The notes under the pieces are model-generated. The model had not been told where the DNA came from and ran no database searches. It saw only the letters and a list, made by a program, of their open reading frames with translations. From NCBI RefSeq assembly GCF_007846095.1, contig NZ_VOEI01000002.1, positions 620,001 to 684,000 on the forward strand: a stretch of 64,000 nt of DNA. The letters are read 5' to 3'. This document shows positions 1 to 64,000 of this stretch, one piece after another; position 1 is the stretch's first letter, and the number at the start of each line of letters is the position of its first letter. Origin of the DNA: Mucilaginibacter achroorhodeus. GTDB lineage: Bacteria > Bacteroidota > Bacteroidia > Sphingobacteriales > Sphingobacteriaceae. Made by a program: the position numbers and the translations under genes.

Positions 1-457
1 CTAATTCAGGATCATTAGGCAGGCAAACCATTGTTACGGTATCATTCACATTATAATTAGGACGGTAAGCAATATCCTGAAGGTATGTTTTATCGCCATA
101 AACGTATTGCACAATAGCCCATTTGCTTGAAGAGCCACGGCTGTATGCACTCCCTTTGCTAATGATAATGGCTGTTACTTTCACGCCGTGCGCTTTAAGT
201 ACCCTGGTTTCTCGCTGCCCTTTAAACGTAAGAAGGGTTGCAAAAAGCCCAACTCCTATCAACAGATAAACTACCCACGAGGCAATTTCTAAAACCCGGT
301 GCAGGTTGCCGCGTAAACTAAACCAATTTAAACCCAGCCCTGTAAAGCCTATAGCCATGGCAACGCACGCCCCTGTTGCAAATAAACTATTGCTTTTATA
401 TGAGTAGAAATAAAACATAAAAGCCCCTGCCGTAAGTATAACAAACAGCAAGAGCAT
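1..457 (-). CDS. DUF3592-like membrane protein (partial, C-terminus beyond window)
   Basis: An open frame runs leftwards off the window edge. The visible part has hydrophobic segments near the N-terminus (MLLLFVILTAGAFMFYFY, then a VVYLLIGVGLFATLL segment). A soluble part follows that starts GQRETRVLKAHGVKVTAIII and contains the phrase IVQYVYGDKTYLQ. That layout, two to three helices followed by a small beta domain with a T/V-x-A-x-I strand, resembles DUF3592 proteins, whose function is unknown. The ATG at 455-457 lies 23 bp after the mscL stop, so the two genes are probably cotranscribed. The frame stays open upstream of that ATG, so the start is not certain. The family call is tentative. 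Confidence 0.55.
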   Translation of the reverse strand, partial: MLLLFVILTAGAFMFYFYSYKSNSLFATGACVAMAIGFTGLGLNWFSLRGNLHRVLEIASWVVYLLIGVGLFATLLTFKGQRETRVLKAHGVKVTAIIISKGSAYSRGSSSKWAIVQYVYGDKTYLQDIAYRPNYNVNDTVTMVCLPNDPEL

Positions 458-480
458 ATTGCTAAATCGGCCCAAAATGC

Positions 481-870
481 TTAGCCTTTCCTTGCCAACA
501 GGTCGCGTATTTCTGTCAATAATATTTCTTCTTTTGTTGGTACAGGCTCAACTGTAGGTGCAGCGGCTTCTTTCTTTTTAAAGCTGTTAAGGCCTTTAAT
601 AATCAGGAACAACGCTAACGCAATAATGATAAAGGAAATAACCTGAGATATAAAGTTACCATACTTAATGGCCGTACCGGGTATCACCAGTTCGCTAAGG
701 TTGCTTAGGTGTGCGGCTTTAAGTGCCGGGGTAAGTATTGCGGGGGTAATGATATCATCAACCAATGATTTTACGATGCTGCCAAAGGCCGCACCAATAA
801 CAACCGCAACTGCCAGATCTAATACATTGCCCTTAACGGCAAACTCTTTAAATTCTTTTACAAATCCCAT
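481..870 (-). CDS. mscL: Large-conductance mechanosensitive channel MscL
   Basis: A 129-residue inner-membrane channel that opens under membrane tension and releases solutes during hypo-osmotic shock. The N-terminus MGFVKEFKEFAVKGNVLDLA and the glycine-rich pore helix (VVIGAAFGSIVKSLVDDIITP) are the hallmark of MscL. A second transmembrane helix (FISQVISFIIIALALFLI) and a charged C-terminal helix ending LLTEIRDLLARKG complete it. The length is close to the 136 residues of the E. coli protein. It is divergent from rpoN with about 155 bp between the start codons. Identification is very secure. Confidence 0.97.
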   Translation of the reverse strand: MGFVKEFKEFAVKGNVLDLAVAVVIGAAFGSIVKSLVDDIITPAILTPALKAAHLSNLSELVIPGTAIKYGNFISQVISFIIIALALFLIIKGLNSFKKKEAAAPTVEPVPTKEEILLTEIRDLLARKG

Positions 871-1000
871 ATCCTTATTATTTGTTGTGTTATTAAAGTT
901 ATCAATAAAAAGTTGACTGCTCCAAACAAAACCTGCTTAAAAACATTTTAGGATTATTATTACAGCAACAAAACCATTTTAAAACATAAGCTAATTGCTG

Positions 1001-1008
1001 TACTTTTG
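1001..1008 (+). promoter_or_regulatory. Candidate rpoN promoter -7 element
   Basis: TACTTTTG fits the Bacteroidota -7 consensus TAnnTTTG exactly and lies 17 bp upstream of the rpoN ATG. The -33 region is T-rich but has no clear TTTG, so this is a moderate call. Confidence 0.5.
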
Positions 1009-1025
1009 ACCTCGCGTCTTACACT

Positions 1026-2498
1026 ATGTTAAAACAGAATCTCCAGCAAAAGCTCCTACAGAAACTTTCGCCTCAGCAAATTCAATTTATAAAATTGCTG
1101 CAGGTGCCTACCGTGTCGCTCGATACCCGTATCAAAGAAGAACTGGAGGAAAACCCTGCGCTTGAAGATATGAGTTTGACCAATATCAATGAGCCTGAAG
1201 AACAGTACCCTGACCGCGACCCCGACGATAATTACGATAGTGATAATGAGGGTGGCGAAATGGATGAGTTTAACATAGACGATTACCTGCAAGACGATAG
1301 CGTGAGTGATTACGGAAGCCGCTACGATAATAACGGTGATGATGAAGATGACCGCAAGGAAATTCCAATTGCCGTACAAAGCTCTTTCTTTGAAAACCTG
1401 CAGGCACAATTAGATCTGCTGCCACTATCTGACCACGATTTTGCCATTGGCCGTCAGATTATAGGCAGTTTGGACGATGATGGCTACCTGCGCCGCCCCA
1501 TCATGTCCTTAACCGACGACCTTGCTTTTTCGCAGAATGTAATGGCCGAGGATGAAGAGGTTGAGGATATGCTTAAGGTTATCCAATCCTTTGACCCACC
1601 GGGCGTTGGTGCCCGCACTTTACAAGAATGTTTGTTGATACAGCTTCGCCGTAAAGATGGGAACGACCCGATTGTAAAGAAAGCTATCCTGGTGGTAGAA
1701 AACTATCTTGAGGAGTTTACCCGCAAACACTATGATAAGTTAGAAAAATCGCTAAGCATGAACTCGAACGAGTTGCGTGCAGTGGTTGGTGAGATATTGA
1801 AGCTTAACCCAAAACCGGGTGATAGCAACGAGGTTAGTACCAAGCAAATGCAGGTGATACCTGATTTTCACATCAAGAACAATGATGGTGTACTATTATT
1901 AACTCTTAACTCTAAGAATGCCCCGGAACTAAAGGTAAGCCGCTCTTACCAGGAGATGTTTCAGCATTACGATAAGGCATCACAAAAAGATAAAAAGCTG
2001 AAAGAGGCCGTTCAGTTTGTAAAACAAAAGCTCGATTCTGCTAAGTGGTTCATCGATGCTATTAAACAGCGCCAGCAAACGCTGCTTAAAACCATGAACG
2101 CCATTATGCAGTATCAATACGATTTCTTCCTTACCGGAGACGATAAGAACCTTAAGCCAATGATCCTGAAAGATATTGCCGACCGCATCGGTATGGACAT
2201 ATCTACGGTATCGCGCGTAGCCAACTCGAAATACGTACAAACCGAGCATGGTACCTACCTGCTAAAATCATTCTTTAGTGAGGCTATCCAAACTGAAAGC
2301 GGCGAGGAAGTGTCAAATAAGGAAGTGAAAAAAATATTGGAAGAAAATATCGGCAAAGAAGATAAACGCCATCCGCTTGCCGATGAGAAATTGACTGAAA
2401 TATTAAAAGAGGCCGGCTATAATATTGCCCGCCGCACAGTTGCCAAGTACCGCGAACAAATGAACATCCCGGTGGCAAGGCTCAGGAAAGAGCTATAA
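1026..2498 (+). CDS. rpoN: RNA polymerase sigma-54 factor RpoN
   Basis: The alternative sigma factor that directs polymerase to -24/-12 promoters and needs AAA+ activators. Region I is glutamine/leucine-rich (LQQKLLQKLSPQQIQFIKLLQVP, residues 5-27). Region II (about 55-115) is very acidic, with runs of Asp and Asn. The core-binding domain follows, then a helix-turn-helix (about 375-400, ADRIGMDISTVSRVANSKY). The diagnostic RpoN box ARRTVAKYRE lies at 468-477. The 490-residue length is normal. A strong terminator follows directly. No enhancer-binding activator is encoded in this window, and I saw no convincing -24/-12 promoter here. Confidence 0.98.
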   Translation: MLKQNLQQKLLQKLSPQQIQFIKLLQVPTVSLDTRIKEELEENPALEDMSLTNINEPEEQYPDRDPDDNYDSDNEGGEMDEFNIDDYLQDDSVSDYGSRYDNNGDDEDDRKEIPIAVQSSFFENLQAQLDLLPLSDHDFAIGRQIIGSLDDDGYLRRPIMSLTDDLAFSQNVMAEDEEVEDMLKVIQSFDPPGVGARTLQECLLIQLRRKDGNDPIVKKAILVVENYLEEFTRKHYDKLEKSLSMNSNELRAVVGEILKLNPKPGDSNEVSTKQMQVIPDFHIKNNDGVLLLTLNSKNAPELKVSRSYQEMFQHYDKASQKDKKLKEAVQFVKQKLDSAKWFIDAIKQRQQTLLKTMNAIMQYQYDFFLTGDDKNLKPMILKDIADRIGMDISTVSRVANSKYVQTEHGTYLLKSFFSEAIQTESGEEVSNKEVKKILEENIGKEDKRHPLADEKLTEILKEAGYNIARRTVAKYREQMNIPVARLRKEL

Positions 2499-2622
2499 AG
2501 AGGATCAAGACTTTTAGAGTCAGGAATCAAGACAAAAGAAAGCCCTTAAATTTTTAAGGGCTTTCTTTTTTTACACAATCACGCGGTCTTGATTCTTGGC
2601 TCTTGATTCTTGTTTCCTCTGT
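2499..2622. repeat. TCTTGATTCTTG-type inverted intergenic repeat, copy 1
   Basis: GAATCAAGAC at 2524-2533 is repeated in inverted orientation as GTCTTGATTC at 2586-2595. More degenerate TCTTGATTCTTG heptads surround both arms. The same vocabulary recurs at 34606-34733 and 58543-58679, each time between genes, so this is a repeat family rather than chance. Confidence 0.6.
2535..2572 (+). terminator. Intrinsic terminator downstream of rpoN
   Basis: The sequence aaagaaagccctta-aattt-taagggctttctt forms a stem of about 14 bp followed by a T run (2561-2572). The sequence is near-symmetric, so it could also stop minus-strand transcription. It sits inside an inverted pair of ATCAAGAC/GTCTTGAT repeats. 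Confidence 0.85.
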
Positions 2623-2626
2623 GAAA

Positions 2627-3649
2627 TTACCATCCATGTTGAGGAGCCGTTAGTCTGTATTTGTTATTGAGCAAGATGCCGATCACCAACTCGTGTGATC
2701 CATTGCTTACCGTATTTAACGGAGAAGTGGTAATGTCATAAGCATAGCTAACGTTGATAAGCGAATTGAGATTAAAGCCCGCAAGCACACCAAATGAATC
2801 ATTACGGCGATAGGAGCCACCAAACCAAAACCTATCGCGGAAGGACAGCTTCATATTGATATCGAAACTTGTTGGCGTGGGTTCTATAAATTTAAGCAGC
2901 GCAGATGGTAAAAGCATCACATCGTCTGACAGGTAGAACTTAACTCCTGCTGTGGCAAAAAAATGTGGCACAGTACGATTCAGAGATGAATTAGCCGTTC
3001 TGGTTGAGATGTATTGTACCTGCGGTAAGATTTGCTGAGCAGATACGCCGAAGTAATAATTTGCAGCATAGCCCCAAATACCAACCCCTAAATCAGGCTT
3101 CCATTTATTATTCTCAATCCCCTGCAAAACCGGATCGTCAGGGTTTTCAAATGCAAGTTCTGACGTAGCCAGATGCAAATGATTTGCTCCTGCAGATACA
3201 CCTACTGAAAGATTAAAATTACTGGTGATACCCAAATGGTAAGCATAAGAAGCGGCAACGTTAGTTTGATCGAGCGGGCCAGCCTTGTCCGTCACCACCA
3301 TAAAACCTATACCATGGTGCGGGGCCGATGCACGGTAATCAGAAGTGTACATCCGGCTGTAAGGGCTTTCGCCATCATAAGGCAGAAAGCCGGCGGCATC
3401 ACCTTGTGTAAATTCAGAACCTAAAGGAGCAGTGATGCTTGCATAAGCTGTTACCGGTGCACCCTCAATGCCTCTCCATTGGCTGCGATAACCTAACTTA
3501 ACATCGGTATAATTTTCTATGCCGGATACCGCGGGATTTAATAAAAGGTTGTTGAATATATACTGCGTGTACTGTGGCTTTTGCTGTGCTGAAGCAATTG
3601 TCCCAATAAAGCAAATTGTGATAATAATTGGTAATGCTTTTTTAAGCAT
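2627..3649 (-). CDS. PorP/SprF family type IX secretion system membrane protein
   Basis: A 340-residue outer-membrane protein of the family associated with type IX secretion and gliding adhesin export. A signal peptide (MLKKALPIIITICFIGTIASA, cleaved before QQKPQ) is followed by the family-typical start YTQYIFNNLLLNPAVSGIENY. Alternating beta-strands with repeated Gly/aromatic turns follow, ending in a strand VIGILLNNKYRL. Many Bacteroidota carry several such genes next to a large SprB-like adhesin. No such partner is seen here. It follows the Nudix regulator by 10 bp, so it may be read through from the sugar operon. Confidence 0.9.
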   Translation of the reverse strand: MLKKALPIIITICFIGTIASAQQKPQYTQYIFNNLLLNPAVSGIENYTDVKLGYRSQWRGIEGAPVTAYASITAPLGSEFTQGDAAGFLPYDGESPYSRMYTSDYRASAPHHGIGFMVVTDKAGPLDQTNVAASYAYHLGITSNFNLSVGVSAGANHLHLATSELAFENPDDPVLQGIENNKWKPDLGVGIWGYAANYYFGVSAQQILPQVQYISTRTANSSLNRTVPHFFATAGVKFYLSDDVMLLPSALLKFIEPTPTSFDINMKLSFRDRFWFGGSYRRNDSFGVLAGFNLNSLINVSYAYDITTSPLNTVSNGSHELVIGILLNNKYRLTAPQHGW

Positions 3650-3659
3650 TTAATTGGTT

Positions 3660-4364
3660 TTAGAAAAATTTGTCAGGATTGGGAACCAAGTTAAGAAATT
3701 TCTCAAACTTTTCTTCATAATGCGACTGATCCAACTGATAGTAAAAAGCTCCCTTTTTTGATGACTGTTTATCCTTCTCATTTTGCTTCACAAGCAAACC
3801 GGTGGATAGTAATTTGCGGCTAAAGTTCCTGTCATCGAACCTGGTTTGATAAACCCCCTCGTAAAGTGCCTGCAATTGCGGGATGGTAAATTTACCGGGT
3901 AACAACTGGAATAATATGGGATGCAAAGCCGCCTTGTAGCGTAACTCTTTTAAAGCGAGTTTAACCATTTCGGCATGGTCAAATATCAGATCAGGCATAT
4001 CGGTAAGCAGGAACCACTCGGGGTGATTATCGCTTACTAACTGTTGCTGGTATTGTTGTATATCTATCAACGCAAAGTAGGCAATTGAAAGTGTGCGCTC
4101 AACCGGATCGCGGTCTGGCTTACCAAACACCCTAAACTGCTCCATGTATACGTTGTTGAGGCCTGTGCGTAGCTGTAACACACGATTGGCCGCATCTTCC
4201 GGACTTTCGTTGGGGCGCATAAAACCGCCCATCAGGCTCCACTTACCTTTATCAGGCGCAAGGTCGCGCTCTACCAGTAGTATTTTGATATCTGATCCGT
4301 CGAATCCAAAAATGATACAGTCAACGGCAACTAAAATTCGCGTTTGGCCGGTATACTCGCCCAT
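3660..4364 (-). CDS. Nudix-type transcriptional regulator (NrtR/AraR-like), catalytically dead Nudix box
   Basis: A 234-residue protein with an N-terminal Nudix fold (about 8-140) and a C-terminal winged helix (about 150-225, FTIPQLQALYEGVYQTRFDDRNFSRKLLSTGLL). The Nudix box aligns without gaps at residues 47-69: G47 and E53 are present and R61 is kept. The three glutamates expected at 62, 65 and 66 are V, L and R, so pyrophosphohydrolase activity is unlikely. In the known NrtR/AraR family such domains act as ligand sensors. It is the last regulator-like gene of the sugar operon, so it probably senses a sugar or a metabolite of the pathway. The ligand is inferred from context only. Confidence 0.88.
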   Translation of the reverse strand: MGEYTGQTRILVAVDCIIFGFDGSDIKILLVERDLAPDKGKWSLMGGFMRPNESPEDAANRVLQLRTGLNNVYMEQFRVFGKPDRDPVERTLSIAYFALIDIQQYQQQLVSDNHPEWFLLTDMPDLIFDHAEMVKLALKELRYKAALHPILFQLLPGKFTIPQLQALYEGVYQTRFDDRNFSRKLLSTGLLVKQNEKDKQSSKKGAFYYQLDQSHYEEKFEKFLNLVPNPDKFF

Positions 4365-4419
4365 AAGTTAAAGGTTATCAGCTACAAGGTTAATAAATCT
4401 TGCTGATTTAAAAAATTAT

Positions 4420-5208
4420 TTAAGCGTTGGCCAAAGCACGGTCTAAATGCACGTATCCACCGTCAACATAAACGATCTGTCCGGTAGTATGGCTTGATCT
4501 GCCGGACAGCAAGAATACAACAGCATCACCTATTTCAGCGGTAGTGGTCATCCGGTTGCCAAGGGGTATTTTGGCCTCAATTTCTTTTCGTTTACCATCA
4601 GGGTCGGGCAGTGTTTTTATCCAGCTTTCGTAAAGGGGTGTCCAGCATTCGGCAACTACCACGGCGTTAACACGTATGCCGTATTTAAGAAGTTCTACAG
4701 CCCATTCGCGTGTAAGCGCGTTGCGCCCGCCATTTGAGGCAGCGTAGGCAGACGTGTTACCCTGCCCGGTTTCGGCAGTTTTTGAGGTGATGTTTACGAT
4801 AGCCCCTTTTGATTCCTTCAAGTATGGCAAGGCATGATGCGCCATTAGGTAATAATGCACCATATTTTTATGCAGAGAAGCCATAAATCGCTCGTAGTCG
4901 CCATGTTCTAAACCTACGCCATCGTTCGCACCGGCATTGTTCACGAGGCCATCAATGCGGCCGTATTTCTCTGCAACTGCCTTTACCGCTGCAACACATT
5001 GTGCAGGGTCGCTAAGTTCAGCCTCTACCTGGAAACTTTGAACGCCTTTAGCCTCAAGCCCATTAACCACTTTAAGGTTATCTTGCTCACTACGGCCAAT
5101 AATAACCGGGATGGCACCTTCTGCCGCAAGCGACATAACAATACCCTCACCTATACCTTTTGCACCACCAGTAACGATGATCACTTTATCTTTTAAATTC
5201 AGATCCAT
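4420..5208 (-). CDS. SDR family oxidoreductase, fucose-dehydrogenase-like, with YxxxN in the active site
   Basis: A 262-residue short-chain dehydrogenase. The cofactor motif TGGAKGIG is at 13-20, NNAG at 90-93 and the catalytic Ser is S142. Tyr155 is present in SAYAASN. The residue expected to be the catalytic lysine (159) is asparagine, encoded by AAT. A start ATG lies 12 bp after the permease stop. Adjacency to a FucP-type permease suggests oxidation of L-fucose or a related 6-deoxy/pentose sugar, as in non-phosphorylating fucose pathways. Substrate and activity are inferred. The Lys-to-Asn change could mean altered chemistry or simply a clade variant. Confidence 0.88.
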   Translation of the reverse strand: MDLNLKDKVIIVTGGAKGIGEGIVMSLAAEGAIPVIIGRSEQDNLKVVNGLEAKGVQSFQVEAELSDPAQCVAAVKAVAEKYGRIDGLVNNAGANDGVGLEHGDYERFMASLHKNMVHYYLMAHHALPYLKESKGAIVNITSKTAETGQGNTSAYAASNGGRNALTREWAVELLKYGIRVNAVVVAECWTPLYESWIKTLPDPDGKRKEIEAKIPLGNRMTTTAEIGDAVVFLLSGRSSHTTGQIVYVDGGYVHLDRALANA

Positions 5209-5219
5209 AAAATTTTCAA

Positions 5220-6497
5220 TTAATGCCCGCCCACAACATCAAGGTTTTTCACTTTGAGGTTTTGCAGCGCAAACCAAAGTATTACTGCAAAGCTCACCCC
5301 CGGTACAACATAAGCTATTTGTATGTTAAACATATCTGATAGCTGGCCCATTATCGGTGGCATAATTGCGCCGCCAACAATGCCCATTATCACTAATGAT
5401 GAACCTAACTTGGTTTGCGGCCCCAGGCCCCTTATACTTAACGAAAAGATAGTTGGGAACATGATAGACATAAAGAACAGCACCGCCATCAACACATAAA
5501 CTACAAACGGCCCATGTAAGGTTACTGCAGCTGCTATTAGACAAATATTGATGATCGCATAGGTTACAAGCAGTTTTACAGGGTTAAAAACCAGCATTAA
5601 CGCAGTGCCGGATAAGCGGCCAAGCATAAATAACAGCAAACCGATACTCAACAATTTTGCAGCGCTATGTTCGCCAAAGCCGGCTACGTGTTCACTGTAT
5701 CGAATAAAGAAACTGGTTACGCACGCCTGCCCTCCTACGTAAAAAAACTCTGCCACTACGCCCTTCATCAAATGTTTGTTTTTGGTAAGGGCTATTATCC
5801 TGCCCAGGAGCGGTTTATTTTCTATCGCTTTTGTTTCGGCAGATTCTTCTTTAATGGCCGGGAAAGCAGTACGCCAAACAAAGATGGCCACCAGTAAAAC
5901 CGCAATGCTGATTACCAGGTAAGGGATCTGTACTGAGGATGCCTCATGATTTAGATACGCCTCCAACTGTTGCGACGACATTGCCTTTTCCTGGGCATCT
6001 GTTAAAACAGTGCCTGAGAGTATGAAGGTGCCACCAATAAACGGCGCCAAAGCAGCCGCCATACCGTTAAATGATTGCGCAAAATTAATACGTTGGGTAG
6101 CACTTGCAGGGTCGCCTATTAAGGTGATCAACGGATTGGCAGCGGTTTCCAGGAAAGCCATGCCTGAGAAAACCACAAACAATGCACCTAAAAAAAATGC
6201 ATAGTTACGTACAGCAGCAGCCGGATAAAACAGCGCGGCCCCAACAGAGAACAGCAGAAGGCCGAGTATGATACCGCCTTTGTAGCTGTAGCGCTTCATA
6301 AACTGTGCTGCTGGTATAGGTAACAGAAAATAGGCTACGTATGATGCTGAATCTATTAATGATGATTGAAAATCTGTTAATTGGCAGGCCTTTTTCAAGT
6401 GTGGGATAAGTATTGGGTTAAGGTTTAATGCAAACCCCCACAAAAAAAACAAGGATGTAATGAGCGCAACCGCGGCCAGGCTTTTGTCTTTAGACAT
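5220..6497 (-). CDS. fucP: FucP-type L-fucose:H+ symporter (MFS sugar permease)
   Basis: A 425-residue, 12-helix MFS transporter. The N-terminus (SLFFLWGFALNLNPILIPHLKKACQLTDFQSSLIDSASY) carries the FucP signature with the acidic/aromatic helix 1 and the conserved QLTDFQ segment. The middle loop is charged and the C-terminal half has the expected six helices. It imports a neutral sugar by proton symport. It lies between the GH172 hydrolase (71 bp away) and the SDR (12 bp), so it likely imports the monosaccharide that the hydrolase releases. The sugar is probably fucose-like, but galactose, glucose and arabinose are transported by related permeases. Confidence 0.9.
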   Translation of the reverse strand: MSKDKSLAAVALITSLFFLWGFALNLNPILIPHLKKACQLTDFQSSLIDSASYVAYFLLPIPAAQFMKRYSYKGGIILGLLLFSVGAALFYPAAAVRNYAFFLGALFVVFSGMAFLETAANPLITLIGDPASATQRINFAQSFNGMAAALAPFIGGTFILSGTVLTDAQEKAMSSQQLEAYLNHEASSVQIPYLVISIAVLLVAIFVWRTAFPAIKEESAETKAIENKPLLGRIIALTKNKHLMKGVVAEFFYVGGQACVTSFFIRYSEHVAGFGEHSAAKLLSIGLLLFMLGRLSGTALMLVFNPVKLLVTYAIINICLIAAAVTLHGPFVVYVLMAVLFFMSIMFPTIFSLSIRGLGPQTKLGSSLVIMGIVGGAIMPPIMGQLSDMFNIQIAYVVPGVSFAVILWFALQNLKVKNLDVVGGH

Positions 6498-6567
6498 TAA
6501 TGTGTGTATTTAACAATTAATAATTGGAGGGCTCAATATAATTATTTAAAGGCAGCTAACAACAGTT

Positions 6568-7731
6568 TTAATTAACTTCCAGTTCATCTTTTGTTGGCAG
6601 TTTAGGGAATGCGCCATGCGGACCTTGCTGATACCAGAACACGGTTGATGCCAGATCGTCCTGCAAGGGCAGGTAGCGGCCGTCGCCACGCCAGCCAAGG
6701 TCCTGCAGGGTTACCTCAAGGCTTTTTTCAAAACGGATAGGGTCTGCGATGTGCCAGCGATATAAGCCAAAGCGTTGCGCTACGTTGTACAACCCATCCC
6801 CTTTTATCACTTGCGCCAAACCTGTGTAAGGGCCCGAGAATTCGGTGTAATTACGGGTTTCTCGTCCCTGCTCGTCTCGTTTGCGGGTCTCAAAATTGTA
6901 TGATCCGCAGAAATAATCTTCAGTACCGGTGCCGATGATGGTTGGATACTTGGTGTCTCCGTCCATGTAAAATTTAATCTCCCCTTCGCCCCACCAGCCA
7001 TTTTTGTTTGAGCCATAGGCAAGGTAAGTACCTACATACTGGCCTTTGCCTTTAATGCTATCTACCAGTACAAAGTCCTTTTTATGAGGCAAGGGGTTTA
7101 CCCGCCTGAACTGCGCGTGGAAATAACCCGCATCCTCGGGCACCTTGGTCAGGGTATAATCTACCTGGTAATAAAGCACCATATCGTTATCGTCGATGTT
7201 CTCCATGGTAATACGGCACTTTTTGCGGAACGGCATCGGCCAGTAACAGTTAAAGGCACTACCAGGGTTGACGGTTACCGCCAATGAATTAACAGGCGCA
7301 TATTTCCCCCAGCCCATGCAAAAGAAATCGCCAACAGGTGCCTCTACAGATGGTGTGGTCTCATCGTCCCAATACATCCTGATAATAGAATAACGCCAGT
7401 TACCTGTAGGGGTCATCCATATGTGTTGGATGGCACCTTCGCCATTTATCTCGGCCACGGTGAACGTTGTGTGTTTTTTTATGATCACACTGGGGCTCAC
7501 CTTCCAACCCTGGCCCAGGTCGCGTGCAGCAGCCTTACCTGTACCCTCTGTCGCCATCCCTCCTTTGCCTTTTTCCCCTGTAAAATTCTCCGGACTAATA
7601 GAACGGCTAACCGCATCTGACGTGCGGAAGATGGTACCCATATTATTGTCTAATCCGTTAAATTTTTGCTGAGCGTGGGCGCTTAGGCCGAAGATGCCCA
7701 GCATCCAGGCAAATAAAAAAAGCTTTCTCAT
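6568..7731 (-). CDS. Exported DUF2961 / glycoside hydrolase family 172 protein
   Basis: A 387-residue protein with a signal peptide (MRKLFLFAWMLGIFGLSAHA). It matches the DUF2961 family, now GH172, whose characterised members act on difructose dianhydride and arabinofuranoside/fructofuranoside linkages. Visible family motifs include GEGAIQHIWMTP (97-108), the acidic GEGEIKFYMDGD (248-259) and GTGTEDYFCGSYNF with candidate catalytic E271. The length fits a single GH172 jelly-roll unit. It is the first gene of the operon and divergent from the DEAD-box gene. The natural glycan is not predictable from sequence; a furanoside is the best guess. Confidence 0.88.
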   Translation of the reverse strand: MRKLFLFAWMLGIFGLSAHAQQKFNGLDNNMGTIFRTSDAVSRSISPENFTGEKGKGGMATEGTGKAAARDLGQGWKVSPSVIIKKHTTFTVAEINGEGAIQHIWMTPTGNWRYSIIRMYWDDETTPSVEAPVGDFFCMGWGKYAPVNSLAVTVNPGSAFNCYWPMPFRKKCRITMENIDDNDMVLYYQVDYTLTKVPEDAGYFHAQFRRVNPLPHKKDFVLVDSIKGKGQYVGTYLAYGSNKNGWWGEGEIKFYMDGDTKYPTIIGTGTEDYFCGSYNFETRKRDEQGRETRNYTEFSGPYTGLAQVIKGDGLYNVAQRFGLYRWHIADPIRFEKSLEVTLQDLGWRGDGRYLPLQDDLASTVFWYQQGPHGAFPKLPTKDELEVN

Positions 7732-7834
7732 GGTTTTTCAGGTTAGTAAAACTAAATGTAGCAAATATCTTTATATGGGTCATTTCAAAATGCTGCCTTA
7801 AAATAGCTATCATCAGCGGCAAATATTTATTAGT

Positions 7835-7842
7835 TATCTTTG
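7835..7842 (+). promoter_or_regulatory. Candidate promoter -7 element of the DEAD-box gene
   Basis: TATCTTTG fits TAnnTTTG exactly and lies 17 bp upstream of the ATG at 7860. No clear -33 TTTG is seen. Confidence 0.5.
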
Positions 7843-7859
7843 CAGCTTTTAAAGTTGAT

Positions 7860-9176
7860 ATGGCCTGGGCAGAAAAATTTAAGCTGAACAAACAGCTGGT
7901 ACGATCATTAACGGAAGCGGGATTTGATAATCCTAAAGAGTTACAGCAAAAAACCTTAAGCCGTATCAATGGCGGGCAGGATGTGATTGCTATTGCGCCA
8001 GAGGGCGGTGGTAAAACCACTACCTTAGTACTTGCTACGCTTAACCGTTTTAAACATAGTGCCGATAATGTACCTGCCGCGCTTATTCTATCGCCAGACC
8101 AGGAAGGTGTTGAAGCTATTAACGAACGCTTTAATCTGCTTAACCGTAATAAAACTATCCGCATAGTTTTATTACATGCCGGTATCGGTGTTGACCAGCA
8201 AATGGACGACCTTGCCGAAGGTGCTGATATTGTAATTGCCACGCCTGACAGGGCCCGCGCCATTTACCTAAAGCTGGGCTTAAACCTTAATAAGGTTGAG
8301 TTATTGGTGATAGATGATGCACATGCCATTGTCAAAAAAGGTTTGCAGCTGCCAACCACGGAGCTATCAACAAGCATAGGCAAAGCGCAACGCCTTGTGT
8401 TTACCGAAGTAATGCACGATAAGCTTGCCAAAATGATAGATCCGCTTATGCATCTGCCATCTACCGTTGAGGTTGAGGAAATGAGCGAAACTCAATTGGG
8501 TATGCTCCCGCAGATGTTATACCACGTACCTAACTTTGGCACCAAGATAAATTTGCTAAACCTGTTTTTACAGGATGTTGAGGTGTTTACTAAAACGGTT
8601 GTATTCACCAATACCAGGCTTACTGCTGAAACCATCTACAAAAGCCTGCTTAGGAAAGCACGATTATCGAGCGCTTTTATTAAACCATTATCATACGAAT
8701 ATCCAGTTGCAGATAACGTTGCTGATTTTTTACGTAACGATAAACTAAGGGTATTGCTGATAGCTAACGAACTGGATGAGCAGGTTGATCTTACTGGTGT
8801 ACCGTTTATCATTAATTTTGATCTCCCGGCCGATAAAGAAGTTTACATTAAACACGTTGAAATCCAAGCCAGTGACGAGGAAAGCGAAACCATCGCTTTA
8901 ACTTTTGCCACAGATCTTGAGCTGGATCAGGTAAGGCGAATTGAGCAGGCCACCGGCCAAAAAATGCAAACTGCAGACCTGCCCGACGACCTGGTGATAG
9001 AAAAAGACCGCAAGGAAAAAGAAGCTGAGAAAGCCGCCCGCCCAAAGCAGGTACATAAAGCAGAAGATAAATACACACCCGGCCCGGCGTTCCACGAGAA
9101 AAAGCCTGAGAATGCCAAAACCTATAACATCAGTTCATCTAAAAAAGCAAAGATGAACAAGGCTAAAAAGCATTAA
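7860..9176 (+). CDS. Degenerate DEAD-box RNA helicase-like protein
   Basis: A 438-residue protein with both RecA-like domains of DEAD-box helicases but eroded motifs. The Walker A motif is intact (APEGGGKT, 46-53) and TPDR (128-131) is kept. Motif II reads DDAH instead of DEAD (152-155). Motif III reads FTEVM where SATM is expected (181-185). Motif VI, normally HRxGRxxR with the arginine finger, is replaced by [12 protein letters not shown]. The C-terminal tail is Lys/Glu-rich, as in RNA-binding extensions. ATP binding looks possible, but coupled unwinding does not. A structural or regulatory RNA-binding role is an inference. Confidence 0.85.
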
Positions 9177-9400
9177 GGGTTTAACTCTTTGTAGTATTCC
9201 ACGTATAGGTCTTCCACCTTTTGGCGTGCCCATGGTGTTTTGCGCAGGAACTTTAAACTCGAGTTGATGCTGGGGGTATCCAGGAAGCAATTTATGCGGA
9301 TGCGATAGCCCATCTCGGGCCAGCCTAAATGAGCAACTAATGCTTCAAGTATAGCCTGTAAAGTTTTACCATGCAATGGGTTATTGGGTTGTTGCTGCAT
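9173..9400 (-). CDS. VF530 family small DNA-binding protein (DUF2132)
   Basis: A 75-residue protein with the family's characteristic text [25 protein letters not shown] and [23 protein letters not shown]530 proteins are small helical proteins reported to bind DNA; the cellular role is unknown. It is convergent with the DEAD-box gene and the two stop codons share the palindrome ttaa (9173-9176), giving a 4-bp tail-to-tail overlap. Confidence 0.88.
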
Positions 9401-9409
9401 TATTTATAA

Positions 9410-9441
9410 AATTAAAAAGTCCCGCAAATATGCAGGACTTT
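9410..9441 (-). terminator. Intrinsic terminator of the DUF4920 gene
   Basis: Read on the minus strand, AAAGTCCTGCA-tatt-TGCGGGACTTT forms a stem of about 11 bp with one mismatch, followed by T-rich sequence. It lies between the end of DUF4920 and the start of VF530. Confidence 0.75.
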
Positions 9442-9468
9442 ATGCTATCGTTCCAAGTCAGGATCAGA

Positions 9469-9942
9469 TTATTTAACCACCAAAACGCCATCAGCCATAA
9501 TGCCTATATCGCGCTTTGGCTCTTTTATAGCAGCTATCTCTTCTTTGCTTTTGCCCGCGTCTGCGGCATAGTGCCTCAGGCGCTCAACTGAAGTTTCTTT
9601 AACTTTAGCCTTACCCTCAACCACTACTGTTTTACCCACAATATTCTGCGGCATAAAGTAAGCGTAATCTGTAAACTGAACCATTATAGGTGTGCCATTA
9701 GCCTGTTCCAGTTTCATAAAGCAACCCTTCTTCTTGCAAACTTCCACAACCGTACCGGTGATCTTGCCGTTGTAAACAGAATCTGTTGAAAGCGTTTTAT
9801 TGAGATCAGCAGTGGTAACAGCATTATCAGCAGTAACGGATTTGCCGTAAGTAACACCCGCTTCTGCAGGTCTTATGCTTGTTTGCGCAAAAGCAATGGT
9901 GGTAAAACCTAAGCATATCGCAAAGAGAATAATCTTTTTCAT
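9469..9942 (-). CDS. DUF4920 domain-containing exported protein
   Basis: About 157 residues from the ATG at 9940-9942. That start places a standard signal peptide (MKKIILFAICLGFTTIAFA) at the N-terminus; the longer frame upstream adds no signal-like sequence. The body (SVYNGKITGTVVEVCKKKGCFMKLEQANGTPIMVQFTDYAYFMPQNIVGKTVVVEGKA) is an OB-like small beta domain with a CKKKGC motif, as in DUF4920 proteins. The paired cysteines could bind metal or form a disulfide. Function is unknown. It lies 37 bp downstream of the S41 peptidase gene. Confidence 0.85.
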   Translation of the reverse strand: MKKIILFAICLGFTTIAFAQTSIRPAEAGVTYGKSVTADNAVTTADLNKTLSTDSVYNGKITGTVVEVCKKKGCFMKLEQANGTPIMVQFTDYAYFMPQNIVGKTVVVEGKAKVKETSVERLRHYAADAGKSKEEIAAIKEPKRDIGIMADGVLVVK

Positions 9943-9979
9943 TTGGTTTATTATTTGATTGACAAACAAATATAGCGGA

Positions 9980-11659
9980 TTATTTTAAATCCTTTAAAGC
10001 CTGCCGGTACGCTTGCTCCAGCTCATAATCAGGGGAAGATTGCATTTTTGCAGCACTGATCTTTATTTCCTTATCAAGTTTAACGCCCTGCCCCTGCTTA
10101 AAACTATCGTTAGGTCCAACAACTTTAACTGCAGTGTAAGCGGCAGCTATTCCGCCTGGGTAATCGGTAAAAAACATATTACCGGTTGCTCCTGCCGTTT
10201 GCCTGCCCATTACAATAGTGTTTGGACGGCATCTTAGCGCCGCTGCAACGCTTTCGGCAAGGCTTTGGGTAAACTCGTTCACAAGTACAATCAAGCGCCC
10301 TTTATAGTGCGGCAAATTCAAAGTGTCCGTAGCCATATCGCCAACCTCTTTGTGAGCCTTATACATCCCTGGATAAAATAGTTCGGCATTATAATTCACT
10401 TCCTCGCTCGTTTGGTTTCCAAATAGACCGGGGCGATAGATCTGCGTTGTAGGGAAGTATGGATAATCGCGCATCTCCCATATTACTGTTTTAGCATTTT
10501 GGATAGCCATATACATTTGTTTCAATTGGTTGCTATCGGTTATTTTACAGAAACGTACGTAGAATACACCGTCCCCCATATCTTCCCAAAGTTTTGGTTG
10601 GTGCTTAATGCGGTATTGGTAAAGCTCACTGTAAGAATAGAGTTTCAATTGTTGAGTAATGAGTTTTCCGTTGCGTAATATGGTAATCTGAACGCTTTTG
10701 GCGGTATCCATTCTAAAGAGGTTTCTGCCAATCTCTCTATGCAGCGTTGCTTCATTACTACCTGTACAATATTGCTTTATATAATCCTCACAAGCCCTTG
10801 TATTTTTGTTGTTTATCGAAACTATTTCATCACCTGCTTTAATATCTTGTTTGTTTAAAAGCTCAGGATATTGGTCGTTCCCAACAAAGTATTTACCGCC
10901 AGAGTAATACAAAAGGAAAGGCGCGTTTTGCAGGCGTTTATTGTAAAAGTCATTCTGCCTGAAAAAAGAATGACTGTCTTTTATCTGAGCCGTAAGCTTT
11001 AAAAATACCAGCCGATATTCTTCTTTATTGGCTGCATTGATAAATTGTGGAATAAAATCGGTAAGCACCTTGTCCCAGTGCGGAGCAAACTCCCGCTTAT
11101 AAGGATACCAGTAATTAATGATATTCCAGTACCTTACCAAAGCCAGTAACCGGTGCGCTTCATCAGGATAGTCGGGCTTTGGATATTCCTCCTCTTTGAA
11201 ATAAACATAATCGAGCGTAACACCGGGCTTATAGAGATTATCGACGTAGCGATTAGAATCCGGCTGGTGGTGAAGGTAAAGGTCACTGAACTCTGCTTTC
11301 ATCTGAGCAGGAATTTTGAAATCCCTCAAGTCATTTTTGTCAAATACACGAAAAACAGAGTCACCGTTTGGTGGCATCAAACTATAATCAATTTTTTGTT
11401 TAGGTAAACTATTATAAAAGCTGATTATAAAATTTTTATATTCATTTAATGAACCAATTTTCTTTATAGTTAACACCGAATTTAGCCATTTTTTATCCCA
11501 ATTGGCAGTGCCTTTAGCTACCGCAGGATGATAGTATTTTAAAAATCCCCACACCTTAGCAAAAGTAGCGAGATGATCAACCTGCCTGCGGTTTTGCGCT
11601 TGCGTAACACCTACGGTAAAGGTTAAAATTATGATGAGAGTTAAGGGTAGCTTTTTCAT
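9980..11659 (-). CDS. S41 family (C-terminal processing type) peptidase
   Basis: A 559-residue exported protein with signal peptide MKKLPLTLIIILTFTVGVTQA. An N-terminal helical region (about 25-240, FAKVWGFLKYYHPAVAKGTANWDKKW) is typical of Bacteroidota S41 proteins. A PDZ-like segment (about 255-340, AGDEIVSINNKNTRACEDYI) precedes the tail-specific protease domain (about 360-540). The likely nucleophile is Ser466 in NEFTQSLAES, followed by the oxyanion/Lys region GRQTAGATGN. It probably acts in the periplasm. Substrates are not predictable. Confidence 0.88.
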   Translation of the reverse strand: MKKLPLTLIIILTFTVGVTQAQNRRQVDHLATFAKVWGFLKYYHPAVAKGTANWDKKWLNSVLTIKKIGSLNEYKNFIISFYNSLPKQKIDYSLMPPNGDSVFRVFDKNDLRDFKIPAQMKAEFSDLYLHHQPDSNRYVDNLYKPGVTLDYVYFKEEEYPKPDYPDEAHRLLALVRYWNIINYWYPYKREFAPHWDKVLTDFIPQFINAANKEEYRLVFLKLTAQIKDSHSFFRQNDFYNKRLQNAPFLLYYSGGKYFVGNDQYPELLNKQDIKAGDEIVSINNKNTRACEDYIKQYCTGSNEATLHREIGRNLFRMDTAKSVQITILRNGKLITQQLKLYSYSELYQYRIKHQPKLWEDMGDGVFYVRFCKITDSNQLKQMYMAIQNAKTVIWEMRDYPYFPTTQIYRPGLFGNQTSEEVNYNAELFYPGMYKAHKEVGDMATDTLNLPHYKGRLIVLVNEFTQSLAESVAAALRCRPNTIVMGRQTAGATGNMFFTDYPGGIAAAYTAVKVVGPNDSFKQGQGVKLDKEIKISAAKMQSSPDYELEQAYRQALKDLK

Positions 11660-11802
11660 ACCTCAAACATGCAAATGACTCCAGCAAGCATTCAATATTT
11701 TCGATTAACTGCCCCAACAACTCGTTGAATCATCGCTTTTAAAATTCAACGAGCAAAACAAGCCATTCATCTAAAAACTCATTATCTTAATGTGTGTAAA
11801 CT

Positions 11803-11810
11803 TACCTTTG
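11803..11810 (+). promoter_or_regulatory. Promoter -7 element giving a leaderless or near-leaderless mRNA
   Basis: TACCTTTG fits TAnnTTTG exactly and ends only 4 bp before the ATG at 11815. Bacteroidota transcripts usually start a few bases after this box, so the mRNA would begin at or next to the start codon. Confidence 0.6.
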
Positions 11811-11814
11811 TTCT

Positions 11815-12885
11815 ATGCCCTACCCCACCACCCCGCTCACTTATAAACAAAAAAGCCTCATTGCCGAGCTTTCGTATCTTGTGTTTGTGAGCGTGATAAG
11901 CCCGTTTGCGGTGGGCTATCAAATTTGGGGTAACCTATCGTTCACGTTTAGTTTGGTGCTCCTAAACATAATGGATATACTCGTGATAGTATTGTATTAC
12001 CGAGCATACCTACCGCTAACAGTAGGTCGCAAGAAATACTGGTTGTTTGTATTGCTTTTACCGGTCTACATCATGGTTTATGAAATTTGGGGGCGCCTTA
12101 CAACCATTGCAATGATACATATGCCGTTTGTGCCGAAGGCCTACAAAGACAATCTTCAATCAGCCCATCCGGAAGATTTCTCTCACGGATATTTTAATCA
12201 AACGCTCGGTTATACCAGCCTTGTTCTGCTGGCTGCAACATCTATCTATGTGATACGCCTGCTATTTAAAAACCAGGAGAATTTGAGCACGTTAGAAACC
12301 GCTAAACTTCGCCTGGAGTTAGACCATCTAAAACAGCAGGTGCAACCTCACTTTTTCTTTAATACACTGAATAATATGTACGCACTAAGTGTGCAGGCTT
12401 CGCCCAAAACTCCGCAAATGATTGCAGACCTATCAGCCATCATGCGCTATGTTTTGTACAACAGCCGGCATGAAAAGGTGAGCCTTGAAAGGGAAATTGA
12501 TTTCATTAAAAGTTACATTCATCTCGAAAACGTGAGGCATGATAAGCCTGAAGCGATAGAGTTAATGATACAAGGCGATATCAGCCACATTGAGATTGAA
12601 CCCCTCCTGTTTTTACCTTTGATAGAAAACACCTTTAAGCACTCGTTACAGAAAAACATTTCAGACAAGTGGGTGAAGATAGTGCTGGCGATTGATGATG
12701 ATGAACTGATATTCCAAACTGCAAACCCGGTTGCGTGGACTGCCGAAGATGATATTGAAGGGGGTATCGGCCTTCATAACGTAAGAAAAAGGCTTGAACT
12801 ACTTTACCCAGGTAAACACACCTTGCTTATGCACCAGTCCGATGGCATTTATACCGTAACTTTAACGATTCAATTACCTCAATGA
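11815..12885 (+). CDS. LytS-type sensor histidine kinase
   Basis: A 356-residue membrane kinase. Several hydrophobic helices (about 15-35, 45-65, 75-95, 130-150) form the sensor. A coiled linker leads to the His_kinase domain with phosphoacceptor H179 in LKQQVQPHFFFNTLNNMYAL, the hallmark of the LytS/YpdA family. The ATPase part has the N box (LPLIENTFKHS) and a G box (GGIGLHNVRKRLELLYP). It overlaps the response-regulator gene by 4 bp (ATGA), so the two are translationally coupled. The signal is unknown. Confidence 0.93.
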   Translation: MPYPTTPLTYKQKSLIAELSYLVFVSVISPFAVGYQIWGNLSFTFSLVLLNIMDILVIVLYYRAYLPLTVGRKKYWLFVLLLPVYIMVYEIWGRLTTIAMIHMPFVPKAYKDNLQSAHPEDFSHGYFNQTLGYTSLVLLAATSIYVIRLLFKNQENLSTLETAKLRLELDHLKQQVQPHFFFNTLNNMYALSVQASPKTPQMIADLSAIMRYVLYNSRHEKVSLEREIDFIKSYIHLENVRHDKPEAIELMIQGDISHIEIEPLLFLPLIENTFKHSLQKNISDKWVKIVLAIDDDELIFQTANPVAWTAEDDIEGGIGLHNVRKRLELLYPGKHTLLMHQSDGIYTVTLTIQLPQ

Positions 12886-13595
12886 TCAATTGCCTTGTTG
12901 TAGATGATGAACCGCTTGCCCGCCATTTGCTGGAGGGTTATATAAGCCAATTGCAGGGATTTAATTGCCTTGCCACTTGCCAAAGCGCTGTTGAGGCTTT
13001 CGGTTTGTTGCACCAGTATAAGGTTGATGTAATATTCCTTGACATACAAATGCCAGGCATTACAGGGATCAATTTCATCAAGTCTTTAAAAGATTCGCCA
13101 AAGGTGATATTTACCACTGCTTACAGTGAATATGCCGTTGACGCCTTTGAATTGGAAGCGGTAGATTACCTGCTAAAGCCCATTACCTTTGAGCGATTCT
13201 TAAAAGCTATCCAGAAGATCAGGACTACCAATGACGTTGCTACCGATAGGTTAGTAAGCACTTTGCAGCCGGATAACCCTGCTCATATATTTTTAAAGGT
13301 CGACAGACGCCTGGTTAAGATAGATCTTGCCGATATTATTTATATAGAGGCCTATGGCGATTACCTGAAAGTGCATACTACTACCCAAACCTATGTGACC
13401 TACATGACCTTCGCCAGGATGGAGAAATTGTTGCCTGCATCAGGGTTTATCCGCATCCATCGCTCAACCATGGTAAATACTACATGTATTCGCTTTATTG
13501 AAGGTAATTTTTTGCGCGTGGGTGAGCGTGATCTGGCTATAGGACAATCATACAAGGAGAGGTTGATAGCGAGTTTAAATCAAAAAGAGATGTAA
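12882..13595 (+). CDS. LytTR family response regulator
   Basis: A 237-residue transcription factor. The receiver domain (1-120) has acidic residues D8-D9-E10, phosphoacceptor D54 in VIFLDIQMPG, and the conserved Thr/Lys (TTAYS, LLKP). The C-terminal LytTR DNA-binding domain (about 138-235) shows KVDRRLVKIDLADIIYIEAYGDYLKVHT and RIHRSTMVN. It is the partner of the upstream LytS kinase. It is convergent with alkB, with only 10 bp between stop codons. Confidence 0.95.
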   Translation: MINCLVVDDEPLARHLLEGYISQLQGFNCLATCQSAVEAFGLLHQYKVDVIFLDIQMPGITGINFIKSLKDSPKVIFTTAYSEYAVDAFELEAVDYLLKPITFERFLKAIQKIRTTNDVATDRLVSTLQPDNPAHIFLKVDRRLVKIDLADIIYIEAYGDYLKVHTTTQTYVTYMTFARMEKLLPASGFIRIHRSTMVNTTCIRFIEGNFLRVGERDLAIGQSYKERLIASLNQKEM

Positions 13596-13605
13596 CTTGC
13601 AGCCC

Positions 13606-14217
13606 CTACCCTATCACCCTAAAAGTTAAATTTATCCTTTCCTTTACTGCTTTGGTTGATTTGGGTACCCGGTGCTCCCAATTGTGTTGCAGGTCGCCTT
13701 TCATAATGAGGAGTGAGCCGTTCTCCAGTTCTACCGAGTGGCGCAACTTGTGGTCTTCCTTGTGGCGGATATCAAACCGCCGTGCCTGACCAAAACTTAC
13801 TGAAGCAATGATCGGGTTGCGTCCAAGCTCCGGCTCATCGTCGGCGTGCCAGGCTACAGAATCGTTACCGTTGCGATAGTAATTTAACAACACGCTATTG
13901 AAGCGAATACCTGACGCTTCGTCTACACGCTGTTTTATTTTTAATAATTCGGGCGTCCACGGCATAGGGAAGTATTTGTTACCGCTGTAGGCGTACGTCT
14001 TTTCGTTATCGCCGTACCAGGCGGTGAGGCGGGGCGTATTCAATAGCTTACCGTACATCTGGATGGTCTCCTGCTTCCAGTCTATATCCGTTTTAAGCTT
14101 CTCCATAAAGCCCTTGCCCTCACCGGCAGTAAAGAAGTTTGAGCGATAATCAAGCAGATGAAGCGGCAGGTGCCTTGTACTTTGCAGGCCGCCATCAAAA
14201 AAGCTAAGCTGTTCCAT
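13606..14217 (-). CDS. AlkB-like 2-oxoglutarate/Fe(II) dioxygenase
   Basis: A 203-residue protein of the AlkB DNA/RNA dealkylation-repair family (ALKBH2/3-like type). The iron ligands are visible: H124 and D126 in WHADDEPELG, and H182 in NWEHRVPK. The 2-oxoglutarate-binding arginines are R194 and R200 in RINLTFR. The substrate-lid motif PRLTAWYGD (62-70) and the phrase FNSVLLNYYRNGNDSVAWH are typical of the class that repairs 1-methyladenine and 3-methylcytosine by oxidation. It is monocistronic here. Confident family call; substrate preference is inferred. Confidence 0.92.
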   Translation of the reverse strand: MEQLSFFDGGLQSTRHLPLHLLDYRSNFFTAGEGKGFMEKLKTDIDWKQETIQMYGKLLNTPRLTAWYGDNEKTYAYSGNKYFPMPWTPELLKIKQRVDEASGIRFNSVLLNYYRNGNDSVAWHADDEPELGRNPIIASVSFGQARRFDIRHKEDHKLRHSVELENGSLLIMKGDLQHNWEHRVPKSTKAVKERINLTFRVIG

Positions 14218-14277
14218 CTTATTTATAACAAGGTTTCGGCACGAATAGTGTTATATCTAAACTTTAAATATACTATT

Positions 14278-14502
14278 ATGAGTTCAGCATTTGTTAAAGA
14301 GGGCGATAGCCAGTGGTTGCACGAGATAGGGCCGTCCATGAACGCCCTTATGGTTTTTTTGCAACGAGAAAACAATGGCATCAGGATTTATGAAAGGCGA
14401 AATTATTACAGCAGTAATGAAGGCCGGGATGTCCACCAAATGAGCGACGGATTAAGTTATGCCAAAAACGATGATGGGAAATGGTACGTGGTATGGGATT
14501 AA
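14278..14502 (+). CDS. Small hypothetical protein
   Basis: A 74-residue acidic/aromatic protein starting at the ATG at 14278 (MSSAFVKEGDSQWLHEIGPSMNALMVFLQREN). The longer frame begins inside alkB on the other strand and is less likely. The sequence is soluble, without cysteine pairs or a signal peptide, and ends DGLSYAKNDDGKWYVVWD. The even composition and the aromatic beta-strand-like ending suggest a real folded protein. I do not recognise a family. It sits between divergent alkB and a convergent histidine kinase. Confidence 0.6.
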   Translation: MSSAFVKEGDSQWLHEIGPSMNALMVFLQRENNGIRIYERRNYYSSNEGRDVHQMSDGLSYAKNDDGKWYVVWD

Positions 14503-14506
14503 GCCG

Positions 14507-15721
14507 CTAAGCAAGTTGCTTTTTAATGGTGAAGGTAAAAACAGAACCTTCTCCAAGAGTTGATTCAACCCTGATATCTCCCTCCAATTTATTTACAAGT
14601 GATTTAACGGTATACAATCCTAAACCTTTACCGGGCTTGTTGAATCTATCAACCTTGTTAAGGGTTACCGACCGGTCAAAAATACGATCAATGTTTTTAG
14701 CGGCTATGCCTATGCCGTTATCTTTTATGGTGAAGCTGTGATGTTCACCTTCGTCGGTGTAACTTATTTTAATATCTCCTGCTTCCTTATCATTATACCT
14801 AACGGCGTTATTAAGCAGGTTCATAAAAATCTGCTCAAGCGCCACGGCTGATGTACGCACAATGCATTCGTGCTGTGGTAAACTAATATTAACGTTGTTT
14901 GGAAGATCGCTATGGTCCACAATGCTTTTTAGCAACGTGGGCAGGCAAACATCTTGTTGTTTCAGCACTAAAGCAGATGGCTCTTTGGAATAATCGAGCA
15001 TCTCGTTAAGGAGATTTATAAGGCGTTTGGCAGCTTTATAAACCATTACAGCCAACCCCATGCTTTTTTCGTCACCAACGGCTTTTAACCTTGCCTCAAG
15101 CGCCTGTGCCGTTAACATGATGCTGCTCATTGGGTTTTTAATGTCATGCGCGGCCATGTGCGCAAACTTCTGGATAAAGATATTGGCTTCTGTTAACGCC
15201 TTATTGATATCTTCCAGTTGAGCGATCTTCCTGCGCAGTTCCATTTGTGTAAGCACCTGTTTGGCAAGCGTACCTAAAGCTTTTATCTGCGAATCGCTCA
15301 GTTGCTTAGGTTCATGGTCAATAACGCAAAGTGACCCTAAGGCAAAACCATCCTCGTTAACCAACGGGATACCCGCATAAAAAACAACTTGTGTATCACC
15401 GGTTACCAGCGGATTATTCTTAAACCTGTCATCACGCCGCGCATCCTGAACAATCATCGGTTGCGACTGATCCATTATGGTATGTGAACAAAAGGCGTGT
15501 TCTCTGGGAGATTGTTTAAGTTCTGTTCCGTGCGCCGATTTGAACCATTGGCGGCTACCATCCAATAACGTTACCAGCGCAATGGGTGTTTGTGCTATTT
15601 CTGAAGCAAGCGCAGTAAGTTCGTCAAAAGCGGTATCTGCTTCGGTATCCATCATATCGTAAGCAAAAAGCGACTTTAGCCGGCCGTCTTCATTTTCAGG
15701 AACAGGAAAGGTATCGTTCAA
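14507..15721 (-). CDS. GAF-domain sensor histidine kinase (TTG start)
   Basis: A 404-residue soluble kinase. A GAF domain (about 25-160, AFDELTALASEIAQTPIALVTLLDGSRQWFKSAHG) is followed by a short coiled linker. The HisKA motif has H192 in AAHDIKNPMSS, and the HATPase domain has NLLNNAVRY, DNGIGIAAKNIDRIFD and GKGLGLYTVK. A TTG start is proposed because a TAA stop lies just upstream and the segment RLKSLFAYDMMDTEADTAFDEL belongs to the family's N-terminus. The first in-frame ATG (codon 23) would cut into it. It lies downstream of the multi-PAS kinase, 31 bp away, and is possibly cotranscribed. Confidence 0.88.
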   Translation of the reverse strand: MNDTFPVPENEDGRLKSLFAYDMMDTEADTAFDELTALASEIAQTPIALVTLLDGSRQWFKSAHGTELKQSPREHAFCSHTIMDQSQPMIVQDARRDDRFKNNPLVTGDTQVVFYAGIPLVNEDGFALGSLCVIDHEPKQLSDSQIKALGTLAKQVLTQMELRRKIAQLEDINKALTEANIFIQKFAHMAAHDIKNPMSSIMLTAQALEARLKAVGDEKSMGLAVMVYKAAKRLINLLNEMLDYSKEPSALVLKQQDVCLPTLLKSIVDHSDLPNNVNISLPQHECIVRTSAVALEQIFMNLLNNAVRYNDKEAGDIKISYTDEGEHHSFTIKDNGIGIAAKNIDRIFDRSVTLNKVDRFNKPGKGLGLYTVKSLVNKLEGDIRVESTLGEGSVFTFTIKKQLA

Positions 15722-15752
15722 ATTAAGATCTTAAAGGTGATTTAAAGTTAAT

Positions 15753-18155
15753 CTATTTTATGGGCAATGTAAACCAAAAAGTGCTGCCCTTTCCTAACGA
15801 GCTATTAACACCTATTTGTCCGTGATGTTTCTTAATGATCTCAGCACTGATAAATAACCCCAAGCCTAAGCCGGAATTATTGTATCCAGATGGATCTGTC
15901 TGGTAATACCTATCAAATAAACGGGCTTGCTTATCAGCAGGTATACCCGGCCCATTGTCTACAACCGACACCTTTACCCGGCCATCGGTTTTATCAACGT
16001 TCAGCGTTATCTCTTTAGAGTTAGGTGCATATTTAACGGCATTGTTAACCAAATTGACCACTACCTGATCTATCCGGTGTTCGTCTGCAAAAACTTCGAG
16101 ATAATTTTCTCCTGTTTGCAAAATTACATGTTTACCAGTTGCTCGCACATGGCTGCAGCAATCGTCAATCAATTTAACAATATCAAACGTTGTTTTGCTT
16201 AGCTGCAACTGTCCTTCGTTCATACGGCTCAGGTTAAGCAGGTCTTCTATCAGGCTGCTTATCTTATCCATACTTCGGTTGCTTTGCTCTATGAGGCGCG
16301 CCATCATGCCGGGAGATGGATTATCTTTCATCCTATCCAACAATTGCAGGGCGGCCTTTAGGCTGGTTACAGGCGTTTTAAGTTCATGGCTGGCAATACT
16401 TATAAAATCATCTTTCTGCTGGTCGTGCGCCTTGCTTTCGGTGATATCCAGCATGGTACCTGCAATACTCAACGCTTTACCGCTGTCGTTATAATAAGCT
16501 TGTCCGGTAGAACGCAGCCAACGTGGGCTGCTGCCATCCATCGGAGTTATCCTGTACTCAACCTCAAAACTCTCGTGCGTATCTATGCTGCGTTGTATGC
16601 TATCCTGAACGGGAATAACATACTCCGGTAATATAAGCCTGTATGATTCATCCAATGTGATGTTTGCATCGACAGGGATAGATTGCAAGCGCAAAGCCTG
16701 GTCTGAAAAAGTAAGTTTACCGGTTTCCAGATCAGCCGACCAGGTGCCAATATCAGCCGACTCTATTGCCAGCTTTAGTGTATCGCGGGCTTGCTGCAAT
16801 TCCCTGCGGGAGCTTACCCTTTCGGTGATGTCCATTACCGTTGCCATAATAGCCTCTACGTTGCCTTCCATATCAAACAATGGATCGTATGAAAAATCAA
16901 CTATATAGTTAACCATCCCCATAGCAGTAGAGACATCTACCGAAATTTCTGGCAAAGCAAACTTTTTACCTGTATCAAATACCCCCTTCAGCATATCGGG
17001 AAAGGGCTGCCCTATCAGTTCAGGAAAAACATCCAGCAATTTTTTATTGATAACCTGGCCCGGCGTACGCCCCCATATCTCAAACATGTGTTGGTTTGCC
17101 AATTCTACTACCAGGTCGCGGCCCTTTAACACCGTCATAGCAACCGGCGCAGTCATTACCATACTGGCAAGCCGGTTTTTGCTTTCCTGAAGTCGTTTAC
17201 GGGAGTTAACTTGTTCGGTAACCTCCGTAGCTATCATCAATATAGCATATACCACGCCATCACTGTTTTTAAGCGGATGGTAGATAAAATCGTAATAACC
17301 GTGGTAAAGCTGCCCATCGTGCATAGTATTGGTAACCGCCTCAGAACCATAATATTCTTTACCCGTGTTAAAGGTATCGTTGAGCAATTGCAAAAAGTCC
17401 TGGCCTTGTAATTCGGGTAAGGCATCAGCTATTGGCATACCTATGATATCATCCGTTCGCCCCCAAATATTAAGTACGCGTTCATTAGCTGCCTCAATCA
17501 CGAGATTCGCACCGGTAAACATGGCTATAGCCACAGGTGCTTGCGTGATCATGTTCCTGAACCTTGATTCGCTTTCGCCTAAGTTGTAGTTGGCCTCGTT
17601 AAGCTCCTCGTTGGTACTAAGCAATTCCTCATTGCTGGCAGCCATCTCCTCGTTACTTGCAGCAAGTTCTTCATTAGCCGCAGCGAGTTCCTCATTGGTA
17701 CTAATTAATTCTTCGTTTATAGCCTTTAACTCAGTTTGTAAATTAGATTCGCGCTGATGCGCAAGAACTTGCTCGGTAACATCTTTTGCTGTATGCAATA
17801 TGCAACGGGTGCTACCATCCGGGTTTAAAACAGCCCTGTATTCAAAATCATAATAAAACTGCTGTAGTTTCCCGTCGCGGGTTAAAAACGCAGGCGTTTC
17901 CTCTCCCATATAGGTTTGCCCGGTACGCCAAACGTTGCGAAGAATATTTATAAATTCCTGATCTTTTAAAATAGGTACAGCTTCCTCAAGCGGTTTACCA
18001 ATAACCTCCCGGCCAACATCCCAAAAACGGAGCATGGCATCGGTTGCTGTTTCAATAATAATATCTTTTCCGGTGTATACGGCTATAGCTTTATTGGCTA
18101 AAGAAATAATTTCAAGGAGTTCTTCGCTGCTTAAACGGGTTGTATCGGTATCCAT
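15753..18155 (-). CDS. Multi-PAS sensor histidine kinase with a NEEL-repeat signalling coil
   Basis: About 800 residues with no transmembrane segment. PAS1 (about 12-130) is followed by an unusually regular coiled coil (about 140-190) made of heptads NEEL/NEEM. Three more PAS domains follow (about 195-310, 320-440 and 450-570); the boundaries show the phrases DGSTRCILHTAKDVTEQ, ILMIATEVTEQ and IAGTMLDITESK. HisKA has SHELKTPVTSL (H near 588). HATPase has NLVNNAVKYAP, DNGPGIP and GLGLGLFIS. The ATG at 18153-18155 is preferred over a TTG one codon earlier. The repeats of the PAS module GxPLxDALPELQGQ suggest internal duplication. The ligand is unknown. Confidence 0.92.
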   Translation of the reverse strand: MDTDTTRLSSEELLEIISLANKAIAVYTGKDIIIETATDAMLRFWDVGREVIGKPLEEAVPILKDQEFINILRNVWRTGQTYMGEETPAFLTRDGKLQQFYYDFEYRAVLNPDGSTRCILHTAKDVTEQVLAHQRESNLQTELKAINEELISTNEELAAANEELAASNEEMAASNEELLSTNEELNEANYNLGESESRFRNMITQAPVAIAMFTGANLVIEAANERVLNIWGRTDDIIGMPIADALPELQGQDFLQLLNDTFNTGKEYYGSEAVTNTMHDGQLYHGYYDFIYHPLKNSDGVVYAILMIATEVTEQVNSRKRLQESKNRLASMVMTAPVAMTVLKGRDLVVELANQHMFEIWGRTPGQVINKKLLDVFPELIGQPFPDMLKGVFDTGKKFALPEISVDVSTAMGMVNYIVDFSYDPLFDMEGNVEAIMATVMDITERVSSRRELQQARDTLKLAIESADIGTWSADLETGKLTFSDQALRLQSIPVDANITLDESYRLILPEYVIPVQDSIQRSIDTHESFEVEYRITPMDGSSPRWLRSTGQAYYNDSGKALSIAGTMLDITESKAHDQQKDDFISIASHELKTPVTSLKAALQLLDRMKDNPSPGMMARLIEQSNRSMDKISSLIEDLLNLSRMNEGQLQLSKTTFDIVKLIDDCCSHVRATGKHVILQTGENYLEVFADEHRIDQVVVNLVNNAVKYAPNSKEITLNVDKTDGRVKVSVVDNGPGIPADKQARLFDRYYQTDPSGYNNSGLGLGLFISAEIIKKHHGQIGVNSSLGKGSTFWFTLPIK

Positions 18156-18250
18156 CAAGTAATTATGCTGCTGCTAAACTAATAAACTTAATACAAACCT
18201 TAACCTTTTGGGGTTTCTTATTTGAACTTTTAAGCGCCAAAGCAACAGCC

Positions 18251-20626
18251 TTAAGTGGTAAAAACATTACTCTGTTCCTGCATTTCCTGATAAGTATAGA
18301 ACCCGGCAACAGGCAGGCTGGTGTTGTAACAGATACTTACCCGTAAAGCCTTTAATCCCGATACGCCTTGCAGGTCTTCAACCTCCAGCATTTCTACTTC
18401 ATCTTCTAACAACTTCTTTGCCTGCAGAAAGCGGATATAGTTAAGATACTCTACCTCTTCTTCGTGGTTAGAGTACACTATCGTCATCTTGCCTATGGCC
18501 GTGATCCTTTGCTGTGTTCCCTTAATAAATGCCTTGTCTATGCGTTTTTTTACGATCTCGAACCGGGCGTTATAACTACCATCCACATCAAAGCGTTTTT
18601 CATCCATGCGGAAACGGATAGACATTTCATGACTGTATACCAATATCAGCGAAGTTACATCCAGCGGGTAAGGCAATTTACTTTTCAGGAAACGTTGTTC
18701 CAGTTCCATCTGGCACATCACCTGCAATTGCCATAAGCGCAGGTTGTAAAGCTTGGTAACATCGTAGATCTTAGCCGGGCTGATGGAAGCACCTATATAC
18801 ATGTTATGCTCTACCCCATCAGTTTTAAAACGCTCGTAATAGTGCGGATAGGCTGCCTGTGCACCAACCTGGGCCATGTCAATAATTGATGCCATCTTTT
18901 GGTTGATCAGCGCTACCGTATCCTCATACTTGCGGCGATTGTTATGAAACTTACCGCTCTTTTCGGTCTGCGTAAAATAATCATCAATGGCGTTACGCTG
19001 GGCAACAGTAAGGTTGCGGGCAGATCGTAATATAGGGTGTATATGTGTTTCTAAATAATTCTGTATAAATTGTTCGGTATCAGCCTTTAATGTGCTCTGC
19101 ACATCCATTACAAGCTCCTGCAGGTTTTTGATGTTTTGTTTAAGGTCAGGATCCTTTGAACCCTGGTGCAAATCTTCAAATAAAGGTATCAGATCAGTCA
19201 ACTGCGTCTGCAAATCAAGCTGTACGCTGCGGTTGCGGGTATCTGATGAACCTTTAATATCTATTTGCCCGTAAAGCGGCACAACATCAGGGAAGGTCAC
19301 CTCTCTCAGATTATACTCTTTCTTCTCAGCGCGGGCTTTAAGTGCCTTTTGTGCTTCTTTTCTAAATTTCCAGTAAACGCTTGGGTGTATGGTGGTGTAT
19401 TCATTCTGAATAAGGGCCTGTACCTGGTTTTGCATAAAGCTGTACTGCCTGTCAATAGTGTCCGTAATGTACGGCATTACGATCTCTAACTGGTTGGCAT
19501 TAACGCTATTCAATTCGCCAACATTTTCTGATGCCACCTCAATAATACCCAGCAAATGACCATTCTTTACAACCGGTGCAAGTATTATGCTTTGTACGCC
19601 CTGGTCTAATAGCCGCTGCGCCATCACGTTGCCCGGCTCCTGCTGCAGAAAACGGTAAACGTTTGCGATAGCAAAATACTTTTGTTCCTGAACCAACTGC
19701 TGCATTGATTTTACGCAGATAGCCTCAAAACACTCTTCGTCATCACCATCCTTTAACAAAAAACTTTTTAGTTTAGAGTTGAAGGTAGCCTGGCTGAATT
19801 TGTTCTCTGCCTCATTAAATGAAGTAAAACCAAGCTTAAGATCAGGTATCTTGAAAATAGAGCGAAACACCTCCAGTACCTTCTCCCGCAGGTCGTTACC
19901 CTGAGATCCTCCAAGCAAGGTGCCTTTAAGCGCCGATACAGCGTTTTCAACCGTTGCATCATACATGTTCAAAATGGCAAAGCCCTTTAATATCCAGCTG
20001 CCGATTGGGAAATACTTTTTCCAAAGCGCCAGATCTTCAAAATTATCACGAAGCAACTCAATGTCTTCAGGCGTTATATCTACAGCTTTATCTGTAGGTA
20101 TAAGGTCCATAAAGTCGGCATTGTATAATATCCGATAATGTTTCATGATACCCTGCGCGTTAGGTATATCATAAAATAACGGGCGGGAGAAATTGAAGTT
20201 AGTGCCGTAATGCTCATTTAAAATAAGGCAGCAGGTACTTACATATATCTGGTGATCGTTAAAATCTCGTATAGAGATATCAAAAGCAGGACCCGCTTCC
20301 GCTAAAATATTCTGTAACCTTTTGGTTGGATTTAGCAACACATCCTGGAAAGGCACAGTTATGGCCTTTATCTCGTTTTTTGTGAGGATAGCCGGGAAAA
20401 GATCAGCCAAAAGCTCTTTGATCAGTTCGATATGTTTTTCAATCAACTCAATATCATCTGTCCCTTCCCTTAGCTCCGGGAATGGTTCAACGCGTTCAAG
20501 TAAATGTTTTGCCCGTTCCGCATCCAATCCCAGGCCGGTTGCAGCAACTTCTTCAAGGTGCTCAATCAGCGCATGGAAAGAGATACAATTCTCTAACGGG
20601 CTATCAATATATCTTTTTAAATTCAT
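18251..20626 (-). CDS. Large GAF-domain protein of unknown function
   Basis: About 791 residues from the ATG at 20624-20626 (MNLKRYIDSPLENCISFHAL). A TTG three codons upstream is less likely. The protein is soluble and helix-rich. A GAF domain can be seen at roughly 290-430 (AICVKSMQQLVQEQKYFAIANVYRF ... GVQSIILAPVVKNGHLLGIIEVAS). The C-terminal half has long helices and no histidine-kinase, GGDEF or output motifs. Such proteins occur in Bacteroidota near sensor kinases. It lies 95 bp upstream of the multi-PAS kinase in the same direction, so it may feed a cytosolic signal to it. Function unknown. Confidence 0.8.
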   Translation of the reverse strand: MNLKRYIDSPLENCISFHALIEHLEEVAATGLGLDAERAKHLLERVEPFPELREGTDDIELIEKHIELIKELLADLFPAILTKNEIKAITVPFQDVLLNPTKRLQNILAEAGPAFDISIRDFNDHQIYVSTCCLILNEHYGTNFNFSRPLFYDIPNAQGIMKHYRILYNADFMDLIPTDKAVDITPEDIELLRDNFEDLALWKKYFPIGSWILKGFAILNMYDATVENAVSALKGTLLGGSQGNDLREKVLEVFRSIFKIPDLKLGFTSFNEAENKFSQATFNSKLKSFLLKDGDDEECFEAICVKSMQQLVQEQKYFAIANVYRFLQQEPGNVMAQRLLDQGVQSIILAPVVKNGHLLGIIEVASENVGELNSVNANQLEIVMPYITDTIDRQYSFMQNQVQALIQNEYTTIHPSVYWKFRKEAQKALKARAEKKEYNLREVTFPDVVPLYGQIDIKGSSDTRNRSVQLDLQTQLTDLIPLFEDLHQGSKDPDLKQNIKNLQELVMDVQSTLKADTEQFIQNYLETHIHPILRSARNLTVAQRNAIDDYFTQTEKSGKFHNNRRKYEDTVALINQKMASIIDMAQVGAQAAYPHYYERFKTDGVEHNMYIGASISPAKIYDVTKLYNLRLWQLQVMCQMELEQRFLKSKLPYPLDVTSLILVYSHEMSIRFRMDEKRFDVDGSYNARFEIVKKRIDKAFIKGTQQRITAIGKMTIVYSNHEEEVEYLNYIRFLQAKKLLEDEVEMLEVEDLQGVSGLKALRVSICYNTSLPVAGFYTYQEMQEQSNVFTT

Positions 20627-20845
20627 TAGTAACAAAGTGGGCTAAAAGCTTAGCGCCAACAAATTATAATACAAAATTATACAATATCATATACGATATT
20701 ATTGCAAAGCCGATTTTATGACTTTAATAAGAAGAACGATTGAGGCAACATAATCTTTTAAAATAAGTATCAAGAAGCTATTTTATTCGTCCAGAACTGT
20801 TCCTGTTCGGTGGGTGTCTCACTGTCTACTCAAGTGCATTAGCTT

Positions 20846-20908
20846 CTCACCCTCTTTTCGCGAAGCGAACGAGAGGGTTGTCCAGCGTAACGCAGACCGG
20901 GTGAGTCA
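20846..20908. repeat. CTCACCC...GGGTGAG palindromic intergenic element, copy 1
   Basis: Terminal inverted repeats CTCACCC (20846-20852) and GGGTGAG (20899-20905) enclose an inner hairpin with CCTCTTTTCGCGAAGCG and ACGAGAGGG. The right end supplies the TGA stop of the PAP2 gene. A longer relative lies at 38009-38132. Confidence 0.65.
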
Positions 20909-21523
20909 GAGCTTCTTTAAGGGCTGCAGCAGTAATGCTGTGCCTGTACCTAAAATAGCACCGGTAGTAACATCAGTAGGATAATGTACCCCCAGGTACA
21001 TCCGTGAATAGGCAACAGAACCCGCCCATAAGAACGATGGCGCTATAACATACCATTTTGGATAAGCATTTGACAGCGCCATAGCGGTTGAAAACGTGCT
21101 GGTAGCATGGCCCGATGGAAACGATGTGCTGCTTGCACGGTAAACCGGCACAATGTTAATGTTTTGCACAAAAGGTCTTGGCCGTTTGGTGAGGTGCTTT
21201 ATAAGCAGCATGGCACCGTAAGATATTGCCGTGCTGCTGGCTATGTACATAGCGTTCTGGCGCATTTGCTTATCATTGCTAATGATGCCGCCTACCAGCA
21301 AACCGGCAGGAACACCAACATCAACATATTTGTAGCTTTTTGACAAAAAAAGCATTACTTCGGTTTGCCCGGGGGTTCGGCTGGCCGCCAGATCAAGCAT
21401 TATCCTGTCATCAAATTGTTGAATTTGCGATTGTGCAAATGAAGTAACAGCGGTAAATAGCACGAGAAAGGACTGTATTACAGCTATAATCCACAATTGA
21501 TATGTTCCCTTAACGTGCTTCAT
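20906..21523 (-). CDS. PAP2 family membrane phosphatase
   Basis: A 205-residue protein from the ATG at 21521-21523, which gives an N-terminal hydrophobic segment WIIAVIQSFLVLFTAVTSFA. The PAP2 phosphatase motifs are present: KHLTKRPRP, SFPSGHATST and SRMYLGVHYPTDV, supplying Lys/Arg, Ser-Gly-His and Arg/His of the active site. Such enzymes dephosphorylate lipid phosphates (for example undecaprenyl pyrophosphate or phosphatidate) at the membrane. The stop codon lies inside a palindromic repeat, so the C-terminus may vary between strains. It is divergent from the HD-PycTM gene. Confidence 0.9.
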   Translation of the reverse strand: MKHVKGTYQLWIIAVIQSFLVLFTAVTSFAQSQIQQFDDRIMLDLAASRTPGQTEVMLFLSKSYKYVDVGVPAGLLVGGIISNDKQMRQNAMYIASSTAISYGAMLLIKHLTKRPRPFVQNINIVPVYRASSTSFPSGHATSTFSTAMALSNAYPKWYVIAPSFLWAGSVAYSRMYLGVHYPTDVTTGAILGTGTALLLQPLKKL

Positions 21524-21638
21524 TAACTTTTGGGTGATATTTATTTTTATTTTTACCAAAGTAAAAAATATTTACACGTTTAAAAGGTCAGTTGCGGGTA
21601 ATAAAGCAAATGGGCCGCATCTACTTATTCAAAAGCTC

Positions 21639-22877
21639 ATGAGTTATACAGGCCTGCTTCACAAGGTTAAAGATTATGCCCTGCTTTATTATAAAACACA
21701 CGCCGATGACCGGCTGGTTTATCACAATATTGAGCACACCGAAAACATGCTTACGGCCGCAACCCAGATCGGCAACCACTACCAGTTAGATGAGCGAAAA
21801 TTTTTTATCATACATGCTGCTGCCTGGTTTCATGACCTGGGCTACATGGTTGATATGCAGCGCCATGAAGAAGAGGGTGCTAAACTGGCTGCCAACTTTT
21901 TAAAACAGTATGACGTTGACCCGCAGATTATTGGTGAAATAGAAGGCTGTATTATAGCTACCCAAATGCCACAAAGCCCCAAAACAGAACTCGAGAAAAT
22001 AGTTTGCGATGCCGACCTGTTCCATTTAGGTACCGATGATTTTTTTAAGACAGATAAACAACTGCTTAAAGAGCTTTCTACTGTACACGGCATCGAAATG
22101 AGCAAGAACGAGTGGCGCAAAAAGAGCATCAGGTTTTTAGAGGCTCATCAGTATCATACTGATTATTGCAACGTACTGCTCAACAGCGGCAAACAAAAAA
22201 ACATTCAAATATTAAAAGATAAGTTAGCAGCTTACGAAGCCAAGCATAAACTTTCACCTGGCACACTTGCCCCCCAACCTCAAACACATCACGAAGTGGA
22301 AATAGAAGAACCCAAAAAGAAGAAAAAGGAAGACCGCCCGGACAAGGGTATCGAAACCATGTTCAGGATAAGCAGCGGCAACCATCAACGCCTTAGCGAT
22401 ATGGCCGACAACAAAGCCCATATCATGATCACGGTTAACTCCATCATCCTATCAGCTATAATCAGTTTGCTGTTGCGTAAACTTACCGAGTATGAATATC
22501 TCATTATTCCTACTTTTATATTGCTGGCAGTAAGTTTACTGGCCATGACGTTTTCTATCCTATCCACCCGCCCGTCAATACCAAAGGGCACCTTTCAGCG
22601 CGATGATGTGGACCAGAAAAGAGTTAACCTGCTGTTCTTCGGCAATTTCTACAAAATGTCGTTAGATGATTATACCTACGGTATGGTAAAGATGATGGAA
22701 GATAAAGACTTTCTATATGGTAGCCTCATCCGCGATGTTTACGCACAAGGTGTGGTACTTGGTAAGAAATACCGCTTGCTGCGAAATGCCTATAATATCT
22801 TTATGTTCGGATTAATTATTGCTGTGCTGGCGTTTGTTATTGCCGCAACCGTAAATAATGCCAAAGACAAACATTAG
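21639..22877 (+). CDS. HD-domain phosphohydrolase fused to a PycTM-type membrane domain
   Basis: A 412-residue fusion from the ATG at 21639. The N-terminal HD domain (about 1-190) keeps its metal ligands: H29 or H33 in YHNIEHTENM, H65-D66 in AAWFHDLGYM, H76 in RHEEEG, and D124 in CDADLFHLG. A charged linker (about 205-245, PKKKKKEDRP) leads to a Pycsar-effector-like (DUF5706) domain with ISSGNHQRLSDMADNKAHIMI, two adjacent helices (262-280 and 287-308) and a C-terminal helix (about 385-405). No cyclase gene is nearby. The ppk1 start follows the stop by 1 bp. Hydrolysis of a nucleotide second messenger at the membrane is an inference. Confidence 0.85.
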   Translation: MSYTGLLHKVKDYALLYYKTHADDRLVYHNIEHTENMLTAATQIGNHYQLDERKFFIIHAAAWFHDLGYMVDMQRHEEEGAKLAANFLKQYDVDPQIIGEIEGCIIATQMPQSPKTELEKIVCDADLFHLGTDDFFKTDKQLLKELSTVHGIEMSKNEWRKKSIRFLEAHQYHTDYCNVLLNSGKQKNIQILKDKLAAYEAKHKLSPGTLAPQPQTHHEVEIEEPKKKKKEDRPDKGIETMFRISSGNHQRLSDMADNKAHIMITVNSIILSAIISLLLRKLTEYEYLIIPTFILLAVSLLAMTFSILSTRPSIPKGTFQRDDVDQKRVNLLFFGNFYKMSLDDYTYGMVKMMEDKDFLYGSLIRDVYAQGVVLGKKYRLLRNAYNIFMFGLIIAVLAFVIAATVNNAKDKH

Positions 22878-22878
22878 C

Positions 22879-24918
22879 ATGCTGAAGCCTAAATATTTTA
22901 ACCGCGATATTAGTTGGATAACCTTTAACGGCCGTGTGCTTGAAGAGGCCGCCAAGCCCGAAGTACCCCTGATAGAGCGGATAAAGTTCCTATCCATTTA
23001 CTCATCTAACCTGGATGAGTTTTACCGCGTGCGTTTTCCGGTGCTGCAGGCTTTAAAAAAGATAAGCAAAAAAAGCGACGAACTGGATACCGATGAGCAA
23101 ACCAACGTTTTGCAGCAAGCCAGTGAAATGGTTATGGCACAACAACAGCACTTTGGGCAAATATTAACCAAACAGCTTTTGCCTGCTTTAAAACAGAACG
23201 ATATTTCGCTGATATACAATGAGCCGTTACCCGACTTTTTAAAAAAGGAGACAACAGATTATTTCCAGTCGGACATACTGGCTTTTTTACAGCCGGTATT
23301 TATCAATGCCGATACCACCTACTTCCCGGAGAATAATAAGCTTTACTTTTTGGTACAGTTGTACGATGGCGTTAAGGCGGAAAAGCTGGTGCTCATCAAC
23401 ATACCATCAGATAGCTTACCTCGCTTTTACAGCAGCAAAGCAGGCAATGAGCAACACATCTGTTTTATTGACGACATTCTTCGCGATAATCTACCTGCGT
23501 TATTTAAGGCTTACACCGTTGGCGGCTGCTACAGCATTAAAGTAACCCGTGATGCAGAGCTCGACCTGAAAGACGAGTACCCCGGCGAGTTATCAGACCA
23601 GATAGAGCGACAACTTCAAAAGCGCGACCAGGGATTTGCCACCCGTTTTCTTTATCAGGCAGATACACCGTTTCGGATCGTACAAATGTTAACCGAACAT
23701 CTCGGTTTGGAAAAGGCCAATGCAGTAGAAGGCGGCAGGTATCATAACCTTAAAGACCTGATGGCTTTCCCTGCAAGCAAACCGGAACTGGTTTACGACA
23801 AATGGCCTTCGCTTTCACTTAACATACCAACAGACGAACCGCTGGCTGATACTATTGCCAAAGGTGATTTTCTTATTAACACGCCTTATCAATCATACAA
23901 TACGGTGCTTCGTTTTTTTAACGAGGCGGCCATCAACCCTGATGTAGAGGAGATCAACGTAACACTTTACCGCGTTGCCAGCGATTCACGAATTGTGAAT
24001 GCACTGATCAGCGCTGCCAGGAATGGCAAAAAAGTTAACGTTGTAGTGGAGTTAAAGGCCCGTTTTGATGAGGCCAATAACCTCAAGTGGGCTAAAAAGA
24101 TGAAGAACGCCGGCGTGCAGATCATCTACAGCGTTACCGCGCTTAAGGTGCATGCCAAGATTGCGCTGGTGAAAACCCGCAAAGGCGACCGCATTACCTA
24201 CACTGGTTTGCTGGCTACCGGCAACTTCAACGAGGGCACCGCAAAGTTTTATACGGATCATATCCTGTTTACAGGTAACCACAAGATCCTACGCGAGGTT
24301 GAGTTGCTGTTTATATTTTTGGCGAAGCGAGAAAAACCCAGTGCAGACAACCAGATAGATTTTAAGAACTTGTTGGTGGCAGGTTTCAACCTTCAGCGCC
24401 GTTTTATGAATCTGATTGATCGCGAGATTGAATTTGCAAAGCAGGGCAAAGCCGCAGCTATCACCATTAAGCTTAACAACCTGGAAGAACAGGTGCTTAT
24501 CAATAAATTATACGAGGCATCGCAGGCCGGGGTTAAAGTGCAGTTGATAGTGCGCAGCATCTGCTGCCTGGTGCCCGGCGTTAAAGGCCTTAGCGAAAAT
24601 ATAACTATCAAACGCATTATCGACCGCTACCTTGAGCATGGCCGTGTTTTTATCTTTAACAACGATGGCGAGCGGGAGGTTTACATGGGATCGGCTGATT
24701 GGATGAACAGAAACATTTACCACCGTATTGAGGTTTGTTTCCCGGTTTATGACGAAGCCATTAAACAACAAATAGAAAAATTGATAGAACTGCAGTTGAA
24801 TGATACCGCACAAGCTGTAATTTTAAACGAGCATTTGGAGCAGCTAAAGCCTGAAACAGACGGTGAACTATTAGCTTCGCAAAAGGCAATCTATCAGCAT
24901 CTGAAAACATCACTATGA
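22879..24918 (+). CDS. ppk1: Polyphosphate kinase 1
   Basis: A 679-residue enzyme that polymerises the gamma-phosphate of ATP into polyphosphate. The start at 22879 (MLKPKYFNRDISWITFNGRVLEEA) is chosen because it directly follows the previous stop. An ATG at 22858 would overlap it. The N-terminal motif FNRDISWITFN, the linker SSNLDEFYRVR and the catalytic His425 in KVHAKIALVK are present. The second histidine region NIYHRIEVCFPVYD also matches PPK1. The length is standard. It heads a tight run with the SdiA-regulated-like lipoprotein (4-bp overlap). Confidence 0.96.
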   Translation: MLKPKYFNRDISWITFNGRVLEEAAKPEVPLIERIKFLSIYSSNLDEFYRVRFPVLQALKKISKKSDELDTDEQTNVLQQASEMVMAQQQHFGQILTKQLLPALKQNDISLIYNEPLPDFLKKETTDYFQSDILAFLQPVFINADTTYFPENNKLYFLVQLYDGVKAEKLVLINIPSDSLPRFYSSKAGNEQHICFIDDILRDNLPALFKAYTVGGCYSIKVTRDAELDLKDEYPGELSDQIERQLQKRDQGFATRFLYQADTPFRIVQMLTEHLGLEKANAVEGGRYHNLKDLMAFPASKPELVYDKWPSLSLNIPTDEPLADTIAKGDFLINTPYQSYNTVLRFFNEAAINPDVEEINVTLYRVASDSRIVNALISAARNGKKVNVVVELKARFDEANNLKWAKKMKNAGVQIIYSVTALKVHAKIALVKTRKGDRITYTGLLATGNFNEGTAKFYTDHILFTGNHKILREVELLFIFLAKREKPSADNQIDFKNLLVAGFNLQRRFMNLIDREIEFAKQGKAAAITIKLNNLEEQVLINKLYEASQAGVKVQLIVRSICCLVPGVKGLSENITIKRIIDRYLEHGRVFIFNNDGEREVYMGSADWMNRNIYHRIEVCFPVYDEAIKQQIEKLIELQLNDTAQAVILNEHLEQLKPETDGELLASQKAIYQHLKTSL

Positions 24919-25766
24919 AAAAACTAAGCTACCTCATAACCATACTTTTTATTGGTGTTACAACCGTTTCATGCGGACAAGGTAAAAGCGCATCGGGGAA
25001 TCTGCCGGGATACGATCTTAACCACCCGGTTAAATATGATATGCCTGCCGATCTGCTGGAAATATCAGGCATAGCCTTTAACAACGGCGATGCAAGCACC
25101 ATTTATGCCGAGCAGGATGAGGACGGGAAACTTTTCTGGTTTAAGCCGGGTGGTAAAAACATCAGTCACACCAAATTCGGCAAGCATGGTGATTATGAGG
25201 ACGTAGCTATTATGAATAACTACGCCATACTGATGCGCAGCGACGCAAATTTTTATACCTTCCCGCTAAGCGGCATCCACACCAAAGATGCAAGCGGCGT
25301 GCAGGAATTTAAACAGCTATTGCCCGCCGGCGAATACGAAGGCATGCATGCCTACGGCGGTAAACTTTACGTGCTATGCAAAATTGGTAAAGGTGTGGAT
25401 CATAACAAGATCTGCAATGGCTACGTCGTAAGCCTGGCATCAAACGGGTCGCTGAACAAAACAGGTAATTTCAGTATCGATGTTAAAAAAATAGCGGCAC
25501 TGGCAGGTGCAAAAAAAATGAAGTTCCATCCTTCGGCATTGGCTAAAAATCCGTTAACCAGGCAATGGTACATCCTGTCGTCAGTAAACAAGATGATCGT
25601 TGTTACCGACGCCAACTGGAACGTGCAACAGATATACCCGATAGACCCCAATATGTTTTTACAGCCGGAAGGTATGGCTTTTGACAACCAAGGCAACCTC
25701 TACATATCTAACGAAGGCAGCAAAACACAACCCGGCAATATTTTGCTCTTTAAATACAAACGATAA
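24915..25766 (+). CDS. SdiA-regulated-like lipoprotein (beta-propeller)
   Basis: A 283-residue lipoprotein: signal MKKLSYLITILFIGVTTVS with lipobox cysteine C20. The body has repeated beta-propeller-like blades (EISGIAFNNGDASTIYAEQDEDGKLFWF; HGDYEDVAIMNNYAILMRSD; LQPEGMAFDNQGNLYISNEGS), matching the SdiA-regulated/NHL-like family. The ATG overlaps the ppk1 stop (ATGA), so it is translationally coupled to polyphosphate synthesis. The role is unknown. A surface or periplasmic sensor or phytase-like enzyme are possibilities, and the propeller acidic residues (DEDG, GDYED) could bind metal. Confidence 0.83.
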   Translation: MKKLSYLITILFIGVTTVSCGQGKSASGNLPGYDLNHPVKYDMPADLLEISGIAFNNGDASTIYAEQDEDGKLFWFKPGGKNISHTKFGKHGDYEDVAIMNNYAILMRSDANFYTFPLSGIHTKDASGVQEFKQLLPAGEYEGMHAYGGKLYVLCKIGKGVDHNKICNGYVVSLASNGSLNKTGNFSIDVKKIAALAGAKKMKFHPSALAKNPLTRQWYILSSVNKMIVVTDANWNVQQIYPIDPNMFLQPEGMAFDNQGNLYISNEGSKTQPGNILLFKYKR

Positions 25767-25792
25767 CTGTAAACCCTAAGCACTTATCAAAC

Positions 25793-28375
25793 ATGAAACC
25801 AGCAAAACACATTATAACGCTTTTGTTAGTCACGGCAACGGTATCAGCCTTTGCACAAAAAAAAGCTAAAGATATTGAACCTGATTACCGCTTTCGCGAT
25901 AGCGTAGTGGTTAGGGTGCACCCACGCTATAACCAACGTGGTAAGGTACACCGCTGGCTTTTTGGCGAGAACTATCGTAAGGAATGGGCTACCGCCGTTA
26001 AGCTACCGGTTATTCGCATATCCGAAATAATGGGCGGACTTGAGCCCGAAAAAGAAGGTGGAGGCATGCAGTCAAAATCTTTGCGCCTAAAGGACAAAGA
26101 TGGCAAAGAGTGGGTTATCCGCAGCGTAGAGAAAACGCCGGATAAATTGCTGCCCCCTACCTTGCGCCAAACATTTGTAATAGATTGGCTGGACGATGCT
26201 TTGAGCGGTCAGCACCCATTCTCGGCGCTGGTAGTGCCGCCTATGGCAAAAGCTGCCGGCGTTCCGCATTCGCATCCGGTTATTGGTGTGATTGCTGAGG
26301 ATAAGGCGCTGGGCGAATACAACGCAAAGTTTAAAAATATGGTTTGCCTGCTGGAGGAACGCGAACCCATTGGCGACTCAGATAACAGCGAGAAATTGCT
26401 GGATAAGCTAATGGATGATAACGATAATCATTTCGACGGCGATGAATTCCTGAAAGCCCGTATGCTGGACCTGCTAATAGGCGACTGGGACCGCCACGAA
26501 GACCAATGGCGCTGGGCCGATGTGAAAAAAGGCAAAGGCAAAATGTACTTGGCCGTTCCGCGCGACCGCGACCAGGTATTTCACCTGGAAGAAGGGGTAT
26601 TCCCTACCATAGCGGCTTTGCCATATATTAGTCCGCTGCTTGGCGATTTTAGTTACAACATTCCCAAGGTAAAATACAACCTGGCCAAAACCCGCTTTCT
26701 TAACCCTTATCCTGATTTCCAGATGTCGCACGAGCATTGGATGAAAGTTGTAAATGATTTTATAGCTACACAAACCGATGTGGTTTTTGAAGAAGCGCTT
26801 AAACAGTTGCCGGGCGATACTTATAAAATGGGGCACGATGTATTGCTGGCGAAATTAAAATCGCGCAGGGCGGCTTTACCTGATGCTATGGACAGGTATT
26901 ACCGCTTTATATACCGCATTGTTGATGTGAGGTTGAGCGATAAGAACGAAAAAGTAGTGATAACCGGCCAGCCGGACAGCAGCTTACTGGTACAGGTAAA
27001 CAAGATCAATAAAGAAGGTGAAGTTAAAGACACGCTGATGTCAATGATATATCAACCACGATACACTAATGAGCTTCGCTTTTATACATCAAAGGGCGAC
27101 GACCAGGTAACAGTTGATAATAAAACCTCTCCTATCCATATCAGACTTATAGGTGATAAGGGCGATAAGGTTTATAATATTGTAAACTCGGAAAGTACAC
27201 TGCAGGTTTATTCCCGCAAGGATGCCAAATTTGAGGGGCAAGAAAACAGGGCCAGCAAACATCTATCAAATGACAGCCTCAACACACGCTTTTTGCAAAC
27301 CAACCTCTACAACGTTTGGATGCCGCTTGCCACCGCCGGTTTAAATGCCGATGACGGTGTGCTAATTGGCGCAGGCGTTAAGTACATCAAAAAGGATGGT
27401 TTCAGGAAAGAACCTTACACAAGTTCGCAGCAAATTATGATCACACACGCATTTGCTACTGATGCATTCCGCGTGAAGTATAATGGCGAGTGGATAAAGG
27501 CGATAGGCAATGCCGACATTTTATTGCAGGGTTATGCACAAGCACCAGACAATACCGCAAACTTCTTCGGTTTAGGAAATGGCACACCAATAAATAAGAA
27601 CCAGCCCCGCTATCGCAGGTTTTACCGAACCAGGTTTGATAACTACCAGGTTGACGCCGCATTGCGCTGGAATGTCGGCAAGAACAGCACCTTTACGGCA
27701 GGCCCATCTTTTGAGTTTTACCACCTCGACCTGAAAGATAATGAGGGCCGTTTTATCACCAACACATCCAAAATAGGATCTTATGACAGTGCCTTTGTAG
27801 ACAAGGATAAAGCGCATTTGGGCATTACCCTAAATTTCAATAGCAACCAGCGTAAAGGTGGTGTGCTGCCTGTTGGTGGCTATTATTTTAATCTGAATGT
27901 GCAAGGTTATGACGGCTTAAACAGCTACTCAAAAGCTTACCTGCAAATACGGCCCGAGTTTACTTTTTATCAAAAGATCACCGGCAATGGTTCTGTGGTG
28001 ATTTCAGATCGTATTGGCGGAGGCGTCAGCTTCGGTCAGCCTGCTTTTTACCAGTCGATGTTTTTGGGCGGGCAGGGTAATTTGTTAGGTTACCTGCAAT
28101 ACCGTTTTGCAGGCAGGCACATGGCTTACAACAATTTGCAGGCAAGGGTAAAACTCTTTAATGTAAATAGCTACATCGTTCCGGGTCAGTTAGGGATAAC
28201 GGGTTTTTACGATGCCGGCCGCGTTTGGGCACCAAGCGAGATATCAGATAAGATTCACCAGGGAGTTGGCGGCGGTGTGTACTTCTCTCCAGCCGGATTA
28301 ACTATTTTGCAAGTGCTTGTAGGGCACTCTGAAGAAGGCTGGTATCCTTATGTGTCTATGAATTTTAGGATATAG
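25793..28375 (+). CDS. Outer-membrane protein with kinase-like motif domain and BamA/surface-antigen barrel
   Basis: An 860-residue exported protein (signal MKPAKHIITLLLVTATVSAFA). The soluble part (about 25-400) contains a basic strand KEWVIRSVEK (106-115), GDWDRHEDQWRW (230-241, with D231, D233, R234, H235) and VPRDRDQVF (255-263). These resemble the catalytic DRH-type loop and metal-binding DRD of atypical HipA/Fam20/PI-kinase-like folds. The C-terminal half (about 510-860) is a beta-barrel with alternating strands ending YPYVSMNFRI, like surface antigen/BamA proteins. It follows the lipoprotein by 26 bp in the ppk1 operon. Kinase activity is an inference. Confidence 0.75.
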   Translation: MKPAKHIITLLLVTATVSAFAQKKAKDIEPDYRFRDSVVVRVHPRYNQRGKVHRWLFGENYRKEWATAVKLPVIRISEIMGGLEPEKEGGGMQSKSLRLKDKDGKEWVIRSVEKTPDKLLPPTLRQTFVIDWLDDALSGQHPFSALVVPPMAKAAGVPHSHPVIGVIAEDKALGEYNAKFKNMVCLLEEREPIGDSDNSEKLLDKLMDDNDNHFDGDEFLKARMLDLLIGDWDRHEDQWRWADVKKGKGKMYLAVPRDRDQVFHLEEGVFPTIAALPYISPLLGDFSYNIPKVKYNLAKTRFLNPYPDFQMSHEHWMKVVNDFIATQTDVVFEEALKQLPGDTYKMGHDVLLAKLKSRRAALPDAMDRYYRFIYRIVDVRLSDKNEKVVITGQPDSSLLVQVNKINKEGEVKDTLMSMIYQPRYTNELRFYTSKGDDQVTVDNKTSPIHIRLIGDKGDKVYNIVNSESTLQVYSRKDAKFEGQENRASKHLSNDSLNTRFLQTNLYNVWMPLATAGLNADDGVLIGAGVKYIKKDGFRKEPYTSSQQIMITHAFATDAFRVKYNGEWIKAIGNADILLQGYAQAPDNTANFFGLGNGTPINKNQPRYRRFYRTRFDNYQVDAALRWNVGKNSTFTAGPSFEFYHLDLKDNEGRFITNTSKIGSYDSAFVDKDKAHLGITLNFNSNQRKGGVLPVGGYYFNLNVQGYDGLNSYSKAYLQIRPEFTFYQKITGNGSVVISDRIGGGVSFGQPAFYQSMFLGGQGNLLGYLQYRFAGRHMAYNNLQARVKLFNVNSYIVPGQLGITGFYDAGRVWAPSEISDKIHQGVGGGVYFSPAGLTILQVLVGHSEEGWYPYVSMNFRI

Positions 28376-28387
28376 TGATGCTCAATC

Positions 28388-28806
28388 GCCGCGGAGGGCT
28401 GTTACTTTGTCTTGATACAAAGTAACCAAAGATCAAGTCAGCAAAGAGGCTTCTTTTGCCGCACAGGGCCTTTACCCTGCAAGCAGTCAGAACCACGGGC
28501 TGCAAAATCTTGCCACCACTTCGTTCGCTTTTAGCCATCGCTTCAGGCAAGTATTGCTATGCCCTTGCCAACACACAAGGCCACTATTGTTCTGCCCCCT
28601 TTCTTCCGAAGCGTTTTTGCTGACAAGGATGAAAGAAAAGTAGAATATAAATGCCGTGATGAACCTAACGTAACCGAACAAAGGCTGCATAGCGTAACGT
28701 GCGGTCGCACAGGTATTGCAGCAGCAGAAACTTTGTAGCGCGTTACCGTAGCAGCGAGTTTTCTTTTTGGTACTTTTTCTTTAGCGGAAAAAGAAAAAGT
28801 ACATCC
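28388..28806. repeat. Long structured intergenic repeat element
   Basis: About 420 bp without a credible gene. It opens with a hairpin TTACTTTG-tcttgata-CAAAGTAA (28402-28425). It closes with a hairpin GTACTTTTTCTTT/AAAGAAAAAGTAC (28770-28802). Between them are further short inverted segments rich in gc. The ends are the two strongest structures, as expected for a mobile or transcribed palindromic element. Similar TTACTTTG...CAAAGTAA sequences are common between genes in Sphingobacteriaceae, as far as I recall. The frames inside it are short and lack start context. Confidence 0.65.
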
Positions 28807-28990
28807 ACAGGCTTGTCAAAACATCACTGCCCTTCCTAACGAAGAAGCAAAATTACAAGGCTATACTTGGGAAACCGCCCCTATCTAAGTGTCCATTTAA
28901 CACACCTTTAACATTTCAATTGTCATCCAATTTTCCATCCGCCTGACTTTTGTCAGCCAAAAGTTAAAAACTGTTAAAAATGGTAAATTC

Positions 28991-29011
28991 AGTTGACGAA
29001 TATAGTCAACT
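28991..29011. promoter_or_regulatory. Palindromic operator candidate over the -33 element
   Basis: AGTTGAC and GTCAACT form perfect 7-bp inverted arms around gaatata (28991-29011). They overlap the -33 TTGAC of the promoter for the 29046 gene. A half-site AGTTGAC preceded by ATGGTAAATTC recurs upstream of the marR gene at 31918-31943, so MarR is the natural candidate ligand. Confidence 0.55.
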
Positions 29012-29024
29012 CGGTTTACATTTG
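28993..29024 (+). promoter_or_regulatory. Promoter of the 29046 / DUF5686 operon
   Basis: The -33 element TTGAC starts at 28993 and the -7 element TACATTTG (exact TAnnTTTG) spans 29017-29024, with a spacing of about 21 bp. The ATG at 29046 lies 21 bp downstream. Confidence 0.65.
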
Positions 29025-29045
29025 TGCCATTAATAACGGGCACTC

Positions 29046-29351
29046 ATGAAAGCGTTTACTTTACCTTATTCAAACTCAGTTCCTTTCCAGGTTAAGGAGC
29101 AAACGGCCGATCAGTTCCGCACTGATAGGACCGACGCTAAACTTAAACAACAGCTTACTCCCGCACAATATGTGATCGGTGTTCTTAGCGAAGGTTTAAA
29201 GCAAAACCTATTGGGTGCCGATATCGACATGGAATTTTTAACGCTAACCGTGCGCAGCTATGCATCTGAATCTGTAAAAGCAGTGCGAAGGTTTATAAGC
29301 AAAACCGGTAAACATCAGCCAAACCTCTATCTAACATCTCAACACAAATAA
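29046..29351 (+). CDS. Small hypothetical protein upstream of DUF5686 protein
   Basis: A 101-residue basic, soluble protein (MKAFTLPYSNSVPFQVKEQTADQF). The centre is a predicted helix pair (QLTPAQYVIGVLSEGLKQNLLGADIDMEFLTLTVRSYASESVKAVRRFI). There is no signal peptide and no recognised domain. It has a good promoter of its own, and its stop overlaps the next start by one base (taATG), so it is almost certainly translated and coupled to the outer-membrane gene. Function unknown. Confidence 0.7.
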   Translation: MKAFTLPYSNSVPFQVKEQTADQFRTDRTDAKLKQQLTPAQYVIGVLSEGLKQNLLGADIDMEFLTLTVRSYASESVKAVRRFISKTGKHQPNLYLTSQHK

Positions 29352-31918
29352 TGAAATTGTCCTTTACCCTATTTAATAAATTATTTTTAACCTGTTTGGT
29401 ATTGCTATCGTCGGTTGCGGCGTTTGCGCAAACAAAGGTTAGCGGCGTGGTTACCGATGCCAAAACCAAACAACCCATGCCTTATGTTACGGTGACCTTT
29501 GCAGGCACAACCATTGGCGCCGGCACCAATGCCGACGGCCGTTACACCATAACCACTACGCAGGATGTAAAGCAGATACAGGTATCCTTTGTTGGTTTCC
29601 GTACTGCCGTAAGAAACATAACCCCCAACCAGGAACAAACCATAAACGTTGCCCTTTCAGAAGATAACCGCAGGTTAAGCGAAGTGATGGTAAGGTCCGG
29701 CAAGAAAAAGAAGTACAGCAATAAAAATAACCCTGCTGTGGAGCTGATACGCAAAGTAATTGCCCACAAAGCACAAAACCAGGTTGAGAATTACGATTAC
29801 GCCCAATACAAACAGTACGAGCGTATGAACGTATCGTTAAGTAACCTAAGCGAAAAGTTTAAGAACAAAAAGATCTTTAAGAACTACCAGTTCCTTTTCC
29901 GTGAACAGGCAGATTCTACCGCAATGGGCGGCAAGATCCTGTTACCTGTTTACCAGGAAGAAAAGCTTTCTGAAAACTATTATCGTAAAGTGCCTTACGC
30001 TAAAAAGCAGGTGATCACTGCAAGCAAACAGGTTAAATATGATGAGAACTTTGTAGATAACAATGGTCTTAAATCATACTTCGACCGGATGTACCAGGAC
30101 ATTAATATCTATGATAACAATGTATCCTTACTCAGCAATCAGTTACTTAGTCCTATTGCAGATAATTCACCATCGTTTTATAAATTCTTTATCACTGATA
30201 CCCTTAAGGATGTTACGCCGCAACTGATAGAGTTGAGCTTTACGCCGCGCAACACCAACAATATGTTGTTTGAGGGCCGCATCTACATTACCATGGATGG
30301 TAACTATGCCGTGCAGAATGCCTTTTTAACTGTCAACAAAAACATCAATCTTAACTTTGTGCGCCAGATGCAGGCCAATCTTTCTTTCGAGAAAAATCCT
30401 GACGGCCGTTACCATCTGAGCCAAAGCGACCTGAAGATAGAGTTTGCTCTTAATAAGGAAAAAGGCGGCGGCATGTATGGCGAGCGCCTGGTGAACATTA
30501 GCAACTTTGAGCTGAATAAACCTGCAGACAAGAAAACTTACGAAGGCCCGTCGCAGGTGATTGCGCTTAACGCCGAAGAACAAAACGATGCCTACTGGGA
30601 ACAGGCACGCCCGGATACGCTTGATGCTGCATCGGCCAGTATCTATAAGAATATTGATAGCCTGCAAACTATCCCATCGTTCAAAAAAACCATGGACATT
30701 GCAACGCTGGTTTTAGCTGGATACAAAAACTTCGGTAAGTTTGAGTTGGGCCCCGCCAACACTTTTTACAGCTTTAACCCGGTAGAAGGTTTCCGCTTGC
30801 GTATAGGTGGCCGTACCACACCAGAGCTGAGCAAAAGATACTACTTTGAAACTTACGGCGCTTATGGTTTCCGCGATGAACGCTTTAAATACTTTTTAAG
30901 CAGTACCTACTCGCTTAATAATAAGTCTATCTATTCGTTCCCGCAGAATTACATCCGCGCCAGCTTCCAGCACGATACCAAAATACCGGGCCAGGAACTG
31001 CAGTTTGTGCAGGAGAGCAACTTCCTGCTATCATTTAAGCGCGGGGTGAACGATATATGGTTGTATAACGATATTTTCCGGTTGGATTATGTAAAAGAGT
31101 ACAGCAACCACTTTTCCTACTCATTAGGTTTTAAAACCTGGGCACAAAGCCCTGCCGGTGCGCTGGTTTACCAAAACCTGCTGCCAAACGGCACGCTAAA
31201 TAACGTTAACCAGCTAAAAACCACTGAATTTTCTGCACAAATACGCTGGGCACCGCATGAGCGCTTTTACCAGGGCAAGCTTTACCGCGTACCAATCCCT
31301 GATAAATACCCAATATTTACTTTGAACTATACACAGGGTGTGTCAGGTTTATTTGGCAGCCAGTATAATTACCAGAATGTTATCGGTAACATCAGCAAAC
31401 GTTTCTACTTTTCGCAATTAGGTTACACCGATGTTACTACCGAGGGTGGCTACCTGTTTGGCAAAGTGCCTTTCCCGCTATTGGATATTCATCATGCTAA
31501 CCAAACCTATGCGTTTCAGTTACAGTCGTACAATCTGATGAACTTCCAGGAGTTTGTGAGCGACCATTATGCCAGCATCTTTGTAGACCATAACTTTAAT
31601 GGTTTCTTCTTTAATAAGGTGCCCCTGCTTAAGAAACTGAAGCTGCGCGAGATCATAGATGTGAAAGCATTATGGGGCGGTGTACGTGCAGAAAACAACC
31701 CAAGTAACGATCCTTCGTTACTGCGATTCCCTACTAATATAGGCGCGGGCGGCGTGGGTACTTACACATTAGGCAGCACCCCTTATGTTGAGGGTAGCTT
31801 TGGTGTTGGTAACATATTTAAAATATTACGTGTTGATCTTGTTAAACGCTTTACTTACTTAGACCATCCCGGCGCACCAGAATGGGGCGTGAGGTTCTTT
31901 GTTAAGTTTGACTTTTAA
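29351..31918 (+). CDS. DUF5686 outer-membrane protein with carboxypeptidase-regulatory-like domain
   Basis: An 855-residue exported protein: signal LSFTLFNKLFLTCLVLLSSVAAFAQ. An N-terminal beta-sandwich (about 27-110, KVSGVVTDAKTKQPMPYVTVTFAGTTIGAGTNADGRYTI) is of the CarboxypepD_reg-like type that precedes TonB-dependent and barrel proteins. The large remainder matches DUF5686, with many barrel-like strands and a C-terminal LDHPGAPEWGVRFFVKFDF. No TonB plug or SusC signature is seen. It probably sits in the outer membrane. Its role is unknown; some family members are linked to export or surface assembly. A marR gene follows 48 bp downstream. Confidence 0.87.
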   Translation: MKLSFTLFNKLFLTCLVLLSSVAAFAQTKVSGVVTDAKTKQPMPYVTVTFAGTTIGAGTNADGRYTITTTQDVKQIQVSFVGFRTAVRNITPNQEQTINVALSEDNRRLSEVMVRSGKKKKYSNKNNPAVELIRKVIAHKAQNQVENYDYAQYKQYERMNVSLSNLSEKFKNKKIFKNYQFLFREQADSTAMGGKILLPVYQEEKLSENYYRKVPYAKKQVITASKQVKYDENFVDNNGLKSYFDRMYQDINIYDNNVSLLSNQLLSPIADNSPSFYKFFITDTLKDVTPQLIELSFTPRNTNNMLFEGRIYITMDGNYAVQNAFLTVNKNINLNFVRQMQANLSFEKNPDGRYHLSQSDLKIEFALNKEKGGGMYGERLVNISNFELNKPADKKTYEGPSQVIALNAEEQNDAYWEQARPDTLDAASASIYKNIDSLQTIPSFKKTMDIATLVLAGYKNFGKFELGPANTFYSFNPVEGFRLRIGGRTTPELSKRYYFETYGAYGFRDERFKYFLSSTYSLNNKSIYSFPQNYIRASFQHDTKIPGQELQFVQESNFLLSFKRGVNDIWLYNDIFRLDYVKEYSNHFSYSLGFKTWAQSPAGALVYQNLLPNGTLNNVNQLKTTEFSAQIRWAPHERFYQGKLYRVPIPDKYPIFTLNYTQGVSGLFGSQYNYQNVIGNISKRFYFSQLGYTDVTTEGGYLFGKVPFPLLDIHHANQTYAFQLQSYNLMNFQEFVSDHYASIFVDHNFNGFFFNKVPLLKKLKLREIIDVKALWGGVRAENNPSNDPSLLRFPTNIGAGGVGTYTLGSTPYVEGSFGVGNIFKILRVDLVKRFTYLDHPGAPEWGVRFFVKFDF

Positions 31919-31943
31919 TGGTAAATTCGTAAACCAAGTTGAC
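31918..31943 (+). promoter_or_regulatory. Operator-like half-site upstream of marR
   Basis: ATGGTAAATTC (31918-31928) followed by AGTTGAC (31937-31943). Both words also occur together at 28980-28997, where AGTTGAC is one arm of a full palindrome. Confidence 0.45.
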
Positions 31944-31966
31944 CTATTTTCAGTTTAAAAGATATT

Positions 31967-32440
31967 ATGGCGAACCCAAGTTTAATTACTGAAGAAAATA
32001 AAAAGGTTGCTCCTAAGCTGGTTTATCTGCTTAAGCGCCTTTTGGACGAGTGGATGGGGAAAAAACTTTGCCGCATTAATGAGCCTGGTTTTAACAGCGC
32101 ACACCTGCCCCTGTTTATGACCATCGGTAAAAGCGGTATCTCAAACAACGAGCTTGCTGCTAAAATGAATGTTACTAAACAGGCCACAAGCAAAATAGTA
32201 AAAGAGCTTGAAGCCATTAATATGCTTAAAAGCGAAAAAAGCCCCGATGATGCGCGCGTTGTAATGTTGCACTACACCACCCAGGGCGAAACCTTTTACC
32301 ATCACCTTAAAAATCAGGTATTAGACCTTGAGGCCCAATACAAAAAAGTAGTAGGCTCTAAAAATTACGACATTGCCATTGATGTAATGTTAAAACTGGT
32401 ACAATTTCACGAAGAACATAACTGCATCGAAAAAAATTAA
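31967..32440 (+). CDS. MarR family transcriptional regulator
   Basis: A 157-residue regulator with a winged helix. The recognition region KSGISNNELAAKMNVTKQATSKIVKELEAINMLKSEKSPDDARVVMLHYTTQG includes the wing motif DARVVMLHYT typical of MarR proteins. N- and C-terminal helices provide the dimer. It likely binds palindromic AGTTGAC sites seen upstream of itself and of the DUF5686 operon, giving autoregulation and operon control. The effector is unknown. Its cysteine near the C-terminus (HNCIEKN) could allow redox sensing, which is speculative. Confidence 0.92.
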   Translation: MANPSLITEENKKVAPKLVYLLKRLLDEWMGKKLCRINEPGFNSAHLPLFMTIGKSGISNNELAAKMNVTKQATSKIVKELEAINMLKSEKSPDDARVVMLHYTTQGETFYHHLKNQVLDLEAQYKKVVGSKNYDIAIDVMLKLVQFHEEHNCIEKN

Positions 32441-32491
32441 AAATTACGATGCAAATGACAATTAAATGAAACGGTGTTTAATTTAACGTTG

Positions 32492-32513
32492 TACATTTGC
32501 TTAACACTGTTAA
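32492..32513 (+). promoter_or_regulatory. tetR promoter -7 element abutting a TetR operator
   Basis: TACATTTG (32492-32499, exact TAnnTTTG) is separated by one base from the 13-bp near-palindrome TTAACACTGTTAA (32501-32513). A repressor there would cover the transcription start. The ATG is at 32544. Confidence 0.65.
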
Positions 32514-32543
32514 ATAATCTAATAGGAGTAGAAAAATTAAGGC

Positions 32544-33146
32544 ATGGCCAGCAAGGAAAGAATTGCGAGACTAAAAGAAGATACCAGGATAAACATCCTG
32601 AAGGCTGCCTTTGATATTGTAAAAACAGAAGGCTGGCAGGCATTAAGTATGCGTAAGATAGCTGATGCCATTGAATATACAGCCCCTATTATATATGAGT
32701 ACTTTGCAAATAAAGAGGCTATAATATTGGAGCTTACCCGCCAGGGGTATTTAAAGTTATCCAAACAACTGCAGGAAGTAAAAGACAAACACACATCTCC
32801 GGCCAAGCAATTAGAGGATATGTGGCTTACCTACTGGAACTTTGCATTCGCTAATAAAGAGCTCTACCAGATCATGTTTGGTATTAACGCAAGCTGCAGC
32901 TGTGAAATGGTTAACAAACTACCTGAAGCCGGTTGCCCATGGGACATTATAGCCGACTCAATAGGCAAACTCATGAAAATTGAAGACATGGAGTCTGAGG
33001 TGATCTGTACCAAGTATTACACCTTTTGGTCGGTAGTACATGGTTTGGTTTCAATTAACCTGGTAGATCGCGGTAATTCTGACGAGGTAAATAAACAGGT
33101 TTTAAGAGATGCCATCACTGGCATCATAAGGTCTATCACTCCTTAA
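32544..33146 (+). CDS. TetR/AcrR family transcriptional regulator
   Basis: A 200-residue repressor with an N-terminal TetR helix-turn-helix (about 12-60, ILKAAFDIVKTEGWQALSMRKIADAIEYTAPIIYEYFANKEAII). The C-terminal ligand domain has a conspicuous NASCSCEMVNKLPEAGC segment with three cysteines that could sense thiol-reactive compounds or metals. It is followed by two more candidate operators and the RND efflux operon, so it is the likely local repressor of that pump. Ligand unknown. Confidence 0.93.
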   Translation: MASKERIARLKEDTRINILKAAFDIVKTEGWQALSMRKIADAIEYTAPIIYEYFANKEAIILELTRQGYLKLSKQLQEVKDKHTSPAKQLEDMWLTYWNFAFANKELYQIMFGINASCSCEMVNKLPEAGCPWDIIADSIGKLMKIEDMESEVICTKYYTFWSVVHGLVSINLVDRGNSDEVNKQVLRDAITGIIRSITP

Positions 33147-33161
33147 AAAATTTAAGCTTTT

Positions 33162-33265
33162 TTAAACACTGTTAAACAACTTAACGGTGTTAAATTAAAA
33201 CTCAAAAACTTTATAAGACATGAAAACATCATCAGCAACTTTTAATATGTACTTAACACTGTTAA
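33162..33265. promoter_or_regulatory. Cluster of TetR operator candidates ahead of the efflux operon
   Basis: Three near-palindromes lie here: TTAAACACTGTTAA (33162-33175), TTAACGGTGTTAA (33181-33193) and TTAACACTGTTAA (33253-33265). The last, with flanks cTTAACACTGTTAAATAATCTA, is identical over about 21 bp to the site upstream of tetR. The shared core is TTAAC-rs-TGTTAA. A -7-like box AACTTTTG follows at about 33285. The 318-bp gap up to the adaptor start holds nothing else convincing. Confidence 0.7.
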
Positions 33266-33464
33266 ATAATCTATCAATGTTAACAACTTTTGCACTCCGC
33301 CATTATTAGCCCCGGTGATATTTTTAGTGAAACTTTAACATCTATCAGCACCCAACCTATTTAGCGCCATGTACTACAACAATACAAAAACAACCGACAC
33401 ACTATATATCAGCAGCTTTAGGGCTGCACTCACATCAAGTAAATCATCATCAAAACTCATCATC

Positions 33465-34592
33465 ATGAAAATTATCTTAGCTGCTATAATAGCAATATCA
33501 TTATTCAGCTGCTCAAGCGGGCCACAAACGCCGCAGGCCCCGCCCCCGCCAGTACTACCGGTGAGCAGCGTTGAAACCGGCAATGCCACAACCTATCAGG
33601 AATACCCTGCATCTATAGAGGGTACCGTTAACGTTGAGGTTAGGCCACAAGTAAGCGGCGCTTTAGACAAAGTATTTGTTGACGAAGGTGCTTTTGTACA
33701 AGCAGGCCAGCCAATATTTAAGATCAACGATCAGCCTTACCGCGCTGCCTTAAACAATGCATTGGCTGCACAACACGCTGCCGAAGCTGCTTATGCCAAC
33801 TCAACTTTAGAGGTAGAAAAACTTACCCCGCTTGTACAAAACAAAGTGGTATCAGACTTTCAACTTAAATCAGCCAAAGCATCACAACAGGTAGCCAAAG
33901 CAAATATCGAGTCGGCTAAGGCAAACGTTTCAACCGCGCAGATCAACTTAGGTTACACGCTGATAAAAGCGCCTGTTAGTGGTTACATTGGCCGCTTGCT
34001 TAAAAAACAAGGTAGCCTTGTTGCCCCGCAGGATGTTGATGCGTTAACCCAACTATCTGATGTGCATAATGTACACGTATATTTCTCTTTAGGCGAAAAG
34101 GATTTCGTAGCCTTTAAAGAACAATATGCAGGTGCCAGCATCCAGGACAAATTGAAACACCTGCCTGCCGTTGGTTTATTATTGGCTGATAATACCGAAT
34201 ATGCAAAACAGGGCCATATAGATATGATAGACGGACAGTTTGATAAAACTACCGGCGCTATCAGTGTAAGGGCGAGCTTCCCTAACCCGCAAGGCTTGTT
34301 GCGCTCAGGCAATACAGGTAAAGTGAGGTTAAGCCTCTCACACCCAAATGCACTGATCATTCCGCAGGATGCTACTGTTGAAATGCAGGATAAGGTGTTT
34401 GTTTACGCCCTTGCCGATAGCAATAAAGTAAAGAAACTGCCTATCACCATCATTGGCACAAGCGGCAACAATTACCTGGTGAAAGACGGTGTTAAAGCCG
34501 GCGACCAGATAGTGACCAGCGGTGTTGACAAGTTACAGGAAGGTATGGTTATAAAACCACAACCACAGGGTAACAAAGTAGCAAGCAGATAA
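33465..34592 (+). CDS. RND efflux periplasmic adaptor (AcrA/MexA type)
   Basis: A 375-residue lipoprotein. The ATG at 33465 is chosen because it gives a proper lipoprotein signal (MKIILAAIIAISLFSCSSG); the longer upstream frame lacks a signal. The protein shows the barrel-sandwich segment (VEVRPQVSGALDKVFVDEGAFVQAGQPIFKIND), a long alpha-hairpin (about 110-175), the second lipoyl half (ISAKINLGY-like APVSGYIGRLLKKQGSLV) and the membrane-proximal C-terminus. It links the inner-membrane pump to the outer-membrane channel. It lies downstream of tetR and its operators. Confidence 0.94.
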   Translation: MKIILAAIIAISLFSCSSGPQTPQAPPPPVLPVSSVETGNATTYQEYPASIEGTVNVEVRPQVSGALDKVFVDEGAFVQAGQPIFKINDQPYRAALNNALAAQHAAEAAYANSTLEVEKLTPLVQNKVVSDFQLKSAKASQQVAKANIESAKANVSTAQINLGYTLIKAPVSGYIGRLLKKQGSLVAPQDVDALTQLSDVHNVHVYFSLGEKDFVAFKEQYAGASIQDKLKHLPAVGLLLADNTEYAKQGHIDMIDGQFDKTTGAISVRASFPNPQGLLRSGNTGKVRLSLSHPNALIIPQDATVEMQDKVFVYALADSNKVKKLPITIIGTSGNNYLVKDGVKAGDQIVTSGVDKLQEGMVIKPQPQGNKVASR

Positions 34593-34605
34593 GCAACCCA
34601 CAGCT

Positions 34606-34733
34606 CAGAGTCAAGAAAACAAGAGACAAGAATCAGGAAAAAGAAGCAAGCAGGAAAGAAAGAGATCCGGGAATATGAGAATCAGTAAGCAAGATAAAAA
34701 ATCTTTTCTCCTGACATCCTGACTCTTGATTCC
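34606..34733. repeat. TCTTGATTC-type inverted intergenic repeat, copy 2
   Basis: The left side has CAGAGTCAAGA and AGACAAGAATCAGG (34606-34638). The right side has CTGACATCCTGACTCTTGATTCC (34711-34733) in inverted orientation. The element lies between the adaptor and the pump gene of the same operon. It also supplies an ATT start to a spurious extension of the pump gene. Confidence 0.6.
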
Positions 34734-34806
34734 ATTCGACCATAGACGTAAAAACAGCGTCTCTCAGCCACTGCTTTGCTCAAAAAGTTCCGTAATAATT
34801 AATAAA

Positions 34807-37800
34807 ATGTTTAAGAAATTTATAGAAAGGCCGGTACTGTCAACCGTTATCTCTATCCTGTTGGTGATAGTAGGTATCCTCGGCCTCACCAAATTACCCT
34901 TAGAGCGTTTCCCCAATATTGCCCCTCCGGCAGTATTGGTATCCGCTGTTTACCCGGGCGCTAACGCCGAAACCATTTTACGTTCGGTAACACCTTCTCT
35001 GGAAGAAGCCATCAACGGTGTTGAGAACATGACCTACATGACCTCTACTGCCAGTAATGATGGTACTTTGGGTATCACTGTTTATTTTAAACAAGGCACC
35101 GACCCTGACCAGGCGGCGGTGAACGTGCAAAACCGCGTATCACAGGCTACCAGCCAGTTACCTGCCGAGGTAGTGCAATATGGTATTACCACCACCAAAC
35201 AGCAAAACAGCTTTATAGGTGCTATGGCCATATACACCGAAGACCCTAAAAAGTATGATGCAACCTTTGTTGCCAACTATGCGCAGATCAACATTATCCC
35301 CGAGATAAAACGGATCCCCGGCGTAGGTTCTGCACAGGTATTTGGTGGTGTTAAGGATTACAGCATGCGTGTGTGGTTAAACCCAGCACAAATGGCTGCC
35401 TACAAGATAACTCCAGCCGAAGTAATGGCTGCCATACAGGATAAAAACGTTGAAGCTGCCCCGGGCCGTTTCGGCGAGCGCAGCGATAAGGCTTTTGAGT
35501 ATGTAATTAAATATAAGGGTAAACTTACTAAGCCGGAAGAATATCAGAATATTGCTATCCGTGCCAATGCAGATGGTTCTGTGCTACACCTTAAAGACGT
35601 GGCACGTGTTGAACTGGGTGCTTACTCATACAACAGCTATAGTAATCTGAATGGCAAGGATGGTGTGATCATCGGTATCATCCAGTTATCAGGATCGAAC
35701 GCCAACGAGATACAAATAGCTATTGATAAACTGATGGAGAAAGCATCTAAAAGCTTCCCTGTTGGTATCAAATACAACCAGTTCTATCGTACCAAAACCG
35801 ATTTGGACGAATCTATCAACCAGGTAGAGCATACACTGATAGAAGCATTCGTGCTGGTATTTATCGTTGTGTTCCTGTTCCTGCAAGATTTTAGGTCTAC
35901 GCTTATTCCGGCAATTGCGGTACCGGTGGCCATTGTAGGTACGTTCTTCTTTATGAGCCTGTTTGGCTTCTCGGTGAACTTACTTACGCTGTTCGCACTC
36001 GTCCTCGCGATAGGTATTGTTGTGGATGACGCCATTGTGGTGGTTGAGGCCGTGCACGCCAAAATGGAGCACGACCCAAGCCTTTCGCCTAAGCAGGCAA
36101 CTACCGAAGCAATGCATGAGATCACGGGTGCTATCATATCCATTACACTGGTAATGGCAGCGGTGTTCCTGCCGGTGAGTTTCATGACGGGCTCTACTGG
36201 TATCTTCTACCGCCAGTTTGCCTTAACTATGGCTATCGCGATCATTATATCTGCAGTAAACGCGCTAACGCTAAGTCCGGCCCTGGCTGCATTGTTCCTT
36301 AAAAACAATCACACCGGTGGCCATAACGCACCAAAACAAGGCTTTGTGCAAAGGTTTTATGCAGGCTTTAATGGCAGCTTTAATTATATGACCAATAAAT
36401 ATGTTGGCGGTATCAAAGTACTTATCAAAAATAAATGGATAAGTGTTGCCGGCCTTGTACTGCTTACTGCTATTACAGTATTCCTGGTGAATAGAACCAA
36501 AACCGGCTTTATACCTACGGAAGACCAGGGATTTGTGGCCATTGCGGTTTCAACTCCATCAGGTACATCACTTGCCGGCACCAACAAGATCTTCAAAGAT
36601 GCCGAAGACCAGTTAAAAACATTGCCATCAGCAAGGTTCGTTACGGCGCTATCGGGTTTTAACTTCTTAACCCAATCAAGCAGCCCTTCAGCGGGCGTTA
36701 TATTCCTGCTGTTGAAGCCAACAGAAGAGCGTGGCGAAGTGAAGAACATTGATGAGATCCAAAACATCGTTCGCGGCAAACTGGGTTCAGTAACAGGTGG
36801 TACATTCTTCGTGTTTAGTTTCCCTACCGTACCTGGTTTCAGTAACGTGGAAGCACTTGACGTGATGCTGCAAGACCGTACCAACGGTAAACTGGATAAG
36901 TTTAGCGGTGTAGCAAACAACTTTATTGCTAAACTGATGCAGAAACCTGCCGTGGCTTACGCCTTTACATCATACAAAGCAGATTATCCTCAGTTACAAT
37001 TAGAGATCGACGACGAGAAAGCTAATCAGTTGGGTGTAAATGTGAAAGACATCCTGTCTACCATGCAGGCTTACTTTGGTACTGCGCAGGCATCAGACTT
37101 TAACCGCTTCGGTAAATATTACCGTGTGGTTGTACAAGCTGATGTTGCCGACCGTACCGACCCTACAACTATCGACCGTGTGTTTGTGAAAAACAAAGCA
37201 GGCGAAGCCGTGCCTATCAACACCCTGGTAAAACTAACCCGTGTGTATGGTTCAGAGACCGCCTCTCGTTACAATCTGTTCAACTCTATCGAGGTGAACG
37301 CTATACCTAAACCCGGCTACAGCTCCGGTGACGCCATCAAGGCCATTGAGGAAACTGCTAAAGAGCAACTACCTGCTGGTTATGCCTACGAGTTCTCGGG
37401 CCAAACCCGCGAGGAGATCTCATCAGGCGGTCAGTCAGCGGTGGTATTCCTGCTGTGTCTGGTGTTTGTCTACTTCCTACTATCAGCGCAGTACGAAAGT
37501 TACATACTGCCATTGGCGGTTATCCTGTCGATCCCTACAGGTATCTTCGGTACGTTTGCTGTACTGGGCTTAACAGGTATCGAGAATAACATCTACGTGC
37601 AGGTAGCACTCATCATGCTTATCGGCTTGCTGGCCAAGAACGCTATTTTGATAGTAGAGTTTGCGGTGCAGAAGCGCCGCCAGAGTATGAGCCTGGTTAC
37701 CGCTGCCATAGAAGCTGCAAGATTAAGGATCCGCCCTATCGTGATGACCTCGCTTGCCTTCGTGTTCGGTTTGTTCCCGATGAGTATTGCAACCGGCCCA

Positions 37801-38004
37801 TCTGCACAGGGTAACCACTCTATCAGTATTGGTGCTGCTGGCGGTATGGTGAGCGGTGTAGTGTTAGGTTTGTTCATCATCCCGGTACTGTTTGTCATCT
37901 TCCAGCATCTGCAGGAAAAAATCAGCGGTACGCCGATAGAAAAACACCTGGATGGTACCAACCAGGACCAACACGCAAAACAATTGGAACCGGAATTATC
38001 ATAA
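34807..38004 (+). CDS. RND efflux pump permease, HAE1 (AcrB) type
   Basis: A 1065-residue inner-membrane proton/drug antiporter. The ATG at 34807 (MFKKFIERPVLSTVISILLVIVG) is the family-standard N-terminus. The 27-codon frame upstream comes from repeat sequence. Helix 4 carries the proton-relay aspartates in GIVVDDAIVVVEAVHAKMEHD, typical of drug pumps rather than metal pumps. Two large periplasmic loops and the RIRPIVMTSLAFVFGLFPM motif near the C-terminus are present. It is followed by a repeat element and the TolC-type channel gene. Substrates (drugs, detergents) are inferred from the clade. Confidence 0.95.
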   Translation: MFKKFIERPVLSTVISILLVIVGILGLTKLPLERFPNIAPPAVLVSAVYPGANAETILRSVTPSLEEAINGVENMTYMTSTASNDGTLGITVYFKQGTDPDQAAVNVQNRVSQATSQLPAEVVQYGITTTKQQNSFIGAMAIYTEDPKKYDATFVANYAQINIIPEIKRIPGVGSAQVFGGVKDYSMRVWLNPAQMAAYKITPAEVMAAIQDKNVEAAPGRFGERSDKAFEYVIKYKGKLTKPEEYQNIAIRANADGSVLHLKDVARVELGAYSYNSYSNLNGKDGVIIGIIQLSGSNANEIQIAIDKLMEKASKSFPVGIKYNQFYRTKTDLDESINQVEHTLIEAFVLVFIVVFLFLQDFRSTLIPAIAVPVAIVGTFFFMSLFGFSVNLLTLFALVLAIGIVVDDAIVVVEAVHAKMEHDPSLSPKQATTEAMHEITGAIISITLVMAAVFLPVSFMTGSTGIFYRQFALTMAIAIIISAVNALTLSPALAALFLKNNHTGGHNAPKQGFVQRFYAGFNGSFNYMTNKYVGGIKVLIKNKWISVAGLVLLTAITVFLVNRTKTGFIPTEDQGFVAIAVSTPSGTSLAGTNKIFKDAEDQLKTLPSARFVTALSGFNFLTQSSSPSAGVIFLLLKPTEERGEVKNIDEIQNIVRGKLGSVTGGTFFVFSFPTVPGFSNVEALDVMLQDRTNGKLDKFSGVANNFIAKLMQKPAVAYAFTSYKADYPQLQLEIDDEKANQLGVNVKDILSTMQAYFGTAQASDFNRFGKYYRVVVQADVADRTDPTTIDRVFVKNKAGEAVPINTLVKLTRVYGSETASRYNLFNSIEVNAIPKPGYSSGDAIKAIEETAKEQLPAGYAYEFSGQTREEISSGGQSAVVFLLCLVFVYFLLSAQYESYILPLAVILSIPTGIFGTFAVLGLTGIENNIYVQVALIMLIGLLAKNAILIVEFAVQKRRQSMSLVTAAIEAARLRIRPIVMTSLAFVFGLFPMSIATGPSAQGNHSISIGAAGGMVSGVVLGLFIIPVLFVIFQHLQEKISGTPIEKHLDGTNQDQHAKQLEPELS

Positions 38005-38008
38005 ATCA

Positions 38009-38132
38009 ACTCACCCCGACCACGCTACGCTGGTCGACCCTCTCTGTTCCGTAAAGAGGGTTATAAAAGGCTAAACCCTCTTTCCGCAAAGCGGAGAGAG
38101 GGTGGTCAAGCGGTAGCGATGACCGGGTGAGT
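38009..38132. repeat. ACTCACCCC...GGGTGAGT palindromic intergenic element, copy 2
   Basis: Outer arms ACTCACCC (38009-38016) and GGGTGAGT (38125-38132) enclose nested inverted segments: GACCACGCTACGCTGGTC, CCCTCTCTGTTCCG and CCCTCTTTCCGC/AGAGGG, with GGTCAAGCGGTAGCGATGACC. This gives a multi-branched palindrome between the pump and the channel gene. It is related to 20846-20908 but longer. The start of the channel gene lies outside it. Confidence 0.7.
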
Positions 38133-38150
38133 CCTCAACACAACAACAAA

Positions 38151-39560
38151 ATGAAAAAGATATTAAGCGGGCTATTTGTATTATCACTGATAATAAGCGC
38201 CTGTAACGTTTCAAAAGACGTTAAAACACCAAAGCCTGAATTGCCTGTGGCTTTCAGGAATACAGTAACTACTGCTGATACCAGCAGCATTGCAGATATC
38301 CAATGGAAAAACTTTTTTGCTGATGCAACCTTGCAAAAGCTGATAGATGATGCCATCCGCAATAATTATGATCTGCAGATCGCGTTGAAGAACATTGAAT
38401 CTTCACGGTTATTATTTAATCAGATCAAGTTCAACTACACCCCGCAGGTAAACCTAAACGTTACCGCCAACACCACCCGCCCAAGCGATAACAGCCTTAA
38501 CGGCTTAAGCTTAGGCCAGTTTTTAGGTGCTAAACACATTGAAGATTACAACGCTAACCTTGGCCTGTCATGGGAAGCAGATATCTGGGGTAAGATCCGT
38601 AACCAAAGCAGGGCCGCCCTGGCACAGTACCTGCAAACTGCAGAAGCACGCAAGGCTATCCAAACCAACATCGTTGCTTCAGTTTCGCAAGGTTATTACA
38701 ACCTGCTGATGCTGGATGAGCAGTTGCAGATTGCCAAGCGTAACGTAAACCTTACAGATAGCACGCTGCGTATTTTAAACCTGCAATTCAATTCAGGACA
38801 AGTTACTTCGTTGGCCGTTCAGCAGGCCGAAGCACAGCGCCTGGCAGCTGCACAATTGGTACCCGAGTTTGAGCAAAATATCACCATACAGGAAAATGCC
38901 TTACGCATACTTGCAGGTGCATTGCCTTCTGCAATCGAGCGCAATACCCGTTTAGATCAGCTGCCTGTTGCGGAAAACGTACCCACAGGTTTGCCATCAG
39001 CCATTGTAAGCCGCAGGCCGGATGTGCGTAGCGCCGAACTGGAACTTAACGTTGCCAATGCTAACGTGGGTATAGCTGCTGCTAATATGTACCCATCGCT
39101 TACCATTACTGCGCAGGGTGGTGTAAACTCGTTCAGGGCCAGCAACTGGTTCAGCTTACCGGCCTCGCTGTTTGGTACGGTGGCAGGGGGCATTACACAG
39201 CCGCTGTTTAACCGCAAAAGGCTGAAAACTCAATACGAGGTGGCCAAAGTTGAGCGCGAGAAAACCGTGTTGCAGTTCCGCCAGTCGGTGTTGAATGCTG
39301 TTGGTGAGGTATCTGATGCCTTGGTAAAAATAGAAAAACTAAAAGCACAGCAAACCATTGCTGCCAACAGGGTAAGCACCCTGCAACAGGCAACCGGCAA
39401 CGCCAACCTGCTGTTTAAGAACGGCATGGCGAATTACCTTGAGGTGATCACCGCCCAAAGTAATGTATTGCAAAGCGAACTGGAACTGGCATCCATTAAA
39501 CGCCAGCAGCTAAGCGCCGTAGCCGAGCTTTACCGCTCGCTTGGTGGTGGCTGGAAATGA
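38151..39560 (+). CDS. TolC-type outer-membrane channel lipoprotein (NodT/OprM family)
   Basis: A 469-residue protein. The ATG at 38151 gives a lipoprotein signal (MKKILSGLFVLSLIISAC). A GTG upstream lies inside a repeat. Two OEP domains form the alpha-barrel: AEARKAIQTNIVASVSQGYYNLLMLDEQLQIAKRNV and VSRRPDVRSAELELNVANANVGIAAANMYPSL, the hallmark of NodT-type channels. It completes a tripartite pump with the two upstream genes. A strong terminator follows. Confidence 0.94.
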   Translation: MKKILSGLFVLSLIISACNVSKDVKTPKPELPVAFRNTVTTADTSSIADIQWKNFFADATLQKLIDDAIRNNYDLQIALKNIESSRLLFNQIKFNYTPQVNLNVTANTTRPSDNSLNGLSLGQFLGAKHIEDYNANLGLSWEADIWGKIRNQSRAALAQYLQTAEARKAIQTNIVASVSQGYYNLLMLDEQLQIAKRNVNLTDSTLRILNLQFNSGQVTSLAVQQAEAQRLAAAQLVPEFEQNITIQENALRILAGALPSAIERNTRLDQLPVAENVPTGLPSAIVSRRPDVRSAELELNVANANVGIAAANMYPSLTITAQGGVNSFRASNWFSLPASLFGTVAGGITQPLFNRKRLKTQYEVAKVEREKTVLQFRQSVLNAVGEVSDALVKIEKLKAQQTIAANRVSTLQQATGNANLLFKNGMANYLEVITAQSNVLQSELELASIKRQQLSAVAELYRSLGGGWK

Positions 39561-39585
39561 TCTCTTGTTGATGAGTGATCTGAGG

Positions 39586-39622
39586 AAGCCGCATCCCGAC
39601 TTAGGTTGGGGGCGGCTTTTTT
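39586..39622 (+). terminator. Terminator of the RND efflux operon
   Basis: AAGCCGC-atcccgac-ttag-gttggg-GGCGGCTT forms a long GC-rich stem followed by TTTTTT. It ends 62 bp after the channel gene. Confidence 0.85.
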
Positions 39623-39739
39623 GTTGATGGCTTCGTCCTGTGTCATGGTGCGCTCGTAGTGCACTACAATGTACTTAGTTAGGCCTTACTTTGGCTTACT
39701 TTTTCTAATCATTACCTGCAATCCACCCCTTACCACAAG

Positions 39740-39792
39740 CGTTCATGTTCACGCCATGAACACTCGTGAACGCCGTGAACGCCGTGAACGCT
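39740..39792. repeat. Tandem/inverted GTGAACGCC repeat
   Basis: The 9-mer CGTGAACGC occurs three times in tandem (about 39764-39792). It is preceded by inverted relatives GCGTTCATGTTCACG (39739-39754), so the stretch can fold back. It sits in the 338-bp gap 39561-39898, which otherwise holds the terminator and no gene. Confidence 0.6.
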
Positions 39793-39898
39793 GACAGGAT
39801 CTTGGCAGTGGTGCTTAAGCATACCCGGTATGCGCGCAAGCTGTTTAAAAAACCAATCTAATTCTGAAAGCACGGCAATTCTGACCCTGACAATTTCT

Positions 39899-40951
39899 TT
39901 ACACCGTCCCTTCCGAATCTTCGTTAATGGCCTGTATCTGTACATCGTAGCCATTTATTGCCAGTTGCAGTTCTTCTTTGATACGCTTGCGTAAACTGCG
40001 GGGGCCAAGCACCCTTAACCTCGAACCAAACCCGAGCAGTTCGCGCTCCAATTCAAAATTTGGTATCACCCTTATGCTGAATATCTTGCCGTCCATTTCA
40101 TCCGTCAGAAACTTTTGCGTGTGGTGTATCGGCTTCGTTATCACATAAGGCGCGTTACTGTCATCTACCCAGAAAACAACTTCGCATGCCCTTTGATTAG
40201 GGGTTTTAGTTACACCCAAAACATCATCGTAATAGGTACTCAGGTCTATCTGCCGGTTAGGTATGTACTCATCCGGATGTTCTTCAATGGTCTCTGTCCT
40301 ATCCAGCGCCAGGTTAAGTAAGGGTTTATTGCGCGCATGTGATACCCCTAAAACAAACCAGCGGTTACGATACTCCTTAAGCAGGTACGGACTAAAACAA
40401 AAGGTACTGGCCTGCCTTGCCTTAAATGATCTGTAAGTTACGCAGATAGCCTTGCGCGCAACGATGGCTTTACGAATGGTCTCAAGCCATTCAAGCCCCT
40501 TCAGGTTTTCGTTCTTTTCAAAATCAATAACTGCCGGGCTGTTGGTTTTTTGCGTGTAGATCTTATCCTCCAGCTTGCTCACCATCTCGTTAAGATCGGC
40601 AAAGTGATTAAAGCCCTTAAACTGTTTCAGCAGGTTTGATACTTCGGTAAGTACCTGCATATCCTGGTGATTAAGCGGGATGTTGGTAATGCTGTAATCC
40701 TTATCGCTATAGGTATAATACTTTTTATCAACCACAACAATAGGTGCTTCATAACCCAGTTTGTTGCTGCGCATCATCTCAATATCTGCCTGGATGGTGC
40801 GTCGACTCACACCTTTGTCTATACCCTGAAACTCGTACAAGGCATCTGATACAGCATCTATCAAGGCCTCAAGCGTCCATTTCTTAAAACGGTTGCGCAG
40901 GCAGTTATCGATAGTGCGATAGCGGATAAGGGCGTTGCGGTTAACAGGCAT
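39899..40951 (-). CDS. WYL-domain transcriptional regulator
   Basis: A 350-residue regulator. An N-terminal helix-turn-helix (about 10-65, FKKWTLEALIDAVSDALYEFQGIDKGVSRRTIQADIEMMRS) precedes a WYL domain (about 150-240, RKAICVTYRSFKARQASTFCFSPYLLKEYRNRWFVLGVSH) and a WCX region. WYL proteins sense ligands, often nucleic acids or nucleotides, and regulate stress, repair and defence genes. It follows the 40968 hypothetical gene by 16 bp in the same direction. No defence cluster is adjacent, but rtcB is divergent from the pair, so control of RNA repair is an open possibility. Confidence 0.92.
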   Translation of the reverse strand: MPVNRNALIRYRTIDNCLRNRFKKWTLEALIDAVSDALYEFQGIDKGVSRRTIQADIEMMRSNKLGYEAPIVVVDKKYYTYSDKDYSITNIPLNHQDMQVLTEVSNLLKQFKGFNHFADLNEMVSKLEDKIYTQKTNSPAVIDFEKNENLKGLEWLETIRKAIVARKAICVTYRSFKARQASTFCFSPYLLKEYRNRWFVLGVSHARNKPLLNLALDRTETIEEHPDEYIPNRQIDLSTYYDDVLGVTKTPNQRACEVVFWVDDSNAPYVITKPIHHTQKFLTDEMDGKIFSIRVIPNFELERELLGFGSRLRVLGPRSLRKRIKEELQLAINGYDVQIQAINEDSEGTV

Positions 40952-40967
40952 AGTTGAGCAATTGAAT

Positions 40968-41462
40968 TTATTGTCTGAGTCTCAGCAGAAGTACGATCAC
41001 GATAATAATTAACACAAGTGGTACCAGTGCTATCGCATTCCTTTTCTTTTTGGTGTCAATTGATAATTTATAAGACGTTGAAATACCATACCTCTCCCCT
41101 ATAAGGCTGACAAGTTTTTCACAAGCATCATAAGCGCGGGTTTTGTTAGATAAAACAAACTCTTCGTTTACGATGAAATGAAAAAATTCTTTAGGGTCAG
41201 GATCATTTTTTAGAATTACATAAACAGAAGGCTGCGGCAAAGAAGATGAACCGCGCCTTGGGTGATCTCCAATCTCAAATTGGATTTCTTTGACATCGGC
41301 AACGTTAAAAAAGGTTTTTACGTTGTCATTGATATAGCAAAAAGTTTCGCTTTGTAACGTTATCTGCCAGCGTTCTTTTCCAAACGATGCGTCATAATTA
41401 CCGTAGATAGTATCTTTATCAGTCTGTATCCAACAGCCGCCATACCTTAGAATCGTTTCCAC
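40968..41462 (-). CDS. Hypothetical tail-anchored membrane protein
   Basis: A 164-residue protein (METILRYGGCWIQTDKDTIYGNYDASFGKERW). The soluble beta-rich N-terminal part (about 1-135) resembles small PH-like/YcxB-type folds, but I cannot name a family. A single C-terminal helix (IALVPLVLIIIVIVLLLRLRQ, about 144-164) would anchor it in the membrane with the body in the cytosol. It is cotranscribed with the WYL regulator and divergent from rtcB. Function unknown. Confidence 0.7.
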   Translation of the reverse strand: METILRYGGCWIQTDKDTIYGNYDASFGKERWQITLQSETFCYINDNVKTFFNVADVKEIQFEIGDHPRRGSSSLPQPSVYVILKNDPDPKEFFHFIVNEEFVLSNKTRAYDACEKLVSLIGERYGISTSYKLSIDTKKKRNAIALVPLVLIIIVIVLLLRLRQ

Positions 41463-41521
41463 TTTAAGATTAGTGATAGGTGTTTCGCAATAATAATTAA
41501 TTTTTATTGAAAATATTTTTT

Positions 41522-41542
41522 ACTGCGCAAAAACACTGCGCA
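41522..41542. promoter_or_regulatory. Direct repeat ACTGCGCa upstream of rtcB
   Basis: ACTGCGCA occurs at 41522-41529 and again at 41535-41542, 13 bp apart. A -7-like TTACTTTG (7 of 8 matches) lies at about 41552-41559. The repeats may be an activator or repressor site in the rtcB/40968 divergent region. Confidence 0.4.
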
Positions 41543-41590
41543 CTTGGTATTTTACTTTGTATCATAATCAAGAAAAGAAAAATAAAAAAC

Positions 41591-41616
41591 GTCTCCGCCT
41601 AACACGGGGCGGAGAC
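41591..41616 (+). promoter_or_regulatory. Strong 5'-UTR hairpin of rtcB
   Basis: GTCTCCGCC (41591-41599) pairs perfectly with GGCGGAGAC (41608-41616) around loop taacacgg. It ends 12 bp before the ATG and is followed by A-rich sequence and AAGAGG, not a T run. It is therefore not a normal terminator. It would sit in the ribosome-loading region of the mRNA. Confidence 0.6.
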
Positions 41617-41628
41617 AAAAAAGAGGTT

Positions 41629-43083
41629 ATGGAAAAGGAAAAAATATCAAACGGAGAAATAAGTGCTTTAGGCATTAACGACCTGGAACTGCTGGTTGCA
41701 TTTAGCCGTGTGGCTAATGGCTTGCTTAAGAACCAGGTGATGGATAAGCCGCAAATACTGGCCAACCTTGAATCGTTGATTGACGACCCGATGCCGTATG
41801 CACTAAAAAAGGGTGGCAAGTTTAAGAACATTGCCGAAAAGGTTATCGACCTGAGAAAAGAAGGCAAGTTTGTTAAACAAGCGCGCAGCGTGCATGAGCT
41901 TAAAAAAGAGATAGCGGAATTCCCGGTTTACGGGATAGAACATATTGAGGCCGGGGCGCTGGCACAGATGAGGACGGCTATACAATTGCCAATAGCCGTT
42001 GCCGGCGCCCTTATGCCCGATGCACACCAGGGTTATGGCCTACCCATTGGCGGCGTGCTGGCCACTACGGCCAATACCATTATCCCCTACGCTGTGGGTG
42101 TGGATATTGCCTGCAGAATGTGCTTAAGCATTTTTGAGTTGCCTGCTACAACCATTGATACTAAACAGGATAACCTGAAAAGCTTACTGTTAAAAAACAC
42201 GCATTTTGGTATCGGTAGCGAAAGTGGTGCCCATTATGATGATAGCTTGTTTGACCGTGCCGACTGGAGTGCAACCAAACAGATACGTTTGTTAAAGAAC
42301 AAAGCTTACAGGCAATTAGGAACATCAGGCACAGGTAACCATTTTGTGGAGTGGGGCGAGCTAAGCATAGCCGATGGCGCTTTAGAGGGCATACCAGGCG
42401 GTAATTACCTGGCCTTGCTATCGCACTCCGGCTCACGTGGTTTTGGCGGAAGCATTGCCAATTACTACTCAGATATTGCCATGAAGAAAACCAAGCTGCC
42501 GCATGAGGCCAAGCATTTGGCATGGTTGGATCTGGATACCGAAGAGGGCCATGAATACTGGCTGGCTATGAATTTGGCCGGTGATTACGCAAGCGCCAAT
42601 CACCACGAGATACATAACAAGATAGCTAAAGAAATGATGCTTGAGCCTTTGGCACGAATAGAGAACCACCACAACTTTGCCTGGAAAGAGCAGCTGCCCG
42701 ATGGAACCGAAGTAATGGTACACCGTAAAGGTGCAACGCCAGCCGGCGAGGGTGTACTGGGTATCATTCCGGGAAGTATGAGCACACCGGGCTTTTTGGT
42801 GCGTGGTAAAGGTGAAGCTACTTCTATCAATTCGGCGAGCCATGGTGCAGGGCGGCTAATGAGCCGTAGCGCGGCCTTTAAAACCATTAAACGCGACCTG
42901 GTAGTGGCCGAACTGCTGGATAAGAAGATAACCCTGTTGGGTAGCGACATTGACGAGGCGCCGATGGTGTACAAAGACATACACACCGTAATAGCTGCAC
43001 AGCATGACCTGGTTGATGTACTGGCTAAATTTCAACCGAGAATAGTCCGCATGGCTGACCCTAAGGAAAGGCCGGAGGATTGA
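41629..43083 (+). CDS. rtcB: RtcB family RNA ligase
   Basis: A 484-residue Mn2+/GTP-dependent ligase that joins 2',3'-cyclic phosphate or 3'-phosphate RNA ends to 5'-OH ends. The ATG at 41629 is chosen because the longer frame runs through the 5' hairpin. The metal site is visible in DIACRMC. GTSGTGNHFVE and HSGSRGFG are conserved RtcB motifs. The guanylylated histidine is H405 in SASHGAGRLMSR. No archease or RtcR activator gene is adjacent. A terminator follows. The role is likely repair of RNA cut by stress ribonucleases. Confidence 0.95.
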   Translation: MEKEKISNGEISALGINDLELLVAFSRVANGLLKNQVMDKPQILANLESLIDDPMPYALKKGGKFKNIAEKVIDLRKEGKFVKQARSVHELKKEIAEFPVYGIEHIEAGALAQMRTAIQLPIAVAGALMPDAHQGYGLPIGGVLATTANTIIPYAVGVDIACRMCLSIFELPATTIDTKQDNLKSLLLKNTHFGIGSESGAHYDDSLFDRADWSATKQIRLLKNKAYRQLGTSGTGNHFVEWGELSIADGALEGIPGGNYLALLSHSGSRGFGGSIANYYSDIAMKKTKLPHEAKHLAWLDLDTEEGHEYWLAMNLAGDYASANHHEIHNKIAKEMMLEPLARIENHHNFAWKEQLPDGTEVMVHRKGATPAGEGVLGIIPGSMSTPGFLVRGKGEATSINSASHGAGRLMSRSAAFKTIKRDLVVAELLDKKITLLGSDIDEAPMVYKDIHTVIAAQHDLVDVLAKFQPRIVRMADPKERPED

Positions 43084-43091
43084 TAACAACC

Positions 43092-43129
43092 AAACGGCAA
43101 TCTTTATTAGATTGCCGTTTTAATTTTTT
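43092..43129 (+). terminator. Intrinsic terminator of rtcB
   Basis: AAACGGCAATC (43092-43102) pairs with GATTGCCGTTT (43110-43120), followed by TAATTTTTT. It lies in the 50 bp between rtcB and the ATG at 43134. This argues that the frame upstream of that ATG is not translated. Confidence 0.88.
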
Positions 43130-43133
43130 AAAC

Positions 43134-43886
43134 ATGGATGCTTCGCTATCAGATTATAAATTACTTCTGCAGGCATATAGGTTAGGATTACGCATAGGTT
43201 TGATAACAAAGGCCGATGTTGTAGCGTGGGCAGACGAGATCATCATGCACACTGATGAACCGGATTATACGTTTATAGCCTTATCTATGAGCCGGGATGA
43301 CAATGAGTTGATAGGGGTAATAAATCAAACCGTTCCTGAATCTGACGATCTCGTAATTACAAGAGCTTTACTTTCTGAAGTTTGGCGTAGGTTTCACAAC
43401 CAGACTATCAATGTTGCCGAAGCCGTATTCTATATCGAATCTTTGCCCCGCTATAAATTAACTGATTATGAAAGCCTGCAGGCTTATGACTTAGAAGACT
43501 ATGAGTTTTTGTACGGCCATGTGAACGAACCAAATTTAAGGTTCAATGTAATAAGGTTCCTTAGTATTTATCAGAGATTCAATTTTGATAATTATCCAGA
43601 ATGGAATCAGCTTAGCGACGAACTAACAGCAGAGATAGAAATCAAAAAAACCCTGGAATGTAGACATGATCTGTATATATATCCACAACCGCGCATAATA
43701 CCTGCTGCACACAAAAAGGTGAGCATAAATTTTTTTGCGTTGCTGGCAATCTTACCGCTTGCAAGTATCGGTTTTCTACTGCTTACCGGCTACGTCAAAA
43801 GCGGTAAAGGTGAGTCACTATCTATATTGGGAATAATTTGCATAGTTATGGCCGTAGTAACCTTTCGAAATTCAAGGCAAACTTAA
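43134..43886 (+). CDS. Hypothetical protein with C-terminal membrane segments
   Basis: About 250 residues from the ATG at 43134 (MDASLSDYKLLLQAYRLGLRIGLITKADVVAWADEII). The first 190 residues are soluble and helical. A pair of C-terminal helices follows (INFFALLAILPLASIGFLLLTGYV and LSILGIICIVMAVVTF). The N-terminal text suggests a helical repeat scaffold. No catalytic motif is recognised. An rtcB terminator precedes it, so it probably has its own promoter. Function unknown. Confidence 0.7.
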   Translation: MDASLSDYKLLLQAYRLGLRIGLITKADVVAWADEIIMHTDEPDYTFIALSMSRDDNELIGVINQTVPESDDLVITRALLSEVWRRFHNQTINVAEAVFYIESLPRYKLTDYESLQAYDLEDYEFLYGHVNEPNLRFNVIRFLSIYQRFNFDNYPEWNQLSDELTAEIEIKKTLECRHDLYIYPQPRIIPAAHKKVSINFFALLAILPLASIGFLLLTGYVKSGKGESLSILGIICIVMAVVTFRNSRQT

Positions 43887-43901
43887 ATATCGTACAAAAA
43901 C

Positions 43902-43930
43902 AAAGCCCTCTCATTTGGAGAGGGCTTCTG
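43902..43930. terminator. Bidirectional terminator between convergent genes
   Basis: AAGCCCTCTC (43903-43912) pairs with GAGAGGGCTT (43918-43927) around loop atttg. A and T tracts flank it, so it can serve both the 43134 gene and the SDR gene. Confidence 0.82.
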
Positions 43931-43940
43931 TATTTGTCTG

Positions 43941-44537
43941 TTACAATACCTTATACACCTGCCCGGTTTGTGCGCCGAGGACGCTTTTAACGTAGGCCTG
44001 CGCCACGCGGTGCATATTTACCGGGATGTGACCCTTAAAGTATGGGAAATAGGCAGGAGATTCCTCTACTACACCCGGCGCTACCGTGTTGATGCGGACA
44101 CCATTCACCAGTTCGATGGCCGCGCCCCTGGCAAATGAATCTAACGCGCCGTTTGCGGTACCTGCGGCTGCTGCCATTGGCACAGGGTCGTCGGCTAAAC
44201 TGCCGGAGGTAAGGGTGAACGAGCCTTTTGGGTTAATGTAGTGCTGACCAATGAGTACCAGGTTCACCTGCCCCATCAGCTTGCTATCGATACCTACGCG
44301 CATGTTGGCTTCGGTCATGTCTTTGAATGGGCCGAAGTAAGCATCACCGGTGGTGCTCACCAGGGCATCGAACGGACCAACCTGTTCAAACAGGTTTTTG
44401 ATGGAAGCCGCGTCTGCAATATTTACCTGGTAATCGCCGGATTTTGAGCCTACCTTGATGATCTCGTTACCTTCTGCCAATGCGTTCACTACGTGTTTAC
44501 CAATGGTGCCCGATGCACCTATCACTATAATTTTCAT
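43941..44537 (-). CDS. Short-chain dehydrogenase (atypical SDR)
   Basis: A 198-residue protein from the ATG at 44535-44537 (MKIIVIGASGTIGKHVVNALAEG), with the cofactor motif GASGTIG at 7-13. The family is the small SDR type with DALVSTTGDAYFGPF. The Ser of TLTSGSLADD is present. The usual Tyr-Lys pair is not obvious: the expected segment reads MAAAAGTANGALDSFARGAA. This is common to this subgroup. It is divergent from an hxlR-type regulator, which probably controls it. Substrate unknown. Confidence 0.85.
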   Translation of the reverse strand: MKIIVIGASGTIGKHVVNALAEGNEIIKVGSKSGDYQVNIADAASIKNLFEQVGPFDALVSTTGDAYFGPFKDMTEANMRVGIDSKLMGQVNLVLIGQHYINPKGSFTLTSGSLADDPVPMAAAAGTANGALDSFARGAAIELVNGVRINTVAPGVVEESPAYFPYFKGHIPVNMHRVAQAYVKSVLGAQTGQVYKVL

Positions 44538-44650
44538 ATGATTATTCCTTTTGTTTTTTGACAAATGTATCCCAATACTATACTTTTGTCAAGTAGTTAC
44601 CTTTTTGTCTACTAATAACAATTTGGTAGTATTTGTTTGTACGTAAAGCT

Positions 44651-45007
44651 ATGGCTGAAAATAATTTACAAAAATATCACGGAGCCGAAGAATGCCCCAT
44701 CACCGCTACCATAGATGTGATAGGCGGCAAGTGGAAACCACCCATTTTGTGGCTGCTGATGCGAGGCCCATTACGTTTTGGCGAACTGCATAAGATAATC
44801 CCCGGCATGGCGCTTAAGGTACTTTCGCGCACGTTGAAGGAACTGGAAGCCGACGACATCATTATCCGCAAGGCCTACCCCGAGGTACCGCCAAGGGTGG
44901 AGTACTCGCTAAGCCCAAAGGGCGAAACACTGCGCCCTATCCTAACGCAGCTATCCAACTGGAGCCGCCAACATATCATGAACCTGCCGATGGTGGAGGA
45001 AAATTAA
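44651..45007 (+). CDS. HxlR family transcriptional regulator
   Basis: A 118-residue winged-helix regulator. The core CPITATIDVIGGKWKPPILWLLMRGPLRFGELHKIIPGMALKVLSRTLKELEADDII is the signature of the HxlR/MarR-like family, with the conserved Cys near the N-terminus that often senses quinones or aldehydes. The ATG at 44651 is preferred over a TTG at 44633. The 113-bp divergent gap to the SDR gene contains two copies of TTTTGTC(a/t)a(g/c)TA (44576-44617), candidate operator half-sites. It likely regulates the SDR. Confidence 0.92.
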   Translation: MAENNLQKYHGAEECPITATIDVIGGKWKPPILWLLMRGPLRFGELHKIIPGMALKVLSRTLKELEADDIIIRKAYPEVPPRVEYSLSPKGETLRPILTQLSNWSRQHIMNLPMVEEN

Positions 45008-45051
45008 GGTGATTGCGTTTATGGCGTGAACACCGGTCAACGCAAAAAAAT

Positions 45052-45402
45052 TTAATGCCAGTTGTACTTGCAGAAACGGCATTGTTTGGCATAAGGTGTT
45101 CTTGCCAGCCTTTGGCAATTTGGGCAGAGGTTAAAAAACACTTTATCAGGATTATCCCTTACTATACGGTTTGCACAGTTAAGCGTAAATTTCACATAAC
45201 CCTCACGCAGGTAACTTAAAATAACCGGATCATCTGTAAGCCAGCCCGTGCGCATGTAAACACGCTTTAGCCTTTCAGCGTCTGGGCCTTCAATTTTAAC
45301 TTCAGACTTGTAATGCCGCAAAGCCCTTTGCTCAGGTAAATTAAGCAGGCTGCTGTAATGCGCCATTACATAATCTGCTTGTTCTTCAGTTAGGGTTTGC
45401 AT
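45052..45402 (-). CDS. Hypothetical protein with C-terminal zinc ribbon
   Basis: A 116-residue protein. A helical N-terminal part (MQTLTEEQADYVMAHYSSLLNLPEQRALRHYKSEVK) is followed by FFNLCPNCQRLARTPYAKQCRFCKYNWH, a CxxC-x12-CxxC zinc ribbon. No catalytic motif is seen. It sits alone between hxlR and the AT-rich HEPN gene, with normal base composition. Such ribbons often bind nucleic acid or protein partners; function unknown. Confidence 0.75.
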   Translation of the reverse strand: MQTLTEEQADYVMAHYSSLLNLPEQRALRHYKSEVKIEGPDAERLKRVYMRTGWLTDDPVILSYLREGYVKFTLNCANRIVRDNPDKVFFNLCPNCQRLARTPYAKQCRFCKYNWH

Positions 45403-45579
45403 TACTTTTTATATAATTGTTATTAAAGAAAAGGCCGCAACGCAGCTATTTCCTATTAACTATTCCTTTTCGGTAGCTTCTGACATAATAGATCTACGAT
45501 TAAATGTGTCATGTGCTTACATTAACATGAGCATATTGCGCACGTATGCGTCTGCAAATCTGTGCAGCATTTTAAAAAT

Positions 45580-46515
45580 TTATTTTGAATTTTCGAGGAC
45601 TTCAAGATCACCTTTGTATTCTAAAATAATTTTGTCTTTATTTTTAGTATCAGGTTTAATTTTTAAATAGTCCAACTCCTTATAATCAGCCACTTCCAAA
45701 GTACAAAAACCACACTTAAAGGCTTTTGTTTCAAGCCCTGTTTGTACCATCTCATTTTTGTAACTATCGAATTCCATCAATGGTGCTGTATAAACAACCC
45801 CATAATTTTTACAACTCGGACATTCCGCAGGATATGCAAATACCTTTTTTAATAATTCTGCAGTTCTCGCCTCACCCACTTTTCGATCAAATGTTGAACT
45901 TCCTTTCAGTGTAGCCCAATGAGCAGATGCACTTTCCATTTTCAATTTTATTTGCTTTTCAACGTCGTTCTGAAGAGTACTACTTTTTCGGGCAAGCTTA
46001 GAATGTAGATTGCTAAAAAAATTATTTTGTCCTCCCAAATTATGCTCGGCAGATATGGCCGATAAAAGAGGATAAAAATCACGCTCTAATAATATTTTCA
46101 ATTCCTCGATTTCTAAATTCTTATAATTGTGATGTACGATAATGTCTCGCGCATTTTTTAATTTCATTAATGTGTTTTTATTATCGAGTATCGCCTTTGA
46201 GAATGTAGCGGCTCGTAAAACACTTGAGTGAAAGGCAATCACGTCTCCATTCGGACTTTTTGTAATTTCCGTCTTATCATTTATTAACGATCCATAATAT
46301 AGCGGCACTGAATTTTTGAAATCTGGGCTTTCCAATATGTATAATGGATTGACGTCATAGATTATCCCTTTTAACAATTTTTCTATTCCAATTGCAAAAA
46401 AAAGAGCGTTTTCAATGATATTATCATCGTCAGTCAATTCTGAATCAACAATTTTTTTTGATATTTTTTTAAATATTCGAAAAGAATCAGAATAGAAATT
46501 ATTCTTTTTAGCCAT
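45580..46515 (-). CDS. HEPN-like protein with zinc ribbon (AT-rich, possibly acquired)
   Basis: A 311-residue protein. The N-terminal half is all-helical. It carries R123-x4-H128 in NARDIIVHHNYKN, the arrangement of HEPN-domain ribonucleases, after an ENALFFAIGIEKLLKG helix typical of HEPN folds. A long helical middle precedes a zinc ribbon with CPSC (232-235) and CGFC (268-271). The gene is clearly AT-rich compared with its neighbours (sampled 60-base lines give about 27-32% GC), so recent transfer is plausible. RNase or antitoxin-like activity is inferred from the motif only. No adjacent MNT nucleotidyltransferase partner is seen. Confidence 0.65.
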   Translation of the reverse strand: MAKKNNFYSDSFRIFKKISKKIVDSELTDDDNIIENALFFAIGIEKLLKGIIYDVNPLYILESPDFKNSVPLYYGSLINDKTEITKSPNGDVIAFHSSVLRAATFSKAILDNKNTLMKLKNARDIIVHHNYKNLEIEELKILLERDFYPLLSAISAEHNLGGQNNFFSNLHSKLARKSSTLQNDVEKQIKLKMESASAHWATLKGSSTFDRKVGEARTAELLKKVFAYPAECPSCKNYGVVYTAPLMEFDSYKNEMVQTGLETKAFKCGFCTLEVADYKELDYLKIKPDTKNKDKIILEYKGDLEVLENSK

Positions 46516-46642
46516 GTTGTAATAAGATTTAGACAGGCAATTTAATGTTTTCTATTGTCTTTTCAAACTCCGATTATGGAGATTGGAGTGAACAATATCT
46601 AACAAAGCTAATCCGATTAACAAAGTTTCGTGCGCCCCACAT

Positions 46643-47707
46643 CTACCCCTTGAATCTCCACCTCTCCCTAAACCAAAAAGCCAGTTTCACCAGGCCTATT
46701 AACGCAGGCACTTCTACCAGCGGACCAACTACGCCTGTAAAGGCTTCGCCGGAGTTAATGCCGAATACGCCTATGGCGACGGCTATGGCCAATTCAAAGT
46801 TATTGTCGGTTGCGGTAAAGGCTATCGCTGCCGAGCGCGAGTAATCGGCCCCGAACCATTTGCCTATAAAAAAGCTGCATACAAACATCACCGCAAAATA
46901 GATAACCAGCGGTATGCTTATCCGCAACACATCCAGCGGGATCTTCAGGATCAGTTCGCCCTTTAAGGTGAACATCAGCACAATGGTAAACAACAGGGCA
47001 ATCAATGTAACCGGCGAAACCATGGGCACAAAGCTATCTGTAAACCAGGCTTTGCCTTTGGCTTTAATTAAAATAAACCGGCTTACTACCGCAGCTAAAA
47101 ACGGTATGCCCAGGTAAATGCCAACACTTTTGGCGATATCTTTTATGGTAACGTTGATGCTGAATCCCTTAAGCCCAAACATGGGCGGCAGCACCGTGAT
47201 AAACAGGTAAGCCAATACGCTGTAAAGTAAGATCTGGAAGATGCTGTTAAGGGTGATCAGTCCGGCGGCATACTCGCGGTTCCCTTCGGCCAATTCGTTC
47301 CATACCACCACCATGGCAATGCACCGGGCCAAACCAATTAAAATAAGCCCCACCATATAGTGCGGATGATCGTGCAAAAACACAATAGCCAGCAAAAACA
47401 TCAGCACCGGGCCGATGATCCAGTTTAAAACAAGGGATACGCTTAATACTTTCAAGTCTTTGAAAACCTCCCCTATTTTGGTATAGTCTACCTTTACCAG
47501 CGGCGGGTACATCATCAGTATCAAACCAACGGCTAAAGGAATATTGGTGGTCCCGTTTGAAAATGAACTTACAAAACCAGATGACGATGGTACAAAGTAA
47601 CCGATACCCAGGCCAATAACCATAGCGCTAAAGATCCAAACGGTTAAATACCTATCCAAAAAACTTAGTTTTTTGCGCTCTGCAGCCGGCGCACAATGAT
47701 CTGGCAT
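46643..47707 (-). CDS. ACR3 family arsenite efflux permease
   Basis: A 354-residue, 10-helix transporter. The N-terminus [27 protein letters not shown] and the motif [32 protein letters not shown], containing the conserved functional Cys, identify ACR3 rather than ArsB. Later helices carry [21 protein letters not shown]. It exports arsenite across the inner membrane. Its start overlaps the arsC stop by one base, so the two are coupled. It is the last gene of the ars operon. Confidence 0.95.
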
Positions 47708-48123
47708 TAGCTTAAATACTTTTCGGTAAACGTTTTACAATAATCCTTAATCATCCCGCGCACCTTGCGGAACTCTGCCATTATCTCCTCTTCTGTGCCT
47801 TGCGCTTTAGCAGGGTCGGGGAAGTTGTGGTGCAGTTTGACGGCCTCGGTCGGGAAGTACGGGCAGTTCTCTTTGGCGTTATCGCAAACGGTTATCACGT
47901 AATCAAAGGGCACGTTGGCATACTCGTCTACATTATTTGAGGTATGGGCGGAGATATCGATACCGTCCTCCTGCATGGTAGCAATGGCACGCGGGTTTAC
48001 GCCATGTGTTTCGATACCGGCGCTGTAAATGTTGGCTTTCCCTTCGCTAAAATAGCGCAGATAACCCTCGGCTATCTGGCTGCGGCAACTGTTGCCGGTG
48101 CAAAGCACTAATATATTTTTCAT
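47707..48123 (-). CDS. arsC: Arsenate reductase, low-molecular-weight phosphatase type
   Basis: A 138-residue enzyme from the ATG at 48121-48123; the longer frame upstream overlaps arsM and is rejected. The P-loop CTGNSCRS starts with the nucleophile C8 and has R14. A second pair of cysteines in [13 protein letters not shown] matches the thioredoxin-coupled class (Cys82/Cys89 of the plasmid pI258 enzyme). It reduces arsenate to arsenite for export by the downstream ACR3. Confidence 0.95.
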
Positions 48124-48139
48124 GTGTGTTGTTCTTTGA

Positions 48140-48979
48140 TTAGCAGCATCCCGGCGGGCAGCAAGCCGCGTCCGAAGGTTTTTCGGCATAAACGGTAACG
48201 CTGAAAATGCCTGTACTGCCGGCTTTAAAACTTTCAAGTTCGGCAGTGCCCAGGTATTTGTTCAGGATATCATCAGGCACTACAATAACCTTCTCTTTTT
48301 GTACGGTGATGTTGGTAAAGCCATTGCTTTTTATCAGGCTTAGGTACACATTCTTTTGGATAGCCCCGGCTACACAGCCTGCGTACATCTCTGCATCCTT
48401 ACGGAGTGCATCGGGCAGGTTGCCAACCAACACCACATCAGATATACTGAAGTGCCCGCCGGGTTTCAGTACCCTGTAAATATCCCTGATAACGGCATCC
48501 TTATCGGGCACCAGGTTGAGTACGCAGTTGCTCACAATAACATCGGCAATGTTGGCGGTAACCGGCATGTGCTCAATATCGCCCTGCCTAAACTCTACGT
48601 TGTTAAAACCAAGCTTTTCGGCATTGGCGCGGGCCTTATTAATCATGGCCGGGGTAAAATCAATACCTATCACCTTGCCGGTTTCGCCGGTTTCAGCACG
48701 GGCTATAAAGCAATCGTTACCGGCACCGCTGCCCAGGTCTATCACCACATCGCCTTTCCTAATTTTGGCAAATTGCGTAGGCAGGCCGCAGCCCAGGCCA
48801 AGGTCGGCATCGGCATTGTAGCCTTCCATCTCGGTGTAATCATCACTCATGATGTTATAGATCTCGGTTGAGCAGCCGGTAGCGCCACAGCATGATGATG
48901 CGTTAACATCCTTATCCTGCAAGGCTATCTCGCTGTACTTTTGCCTTACAATTTCCTTTAGTTGGTCGTTAGTTTCCAT
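48140..48979 (-). CDS. arsM: Arsenite S-adenosylmethionine methyltransferase
   Basis: A 279-residue methyltransferase. The SAM-binding motif VIDLGSGAGND is at 79-89. The three arsenite-binding cysteines are C64 (LGCGLP), C152 (SNCVLN) and C202 (AGCVAG); the 152-202 spacing equals that of the algal ArsM enzyme. Further cysteines lie near the N-terminus (SSCCGATGCS) and at the end (CCPPGCC). It converts arsenite to methylated species. It precedes arsC by 16 bp and its start codon overlaps an ArsR operator copy. Confidence 0.95.
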   Translation of the reverse strand: METNDQLKEIVRQKYSEIALQDKDVNASSCCGATGCSTEIYNIMSDDYTEMEGYNADADLGLGCGLPTQFAKIRKGDVVIDLGSGAGNDCFIARAETGETGKVIGIDFTPAMINKARANAEKLGFNNVEFRQGDIEHMPVTANIADVIVSNCVLNLVPDKDAVIRDIYRVLKPGGHFSISDVVLVGNLPDALRKDAEMYAGCVAGAIQKNVYLSLIKSNGFTNITVQKEKVIVVPDDILNKYLGTAELESFKAGSTGIFSVTVYAEKPSDAACCPPGCC

Positions 48980-48993
48980 CGTAATATTGCGAT
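48978..48993. promoter_or_regulatory. ArsR operator candidate at the arsM start codon
   Basis: ATCGTAATATTGCGAT is a near-perfect 16-bp palindrome that covers the last two bases of the arsM start codon (on the plus strand 48977-48979) and the bases upstream. The same palindrome occurs in inverted orientation ahead of arsR. Confidence 0.65.
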
Positions 48994-49011
48994 TAATTGT
49001 TTCAAATTTTT

Positions 49012-49341
49012 TTAACAGCAGTTATTATTGTCTTTATAAGAAGTAAATAGCTGGTTTAACTCTGCCTGCAGACTTTTCCATGCTTTGGGTTCGATACAAT
49101 AGCAAACACTAACACCCTCGATGGTGCCTTGTATCAAGCCGGCGTTCTTAAGTTCCTTTAAGTGTTGTGAGATGGTTGCCTGTGCCAGGCCGAGTTCGGT
49201 AACCAAGTCGCCGCAGATGCAGGCATTGGCTTTGATGAGTTCCTGCAGAATGGCAATACGTGCAGGATGCGCAATAGCCTTCAATTGCATAGCCAGCTTG
49301 TTCTGCTCCTCCGTATATATCTCTGATTTAGTAACTCCCAT
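49012..49341 (-). CDS. arsR: ArsR family arsenite-responsive repressor
   Basis: A 109-residue winged-helix repressor. The sensor motif ACICGDLVTEL (C41 and C43) is the arsenite-binding site of the ELCVCDL type. The recognition helix is GLAQATISQHLKELKNAG. A C-terminal NNNCC adds two cysteines. Released from DNA by arsenite or antimonite, it would derepress itself and the downstream arsM-arsC-ACR3 genes. The arsR-arsM gap is 32 bp and contains a second operator. Confidence 0.95.
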   Translation of the reverse strand: MGVTKSEIYTEEQNKLAMQLKAIAHPARIAILQELIKANACICGDLVTELGLAQATISQHLKELKNAGLIQGTIEGVSVCYCIEPKAWKSLQAELNQLFTSYKDNNNCC

Positions 49342-49345
49342 ATCA

Positions 49346-49361
49346 ATCGCAATATTACGAT
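49346..49361. promoter_or_regulatory. ArsR operator candidate ahead of arsR
   Basis: ATCGCAATATTACGAT (49346-49361) lies 4 bp upstream of the arsR start. It is the reverse complement of the arsM-proximal copy, with consensus ATCGyAATATTrCGAT. Confidence 0.68.
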
Positions 49362-49385
49362 TAATATGGAAATTGCAAAATATTT

Positions 49386-50369
49386 TTAGCGAAGTTTTAA
49401 GATCCTGTCCGCATTGCCATGTGCAAACTTTTCAAGGTCATCTTTTGGCAGCTCTACCTGATTTAGAAAATCCGCACCCATTTCATTGGTGCTAAACGGA
49501 TAATCTATGGAAAACATCATATTATCTATGCCGAAGGTGTCCAGGGCAATTTGCAGGGGCGGCTGCGTAAAAAAACCACTGGTGGTAATATACACCTGTT
49601 CACGAAAGGTTTCCTGCAGGCCACGCTGATTTTGACCGCCTGCACCCGGCTGAAACCCGCGTTGCGAGCGCACCCACATCATGGGCAGCATTTCGCCCAT
49701 ATGGCCTATGATTACCTTAAGCTTTGGGAATTGATCAAACGTACCGGCGGCCAGCAGCCTTAGCACATGTATAGCGGTCTCAGAATGCCAGCCCCAACCC
49801 CAGCAGGCTAATGAATTTAACGGACCGGCAACACCGCCAACATTGCTGTAGTATGCATCCATTACCGGCTGTGGCGGTATCCCGGGATGAATGTAAATGG
49901 GCACATTCAACTTTTGTGCACGCTCAAATATCGGTGCAAACTTGGAGTTGTCTAAAAATTCGCCGTTGGTATGGCCCCTTATCATTGCCCCTTTAAAGCC
50001 GTATTGGGTAACGGTACGCTCTAACTCATCGGCAGCGGCGGCAGGGGCCGTCATTGGCAGATGCGCAAAGGCAGCAAAACGATCTGGGTGATGGCTTATT
50101 TTTTGCGCTATCAGATCATTGTAGTGCGATGCAAAACCCGGTGCCTGTTTGCTATCCAGCAAGTTCACATCGGTATTTTCTACAGAAAGCACCTGCACCG
50201 TTATGCCGTTCTTATCCATCGAGGCAAGCCTATCGCCGCTTATATCTGCCAACTTGGGCATCATTTGCGCGGCTGGGCCGGATGTATCCTTAGCCGCAAC
50301 AATAGCTGCCGGCAGCAACTCATTCATTTCGGGGAAAGAGATATGCTCTTCTAGGGTTACTATTCTCAT
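49386..50369 (-). CDS. Amidohydrolase family 2 protein (ACMSD/resorcylate decarboxylase-like)
   Basis: A 327-residue TIM-barrel protein. The N-terminal EEH in MRIVTLEEHISFPEM takes the place of the HxH/ExH metal site. IYIHPGIPPQP (His after strand 5), VIIGHMGEMLPMM and SIDYPFS (Asp) complete the metal ligands of the ACMSD-type decarboxylase/hydrolase branch. It probably acts on a small aromatic acid or lactone. It precedes arsR, 45 bp away, but has no evident link to arsenic. The DinB gene is its upstream neighbour. Confidence 0.87.
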   Translation of the reverse strand: MRIVTLEEHISFPEMNELLPAAIVAAKDTSGPAAQMMPKLADISGDRLASMDKNGITVQVLSVENTDVNLLDSKQAPGFASHYNDLIAQKISHHPDRFAAFAHLPMTAPAAAADELERTVTQYGFKGAMIRGHTNGEFLDNSKFAPIFERAQKLNVPIYIHPGIPPQPVMDAYYSNVGGVAGPLNSLACWGWGWHSETAIHVLRLLAAGTFDQFPKLKVIIGHMGEMLPMMWVRSQRGFQPGAGGQNQRGLQETFREQVYITTSGFFTQPPLQIALDTFGIDNMMFSIDYPFSTNEMGADFLNQVELPKDDLEKFAHGNADRILKLR

Positions 50370-50384
50370 TTGTGTTATATGTTA

Positions 50385-50903
50385 TTATGAAGATTGTGCG
50401 GCACCGTAGCTCCTGTCATCAGCCGAAGGGCCGTATATCGACGGCACATCAATATTATTGAGGCGCATGTAAACGGTAAGCTGACCGCGATGATGCACCA
50501 TGTGGTTAATGGTACTCTCTATCTGCTCGCGCTTGGTAGACTGCAGCAATATCTCACCGCTTCTTTTTAAATAAAACGGCTGTTCCAGCAAGCCGTCCTC
50601 AACATTGTTAAGCGCATTTTTAGCTTTAGCTATATTATCATTAAAATGATCTACTATTTGCTGCGTGGTTTTAGCTTCGCGATGCTGATAGGTGGCGAAA
50701 TCGATTTCGCCCTGTTCAATTATCAAGGCTATCCACAAGGGTATCTCGGCAACCAACAAGGTAAGGTAACCCATTTCCATTGATCGCTCGTGCGGTTTGT
50801 AGCTATACAACTCCGGCGGAATACGCTCCAGGCATTTAAGGGTTGATGTGGTTTCCATGTCAAGCTCGTGGGCAAATTGCTGTGCAAATACTTTGTCGTT
50901 CAT
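50385..50903 (-). CDS. DinB family protein
   Basis: A 172-residue four-helix bundle from the ATG at 50901-50903 (MNDKVFAQQFAHELDMETTSTLKCLERIPPELYSYKPHERSMEMG). The three-histidine metal site typical of DinB/YfiT proteins is indicated by HERSMEMG and INHMVHHRGQLTVYMRL. DinB proteins bind a divalent metal and act as thiol transferases or detoxification enzymes, often unknown. It is followed by the amidohydrolase 15 bp downstream, probably as an operon. Confidence 0.87.
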   Translation of the reverse strand: MNDKVFAQQFAHELDMETTSTLKCLERIPPELYSYKPHERSMEMGYLTLLVAEIPLWIALIIEQGEIDFATYQHREAKTTQQIVDHFNDNIAKAKNALNNVEDGLLEQPFYLKRSGEILLQSTKREQIESTINHMVHHRGQLTVYMRLNNIDVPSIYGPSADDRSYGAAQSS

Positions 50904-51038
50904 GGCGTTAGCGTTTTCAATGAATAACAAACAGCTTTTGCGAAAGTTTAAAGCAATTGATTAAGAGTGGGTCACATCAGGTGGATTCAGTATAAATGTT
51001 GGGAATAAAAAACAAATCGCCCGGGAGGGAAAAATTAT

Positions 51039-51101
51039 TGTCAGCCTGAGCTTGTCGAAGGCCTATAAAGCGAAAAGTGGTTCGAAGGGCTCACCATGAC
51101 A
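51039..51101. repeat. GTCAGCCTGAGCTTGTCGAAG palindromic repeat, copy A
   Basis: TGTCAGCCTGAGCTTGTCGAAGGC (51039-51062) is paired with GTGGTTCGAAGGGCTCACCATGACA (51078-51101), its degenerate reverse complement. Related copies lie at 53237-53362. It is in the 293-bp gap 50931-51223, which otherwise holds no gene. Confidence 0.7.
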
Positions 51102-51223
51102 TCTACCCCCGCCGCCCCAATCAAAGGCAGAATATAATAAAGATTTTTCTTTATTAAAAAACACACCATCCCCTACCCATCTGTAGATGATTTTAACTTT
51201 AATATTGCAGATAAAAAACCATG

Positions 51224-51294
51224 TTTTCCTGCATGGACTCGAACCACGATCTTCTGAACCAAAATCAGACGTGCTACCATTGCACCACAGGAAA
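51224..51294 (-). tRNA. tRNA-Gln(TTG)
   Basis: Folds by hand into a full cloverleaf: acceptor TTTCCTG/CAGGAAA, D stem GTGC/GCAC with GG in the loop, anticodon stem TCTGA/TCAGA with loop TTTTGGT (anticodon TTG), T stem CGTGG/CCATG with loop TTCGAGT, discriminator A. The acceptor is unusually AT-rich, and no CCA is encoded. It is the last gene of a three-tRNA cluster. Confidence 0.9.
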
Positions 51295-51304
51295 ATAGAA
51301 CAAG

Positions 51305-51377
51305 TGGAAATAGAAGGACTTGAACCTTCAACCGGTACCGTATAAGGGCACTGCTCTAACCATTAAGGTATATTTCC
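51305..51377 (-). tRNA. tRNA-Ile(TAT)-like, weak D stem
   Basis: Acceptor GGAAATA/TATTTCC, anticodon stem GTGCC/GGTAC with loop CTTATAC (anticodon TAT, codon AUA), T stem GAAGG/CCTTC with loop TTCAAGT, discriminator A. In the D stem CCTT/GAGC the 10-25 pair is C-C and 13-22 is a U-G wobble, so it is unusually weak. Most bacteria read AUA with a lysidine-modified CAT tRNA instead. It lies 10 bp from tRNA-Gln. Confidence 0.8.
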
Positions 51378-51388
51378 TTATAAATCAG

Positions 51389-51462
51389 TAGGGTAACCCG
51401 GACTCGAACCGGGAGCCTCCGCATCCCAAATGCGGTAATCTAACCAATTGATATACTACCCT
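51389..51462 (-). tRNA. tRNA-Pro(TGG), weak D stem
   Basis: Acceptor AGGGTAG/TTACCCT, anticodon stem CCGCA/TGCGG with loop TTTGGGA (anticodon TGG), T stem CCCGG/CCGGG with loop TTCGAGT, discriminator A. The D stem TATC/GATT has a 10-25 U-U mismatch. It is the first tRNA of the cluster, 11 bp before tRNA-Ile, and begins 17 bp after a terminator hairpin. Confidence 0.88.
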
Positions 51463-51478
51463 GAAATGGCCTGAAAAC

Positions 51479-51510
51479 AAAAAATCCCCTTAGAAAATGT
51501 CTAAGAGGAT
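51479..51510 (-). terminator. Intrinsic terminator between micro-ORFs and the tRNA cluster
   Basis: On the minus strand ATCCTCTTAGA (51510-51500) pairs with TCTAAGGGGAT (51494-51484) around a 5-base loop, an 11-bp stem with one wobble, followed by TTTTTTG. It stands directly ahead of tRNA-Pro and could act as an attenuator. Confidence 0.82.
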
Positions 51511-51523
51511 CTCAAGTATTCAG

Positions 51524-51541
51524 TTATTTTTTACAATACAT
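51524..51541 (-). CDS. Second leader micro-ORF, MYCKK
   Basis: ATG TAT TGT AAA AAA TAA. A perfect 9-base Shine-Dalgarno sequence GGAGGTGAT (minus strand 51555-51547) lies 5 bases upstream. The stop of the first micro-ORF is inside that sequence. Five codons are too few for a product, so a regulatory or ribosome-recruiting role is likelier if it is used. Confidence 0.35.
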   Translation of the reverse strand: MYCKK

Positions 51542-51547
51542 ACCCAA

Positions 51548-51601
51548 TCACCTCCGACTAATCGGTTGCGGCAATTGTATTTGTATTGTTGTTGTTTTCA
51601 T
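51548..51601 (-). CDS. Leader micro-ORF rich in Ile, Gln and Pro codons
   Basis: A 17-codon frame encoding MKTTTIQIQLPQPISRR. Residues 6-14 are I-Q-I-Q-L-P-Q-P-I, with codons ATA CAA ATA CAA TTG CCG CAA CCG ATT. Eight of nine are codons for the amino acids of the three tRNAs encoded just downstream (Ile, Gln, Pro). A promoter (TTG, 18 bp, TATAATTG) ends 4 bp before the ATG, so the transcript would be leaderless. The frame ends in TGA, embedded in GGAGGTGAT. Too short to be found by length criteria; support is the composition and context. Confidence 0.5.
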   Translation of the reverse strand: MKTTTIQIQLPQPISRR

Positions 51602-51605
51602 GATG

Positions 51606-51634
51606 CAATTATAAGTATTATTTTTTGAAATCAA
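51606..51634 (-). promoter_or_regulatory. Promoter of the leader/tRNA transcript
   Basis: On the minus strand a -33 CTTG (TTG at 51634-51632), an 18-bp spacer and TATAATTG (51613-51606; seven of eight matches to TAnnTTTG). Transcription would begin at or next to the micro-ORF ATG at 51601. Confidence 0.5.
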
Positions 51635-51646
51635 GATATTTCTGAA

Positions 51647-52627
51647 TTATTTTTTTTCTTCTTCCACGTCCGCTAATTCATTTAGCGGTTTATCTGCTGT
51701 TTCGCTTGCAACCCATGCTGTATTTTCATTTGCCGGTGCAGGCTCCGGTACAAATACAGGCTCTTCCTTTTTACGTCCTTTAAATAACTTGCGGAAGAAA
51801 CTCCCTACCGCAACAAATGCCAGCATGATCAATTTCCAAAATTTGAGCAACAGGGCAAAGAAACCTACCTTAGCCAGTATTTTACCGGCTACAAGTCCGC
51901 CTATCGTCCAGGCAGCTACCTTATCTACGCCAGAATCGAAGTCAGTGTATTTGTAGCCATCTGCAAAGTTTACAACATTTAAAACATGCGGCACACCTGC
52001 TTTAACGGCATTTACCTCTTGCATTGTTGCTATAGCATTAAGCACCAACACTCCTTTACGGCCAAGCACACGTACGTTATAGTTAAGTGTATTTACACTA
52101 TCGGCACCAAATTTAACCTCTTTTGCCCAGTGCAGGATATGGCGGTTAGCATCGTAATAAGGCTTGGCAGCCCAGCCAACCACTTCAATAGGTTGGTAAC
52201 CTTCTTTGGTGCGTTCGTCATTTTCGTCAGCCGTTTCTTTCTTTAGGTTGGTTAGTAGTTCATCGTAATTGATATCATTAGCATCATCATCCTTTACATA
52301 ACCGATAGCATCATACTGGATATTGAACACATAACCGCCGGTGGTTAAAATGCCCTGCTTTTCGGGCAGAATAAACCCAAGCGTCATGTTTTCTGTTTTC
52401 GGATTATTCCATAAAACGGTAAGCACTTTAAGTGCCTGTACAGAGTCGAGATATTTAAAGCCTGGTGGAACTGTAATTGAACCTACACCGTTACCAAGCT
52501 TGATGGTACCATGTTGATAGGTGAATTTTTTTTCAAGCGAATCAATCTGGAGTTGCGCATTGTCTTGGGCTTTAGATAGCTTACAAGCAAAAATCCCAAT
52601 AATTAGAATTGTGTAAAGTTTTTTCAT
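51647..52627 (-). CDS. DUF2167 domain-containing membrane protein
   Basis: A 326-residue exported protein (signal MKKLYTILIIGIFACKLSKA). The body matches DUF2167: FTYQHGTIKLGNGVGSITVPPGFKYLDSVQALKVLTVLWNN, a DDDANDINYDELLTNLKK segment and GWAAKPYYDANRHILHWAKEVKFG. C-terminal transmembrane segments (about 240-280) precede a basic stretch FRKLFKGRKKEEP and a flexible acidic tail. Function unknown; related E. coli YdjX-like proteins are membrane proteins of unclear role. It is divergent from elaA. Confidence 0.87.
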   Translation of the reverse strand: MKKLYTILIIGIFACKLSKAQDNAQLQIDSLEKKFTYQHGTIKLGNGVGSITVPPGFKYLDSVQALKVLTVLWNNPKTENMTLGFILPEKQGILTTGGYVFNIQYDAIGYVKDDDANDINYDELLTNLKKETADENDERTKEGYQPIEVVGWAAKPYYDANRHILHWAKEVKFGADSVNTLNYNVRVLGRKGVLVLNAIATMQEVNAVKAGVPHVLNVVNFADGYKYTDFDSGVDKVAAWTIGGLVAGKILAKVGFFALLLKFWKLIMLAFVAVGSFFRKLFKGRKKEEPVFVPEPAPANENTAWVASETADKPLNELADVEEEKK

Positions 52628-52754
52628 GCAATAAGGTTTTTTTTGTTAACACGAATATAATGTATCAGGTTTATAATCAAAATACTAATATGCATTCACT
52701 TTAATTGGACAAGGGCATTCGCGATTACAAAGCCTTAGGTTTACACCATTATCT

Positions 52755-52762
52755 TACCTTTG
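52755..52762 (+). promoter_or_regulatory. Promoter -7 element of the ElaA-type gene
   Basis: TACCTTTG fits TAnnTTTG exactly and ends 12 bp before the ATG at 52775. Confidence 0.55.
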
Positions 52763-52774
52763 TTTACTAACCAT

Positions 52775-53224
52775 ATGAACTACCACTACACCATCAAACA
52801 TTTTAACGAGCTTACCACGCATGAACTTTACGCCCTGCTGCGTTTGCGTGCGGAGGTTTTTGTAGTTGAGCAAAACTGTCCCTACCTTGACCCGGATAAC
52901 AAGGACCAGCAAAGCCATCACCTGCTGTATTACGCCGGCGATCAGCTTGCAGCCTACACGCGTTTGCTGCCTGCGGGGTTATCTTTTGATGAAGTGTCTA
53001 TAGGAAGAGTTATCACCTCCCCTGCCCACCGCGGAACCGGTGTAGGAAAGAAATTGATAGAAGCTTCCATACAGGGTTGCTATGAGCTATTTGGCCGCGA
53101 ACCTATACGCATTGGCGCACAGTTGTATTTGCTTAAATTTTATCAGTCATTTGGCTTTGTGGAGCAGGGTGATGTTTACGATGAAGATGGCATCCCGCAC
53201 GTGGAGATGGTGAAAGGTGTCTGA
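52775..53224 (+). CDS. ElaA-type GNAT N-acetyltransferase
   Basis: About 149 residues from the ATG at 52775 (MNYHYTIKHFNELTTHELYALLRLRAEVFVVEQNCPY). The acetyl-CoA-binding loop is GRVITSPAHRGTGVGKKLIEAS, with the R/QxxGxG/A pattern. The text matches the ElaA family. The upstream TTG start (52760) overlaps the promoter and is rejected. Substrate unknown; the gene is alone. Confidence 0.92.
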   Translation: MNYHYTIKHFNELTTHELYALLRLRAEVFVVEQNCPYLDPDNKDQQSHHLLYYAGDQLAAYTRLLPAGLSFDEVSIGRVITSPAHRGTGVGKKLIEASIQGCYELFGREPIRIGAQLYLLKFYQSFGFVEQGDVYDEDGIPHVEMVKGV

Positions 53225-53236
53225 ACTAAAAGTTTA

Positions 53237-53362
53237 TGTGGTTCGACAGGCTCACCATGACAAGGCCAGATAATACATTCTTCTATCATTTCAGCAAGTG
53301 TCAGTCTGAGCTTGTCGAAGACCGTGCGCGCGATTCGTGGTTCAACAGCCTAACCATGACAG
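53237..53362. repeat. GTCAGYCTGAGCTTGTCGAAG repeat, copies B and C
   Basis: A half copy GTGGTTCGACAGGCTCACCATGACA (53238-53262) is followed by a full inverted pair: GTGTCAGTCTGAGCTTGTCGAAGAC (53298-53322) and GTGGTTCAACAGCCTAACCATGACAG (53337-53362). The 218-bp gap 53225-53442 is filled by these elements; the frames across it are not genes. Confidence 0.72.
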
Positions 53363-53442
53363 ACATAGATGACACACTCCGACCCCTCTCGAGAGATGAA
53401 TGGAAGCTGCCGACTGCAAACTTGCAACCGCAAACTGAATAA

Positions 53443-53808
53443 CTACCCCTTAAAATGCCCGATATGCCACAGCACGCCTGATGGGTCGTGTACAAAGCAT
53501 TCGTCGCCCCAGGTATCCACACGTACCGGCGACACGCGGGCGCCGGGATATTTTGATGGCAGATCAAGCGCTTTCAGTTCTTCGTAGTAGCGCTGCGCGT
53601 TATCTACTTCCATAAACAGCATGGTATTATCTACCCAATCCTGGTTATAGTATTTTTGCAGGTAAAAAGCCATATCGCCCAATTTAAAAACCGACATATC
53701 GGGTGAGATAACAAATTCCTCGAAACCCCATGCGCTGTAAAACGCGCGCGACAGATCGTAGTCCTTGGCGCCTATAAACGGCCTGATGCCTTTTGCGTTG
53801 TGCTGCAT
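53443..53808 (-). CDS. VOC superfamily protein (glyoxalase/bleomycin-resistance-like)
   Basis: About 121 residues from the ATG at 53806-53808 (MQHNAKGIRPFIGAKDYDLSRAFYSAWGFEEFVISPDMSVFKL). It has two beta-alpha-beta units with the final DECFVHDPSGVLWHIGHF motif of the VOC fold, but the metal ligands are incomplete, so it may be a binding protein rather than an enzyme. Single gene; substrate unknown. Confidence 0.88.
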   Translation of the reverse strand: MQHNAKGIRPFIGAKDYDLSRAFYSAWGFEEFVISPDMSVFKLGDMAFYLQKYYNQDWVDNTMLFMEVDNAQRYYEELKALDLPSKYPGARVSPVRVDTWGDECFVHDPSGVLWHIGHFKG

Positions 53809-53861
53809 AATATTTATCAATTGGTAGTAAAGTAAAGCTACGTCAATAATCTTTTAAAGCA

Positions 53862-53892
53862 AAAGGCCCGTTGAAAAATCAACAGGCCCTTG
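53862..53892. terminator. Terminator between VOC and fasciclin genes
   Basis: AAGGCCCgTTGA pairs with TCAAcaGGGCCTT-like sequence (53863-53891), with A and T tracts on both sides. On the minus strand it follows the fasciclin gene. Confidence 0.75.
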
Positions 53893-53923
53893 ATGCTATA
53901 AATTAAATTTGACCGTGTATTAA

Positions 53924-54508
53924 TTATTGCAGTACGGCATTAATACCGTTCACTACGCCGGTGCCGCCTTTAAGGTCGTACAGTACAACCTGGGCGCTTT
54001 TGCCTGCTGCAGTTGTCAATTGGAGTTTTTTATCGGCAGTTACAGAAAGGGTTAGCGTTTGGCCGTCAAGTGTGGTTACGGTAGCTTTACCTTTACCAGC
54101 ACTTAAGGCTTTAATTAATCCGGCTTTATCATAAGTGCCATTTACCACGTGTCCTTTTAATATAGTAGCCAATTTTGCCGGGTCTTTTTTCAAGGCATCA
54201 ATCGTACCTGCAGGCAGTGCGTTAAATGCATTGTTAGTTGGTGCAAAAATGGTATAAGGGCCACCTACTGTTAAAGCAGAATCGAGCTTTGCTTCTTTTA
54301 CCAGCTCAAAAGCGGTTGAGTAATCCGAGTTGCTTTGCAGGGCCTGTACAACGTTTGCTGCATCAGACTGGGCAGGTGCAGGAGTTGTGGTGGTTGTAGT
54401 AGTTTTCTTGGCGGTATCGGGCGTGGTTTGTGCCGATGCATTGTTAGCAGCAACACCTATAAATAATACAACACCCAAAGCTAAAATTGATCTTTTCGCG
54501 TAATTCAT
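53924..54508 (-). CDS. Fasciclin-domain secreted protein
   Basis: A 194-residue protein with signal SILALGVVLFIGVAANNASA and a Thr/Pro-rich linker (TTTTTTPAPAQSD). One fasciclin (FAS1) domain (about 50-190) follows, with ALQSNSDYSTAFELVKEAKLDSALTVGGPYTIFAPTNNAFNALPAGTIDALKKDPAKLATILKGHVV, the conserved TIFAPTNxAF and H box. Such proteins mediate adhesion or sit on the surface. A terminator follows. Confidence 0.95.
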   Translation of the reverse strand: MNYAKRSILALGVVLFIGVAANNASAQTTPDTAKKTTTTTTTPAPAQSDAANVVQALQSNSDYSTAFELVKEAKLDSALTVGGPYTIFAPTNNAFNALPAGTIDALKKDPAKLATILKGHVVNGTYDKAGLIKALSAGKGKATVTTLDGQTLTLSVTADKKLQLTTAAGKSAQVVLYDLKGGTGVVNGINAVLQ

Positions 54509-54717
54509 AAACTAATTCAATGTTTGGTTAATGTGTATTATTTTTTTCTATAGGCTCTACGTTTGTTCTGTTTTAACAACTGTTTAAACGCAAAAAATGT
54601 TTGTAAGATTGCCCTGCAAAGGCTTTTTAATCAAAAAACAAGTATTTAAAAACTGGTTCCCAGCAATTTACAAATGAAGTTTTTTACACTTCTCACCGCT
54701 TTTTATATCTTTCAGCA

Positions 54718-55323
54718 ATGAGAAAGCACCTTATCCTCGTCGTACTATTTATTATCGGCCTTGCCACATCTGCCATTAAACCCCATGATTATTTCACCTG
54801 GTTGCTGGAGGTCTTTCCGGCGATAATTGGATCTGTTATATTGATACTGACCTATCAAAAATTCAGGTTTACCAGCCTTACCTATTGGTTTATTCTTTTG
54901 CACTGCTACATCTTATTCGTTGGCGGCCATTACACCTATGCAGAGGTGCCCGCTTTTAATTGGCTGCGCGATGTCTTACATCAGTCGAGAAACAATTATG
55001 ATAAGATCGGCCATTTTGCGCAGGGCTTTGTCCCTGCAATGATTGTTAGGGAGCTATTTGTACGCAAGAAAATAATTAACGGAAAACGCTGGCTGGCTTT
55101 TTTAACGGTATGCGTTTGTATGAGTATCAGCGTTACTTACGAATTTATCGAGTGGCTGGTGTCGGTTCTCTCAGGTTCATCAGGCGATTCCTTTTTGGGT
55201 ACGCAAGGGTATGTTTGGGATACGCAATCTGATATGCTGTTTGCCACTATCGGCGCCATTACTATGGTTGTTTTGATGAGCAGCTTACAGGATAAAGCTA
55301 TCAACAGACTCAAACATCAATAG
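54718..55323 (+). CDS. DUF2238/YjdF family inner-membrane protein
   Basis: A 201-residue multi-helix protein, with about five to six membrane segments. The conserved loop NYDKIGHFAQGFVPAMIVREL and SVTYEFIEWLVSVLSGSSGDSFLGTQGYVWDTQSDML are the DUF2238 signature, with an acidic/histidine cluster in the membrane plane. Function unknown. Monocistronic; convergent with the czcA-type gene behind a strong hairpin. Confidence 0.9.
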   Translation: MRKHLILVVLFIIGLATSAIKPHDYFTWLLEVFPAIIGSVILILTYQKFRFTSLTYWFILLHCYILFVGGHYTYAEVPAFNWLRDVLHQSRNNYDKIGHFAQGFVPAMIVRELFVRKKIINGKRWLAFLTVCVCMSISVTYEFIEWLVSVLSGSSGDSFLGTQGYVWDTQSDMLFATIGAITMVVLMSSLQDKAINRLKHQ

Positions 55324-55326
55324 AAA

Positions 55327-55378
55327 AAATTGCATATCCTGCCAGGCCTCGCGCCGGGGTTATTTGGATATGCAATTT
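55327..55378. terminator. Perfect 13-bp hairpin between convergent genes
   Basis: AAATTGCATATCC (55327-55339) and GGATATGCAATTT (55366-55378) pair perfectly. The 26-base loop contains a second GC-rich hairpin around CCAGGCCTCGCGCCGGGG. It probably terminates both the DUF2238 gene and the metal pump gene. Confidence 0.75.
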
Positions 55379-55389
55379 CAAACAATAAA

Positions 55390-58300
55390 CTAAGCACTCA
55401 CTACACCCATCCTTTTTAACAATTTACGGTTTTCGCGACGGTGTATCAGGCGATATACCATAGCATATATCACCGGTAATATTAAGAGGGTAAGTATAGT
55501 AGAAGTTATTAAACCACCTATCACCACAATGGCAAGGGGTTTTTGGGTTTCGCTGCCAATACCGGTTGATATTGCAGCAGGCATTAAACCAATGGCAGCC
55601 ATCAGGGCGGTCATCACCACAGGGCGCACGCGTGATATCACACCTTCAAGTATCGCCTCGTTCAGCGGCATTTTTTCTTCAAGGTTCTTTTTGAATACCG
55701 ATATCAGGATCACCCCGTTCTGGATACATACCCCAAACAAGGCTATGAAACCAATACCCGCAGATATACTGAAGTTGATCTGCGTGATATGCAAAGCCAA
55801 TATGCCCCCTATCAGTGCAAACGGCACATTAAGGATCACCAGTATGGCATCTTTAGCGTTACCAAAGGTTACATAAAGTATCAGGAAGATAACCAGCAAA
55901 CAAATAGGTACCACGCGCGATAAGGTGTTAGATGCGCGGATCTGGTTCTCAAATTCACCGTTCCAAGTAAAGGTGTAACCTTTATCGAGCTTAACGGCTT
56001 TGCCAACTTTCTGCTGCGCTTCGGCGATGGTGCTACCCAAGTCGCGGCCACGTACAGAGAATTTTACCGCTATATAACGGGTGTTGTTATCCCGGTAAAT
56101 AAATGCAGGGCCGGTAAGCTGTTTAATGGTCGAGATCTCTTTGATGGATATTTTAGAGCCGTTTAAAGTTGGCACCATCAGGTTCTCGATCTTTTCCTCG
56201 GTATCGCGAAAATCTTTTTGATAGCGGATACGAACATCAAACTTGCGCTCGCCTTCGTAAAGCTCAGTTGCCGCCTTACCACCTATGGCCATCTCTATCA
56301 CAGAGTTTGCATCGGCAGTAGCTACGCCATAGCGCGCCATTTTTTGCTGATCCAGCTCTATCCTAAACTCAGGCTGGCCCAAATTGCGCAGTACACCCAG
56401 GTCTTCAACACCTTTTATTTGTTTCAGTACAGCCATTACGCTGTTAGCTTTTTGGTCTAACGTTTTAAAATCAGGACCAAATATCTTCACCGCCATGGAT
56501 GCAGGCACACCTGCCACAGCTTCGGCCACGTTATCAATGATAGGCTGTGAGTAGTTGAACACGATACCGGGGAACTGACTGAGCTTTTTATCCATTTCGG
56601 CTATCAGCTCTTCCTGTGTTATGTGGCGTTTCCATTCCTTCTTCGGTAAAAGGTCAACCTGTATCTGTACGTTAAAGAAACCTTTAGGATCGGTACCGTC
56701 ATTGGTACGGCCCACTTGCGACATGGTTTGCCTAACCTCGGGGAAAGATCCCAGGATCTGCCGCATTTTATTGGTTACGTTAACAGATGCATCAAGCGAG
56801 GTACTCATGGGTAACTGCGCGGTTACCCAAAGGGCACCCTCGTTAAGTTGCGGAAGGAACTCCGTACCTAAAAATTTGGCTGATATAAATGTTAACGCCA
56901 TAAAACCTGTTGCGCAAAGCAGGCTTAGCTTTTGGTTCTTATACGTAAAATTGAACATCTTTCGTATACCGTTCTCAAAGAACAGTACAACCGGGTTGTG
57001 TTTCTCTTTTACATTCTTTTTAAGCAGGATGCTTGATAATGCCGGCACCAGCGTCAATGTAAATATCAAGGCACCTAATAATGCAAACGCCAGCGTGTAA
57101 GCCAAAGGCGAAAACATCTTACCCTCAACCTTCTGGAAAGCGAAGATCGGGATCAAACAGGTGATGATGATCAGTTTAGAGAAGAAGATAGCCTTACCCA
57201 TTTCGGCACCCACGTTTTTGAACAGGCCAAGCTTAGCTATCTTGTTGAATTTCTCCATGCCGAGCTCTTTAGCACGATGGTCTAAGGCAACAAATATCCC
57301 CTCTACCATCACCACGGCACCGTCTATGATAATACCAAAGTCAATAGCGCCCATTGAGAGCAGGTTGGCCGTCATGCCCTTTATGCGCATACATATAAAT
57401 GCGAACAGCAGTGCAAGCGGGATAATAATGGCCACAGTAAGCGTTGTACGCCAGTCGGCCATAAACAAGAACACGATTACCGTAACCAGTACAATACCTT
57501 CTAACAGGTTATGGATCACCGTTTCGGTACAAAAATCCATCAGGGTTGTACGGTCGTAAAAAGTATCTATTTTGACGCCTTTTGGCAGGATGTTATCGTT
57601 AAGATCTACAACTTTGGCGCGGATGCGCTGCAGTACGTCGGCTGGGTTTTCGCCCTTACGCATTACCACAATGCCTTCAAGCACATCGTTGTTCTTGTCG
57701 CGCCCTACCTGGCCTAAGCGCGGTAAACCGCTTTCTTTAACGTCGGCAACGTTTTTAACCAGGATAGGTACATTGTTAACATTCTTAACGATGATGTTCT
57801 CTATCTCGCCAATGTTATTGATCAAACCTATACCGCGCACCACAAAGGCCTGGTTATTCTTCTCAATCACATCGCCACCAACATTAATGTTGCTGCGGTT
57901 AACCGCATTGTAGATATCAAGCGAGGTAAGTTCATATTTACGAAGCAACGCCGGGTTAACGCTTACCTCATAAGTTTTTTCTTCACCACCAAAGCTGTTC
58001 ACATCGGCAACGCCGGGGATAGCTTTAAACTGGCGGTCTAACACCCAATCCTGTATGGCAGTAAGCTCGTGCAGGGATGCGGTTTTACTTTTAAGCGTGT
58101 AGCGATAGATCTCGCCTGTTGGGCCATAAGGTGGTTCAATTTCCGGTTTAACACCATCCGGCAGTTCCACGTTCATGATGCGGCTCATTACCTGCTGCCG
58201 GGCAAAAGCATCATCAACATCATCATCAAAAATGATACGCACGTATGACAGACCGAATGATGAAGTAGTGCGCAGGTTAGCTTTCTTTTGCACCGAGTTT

Positions 58301-58527
58301 AAAACGGTCTCCATCGGGATGGTCACCATTTTCTCTATCTCTTCGGCACTGCGGCCCGGCCATTGCGCTATGATGATGATCTGCGTGTTGGTAACGTCAG
58401 GGAAGGTTTCAATAGGGGTATTTAAATAACTCCAGACGCCTAATACAGCCAGCACACCGGTCATGAAGAATACCATCGCCCTGTGCCTCAGCGAAAAGTA
58501 TATGATATTTTTGATAAGCTTGTTCAT
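55390..58527 (-). CDS. Heavy-metal RND efflux pump permease, CzcA-like
   Basis: A 1045-residue inner-membrane transporter. Helix 4 has DFGIIIDGAVVMVEG (D396, D402, E409), which fits the DFG-x3-DG-x5-E pattern of divalent-cation pumps (Zn/Co/Cd/Ni; the HME1 type of Nies). The copper/silver type (CusA) lacks these aspartates. The termini and GVISRVRPVVMTALMAAIGLMPAAISTG are as expected. It is the last of a CzcC-CzcB-CzcA set downstream of an OmpR/HAMP two-component system on the same strand. The exact metal cannot be read from sequence. Confidence 0.9.
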   Translation of the reverse strand: MNKLIKNIIYFSLRHRAMVFFMTGVLAVLGVWSYLNTPIETFPDVTNTQIIIIAQWPGRSAEEIEKMVTIPMETVLNSVQKKANLRTTSSFGLSYVRIIFDDDVDDAFARQQVMSRIMNVELPDGVKPEIEPPYGPTGEIYRYTLKSKTASLHELTAIQDWVLDRQFKAIPGVADVNSFGGEEKTYEVSVNPALLRKYELTSLDIYNAVNRSNINVGGDVIEKNNQAFVVRGIGLINNIGEIENIIVKNVNNVPILVKNVADVKESGLPRLGQVGRDKNNDVLEGIVVMRKGENPADVLQRIRAKVVDLNDNILPKGVKIDTFYDRTTLMDFCTETVIHNLLEGIVLVTVIVFLFMADWRTTLTVAIIIPLALLFAFICMRIKGMTANLLSMGAIDFGIIIDGAVVMVEGIFVALDHRAKELGMEKFNKIAKLGLFKNVGAEMGKAIFFSKLIIITCLIPIFAFQKVEGKMFSPLAYTLAFALLGALIFTLTLVPALSSILLKKNVKEKHNPVVLFFENGIRKMFNFTYKNQKLSLLCATGFMALTFISAKFLGTEFLPQLNEGALWVTAQLPMSTSLDASVNVTNKMRQILGSFPEVRQTMSQVGRTNDGTDPKGFFNVQIQVDLLPKKEWKRHITQEELIAEMDKKLSQFPGIVFNYSQPIIDNVAEAVAGVPASMAVKIFGPDFKTLDQKANSVMAVLKQIKGVEDLGVLRNLGQPEFRIELDQQKMARYGVATADANSVIEMAIGGKAATELYEGERKFDVRIRYQKDFRDTEEKIENLMVPTLNGSKISIKEISTIKQLTGPAFIYRDNNTRYIAVKFSVRGRDLGSTIAEAQQKVGKAVKLDKGYTFTWNGEFENQIRASNTLSRVVPICLLVIFLILYVTFGNAKDAILVILNVPFALIGGILALHITQINFSISAGIGFIALFGVCIQNGVILISVFKKNLEEKMPLNEAILEGVISRVRPVVMTALMAAIGLMPAAISTGIGSETQKPLAIVVIGGLITSTILTLLILPVIYAMVYRLIHRRENRKLLKRMGVVSA

Positions 58528-58542
58528 GTTGAAATTTTAAGA

Positions 58543-58679
58543 GAAGCAGGATGTCAAGAGGCAAGAATCAGAAGAAGCACTATGCTTTCCTACTTGTATC
58601 TTGGATCTTGTAATCCTGATCCTATTCTTTATATCTAATTTCTTCTATCCTGAATCTTGATTCTTGACATCTTGCTTCC
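58543..58679. repeat. TCTTGATTCTTGACATC inverted intergenic repeat, copy 3
   Basis: GAAGCAGGATGTCAAGA (58543-58559) pairs with TCTTGACATCTTGCTTC (58661-58677), with CAAGAATCAG and CTGAATCTTG further in. Together they form a stem of about 30 bp with a loop of about 80 bases between the czcB- and czcA-type genes. It is the longest copy of the family in the window. Confidence 0.7.
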
Positions 58680-59774
58680 CTATTCCTGCGTTAGCGCGTT
58701 GTAAAGCAGCAACTGGCTTTTAGATACAACCATTTCGCCGGGTTTAACGCCTGATGAAATGTAAGTTACATTGTCCACGGTTTTAATGGTATCTACCGCA
58801 CGCACCTGCAGATCGCACTTGCTTTTGTATACCACTACAAAGAACTTGCTGTTATCAAATATTACTGCCGATGCTGGTACTGCCACAGATGTAGCCGATT
58901 CTTTATTGGTAACCACCACATTGGTAAACATCTCCGGTTTAAGCAACAGATCGGGATTGCTGAGCGCTATGCGCACTTTCATCACCTTATTATCAGGGTC
59001 AAGTACCGAACTTACTTCGTCTATCTTACCGTTGAATACTTTATCGGGATAAGCAAGGGTAGTGATCTTAGCATCGTAGCCCTTTTTCACTTTGGCAATG
59101 TCGGTCTCAAAAACGTTTGCCCATATCCATACATCTTTCATATCTGATATGGTAAAAAGGCTGCTGCTGTTATCCGGGCGTATAAAGTTACCCGCAGCTA
59201 TATTTTTTTCTACAACATAACCGCTGCCCGGCGCCTTGATCACCAAAGTACCGCTGGCGCTGGTGTTGCCGCCGCCGTTTATGGCAATTTGCTGCTTTAC
59301 CTTTGAGTTGGCTGCAACCGCTTTATTGTAATTCTCTTTCGCTTCGGTGTAATCGCGCTCGCTTGAGATACCGTTTTTAAACAGGTATTCTGCCTGGTCT
59401 AACTGGCGTTTTGCGATTGAAAGGTCTGATTTAGTTGATGACAGGTCTGTATAATTGCCGGCAACATCAGCACTCCGTAAAACGGCAAGCGTTTGGCCTT
59501 TAGTTACTTTATCGCCCAGGGAAACCTTTACTTCCATTACCTGGCCGCTGGTTACCGGGAAAACCTTAACCACTTTATTCTCGTCAAATGATACCTCGCC
59601 CGATAACGGAAGCTCATCTGCCATTTGGGTGCTTTTTGCGGTGTCAATTTCAACCATTTTAGCTAACGAATCGCTGATGCAAACCTGTTTGGTTTCCATG
59701 GTACCCGTTTTCTTTTCCTGGCAGGCGGTGAGGCCCAGCAAACCGAGGCCTAAGTATATGAATTGCTTTTTCAT
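58680..59774 (-). CDS. RND metal efflux adaptor, CzcB/CusB-like lipoprotein
   Basis: About 364 residues; the ATG at 59772-59774 gives MKKQFIYLGLGLLGLTACQEKK, with lipobox cysteine. The barrel-sandwich/lipoyl half (KVFPVTSGQVMEVKVSLGDKVTKGQTLAVLRSADVAGNY) and an alpha-hairpin (about 95-165) are seen. The membrane-proximal part includes WIWANVFETDIAKVKKGYDAKITT. It joins the CzcA-like pump with the TolC-like channel. No Met- or His-rich metal-binding N-terminus is seen. Confidence 0.92.
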   Translation of the reverse strand: MKKQFIYLGLGLLGLTACQEKKTGTMETKQVCISDSLAKMVEIDTAKSTQMADELPLSGEVSFDENKVVKVFPVTSGQVMEVKVSLGDKVTKGQTLAVLRSADVAGNYTDLSSTKSDLSIAKRQLDQAEYLFKNGISSERDYTEAKENYNKAVAANSKVKQQIAINGGGNTSASGTLVIKAPGSGYVVEKNIAAGNFIRPDNSSSLFTISDMKDVWIWANVFETDIAKVKKGYDAKITTLAYPDKVFNGKIDEVSSVLDPDNKVMKVRIALSNPDLLLKPEMFTNVVVTNKESATSVAVPASAVIFDNSKFFVVVYKSKCDLQVRAVDTIKTVDNVTYISSGVKPGEMVVSKSQLLLYNALTQE

Positions 59775-59818
59775 CAATGTTTATGCGGGGGTTGTTATTC
59801 TTATTTTTATGTTTTGTT

Positions 59819-59895
59819 TAGCCCCTCTAAATCTCCCCCAAAAGGGGAAACTTTTAGCCACTCTCCCCCGGAGAGGGGATTGGGGAGAGGCTTAC
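59819..59895. repeat. CCCCTCTAAATCTCCCCC palindromic repeat within the metal-efflux operon
   Basis: AGCCCCTCTAAATCTCCCCC and AAAGGGGAAACTTT (59819-59853) are followed by CTCTCCCC-cggagaGGGGATTGGGGAGAGGCT (59861-59892), forming nested hairpins. Only 8 bp separate it from the end of the channel gene. Confidence 0.7.
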
Positions 59896-59902
59896 TTCTT
59901 AC

Positions 59903-61174
59903 TTATAAAGGTGCTACCACCGTTGCGCCAACGGCAAAGTTTAATTCGGCAATGGCCTTTTGCAAGTTCAGTTTCTGATTAAGTATTTTCAACTTGGTGT
60001 CGCGGTACGAGTCAAAAAAGTCTACAAACTCTTGCAGGCTTATCTGCTTTATCTGGTAAGCTTTGGCCATACCACGGTACAACTGATCGTACTTATCGTA
60101 AAAATCATCTTCCTGCTTACCAAGCAACTGCTGGCTTAAACCATACTGCTTTACTGCCGAATACACATCGTTATTTAACCCTACTTCGGCGTTTTTAAGG
60201 GTATACTCCTGGCTTTGCGCCGTAAGCCTGGCGTTTTTAATGTTACCCTGGTTGCGGTTCCATAAAGGAAGCGGCAGGCTTATTTGCAATCCCACATAAT
60301 TACGGGCATAGCTGCTATTCTGGTCAAAGGCACTTCCAACGGTAACATCGGGCACAGCAATTGCCTTTTGTAAAGCAAGGTTGTGCTGGTTTTGGTTTAA
60401 CTGGTAAACGTTAGATAAGTAGTCACCACGGTTTGCCTTAGCCTGTTCAATCAATGATGGTACATCTAATGCTACCTGGTTATTTGTAAATGTTATTTGA
60501 GGGGCAATAAATTTTGATGGATCTGTAACCAGCAGCGTTTTCAATTCAGCTTCCAGATCATTTATCTGGCGATCTATTTCCACCAGGTCATTCTGTAAAC
60601 CAAATAGCAAGGCCTTTAAACGGATAAGATCTTTTAGCGAGTTATTACCGTTTTGGTAAGATTTATCGATAGCGTTAACCATAGCACTTGCCGAAGTGAT
60701 CTCAGTCTGGTAAACCTTGCGTTGTTCCATCAGGTTATTAACCTGCGTAAAATCAAGTAAAAGGTTGTAGCGAAGGTTACGCATCAGATCATTAAACTCT
60801 GCTTGTTGTATCTGCACCCCATCCCGGGCTATTTGCACTTGCTTACCACGTTTGCCGGCTGTTGTAAATACCTGGCTTAACTGAACAAAAATTTGCCCGC
60901 GGCCGTTGCTATGGTCAAAAAATTTCTTGTTGGCGTCAGTGATGTTTTGATCAGTGCTAAGCACAGGGTTGTCCCATAGTTTGGCTTGTTTAATAAGCGC
61001 CTGGGATGCATCAACATTATACTTCTGCGCTATAAGTTGCAGGTTATTAGTGAGAAAGAGTTTCTCTGCATCCTGAAAAGTTAAGCGGAGTGTATCGGTT
61101 TGTGCCGATGCTCGCTGACCAATTAAAAGTGCAGAAAATAAACATGCGGATATCTTTAAATATCTGAGTAACAT
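59903..61174 (-). CDS. TolC-type outer-membrane channel of the metal efflux system
   Basis: About 423 residues from the ATG at 61172-61174 (MLLRYLKISACLFSALLIGQRASA, a signal peptide). Two outer-membrane efflux domains with long helices (DASQALIKQAKLWDNPVLSTDQN; LQNDLVEIDRQINDLEAELKTLLV) form the alpha-barrel. The phrase GLQISLPLPLWNRNQGNIKNARL is typical of CzcC-type channels. It is the first structural gene of the metal pump operon, following the histidine kinase by 142 bp. Confidence 0.9.
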   Translation of the reverse strand: MLLRYLKISACLFSALLIGQRASAQTDTLRLTFQDAEKLFLTNNLQLIAQKYNVDASQALIKQAKLWDNPVLSTDQNITDANKKFFDHSNGRGQIFVQLSQVFTTAGKRGKQVQIARDGVQIQQAEFNDLMRNLRYNLLLDFTQVNNLMEQRKVYQTEITSASAMVNAIDKSYQNGNNSLKDLIRLKALLFGLQNDLVEIDRQINDLEAELKTLLVTDPSKFIAPQITFTNNQVALDVPSLIEQAKANRGDYLSNVYQLNQNQHNLALQKAIAVPDVTVGSAFDQNSSYARNYVGLQISLPLPLWNRNQGNIKNARLTAQSQEYTLKNAEVGLNNDVYSAVKQYGLSQQLLGKQEDDFYDKYDQLYRGMAKAYQIKQISLQEFVDFFDSYRDTKLKILNQKLNLQKAIAELNFAVGATVVAPL

Positions 61175-61316
61175 TAGTGCGATTGTTTGATGAAACAAAG
61201 CTATCACACCAAAATTAAAGCTACATTAAAGGTGCATTAGAAAGTAATTAGAATTAATGTAAGGCTTATTTTGTGTCCTGATAAATAAATAGTTAACGAT
61301 TAATTAATACCTTAAA

Positions 61317-62693
61317 TCACAACAAAATTTCCTCCGGCTTGGTAAGTTCCACAATGAAGGTGCTGCCGTTTTGCCCATCAGATTCAACGCGAATAGTGCC
61401 ATTGAACAGCTCAATGATTTTAACGGTTATATACAATCCTATCCCACTGCCGGCCACCATAGTATCTTTATTTACCCGCACAAAAGGCCGGAAGATACGA
61501 TCGATATTTTCTTTGCTTATTCCGGGCCCTTCATCAGTAACGGAGATACGTATCCATGCTTCTGTGGCTTCAAATGCAAGTATAACGGGCCTGGCATTTG
61601 AATATTTAAATGCGTTATCGATAATATTATTTAAGGCGATATAAAGCATTTGCTTGTTGGCCGGAATGGTTAACAAAGCTTCGTCTTCGGGCAGGTCTGC
61701 TAATTTTATACGCAGCATGCCGGCTCCCTTGCGGATGGTCCACTGCTCGTCCAGTTCCCATATCAATTCATCTACCCTAACCGGCGAAAGTTTTGCGCGG
61801 GTATAATTAAGATCAACCTGGGCAAGCTCCATCAGGCTGGTAATGGTTTCCTGCAGTCGTGCGCCGTCCATTACTATCGATGATAAAATTCGCTGATATT
61901 CCTTGGGTTCGCGGTCTTTCTCCAATGCAACCTCCACCTCGCCCATGATACTGGTAAGTGGCGTGCGCAACTCGTGCGATGCGTTGGCTACAAAGGTTTG
62001 CTGCAATTCAAATGCATTTTGCAGATGGGCAAGCAAGCGGTTAAAATTATCTATCAGTACTGCTATCTCATCCTTGTTTTTTACCTGGTTAACCCGCATG
62101 TGTAGGTTGCTTGATCTGATAAGCCTTATTTGCGCTATTATGCTATCAACAGGCGATAAAGCGCGCTGAGCGAACCACCGCCCCACAAAAAACAGCAATA
62201 CACCGAAAATAATGAACAGCGAACCGGCGATCTCTCCCAAAACCAGCATACGCCTTGGCGTATTGTTGTCTACAGCGGAGGCCAGTATCACAAAATCGCC
62301 CTGGTTATCATGGAAAAACTTACCAACTACCTTGCGGGTACCTTCCTCGTATTCAACAAGGCCTTCCCGGCGCACCTGTTCAATAATACTTTTTGTCCAG
62401 TAAATATTATGGTTAACCTTAAAGGCCGACATGTCATCCTTGTCGTATACGCGTATCACCTCATCGGGCAGCTTCTCCAGATATTCATCCTGTACCTGCA
62501 TCAATGAATCTGCAGCAAGCTCGTCGGCTTTCAGGTAAACCTGCGAGGCCAAGTTAACACGGTCGCCGAGGCGGTTGTAAAAATCAGCAACAAAAAACGA
62601 ATACACCGCAATGTAAAGCGCAACCAATACCAGCAACAACGCCCCCGAGCTGAGGAGCGTAAAGTTGAGCGAAAGGCGGGTTTTTATTTTCAC
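61317..62693 (-). CDS. HAMP-domain sensor histidine kinase (metal two-component system)
   Basis: A 458-residue kinase. Two transmembrane helices (about 12-34 and 150-170) bracket a periplasmic sensor (about 35-148). HAMP (about 172-225) precedes HisKA with ASHELRTPLTSIMGEVEVALEKDRE, the CusS/CopS-like phrase. The ATPase domain has NNIIDNAFKYS, DEGPGISKENIDRIFRPFVR and GSGIGLYITVKII. It is downstream of the OmpR-type regulator and upstream of the metal pump, so it likely senses periplasmic metal. Confidence 0.92.
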   Translation of the reverse strand: MKIKTRLSLNFTLLSSGALLLVLVALYIAVYSFFVADFYNRLGDRVNLASQVYLKADELAADSLMQVQDEYLEKLPDEVIRVYDKDDMSAFKVNHNIYWTKSIIEQVRREGLVEYEEGTRKVVGKFFHDNQGDFVILASAVDNNTPRRMLVLGEIAGSLFIIFGVLLFFVGRWFAQRALSPVDSIIAQIRLIRSSNLHMRVNQVKNKDEIAVLIDNFNRLLAHLQNAFELQQTFVANASHELRTPLTSIMGEVEVALEKDREPKEYQRILSSIVMDGARLQETITSLMELAQVDLNYTRAKLSPVRVDELIWELDEQWTIRKGAGMLRIKLADLPEDEALLTIPANKQMLYIALNNIIDNAFKYSNARPVILAFEATEAWIRISVTDEGPGISKENIDRIFRPFVRVNKDTMVAGSGIGLYITVKIIELFNGTIRVESDGQNGSTFIVELTKPEEILL

Positions 62694-62714
62694 GTTGGTG
62701 GAATATTGATTTAA

Positions 62715-62770
62715 CGCATAATGTCATTTCGAACGAGGTACGAGGAGAAATCTTCCACAAGCGGGAAATT
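62715..62770. repeat. TGTCATTTCGAACGAGGTACGAGGAGAAATCTT repeat
   Basis: A half copy of a widespread Bacteroidota intergenic repeat (TGTCATTTCGAACGAGG then TACGAGGAGAAATCTTCC, 62722-62756) lies between the regulator and kinase genes. The inverted second arm is degenerate, so it cannot form the usual long hairpin. Confidence 0.65.
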
Positions 62771-62850
62771 GCAAAGCAGAAGATGTATTTTTTTGAGCTT
62801 AACTCGCTCCGGCTTCCTCACTCCCGCTACTTCTAAATAGATACTTATTT

Positions 62851-63528
62851 CTAATCCTTCAAAATATAGCCCATACCTATAACGGTATGTATCAGCTTCT
62901 TTTCAAACCCCTTCTGTATTTTGTTGCGCAAGTAATTTACGTAAACATCAACCATGTTAGTGCCGGTATCAAAGTTAATTCCCCATACGCGTTCCATAAT
63001 CTGCTCGCGGGAAAGCAGCTTATTCGGGTTTTTGATGAACAACTCCAGCAGGCTATATTCTTTTGCAGTAAGGTTTATCTGCTTACCATCGCGCTCGGCG
63101 GTTTTGTCCCAGGTGTTCAGGCGCAGGTCGGCAAAGCTTAGCACGTGGCTATCGCTGTCGGCCAGTTTACGGCGGCGCAGCATGGCCTCTATACGGGCCA
63201 GCAATTCATTAAAATGGAAAGGCTTAACCAGGTAATCATCCGCACCGGAGTGCAAACCGCTAACCTTATCATCTATAGTACCTAAGGCGCTCAGCATTAA
63301 AACGGGTATCTGCGGCTCGTCCATTCGCAACTGGTGGCATACTTCAATACCTGTCATATCGGGCAGCATCACATCAAGTATCACCAGATCATAATCATTG
63401 CTGTCAAATAACTTTAAAGCAGCTTCTCCAGTGGCGGCAACGTCTACCTCATAATTGTGTTCGGCAAGTCCCTTTTTTATAAACGACGATACTTTTTCTT
63501 CGTCTTCAACAACGCAAATTTTGGCCAT
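62851..63528 (-). CDS. OmpR/PhoB family response regulator (CusR/CopR-like)
   Basis: A 225-residue regulator. The receiver domain has acidic E8-D9-E10, phosphoacceptor Asp in LVILDVMLPDMTG and KPFHFNELLARIEAMLRRR. The winged helix (about 130-222) has LTAKEYSLLELFIKNPNKLLSREQIMERVWGINFDTGTNMVDVYVNYLRNKI. The latter is the CusR/CopR-type HTH, suggesting direct control of the metal efflux genes downstream. A 157-bp gap with a repeat separates it from the kinase. Confidence 0.95.
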   Translation of the reverse strand: MAKICVVEDEEKVSSFIKKGLAEHNYEVDVAATGEAALKLFDSNDYDLVILDVMLPDMTGIEVCHQLRMDEPQIPVLMLSALGTIDDKVSGLHSGADDYLVKPFHFNELLARIEAMLRRRKLADSDSHVLSFADLRLNTWDKTAERDGKQINLTAKEYSLLELFIKNPNKLLSREQIMERVWGINFDTGTNMVDVYVNYLRNKIQKGFEKKLIHTVIGMGYILKD

Positions 63529-63595
63529 TGTGATGTGCTTTTGTCAGTTAACTCTCACAAATATACGTGTTACAAGCAGATTAGTTTGTGCAGGG

Positions 63596-63626
63596 TTTGA
63601 CCGCAACCCTCAATTATTTACGTTTG
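63596..63626 (+). promoter_or_regulatory. Promoter of the MFS gene (-33 TTTG, 19 bp, TACGTTTG)
   Basis: TTTG at 63596-63599 and TACGTTTG at 63619-63626, separated by 19 bp, match the Bacteroidota housekeeping consensus exactly in both boxes. The ATG is 8 bp downstream, so the mRNA leader is very short. Confidence 0.75.
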
Positions 63627-63634
63627 CACCACAA

Positions 63635-64000
63635 ATGAGCTCAACTGCTACCCAAAACACGCCCCAATTACACCCCGCAGTAATACCAGTTATGGCAGTT
63701 GCGGCCGGTGTAACCGTTGCCAATATCTATTATAATCAGCCCATTCTTAAGGACATAGGGCAATCGGTACAAGCTACCGGTGCCGAAATAGGAAAGGTAT
63801 CGATGTTTGCGCAATTGGGTTACGGCCTGGGTATGTTTTTTTTGATCCCTCTTGGCGATAAAGTAAATCGCAAAAACCTCATATTGCTTTTAAGCTCGCT
63901 GCTTATTGTTGCTTTAACCGGTTTTAGCTTTGCCACCAAAATATACCAGGTTTATGCGCTTAGCTTACTGGTAGGCCTGCTGGCAACATCGGCACAGATA
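63635..64000 (+). CDS. MFS transporter (partial, N-terminal 122 residues)
   Basis: Starts at the ATG at 63635 and continues beyond the window. The sequence (MAVAAGVTVANIYYNQPILKDIG, MFAQLGYGLGMFFLIPLGDKVNRKNLILLLSSLLIVALTGF) shows the first MFS helices. The loop 2-3 motif GDKVNRKN resembles MFS motif A (GxxxDRxGRR). The clade looks like EmrB/YcaD-type drug or metabolite exporters, but substrate cannot be judged. Confidence 0.85.
   Translation, partial: MSSTATQNTPQLHPAVIPVMAVAAGVTVANIYYNQPILKDIGQSVQATGAEIGKVSMFAQLGYGLGMFFLIPLGDKVNRKNLILLLSSLLIVALTGFSFATKIYQVYALSLLVGLLATSAQI

What the first reader, a model, noticed from the sequence alone, without database searches (positions are those of the whole stretch)
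51224..51634. tRNA trio under a leader peptide made of the codons its tRNAs read, with an intervening terminator
On the minus strand, in order: a promoter-like TTG-18-TATAATTG, a 17-codon micro-ORF starting essentially at the predicted transcript end, a perfect GGAGGTGAT, a small second ORF, an 11-bp intrinsic terminator with T run, then tRNA-Pro(TGG), tRNA-Ile(TAT) and tRNA-Gln(TTG). Codons 6-14 of the micro-ORF encode I-Q-I-Q-L-P-Q-P-I. ATA is the codon for TAT, CAA for TTG and CCG can be read by TGG. Amino-acid-specific leader peptides with a terminator are the classic attenuation architecture. Here the output would be tRNA genes, which is not a pattern I know as described. The sequence facts are direct; the attenuation mechanism is inference. 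I could not find a strong alternative (antiterminator) fold by eye.
Basis: partly seen in the sequence, partly recalled or inferred. Interest (0 to 1): 0.87.

Follow-up and report, generated by a model that had tools for sequence, protein, structure and literature searches.

The report
Leader-peptide attenuator controlling spare tRNA genes
A soil bacterium and its relatives appear to keep a spare set of tRNA genes behind an RNA switch that opens when ribosomes stall on the very codons those tRNAs read, a kind of control known for amino-acid genes but not, in our searches, for tRNA genes.

Summary
A near-leaderless 17-codon ORF (51601-51548, minus) and a strong terminator (51512-51482) precede tRNA-Pro(TGG), tRNA-Ile(TAT) and tRNA-Gln(TTG), a diverged second set; housekeeping counterparts exist elsewhere. 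GGAGG, taken for a Shine-Dalgarno, can pair either inside a protector hairpin with the ORF codons or with the terminator's 5' arm. In 60 Mucilaginibacter leaders the computed antiterminator pairing is 0.69 with a ribosome on the control codons, 0.21 in naked RNA and 0.04 at the stop codon. Leader codons follow array content: Cys codon and tRNA-Cys 37 loci, codon only 1, tRNA only 0, neither 22; correlated evolution p=1.7e-8 on a locus tree. Ile control codons are ATA in 124 of 125, against 1 of 50 at the ORF's 3' end. Dissimilar leaders in other families show the same logic, e.g. K-H-T-R-F before Phe-Arg-His and S-C-F before Phe-Cys. Best reading: ribosome-mediated attenuation whose output is the sensed tRNAs, possibly a backup against tRNA loss. 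No experiment was run. Ten literature searches found no report of it.

The parts
51606..51634 (-). promoter of the Bacteroidota type: TTG (51634-51632), 18 nt, TATAATTG (51613-51606)
   Evidence: sequence; TAnnnTTG ends 4 nt before the start codon in 59 of 62 leaders; consensus recalled, activity untested
51548..51601 (-). leader ORF MKTTTIQIQLPQPISRR*, almost leaderless; codons 6-12 (ATA CAA ATA CAA TTG CCG CAA) are the control codons
   Evidence: an ORF passing my length and second-residue filter in 62 loci; codon content tracks array tRNAs
51533..51589 (-). protector hairpin (regions 1 and 2): CAATACA/TGTATTG outer stem, CAATTGCC/GGTGATTG middle stem, CCGA/TCGG inner stem
   Evidence: MFE; inner stem alternates CCGA/TCGG and CTGA/TCAG: one pair is U-A in 40, C-G in 21 and broken in 1 of 62; shuffling region 1 raises antiterminator pairing of naked RNA from 0.21 to 0.55
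51547..51555 (-). GGAGGTGAT: part of region 2 (antiterminator strand); also looks like a perfect Shine-Dalgarno
51524..51541 (-). small second ORF MYCKK*; probably mostly the pairing partner of the control codons
51499..51558 (-). antiterminator: 51558-51551 (with GGAGG) pairs with 51508-51504 and 51501-51499 when a ribosome covers the control codons
   Evidence: fold of ribosome-masked RNA; pairing profile over 60 leaders with two shuffled controls
51479..51512 (-). intrinsic terminator, 13-bp stem plus T run
   Evidence: MFE; 11 stem pairs kept in 62 of 62 aligned leaders
51388..51462 (-). tRNA-Pro(TGG), second copy, 46/75 identical to the housekeeping tRNA-Pro(TGG)
51304..51377 (-). tRNA-Ile(TAT), reads ATA; 41/75 identical to the CAT tRNA that I take as tRNA-Ile2, 47/76 to tRNA-Ile(GAT)
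51223..51294 (-). tRNA-Gln(TTG), second copy, 48/72 identical to the housekeeping tRNA-Gln(TTG)

Best explanation
This is a ribosome-mediated transcription attenuator of the trp/his type whose output is a spare tRNA array and whose control codons are those read by the array's own tRNAs. RNA polymerase starts a few nucleotides before the ATG and a ribosome begins the leader ORF at once. If every control codon is decoded promptly, the ribosome reaches the stop codon and covers region 2 (GGAGG), the terminator forms and no tRNAs are made. If the ribosome stalls on ATA, CAA or CCG because the matching charged tRNA is scarce, region 1 is masked, region 2 pairs with the terminator's 5' arm, the terminator fails and the Pro, Ile and Gln tRNAs are transcribed. 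Without translation the protector hairpin holds region 2 and the terminator forms. Shown by computation: the parts, the alternative folds, their dependence on ribosome position, and the codon-tRNA co-evolution. Inferred: translation of the ORF, the actual switching, and the natural trigger. I judge depletion of the tRNAs themselves (for example by tRNA-cutting toxins) somewhat likelier than plain amino-acid starvation, because the sensed amino acids are biosynthetically unrelated, Ile is sensed almost only through ATA, and the output is tRNA, not biosynthetic enzymes.
For: Codon-tRNA association in 60 loci (both / codon only / tRNA only / neither): Cys 37/1/0/22, p=1.6e-15; Phe 12/10/1/37, p=4.9e-6; Gln 43/13/0/4, p=0.0049 (loose tRNA calls; strict/3/0/22, 11/11/0/38, 40/16/0/4). 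Correlated evolution on a locus tree built without the control codons: Cys LR 41.9 (p=1.7e-8), Phe 22.7 (1.5e-4), Gln 10.3 (0.036), five non-cognate controls p=0.097-0.52. Antiterminator pairing 0.21 naked, 0.69 with the A site 9 codons before the stop, 0.04 at the stop; all three criteria met by 40 of 60 leaders against 12 of 180 and 32 of 180 shuffled controls. Ile codons ATA in 124 of 125 in the control region, 1 of 50 in the last five codons. Outside the leader family: L142 leader has P, Q, H, L codons for array Pro-Gln-His-Leu; L266 KHTRF for Phe-Arg(acg)-His; L327 SCF for Phe-Cys; L331 8 of 8 (random P in the open window 0.036, 0.024, 0.027, 0.20; over the whole leader 0.072, 0.088, 0.067, 0.31).
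Against: No expression data. 20 of 60 leaders miss at least one of the three fold criteria, 18 of them because naked RNA is not protected (>= 0.3); the finished terminator is mostly more stable than the antiterminator, so switching must be kinetic. Outside the genus several leaders are open even when naked (L172, L177, L231 first, L142, L266, L331). Phe codons without tRNA-Phe in 10 of 60 loci and in Pedobacter leaders. tRNAs without codon: Ile in L029 and Pro in L043, Asn(att) in L038, Lys(CTT) in C. barathri, which also has a Cys codon but no tRNA-Cys. Six arrays have Gln(CTG), but their control-region Gln codons are CAA. Raw association tests are inflated by descent: three non-cognate pairs are significant too (T with tRNA-Cys 1.9e-4, S with tRNA-Gln 0.0013, C with tRNA-Gln 0.0023). 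Independent pairs on supported branches are too few: Cys 3 pairs, 2 same way, 0 opposite, 1 no difference. With unit branch lengths non-cognate controls rise (Cys-F LR 16.5, p=0.0024; Phe-C LR 11.6, p=0.021) against Cys-C 54.9 and Phe-F 20.0. Two Chitinophagaceae arrays (L326, L328) show no clear leader.
Confidence: 0.85

Rival explanations
1. Same attenuator, but it senses amino-acid starvation (charging level) of Ile, Gln, Pro, Cys or Phe, and more tRNA is part of a general starvation response.
For: A leader ribosome cannot tell an uncharged tRNA from a missing one. Leaders that look like ordinary amino-acid attenuators exist in the same class: His-rich (L143-L145), Cys-rich (L149), Met/Cys-rich (L161), read by eye. 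Gln(CTG) arrays are preceded by CAA codons, i.e. sensing at amino-acid rather than isoacceptor level.
Against: More tRNA does not relieve amino-acid shortage. Ile is sensed almost only through ATA, which matches tRNA-Ile(TAT), not isoleucine as such (ATA is partly fixed by RNA pairing). The sensed set changes with the array.
Confidence: 0.3
2. The leader ORF is not a sensor; the conserved stretch is a structured RNA (processing leader, protein-binding or Shine-Dalgarno-dependent switch) and its codon content follows from base pairing.
For: Much of the ORF is constrained by pairing (CAATACA/TGTATTG, CCGA/TCGG). GGAGGTGAT is a perfect Shine-Dalgarno in a phylum that rarely uses one (recalled).
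Against: Cys (TGC/TGT) against Ser (AGC) at codon 8 follows tRNA-Cys although its first base is unpaired in the folds of L012 and L017 (it is paired in L043). Cys and Gln codons among the last five residues do not follow the array (p=0.14, 0.37; Phe p=0.044 on two loci). Dissimilar leaders elsewhere carry the cognate codons.
Confidence: 0.08
3. Relic or transfer-driven association: travelling tRNA arrays carry a frozen leader with no present function.
For: Patchy distribution (61 of 149 genomes of the genus); upstream neighbours put 22 of 60 loci in one group and leave 29 alone, downstream 33 stand alone; decayed copies L062 and L178 and a remnant leader without tRNAs in Pedobacter ginsengisoli (L179/L257).
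Against: Coupled changes of codons and tRNAs, ORF, spacing and terminator conservation imply continuing selection. The terminator pattern has no exact match in viral contigs, the leader none in plasmids, and phages match only the tRNA part.
Confidence: 0.05

Closest known systems
Leader-peptide transcription attenuators of amino-acid biosynthesis operons (trp, his, ilv, leu, thr; recalled; Rfam His_leader RF00514 is one model)
   Same: short ORF with control codons, protector/antiterminator/terminator alternatives, stall position decides
   Different: output is tRNA genes, not biosynthesis genes; several unrelated amino acids are sensed at once; control codons match the array's anticodons; ORF almost leaderless; attenuators can stand in series; only tRNA matched at gathering score in the window and in L142, L266, L327, L331
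T-box riboswitches (recalled)
   Same: RNA control answering to tRNA status
Phage-encoded tRNAs proposed to counter host anticodon nucleases (PMC10264068; outline and abstract seen)
   Same: extra, diverged tRNAs that could replace cleaved ones
   Different: here chromosomal and behind a switch that senses failure to decode the same codons; in that abstract the anticodon loops are changed, here Pro and Gln loops look the same as housekeeping (by eye)
Leader-peptide attenuation upstream of amino-acid operons in Flavobacterium psychrophilum (PMC9723704; passages seen)
   Same: same phylum; predicted leader-peptide attenuation
   Different: amino-acid biosynthesis operons in the passages seen, not tRNA genes

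Membership tests
ribosome-mediated (leader peptide) transcription attenuator | short translated ORF with codons cognate to the controlled function | tested here: inconclusive
   ORF and cognate codons met; translation itself not testable here
ribosome-mediated (leader peptide) transcription attenuator | intrinsic terminator between leader ORF and output genes | tested here: met
ribosome-mediated (leader peptide) transcription attenuator | mutually exclusive protector and antiterminator, chosen by ribosome position | tested here: met
   by computation only: with shuffled controls; 40 of 60 leaders meet all three criteria
ribosome-mediated (leader peptide) transcription attenuator | read-through rises when control codons cannot be decoded | not testable with these tools
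   needs reporter or RNA-seq
amino-acid biosynthesis attenuator (trp/his/ilv kind) | controlled genes make or import the sensed amino acid | tested here: not met
   the genes behind the terminator are tRNAs
T-box | match to a T-box model | tested here: not met
   none listed at gathering score nor up to E 0.1 in 73 related loci

The most novel reading that the evidence does not exclude
A self-sensing tRNA backup circuit. These Bacteroidota keep diverged spare tRNAs silent behind attenuators that test, codon by codon, whether each of those tRNAs still works, and release the spares when one is destroyed (for example by contact-delivered or phage-triggered tRNA nucleases), giving immunity or recovery. 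Array and sensor codons change together, so each lineage's set would record which tRNAs its enemies attack.
Probability: 0.42. Interest if true: 0.95.

Novelty: new variant of a known kind. Interest (0 to 1): 0.89.

Why it matters
Bacterial tRNA supply is usually thought to be set by promoters, gene dosage and turnover (recalled). Here failure to decode would directly switch on the genes for the failing adaptors, with one leader reading several unrelated codons. It would make tRNA shortage a measurable natural signal, explain why some bacteria carry redundant, diverged tRNAs such as tRNA-Ile(TAT), give a ready test for tRNA-targeting warfare in Bacteroidota, and offer a compact multi-codon sensor.

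Tried and rejected
Rejected: the second ORF as an independent coding unit (mostly explained by pairing with the control codons). A viral or plasmid origin (terminator pattern, 0 viral contigs; leader, no plasmid; 3 phage records, tRNA part only). Stand-alone tRNA-Gln genes in other genomes as degenerate members (L190-L209, 20 loci: no leader seen by eye in the upstream stretches printed). Class-wide hits of the leader model as further arrays: one search lists 64 hits at E <= 0.01, 62 outside the own genome; all 62 were fetched and scanned for tRNAs (29, 33), and only L142 has a tRNA array behind a leader. Weak family-sample hits that I fetched (L180-L182, L184-L188) have no tRNA; most hits with E > 1e-5 were not fetched. 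Pattern of tRNA-Ile(TAT) in 395 genomes of the class: 15 matched, and only the window's own match lay at a tRNA gene by ARAGORN. Searches in the genera of L327 and L331: outside G994 the 10 matching genomes (of 14) match only the tRNA-Cys part of the query, and the other genus held one genome. L267 (G904) has no array.

Rows dropped before counts: from the association and fold tests L064 and L069 (one tRNA found; short or decayed); L052/L176 (leader of 23 residues, MKTIAIQHPILEPPEPEVTEYIL, fails my filter; array Pro, Ile, Gln agrees); L062 (no leader ORF); L054 (re-fetched as L189: MKNTICIPSRFPQLIYQRR before Pro, Ile, Cys, agrees); L065-L068 and L070 (no leader by the terminator pattern). My ORF filter asks for 15-21 residues and K, R or N as second residue, so '62 ORFs' is conditional on it. 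One search used the 47 leaders of 17-18 residues, all 60. The codon pool is long ORFs in all six frames of the window, so genome codon fractions are rough. In L142, L266, L327 and L331 I chose the leader ORF by eye as the one before the terminator; for L142 only the four tRNAs of the first unit were scored. A bootstrap run failed and was redone on 12 trees with unit branches. No Rfam match lay on the leaders except sub-threshold SpR14_sRNA overlaps in L171 and L251.

Papers: PMC2965389, PMC9723704, PMC4117421 and PMC10950094: passages found by term; PMC10264068: outline with abstract; all others: search listings only. 'No report found' rests (open-access library only).

Full report
Anatomy. 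On the minus strand the window holds, in order, a promoter-like TTG/TATAATTG, an ATG four nucleotides after it, a 17-codon ORF MKTTTIQIQLPQPISRR*, GGAGGTGAT overlapping its stop, a short second ORF, a strong intrinsic terminator and three tRNA genes: Pro(TGG), Ile(TAT), Gln(TTG). The genome is 4.28 Mb and one copy of the unit was found in it. It has 45 tRNA matches over the Rfam cut-off, including another Pro(TGG), another Gln(TTG) and three CAT tRNAs, one of which I take as tRNA-Ile2 from its sequence. The trio is therefore redundant, and strongly diverged: 46/75, 48/72 and 41/75 identities to the counterparts.

Conservation. A terminator pattern scan of GTDB contigs added Pedobacter caeni and Chitinophaga barathri. 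In L171, L172, L173, L231 and L251 two leaders follow each other, directly or with tRNAs between; by eye the inner one lacks a -7 box in four of them, so the transcript would have to pass both, while the inner one of L231 has its own.

The fold. RNA folding shows three competing helices. Region 1 (control codons) pairs with region 2 (GGAGGTGATTGGGTATGTATTG); region 2 pairs with region 3, the 5' arm of the terminator; region 3 pairs with region 4. In the inner hairpin CCGA/TCGG alternates with CTGA/TCAG (one pair U-A in 40, C-G in 21, broken in 1 of 62). I computed, for each ribosome position, how much of the terminator's 5' arm is held by region 2 before the 3' arm is made. Over 60 leaders the mean is 0.21 for naked RNA, 0.60-0.69 while the A site is 15 to 6 codons before the stop, 0.22 at 5 codons before, and 0.01-0.11 from 4 codons before to the stop (one search gives the same picture for the 47 leaders of 17-18 residues). 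The open window thus includes the control codons and closes just after them. Shuffling region 2 flattens the profile; shuffling region 1 removes the protection (naked 0.55). All three criteria hold in 40 of 60 leaders against 12 of 180 and 32 of 180 controls. Limits: 18 of 60 leaders are not protected when naked (>= 0.3), further leaders outside the genus are open when naked (L172, L177, L231 first), and the completed terminator is in most folds the more stable state, so the switch must work during transcription.

Codons follow tRNAs. Arrays vary: Cys, Phe, Thr, Asn or extra Gln tRNAs are present or absent. In 60 loci a Cys codon in the control region goes with tRNA-Cys 37 times and lacks it once (L030, whose middle tRNA has an 8-nt anticodon loop called gcaa), and no tRNA-Cys lacks its codon (loose calls; strict 35/3/0/22). 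Phe gives 12/10/1/37 and Gln 43/13/0/4. The near-empty class is 'tRNA without codon'; exceptions are Ile in L029, Pro in L043 and Asn(att) in L038, besides the one loose Phe call in L045. Shared descent inflates such tables: three non-cognate pairs were significant as well (T with tRNA-Cys p=1.9e-4, S with tRNA-Gln 0.0013, C with tRNA-Gln 0.0023). So I fitted dependent and independent models of change on a tree of the loci built without the control codons: LR 41.9 for Cys, 22.7 for Phe, 10.3 for Gln, while five non-cognate pairs gave p from 0.097 to 0.52. With unit branch lengths Cys stays at 54.9 (12 bootstrap trees: 42.3-55.9) and Phe at 20.0, but the controls rise to 16.5 (Cys-F) and 11.6 (Phe-C). 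Cys is firm, Phe less so. The tree is weakly supported, and only 3-4 independent pairs lie on supported branches, too few for a test. The window's own lineage may have lost a downstream tRNA-Cys together with the Cys codons: sequence like that before tRNA-Cys in L011 remains behind tRNA-Gln, by eye.

Codon choice. In the control region 124 of 125 Ile codons are ATA, the codon of tRNA-Ile(TAT); in the last five codons 1 of 50 is. ATA is partly fixed by pairing, so this supports but does not decide. Against isoacceptor-level sensing, six Gln(CTG) arrays are preceded by control-region CAA codons.

Other leaders. Four loci outside the leader family came up through the covariance model (L142, L266) or through similarity to L266 (L327, L331), not through codon content. 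L142 (another family of the class): VKNMILHFIQPQQLRPQSEEGDNYA before Pro, Gln, His, Leu(TAG); an Arg-Phe pair lies 363 nt further on behind another terminator. L266 (family of C. barathri): MTTIKHTRFNDSYRLFPAGMSMY before Phe, Arg(ACG), His. L327: MTQTVYTSCFKSGFRPAGKHML before Phe, Cys; L331: a 56-codon leader before Glu, Gln, His, Ile(TAT), Lys, Asn, Tyr and, further on, Phe. L266 and L331 share HTRFN and may be related to each other. The scored array tRNAs have a readable codon in the predicted open window in 4 of 4, 3 of 3, 2 of 2 and 8 of 8 cases; the chance for random codons is 0.036, 0.024, 0.027 and 0.20, and over the whole leader 0.072, 0.088, 0.067 and 0.31. In each the antiterminator is lost as the ribosome nears the stop, but L142, L266 and L331 have no strong protector (naked 0.69, 0.81, 1.0). 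Of the six other genomes matched, two gave such leaders (L327, L331), L326 and L328 are arrays without a clear leader, and L329 and L330 are single tRNAs. C. barathri is a partial misfit: a Cys codon without tRNA-Cys, and tRNA-Lys(CTT) without AAG.

What it is. It works like the trp and his attenuators, and I judge it one of the leader-peptide attenuator kind, with translation still to be shown. It is not an amino-acid biosynthesis attenuator (tested, not met) and no T-box was matched. No paper found describes tRNA genes as the output of such a leader. In the same class the model also picked up what look by eye like ordinary His (L143-L145), Cys (L149) and Met/Cys (L161) leaders, so the machinery is plausibly native to these bacteria.

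Trigger. A stalled leader ribosome reports any failure to decode. Biosynthetically unrelated amino acids, a changing set, near-exclusive ATA and a tRNA output make loss of tRNA the likelier selective cause in my view. Diverged bodies (with similar Pro and Gln anticodon loops, by eye) might let spares escape a nuclease that reads the tRNA body. This last step is inference.

Noticed in passing
L171, L172, L173, L231, L251: two leader-terminator units in a row, directly or with tRNAs between; the inner one lacks a -7 box by eye except in L231
   Followed up: partly
L143-L145, L149, L161: His-rich, Cys-rich (five Cys codons, before a sulfite-reductase-like ORF by eye) and Met/Cys-rich leader peptides with terminators, probably amino-acid attenuators of Bacteroidota
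   Followed up: partly
L331:822-1567: array Glu-Gln-His-Ile(TAT)-Lys-Asn-Tyr-Phe behind a 56-codon leader and a terminator; phage and plasmid records match only parts of it
   Followed up: partly
L326, L328: tRNA arrays (Gln-His-Ser-Phe; Gln-His-Arg-Ser-Phe) without a clear leader, with a similar GC-rich hairpin upstream by eye
   Followed up: no
L021, L026, L030, L028: array tRNAs called with 8-nt anticodon loops (tcta, ttta, gcaa); L028 gives a weaker call with anticodon TTA
   Followed up: no
about 41-43 nt upstream of the start codon in relatives: palindromic AGAAATTTCT, up to 2 mismatches, within 75 nt upstream in 26 of 62 loci; a similar element precedes a downstream tRNA-Cys in L012, L013 and L015; possible activator site
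   Followed up: no
antisense of tRNA-Ile(TAT) in many loci: sub-threshold Rfam Plastid-ycf2 hits opposite tRNA-Ile(TAT), probably likeness to a plastid tRNA-Ile
   Followed up: no
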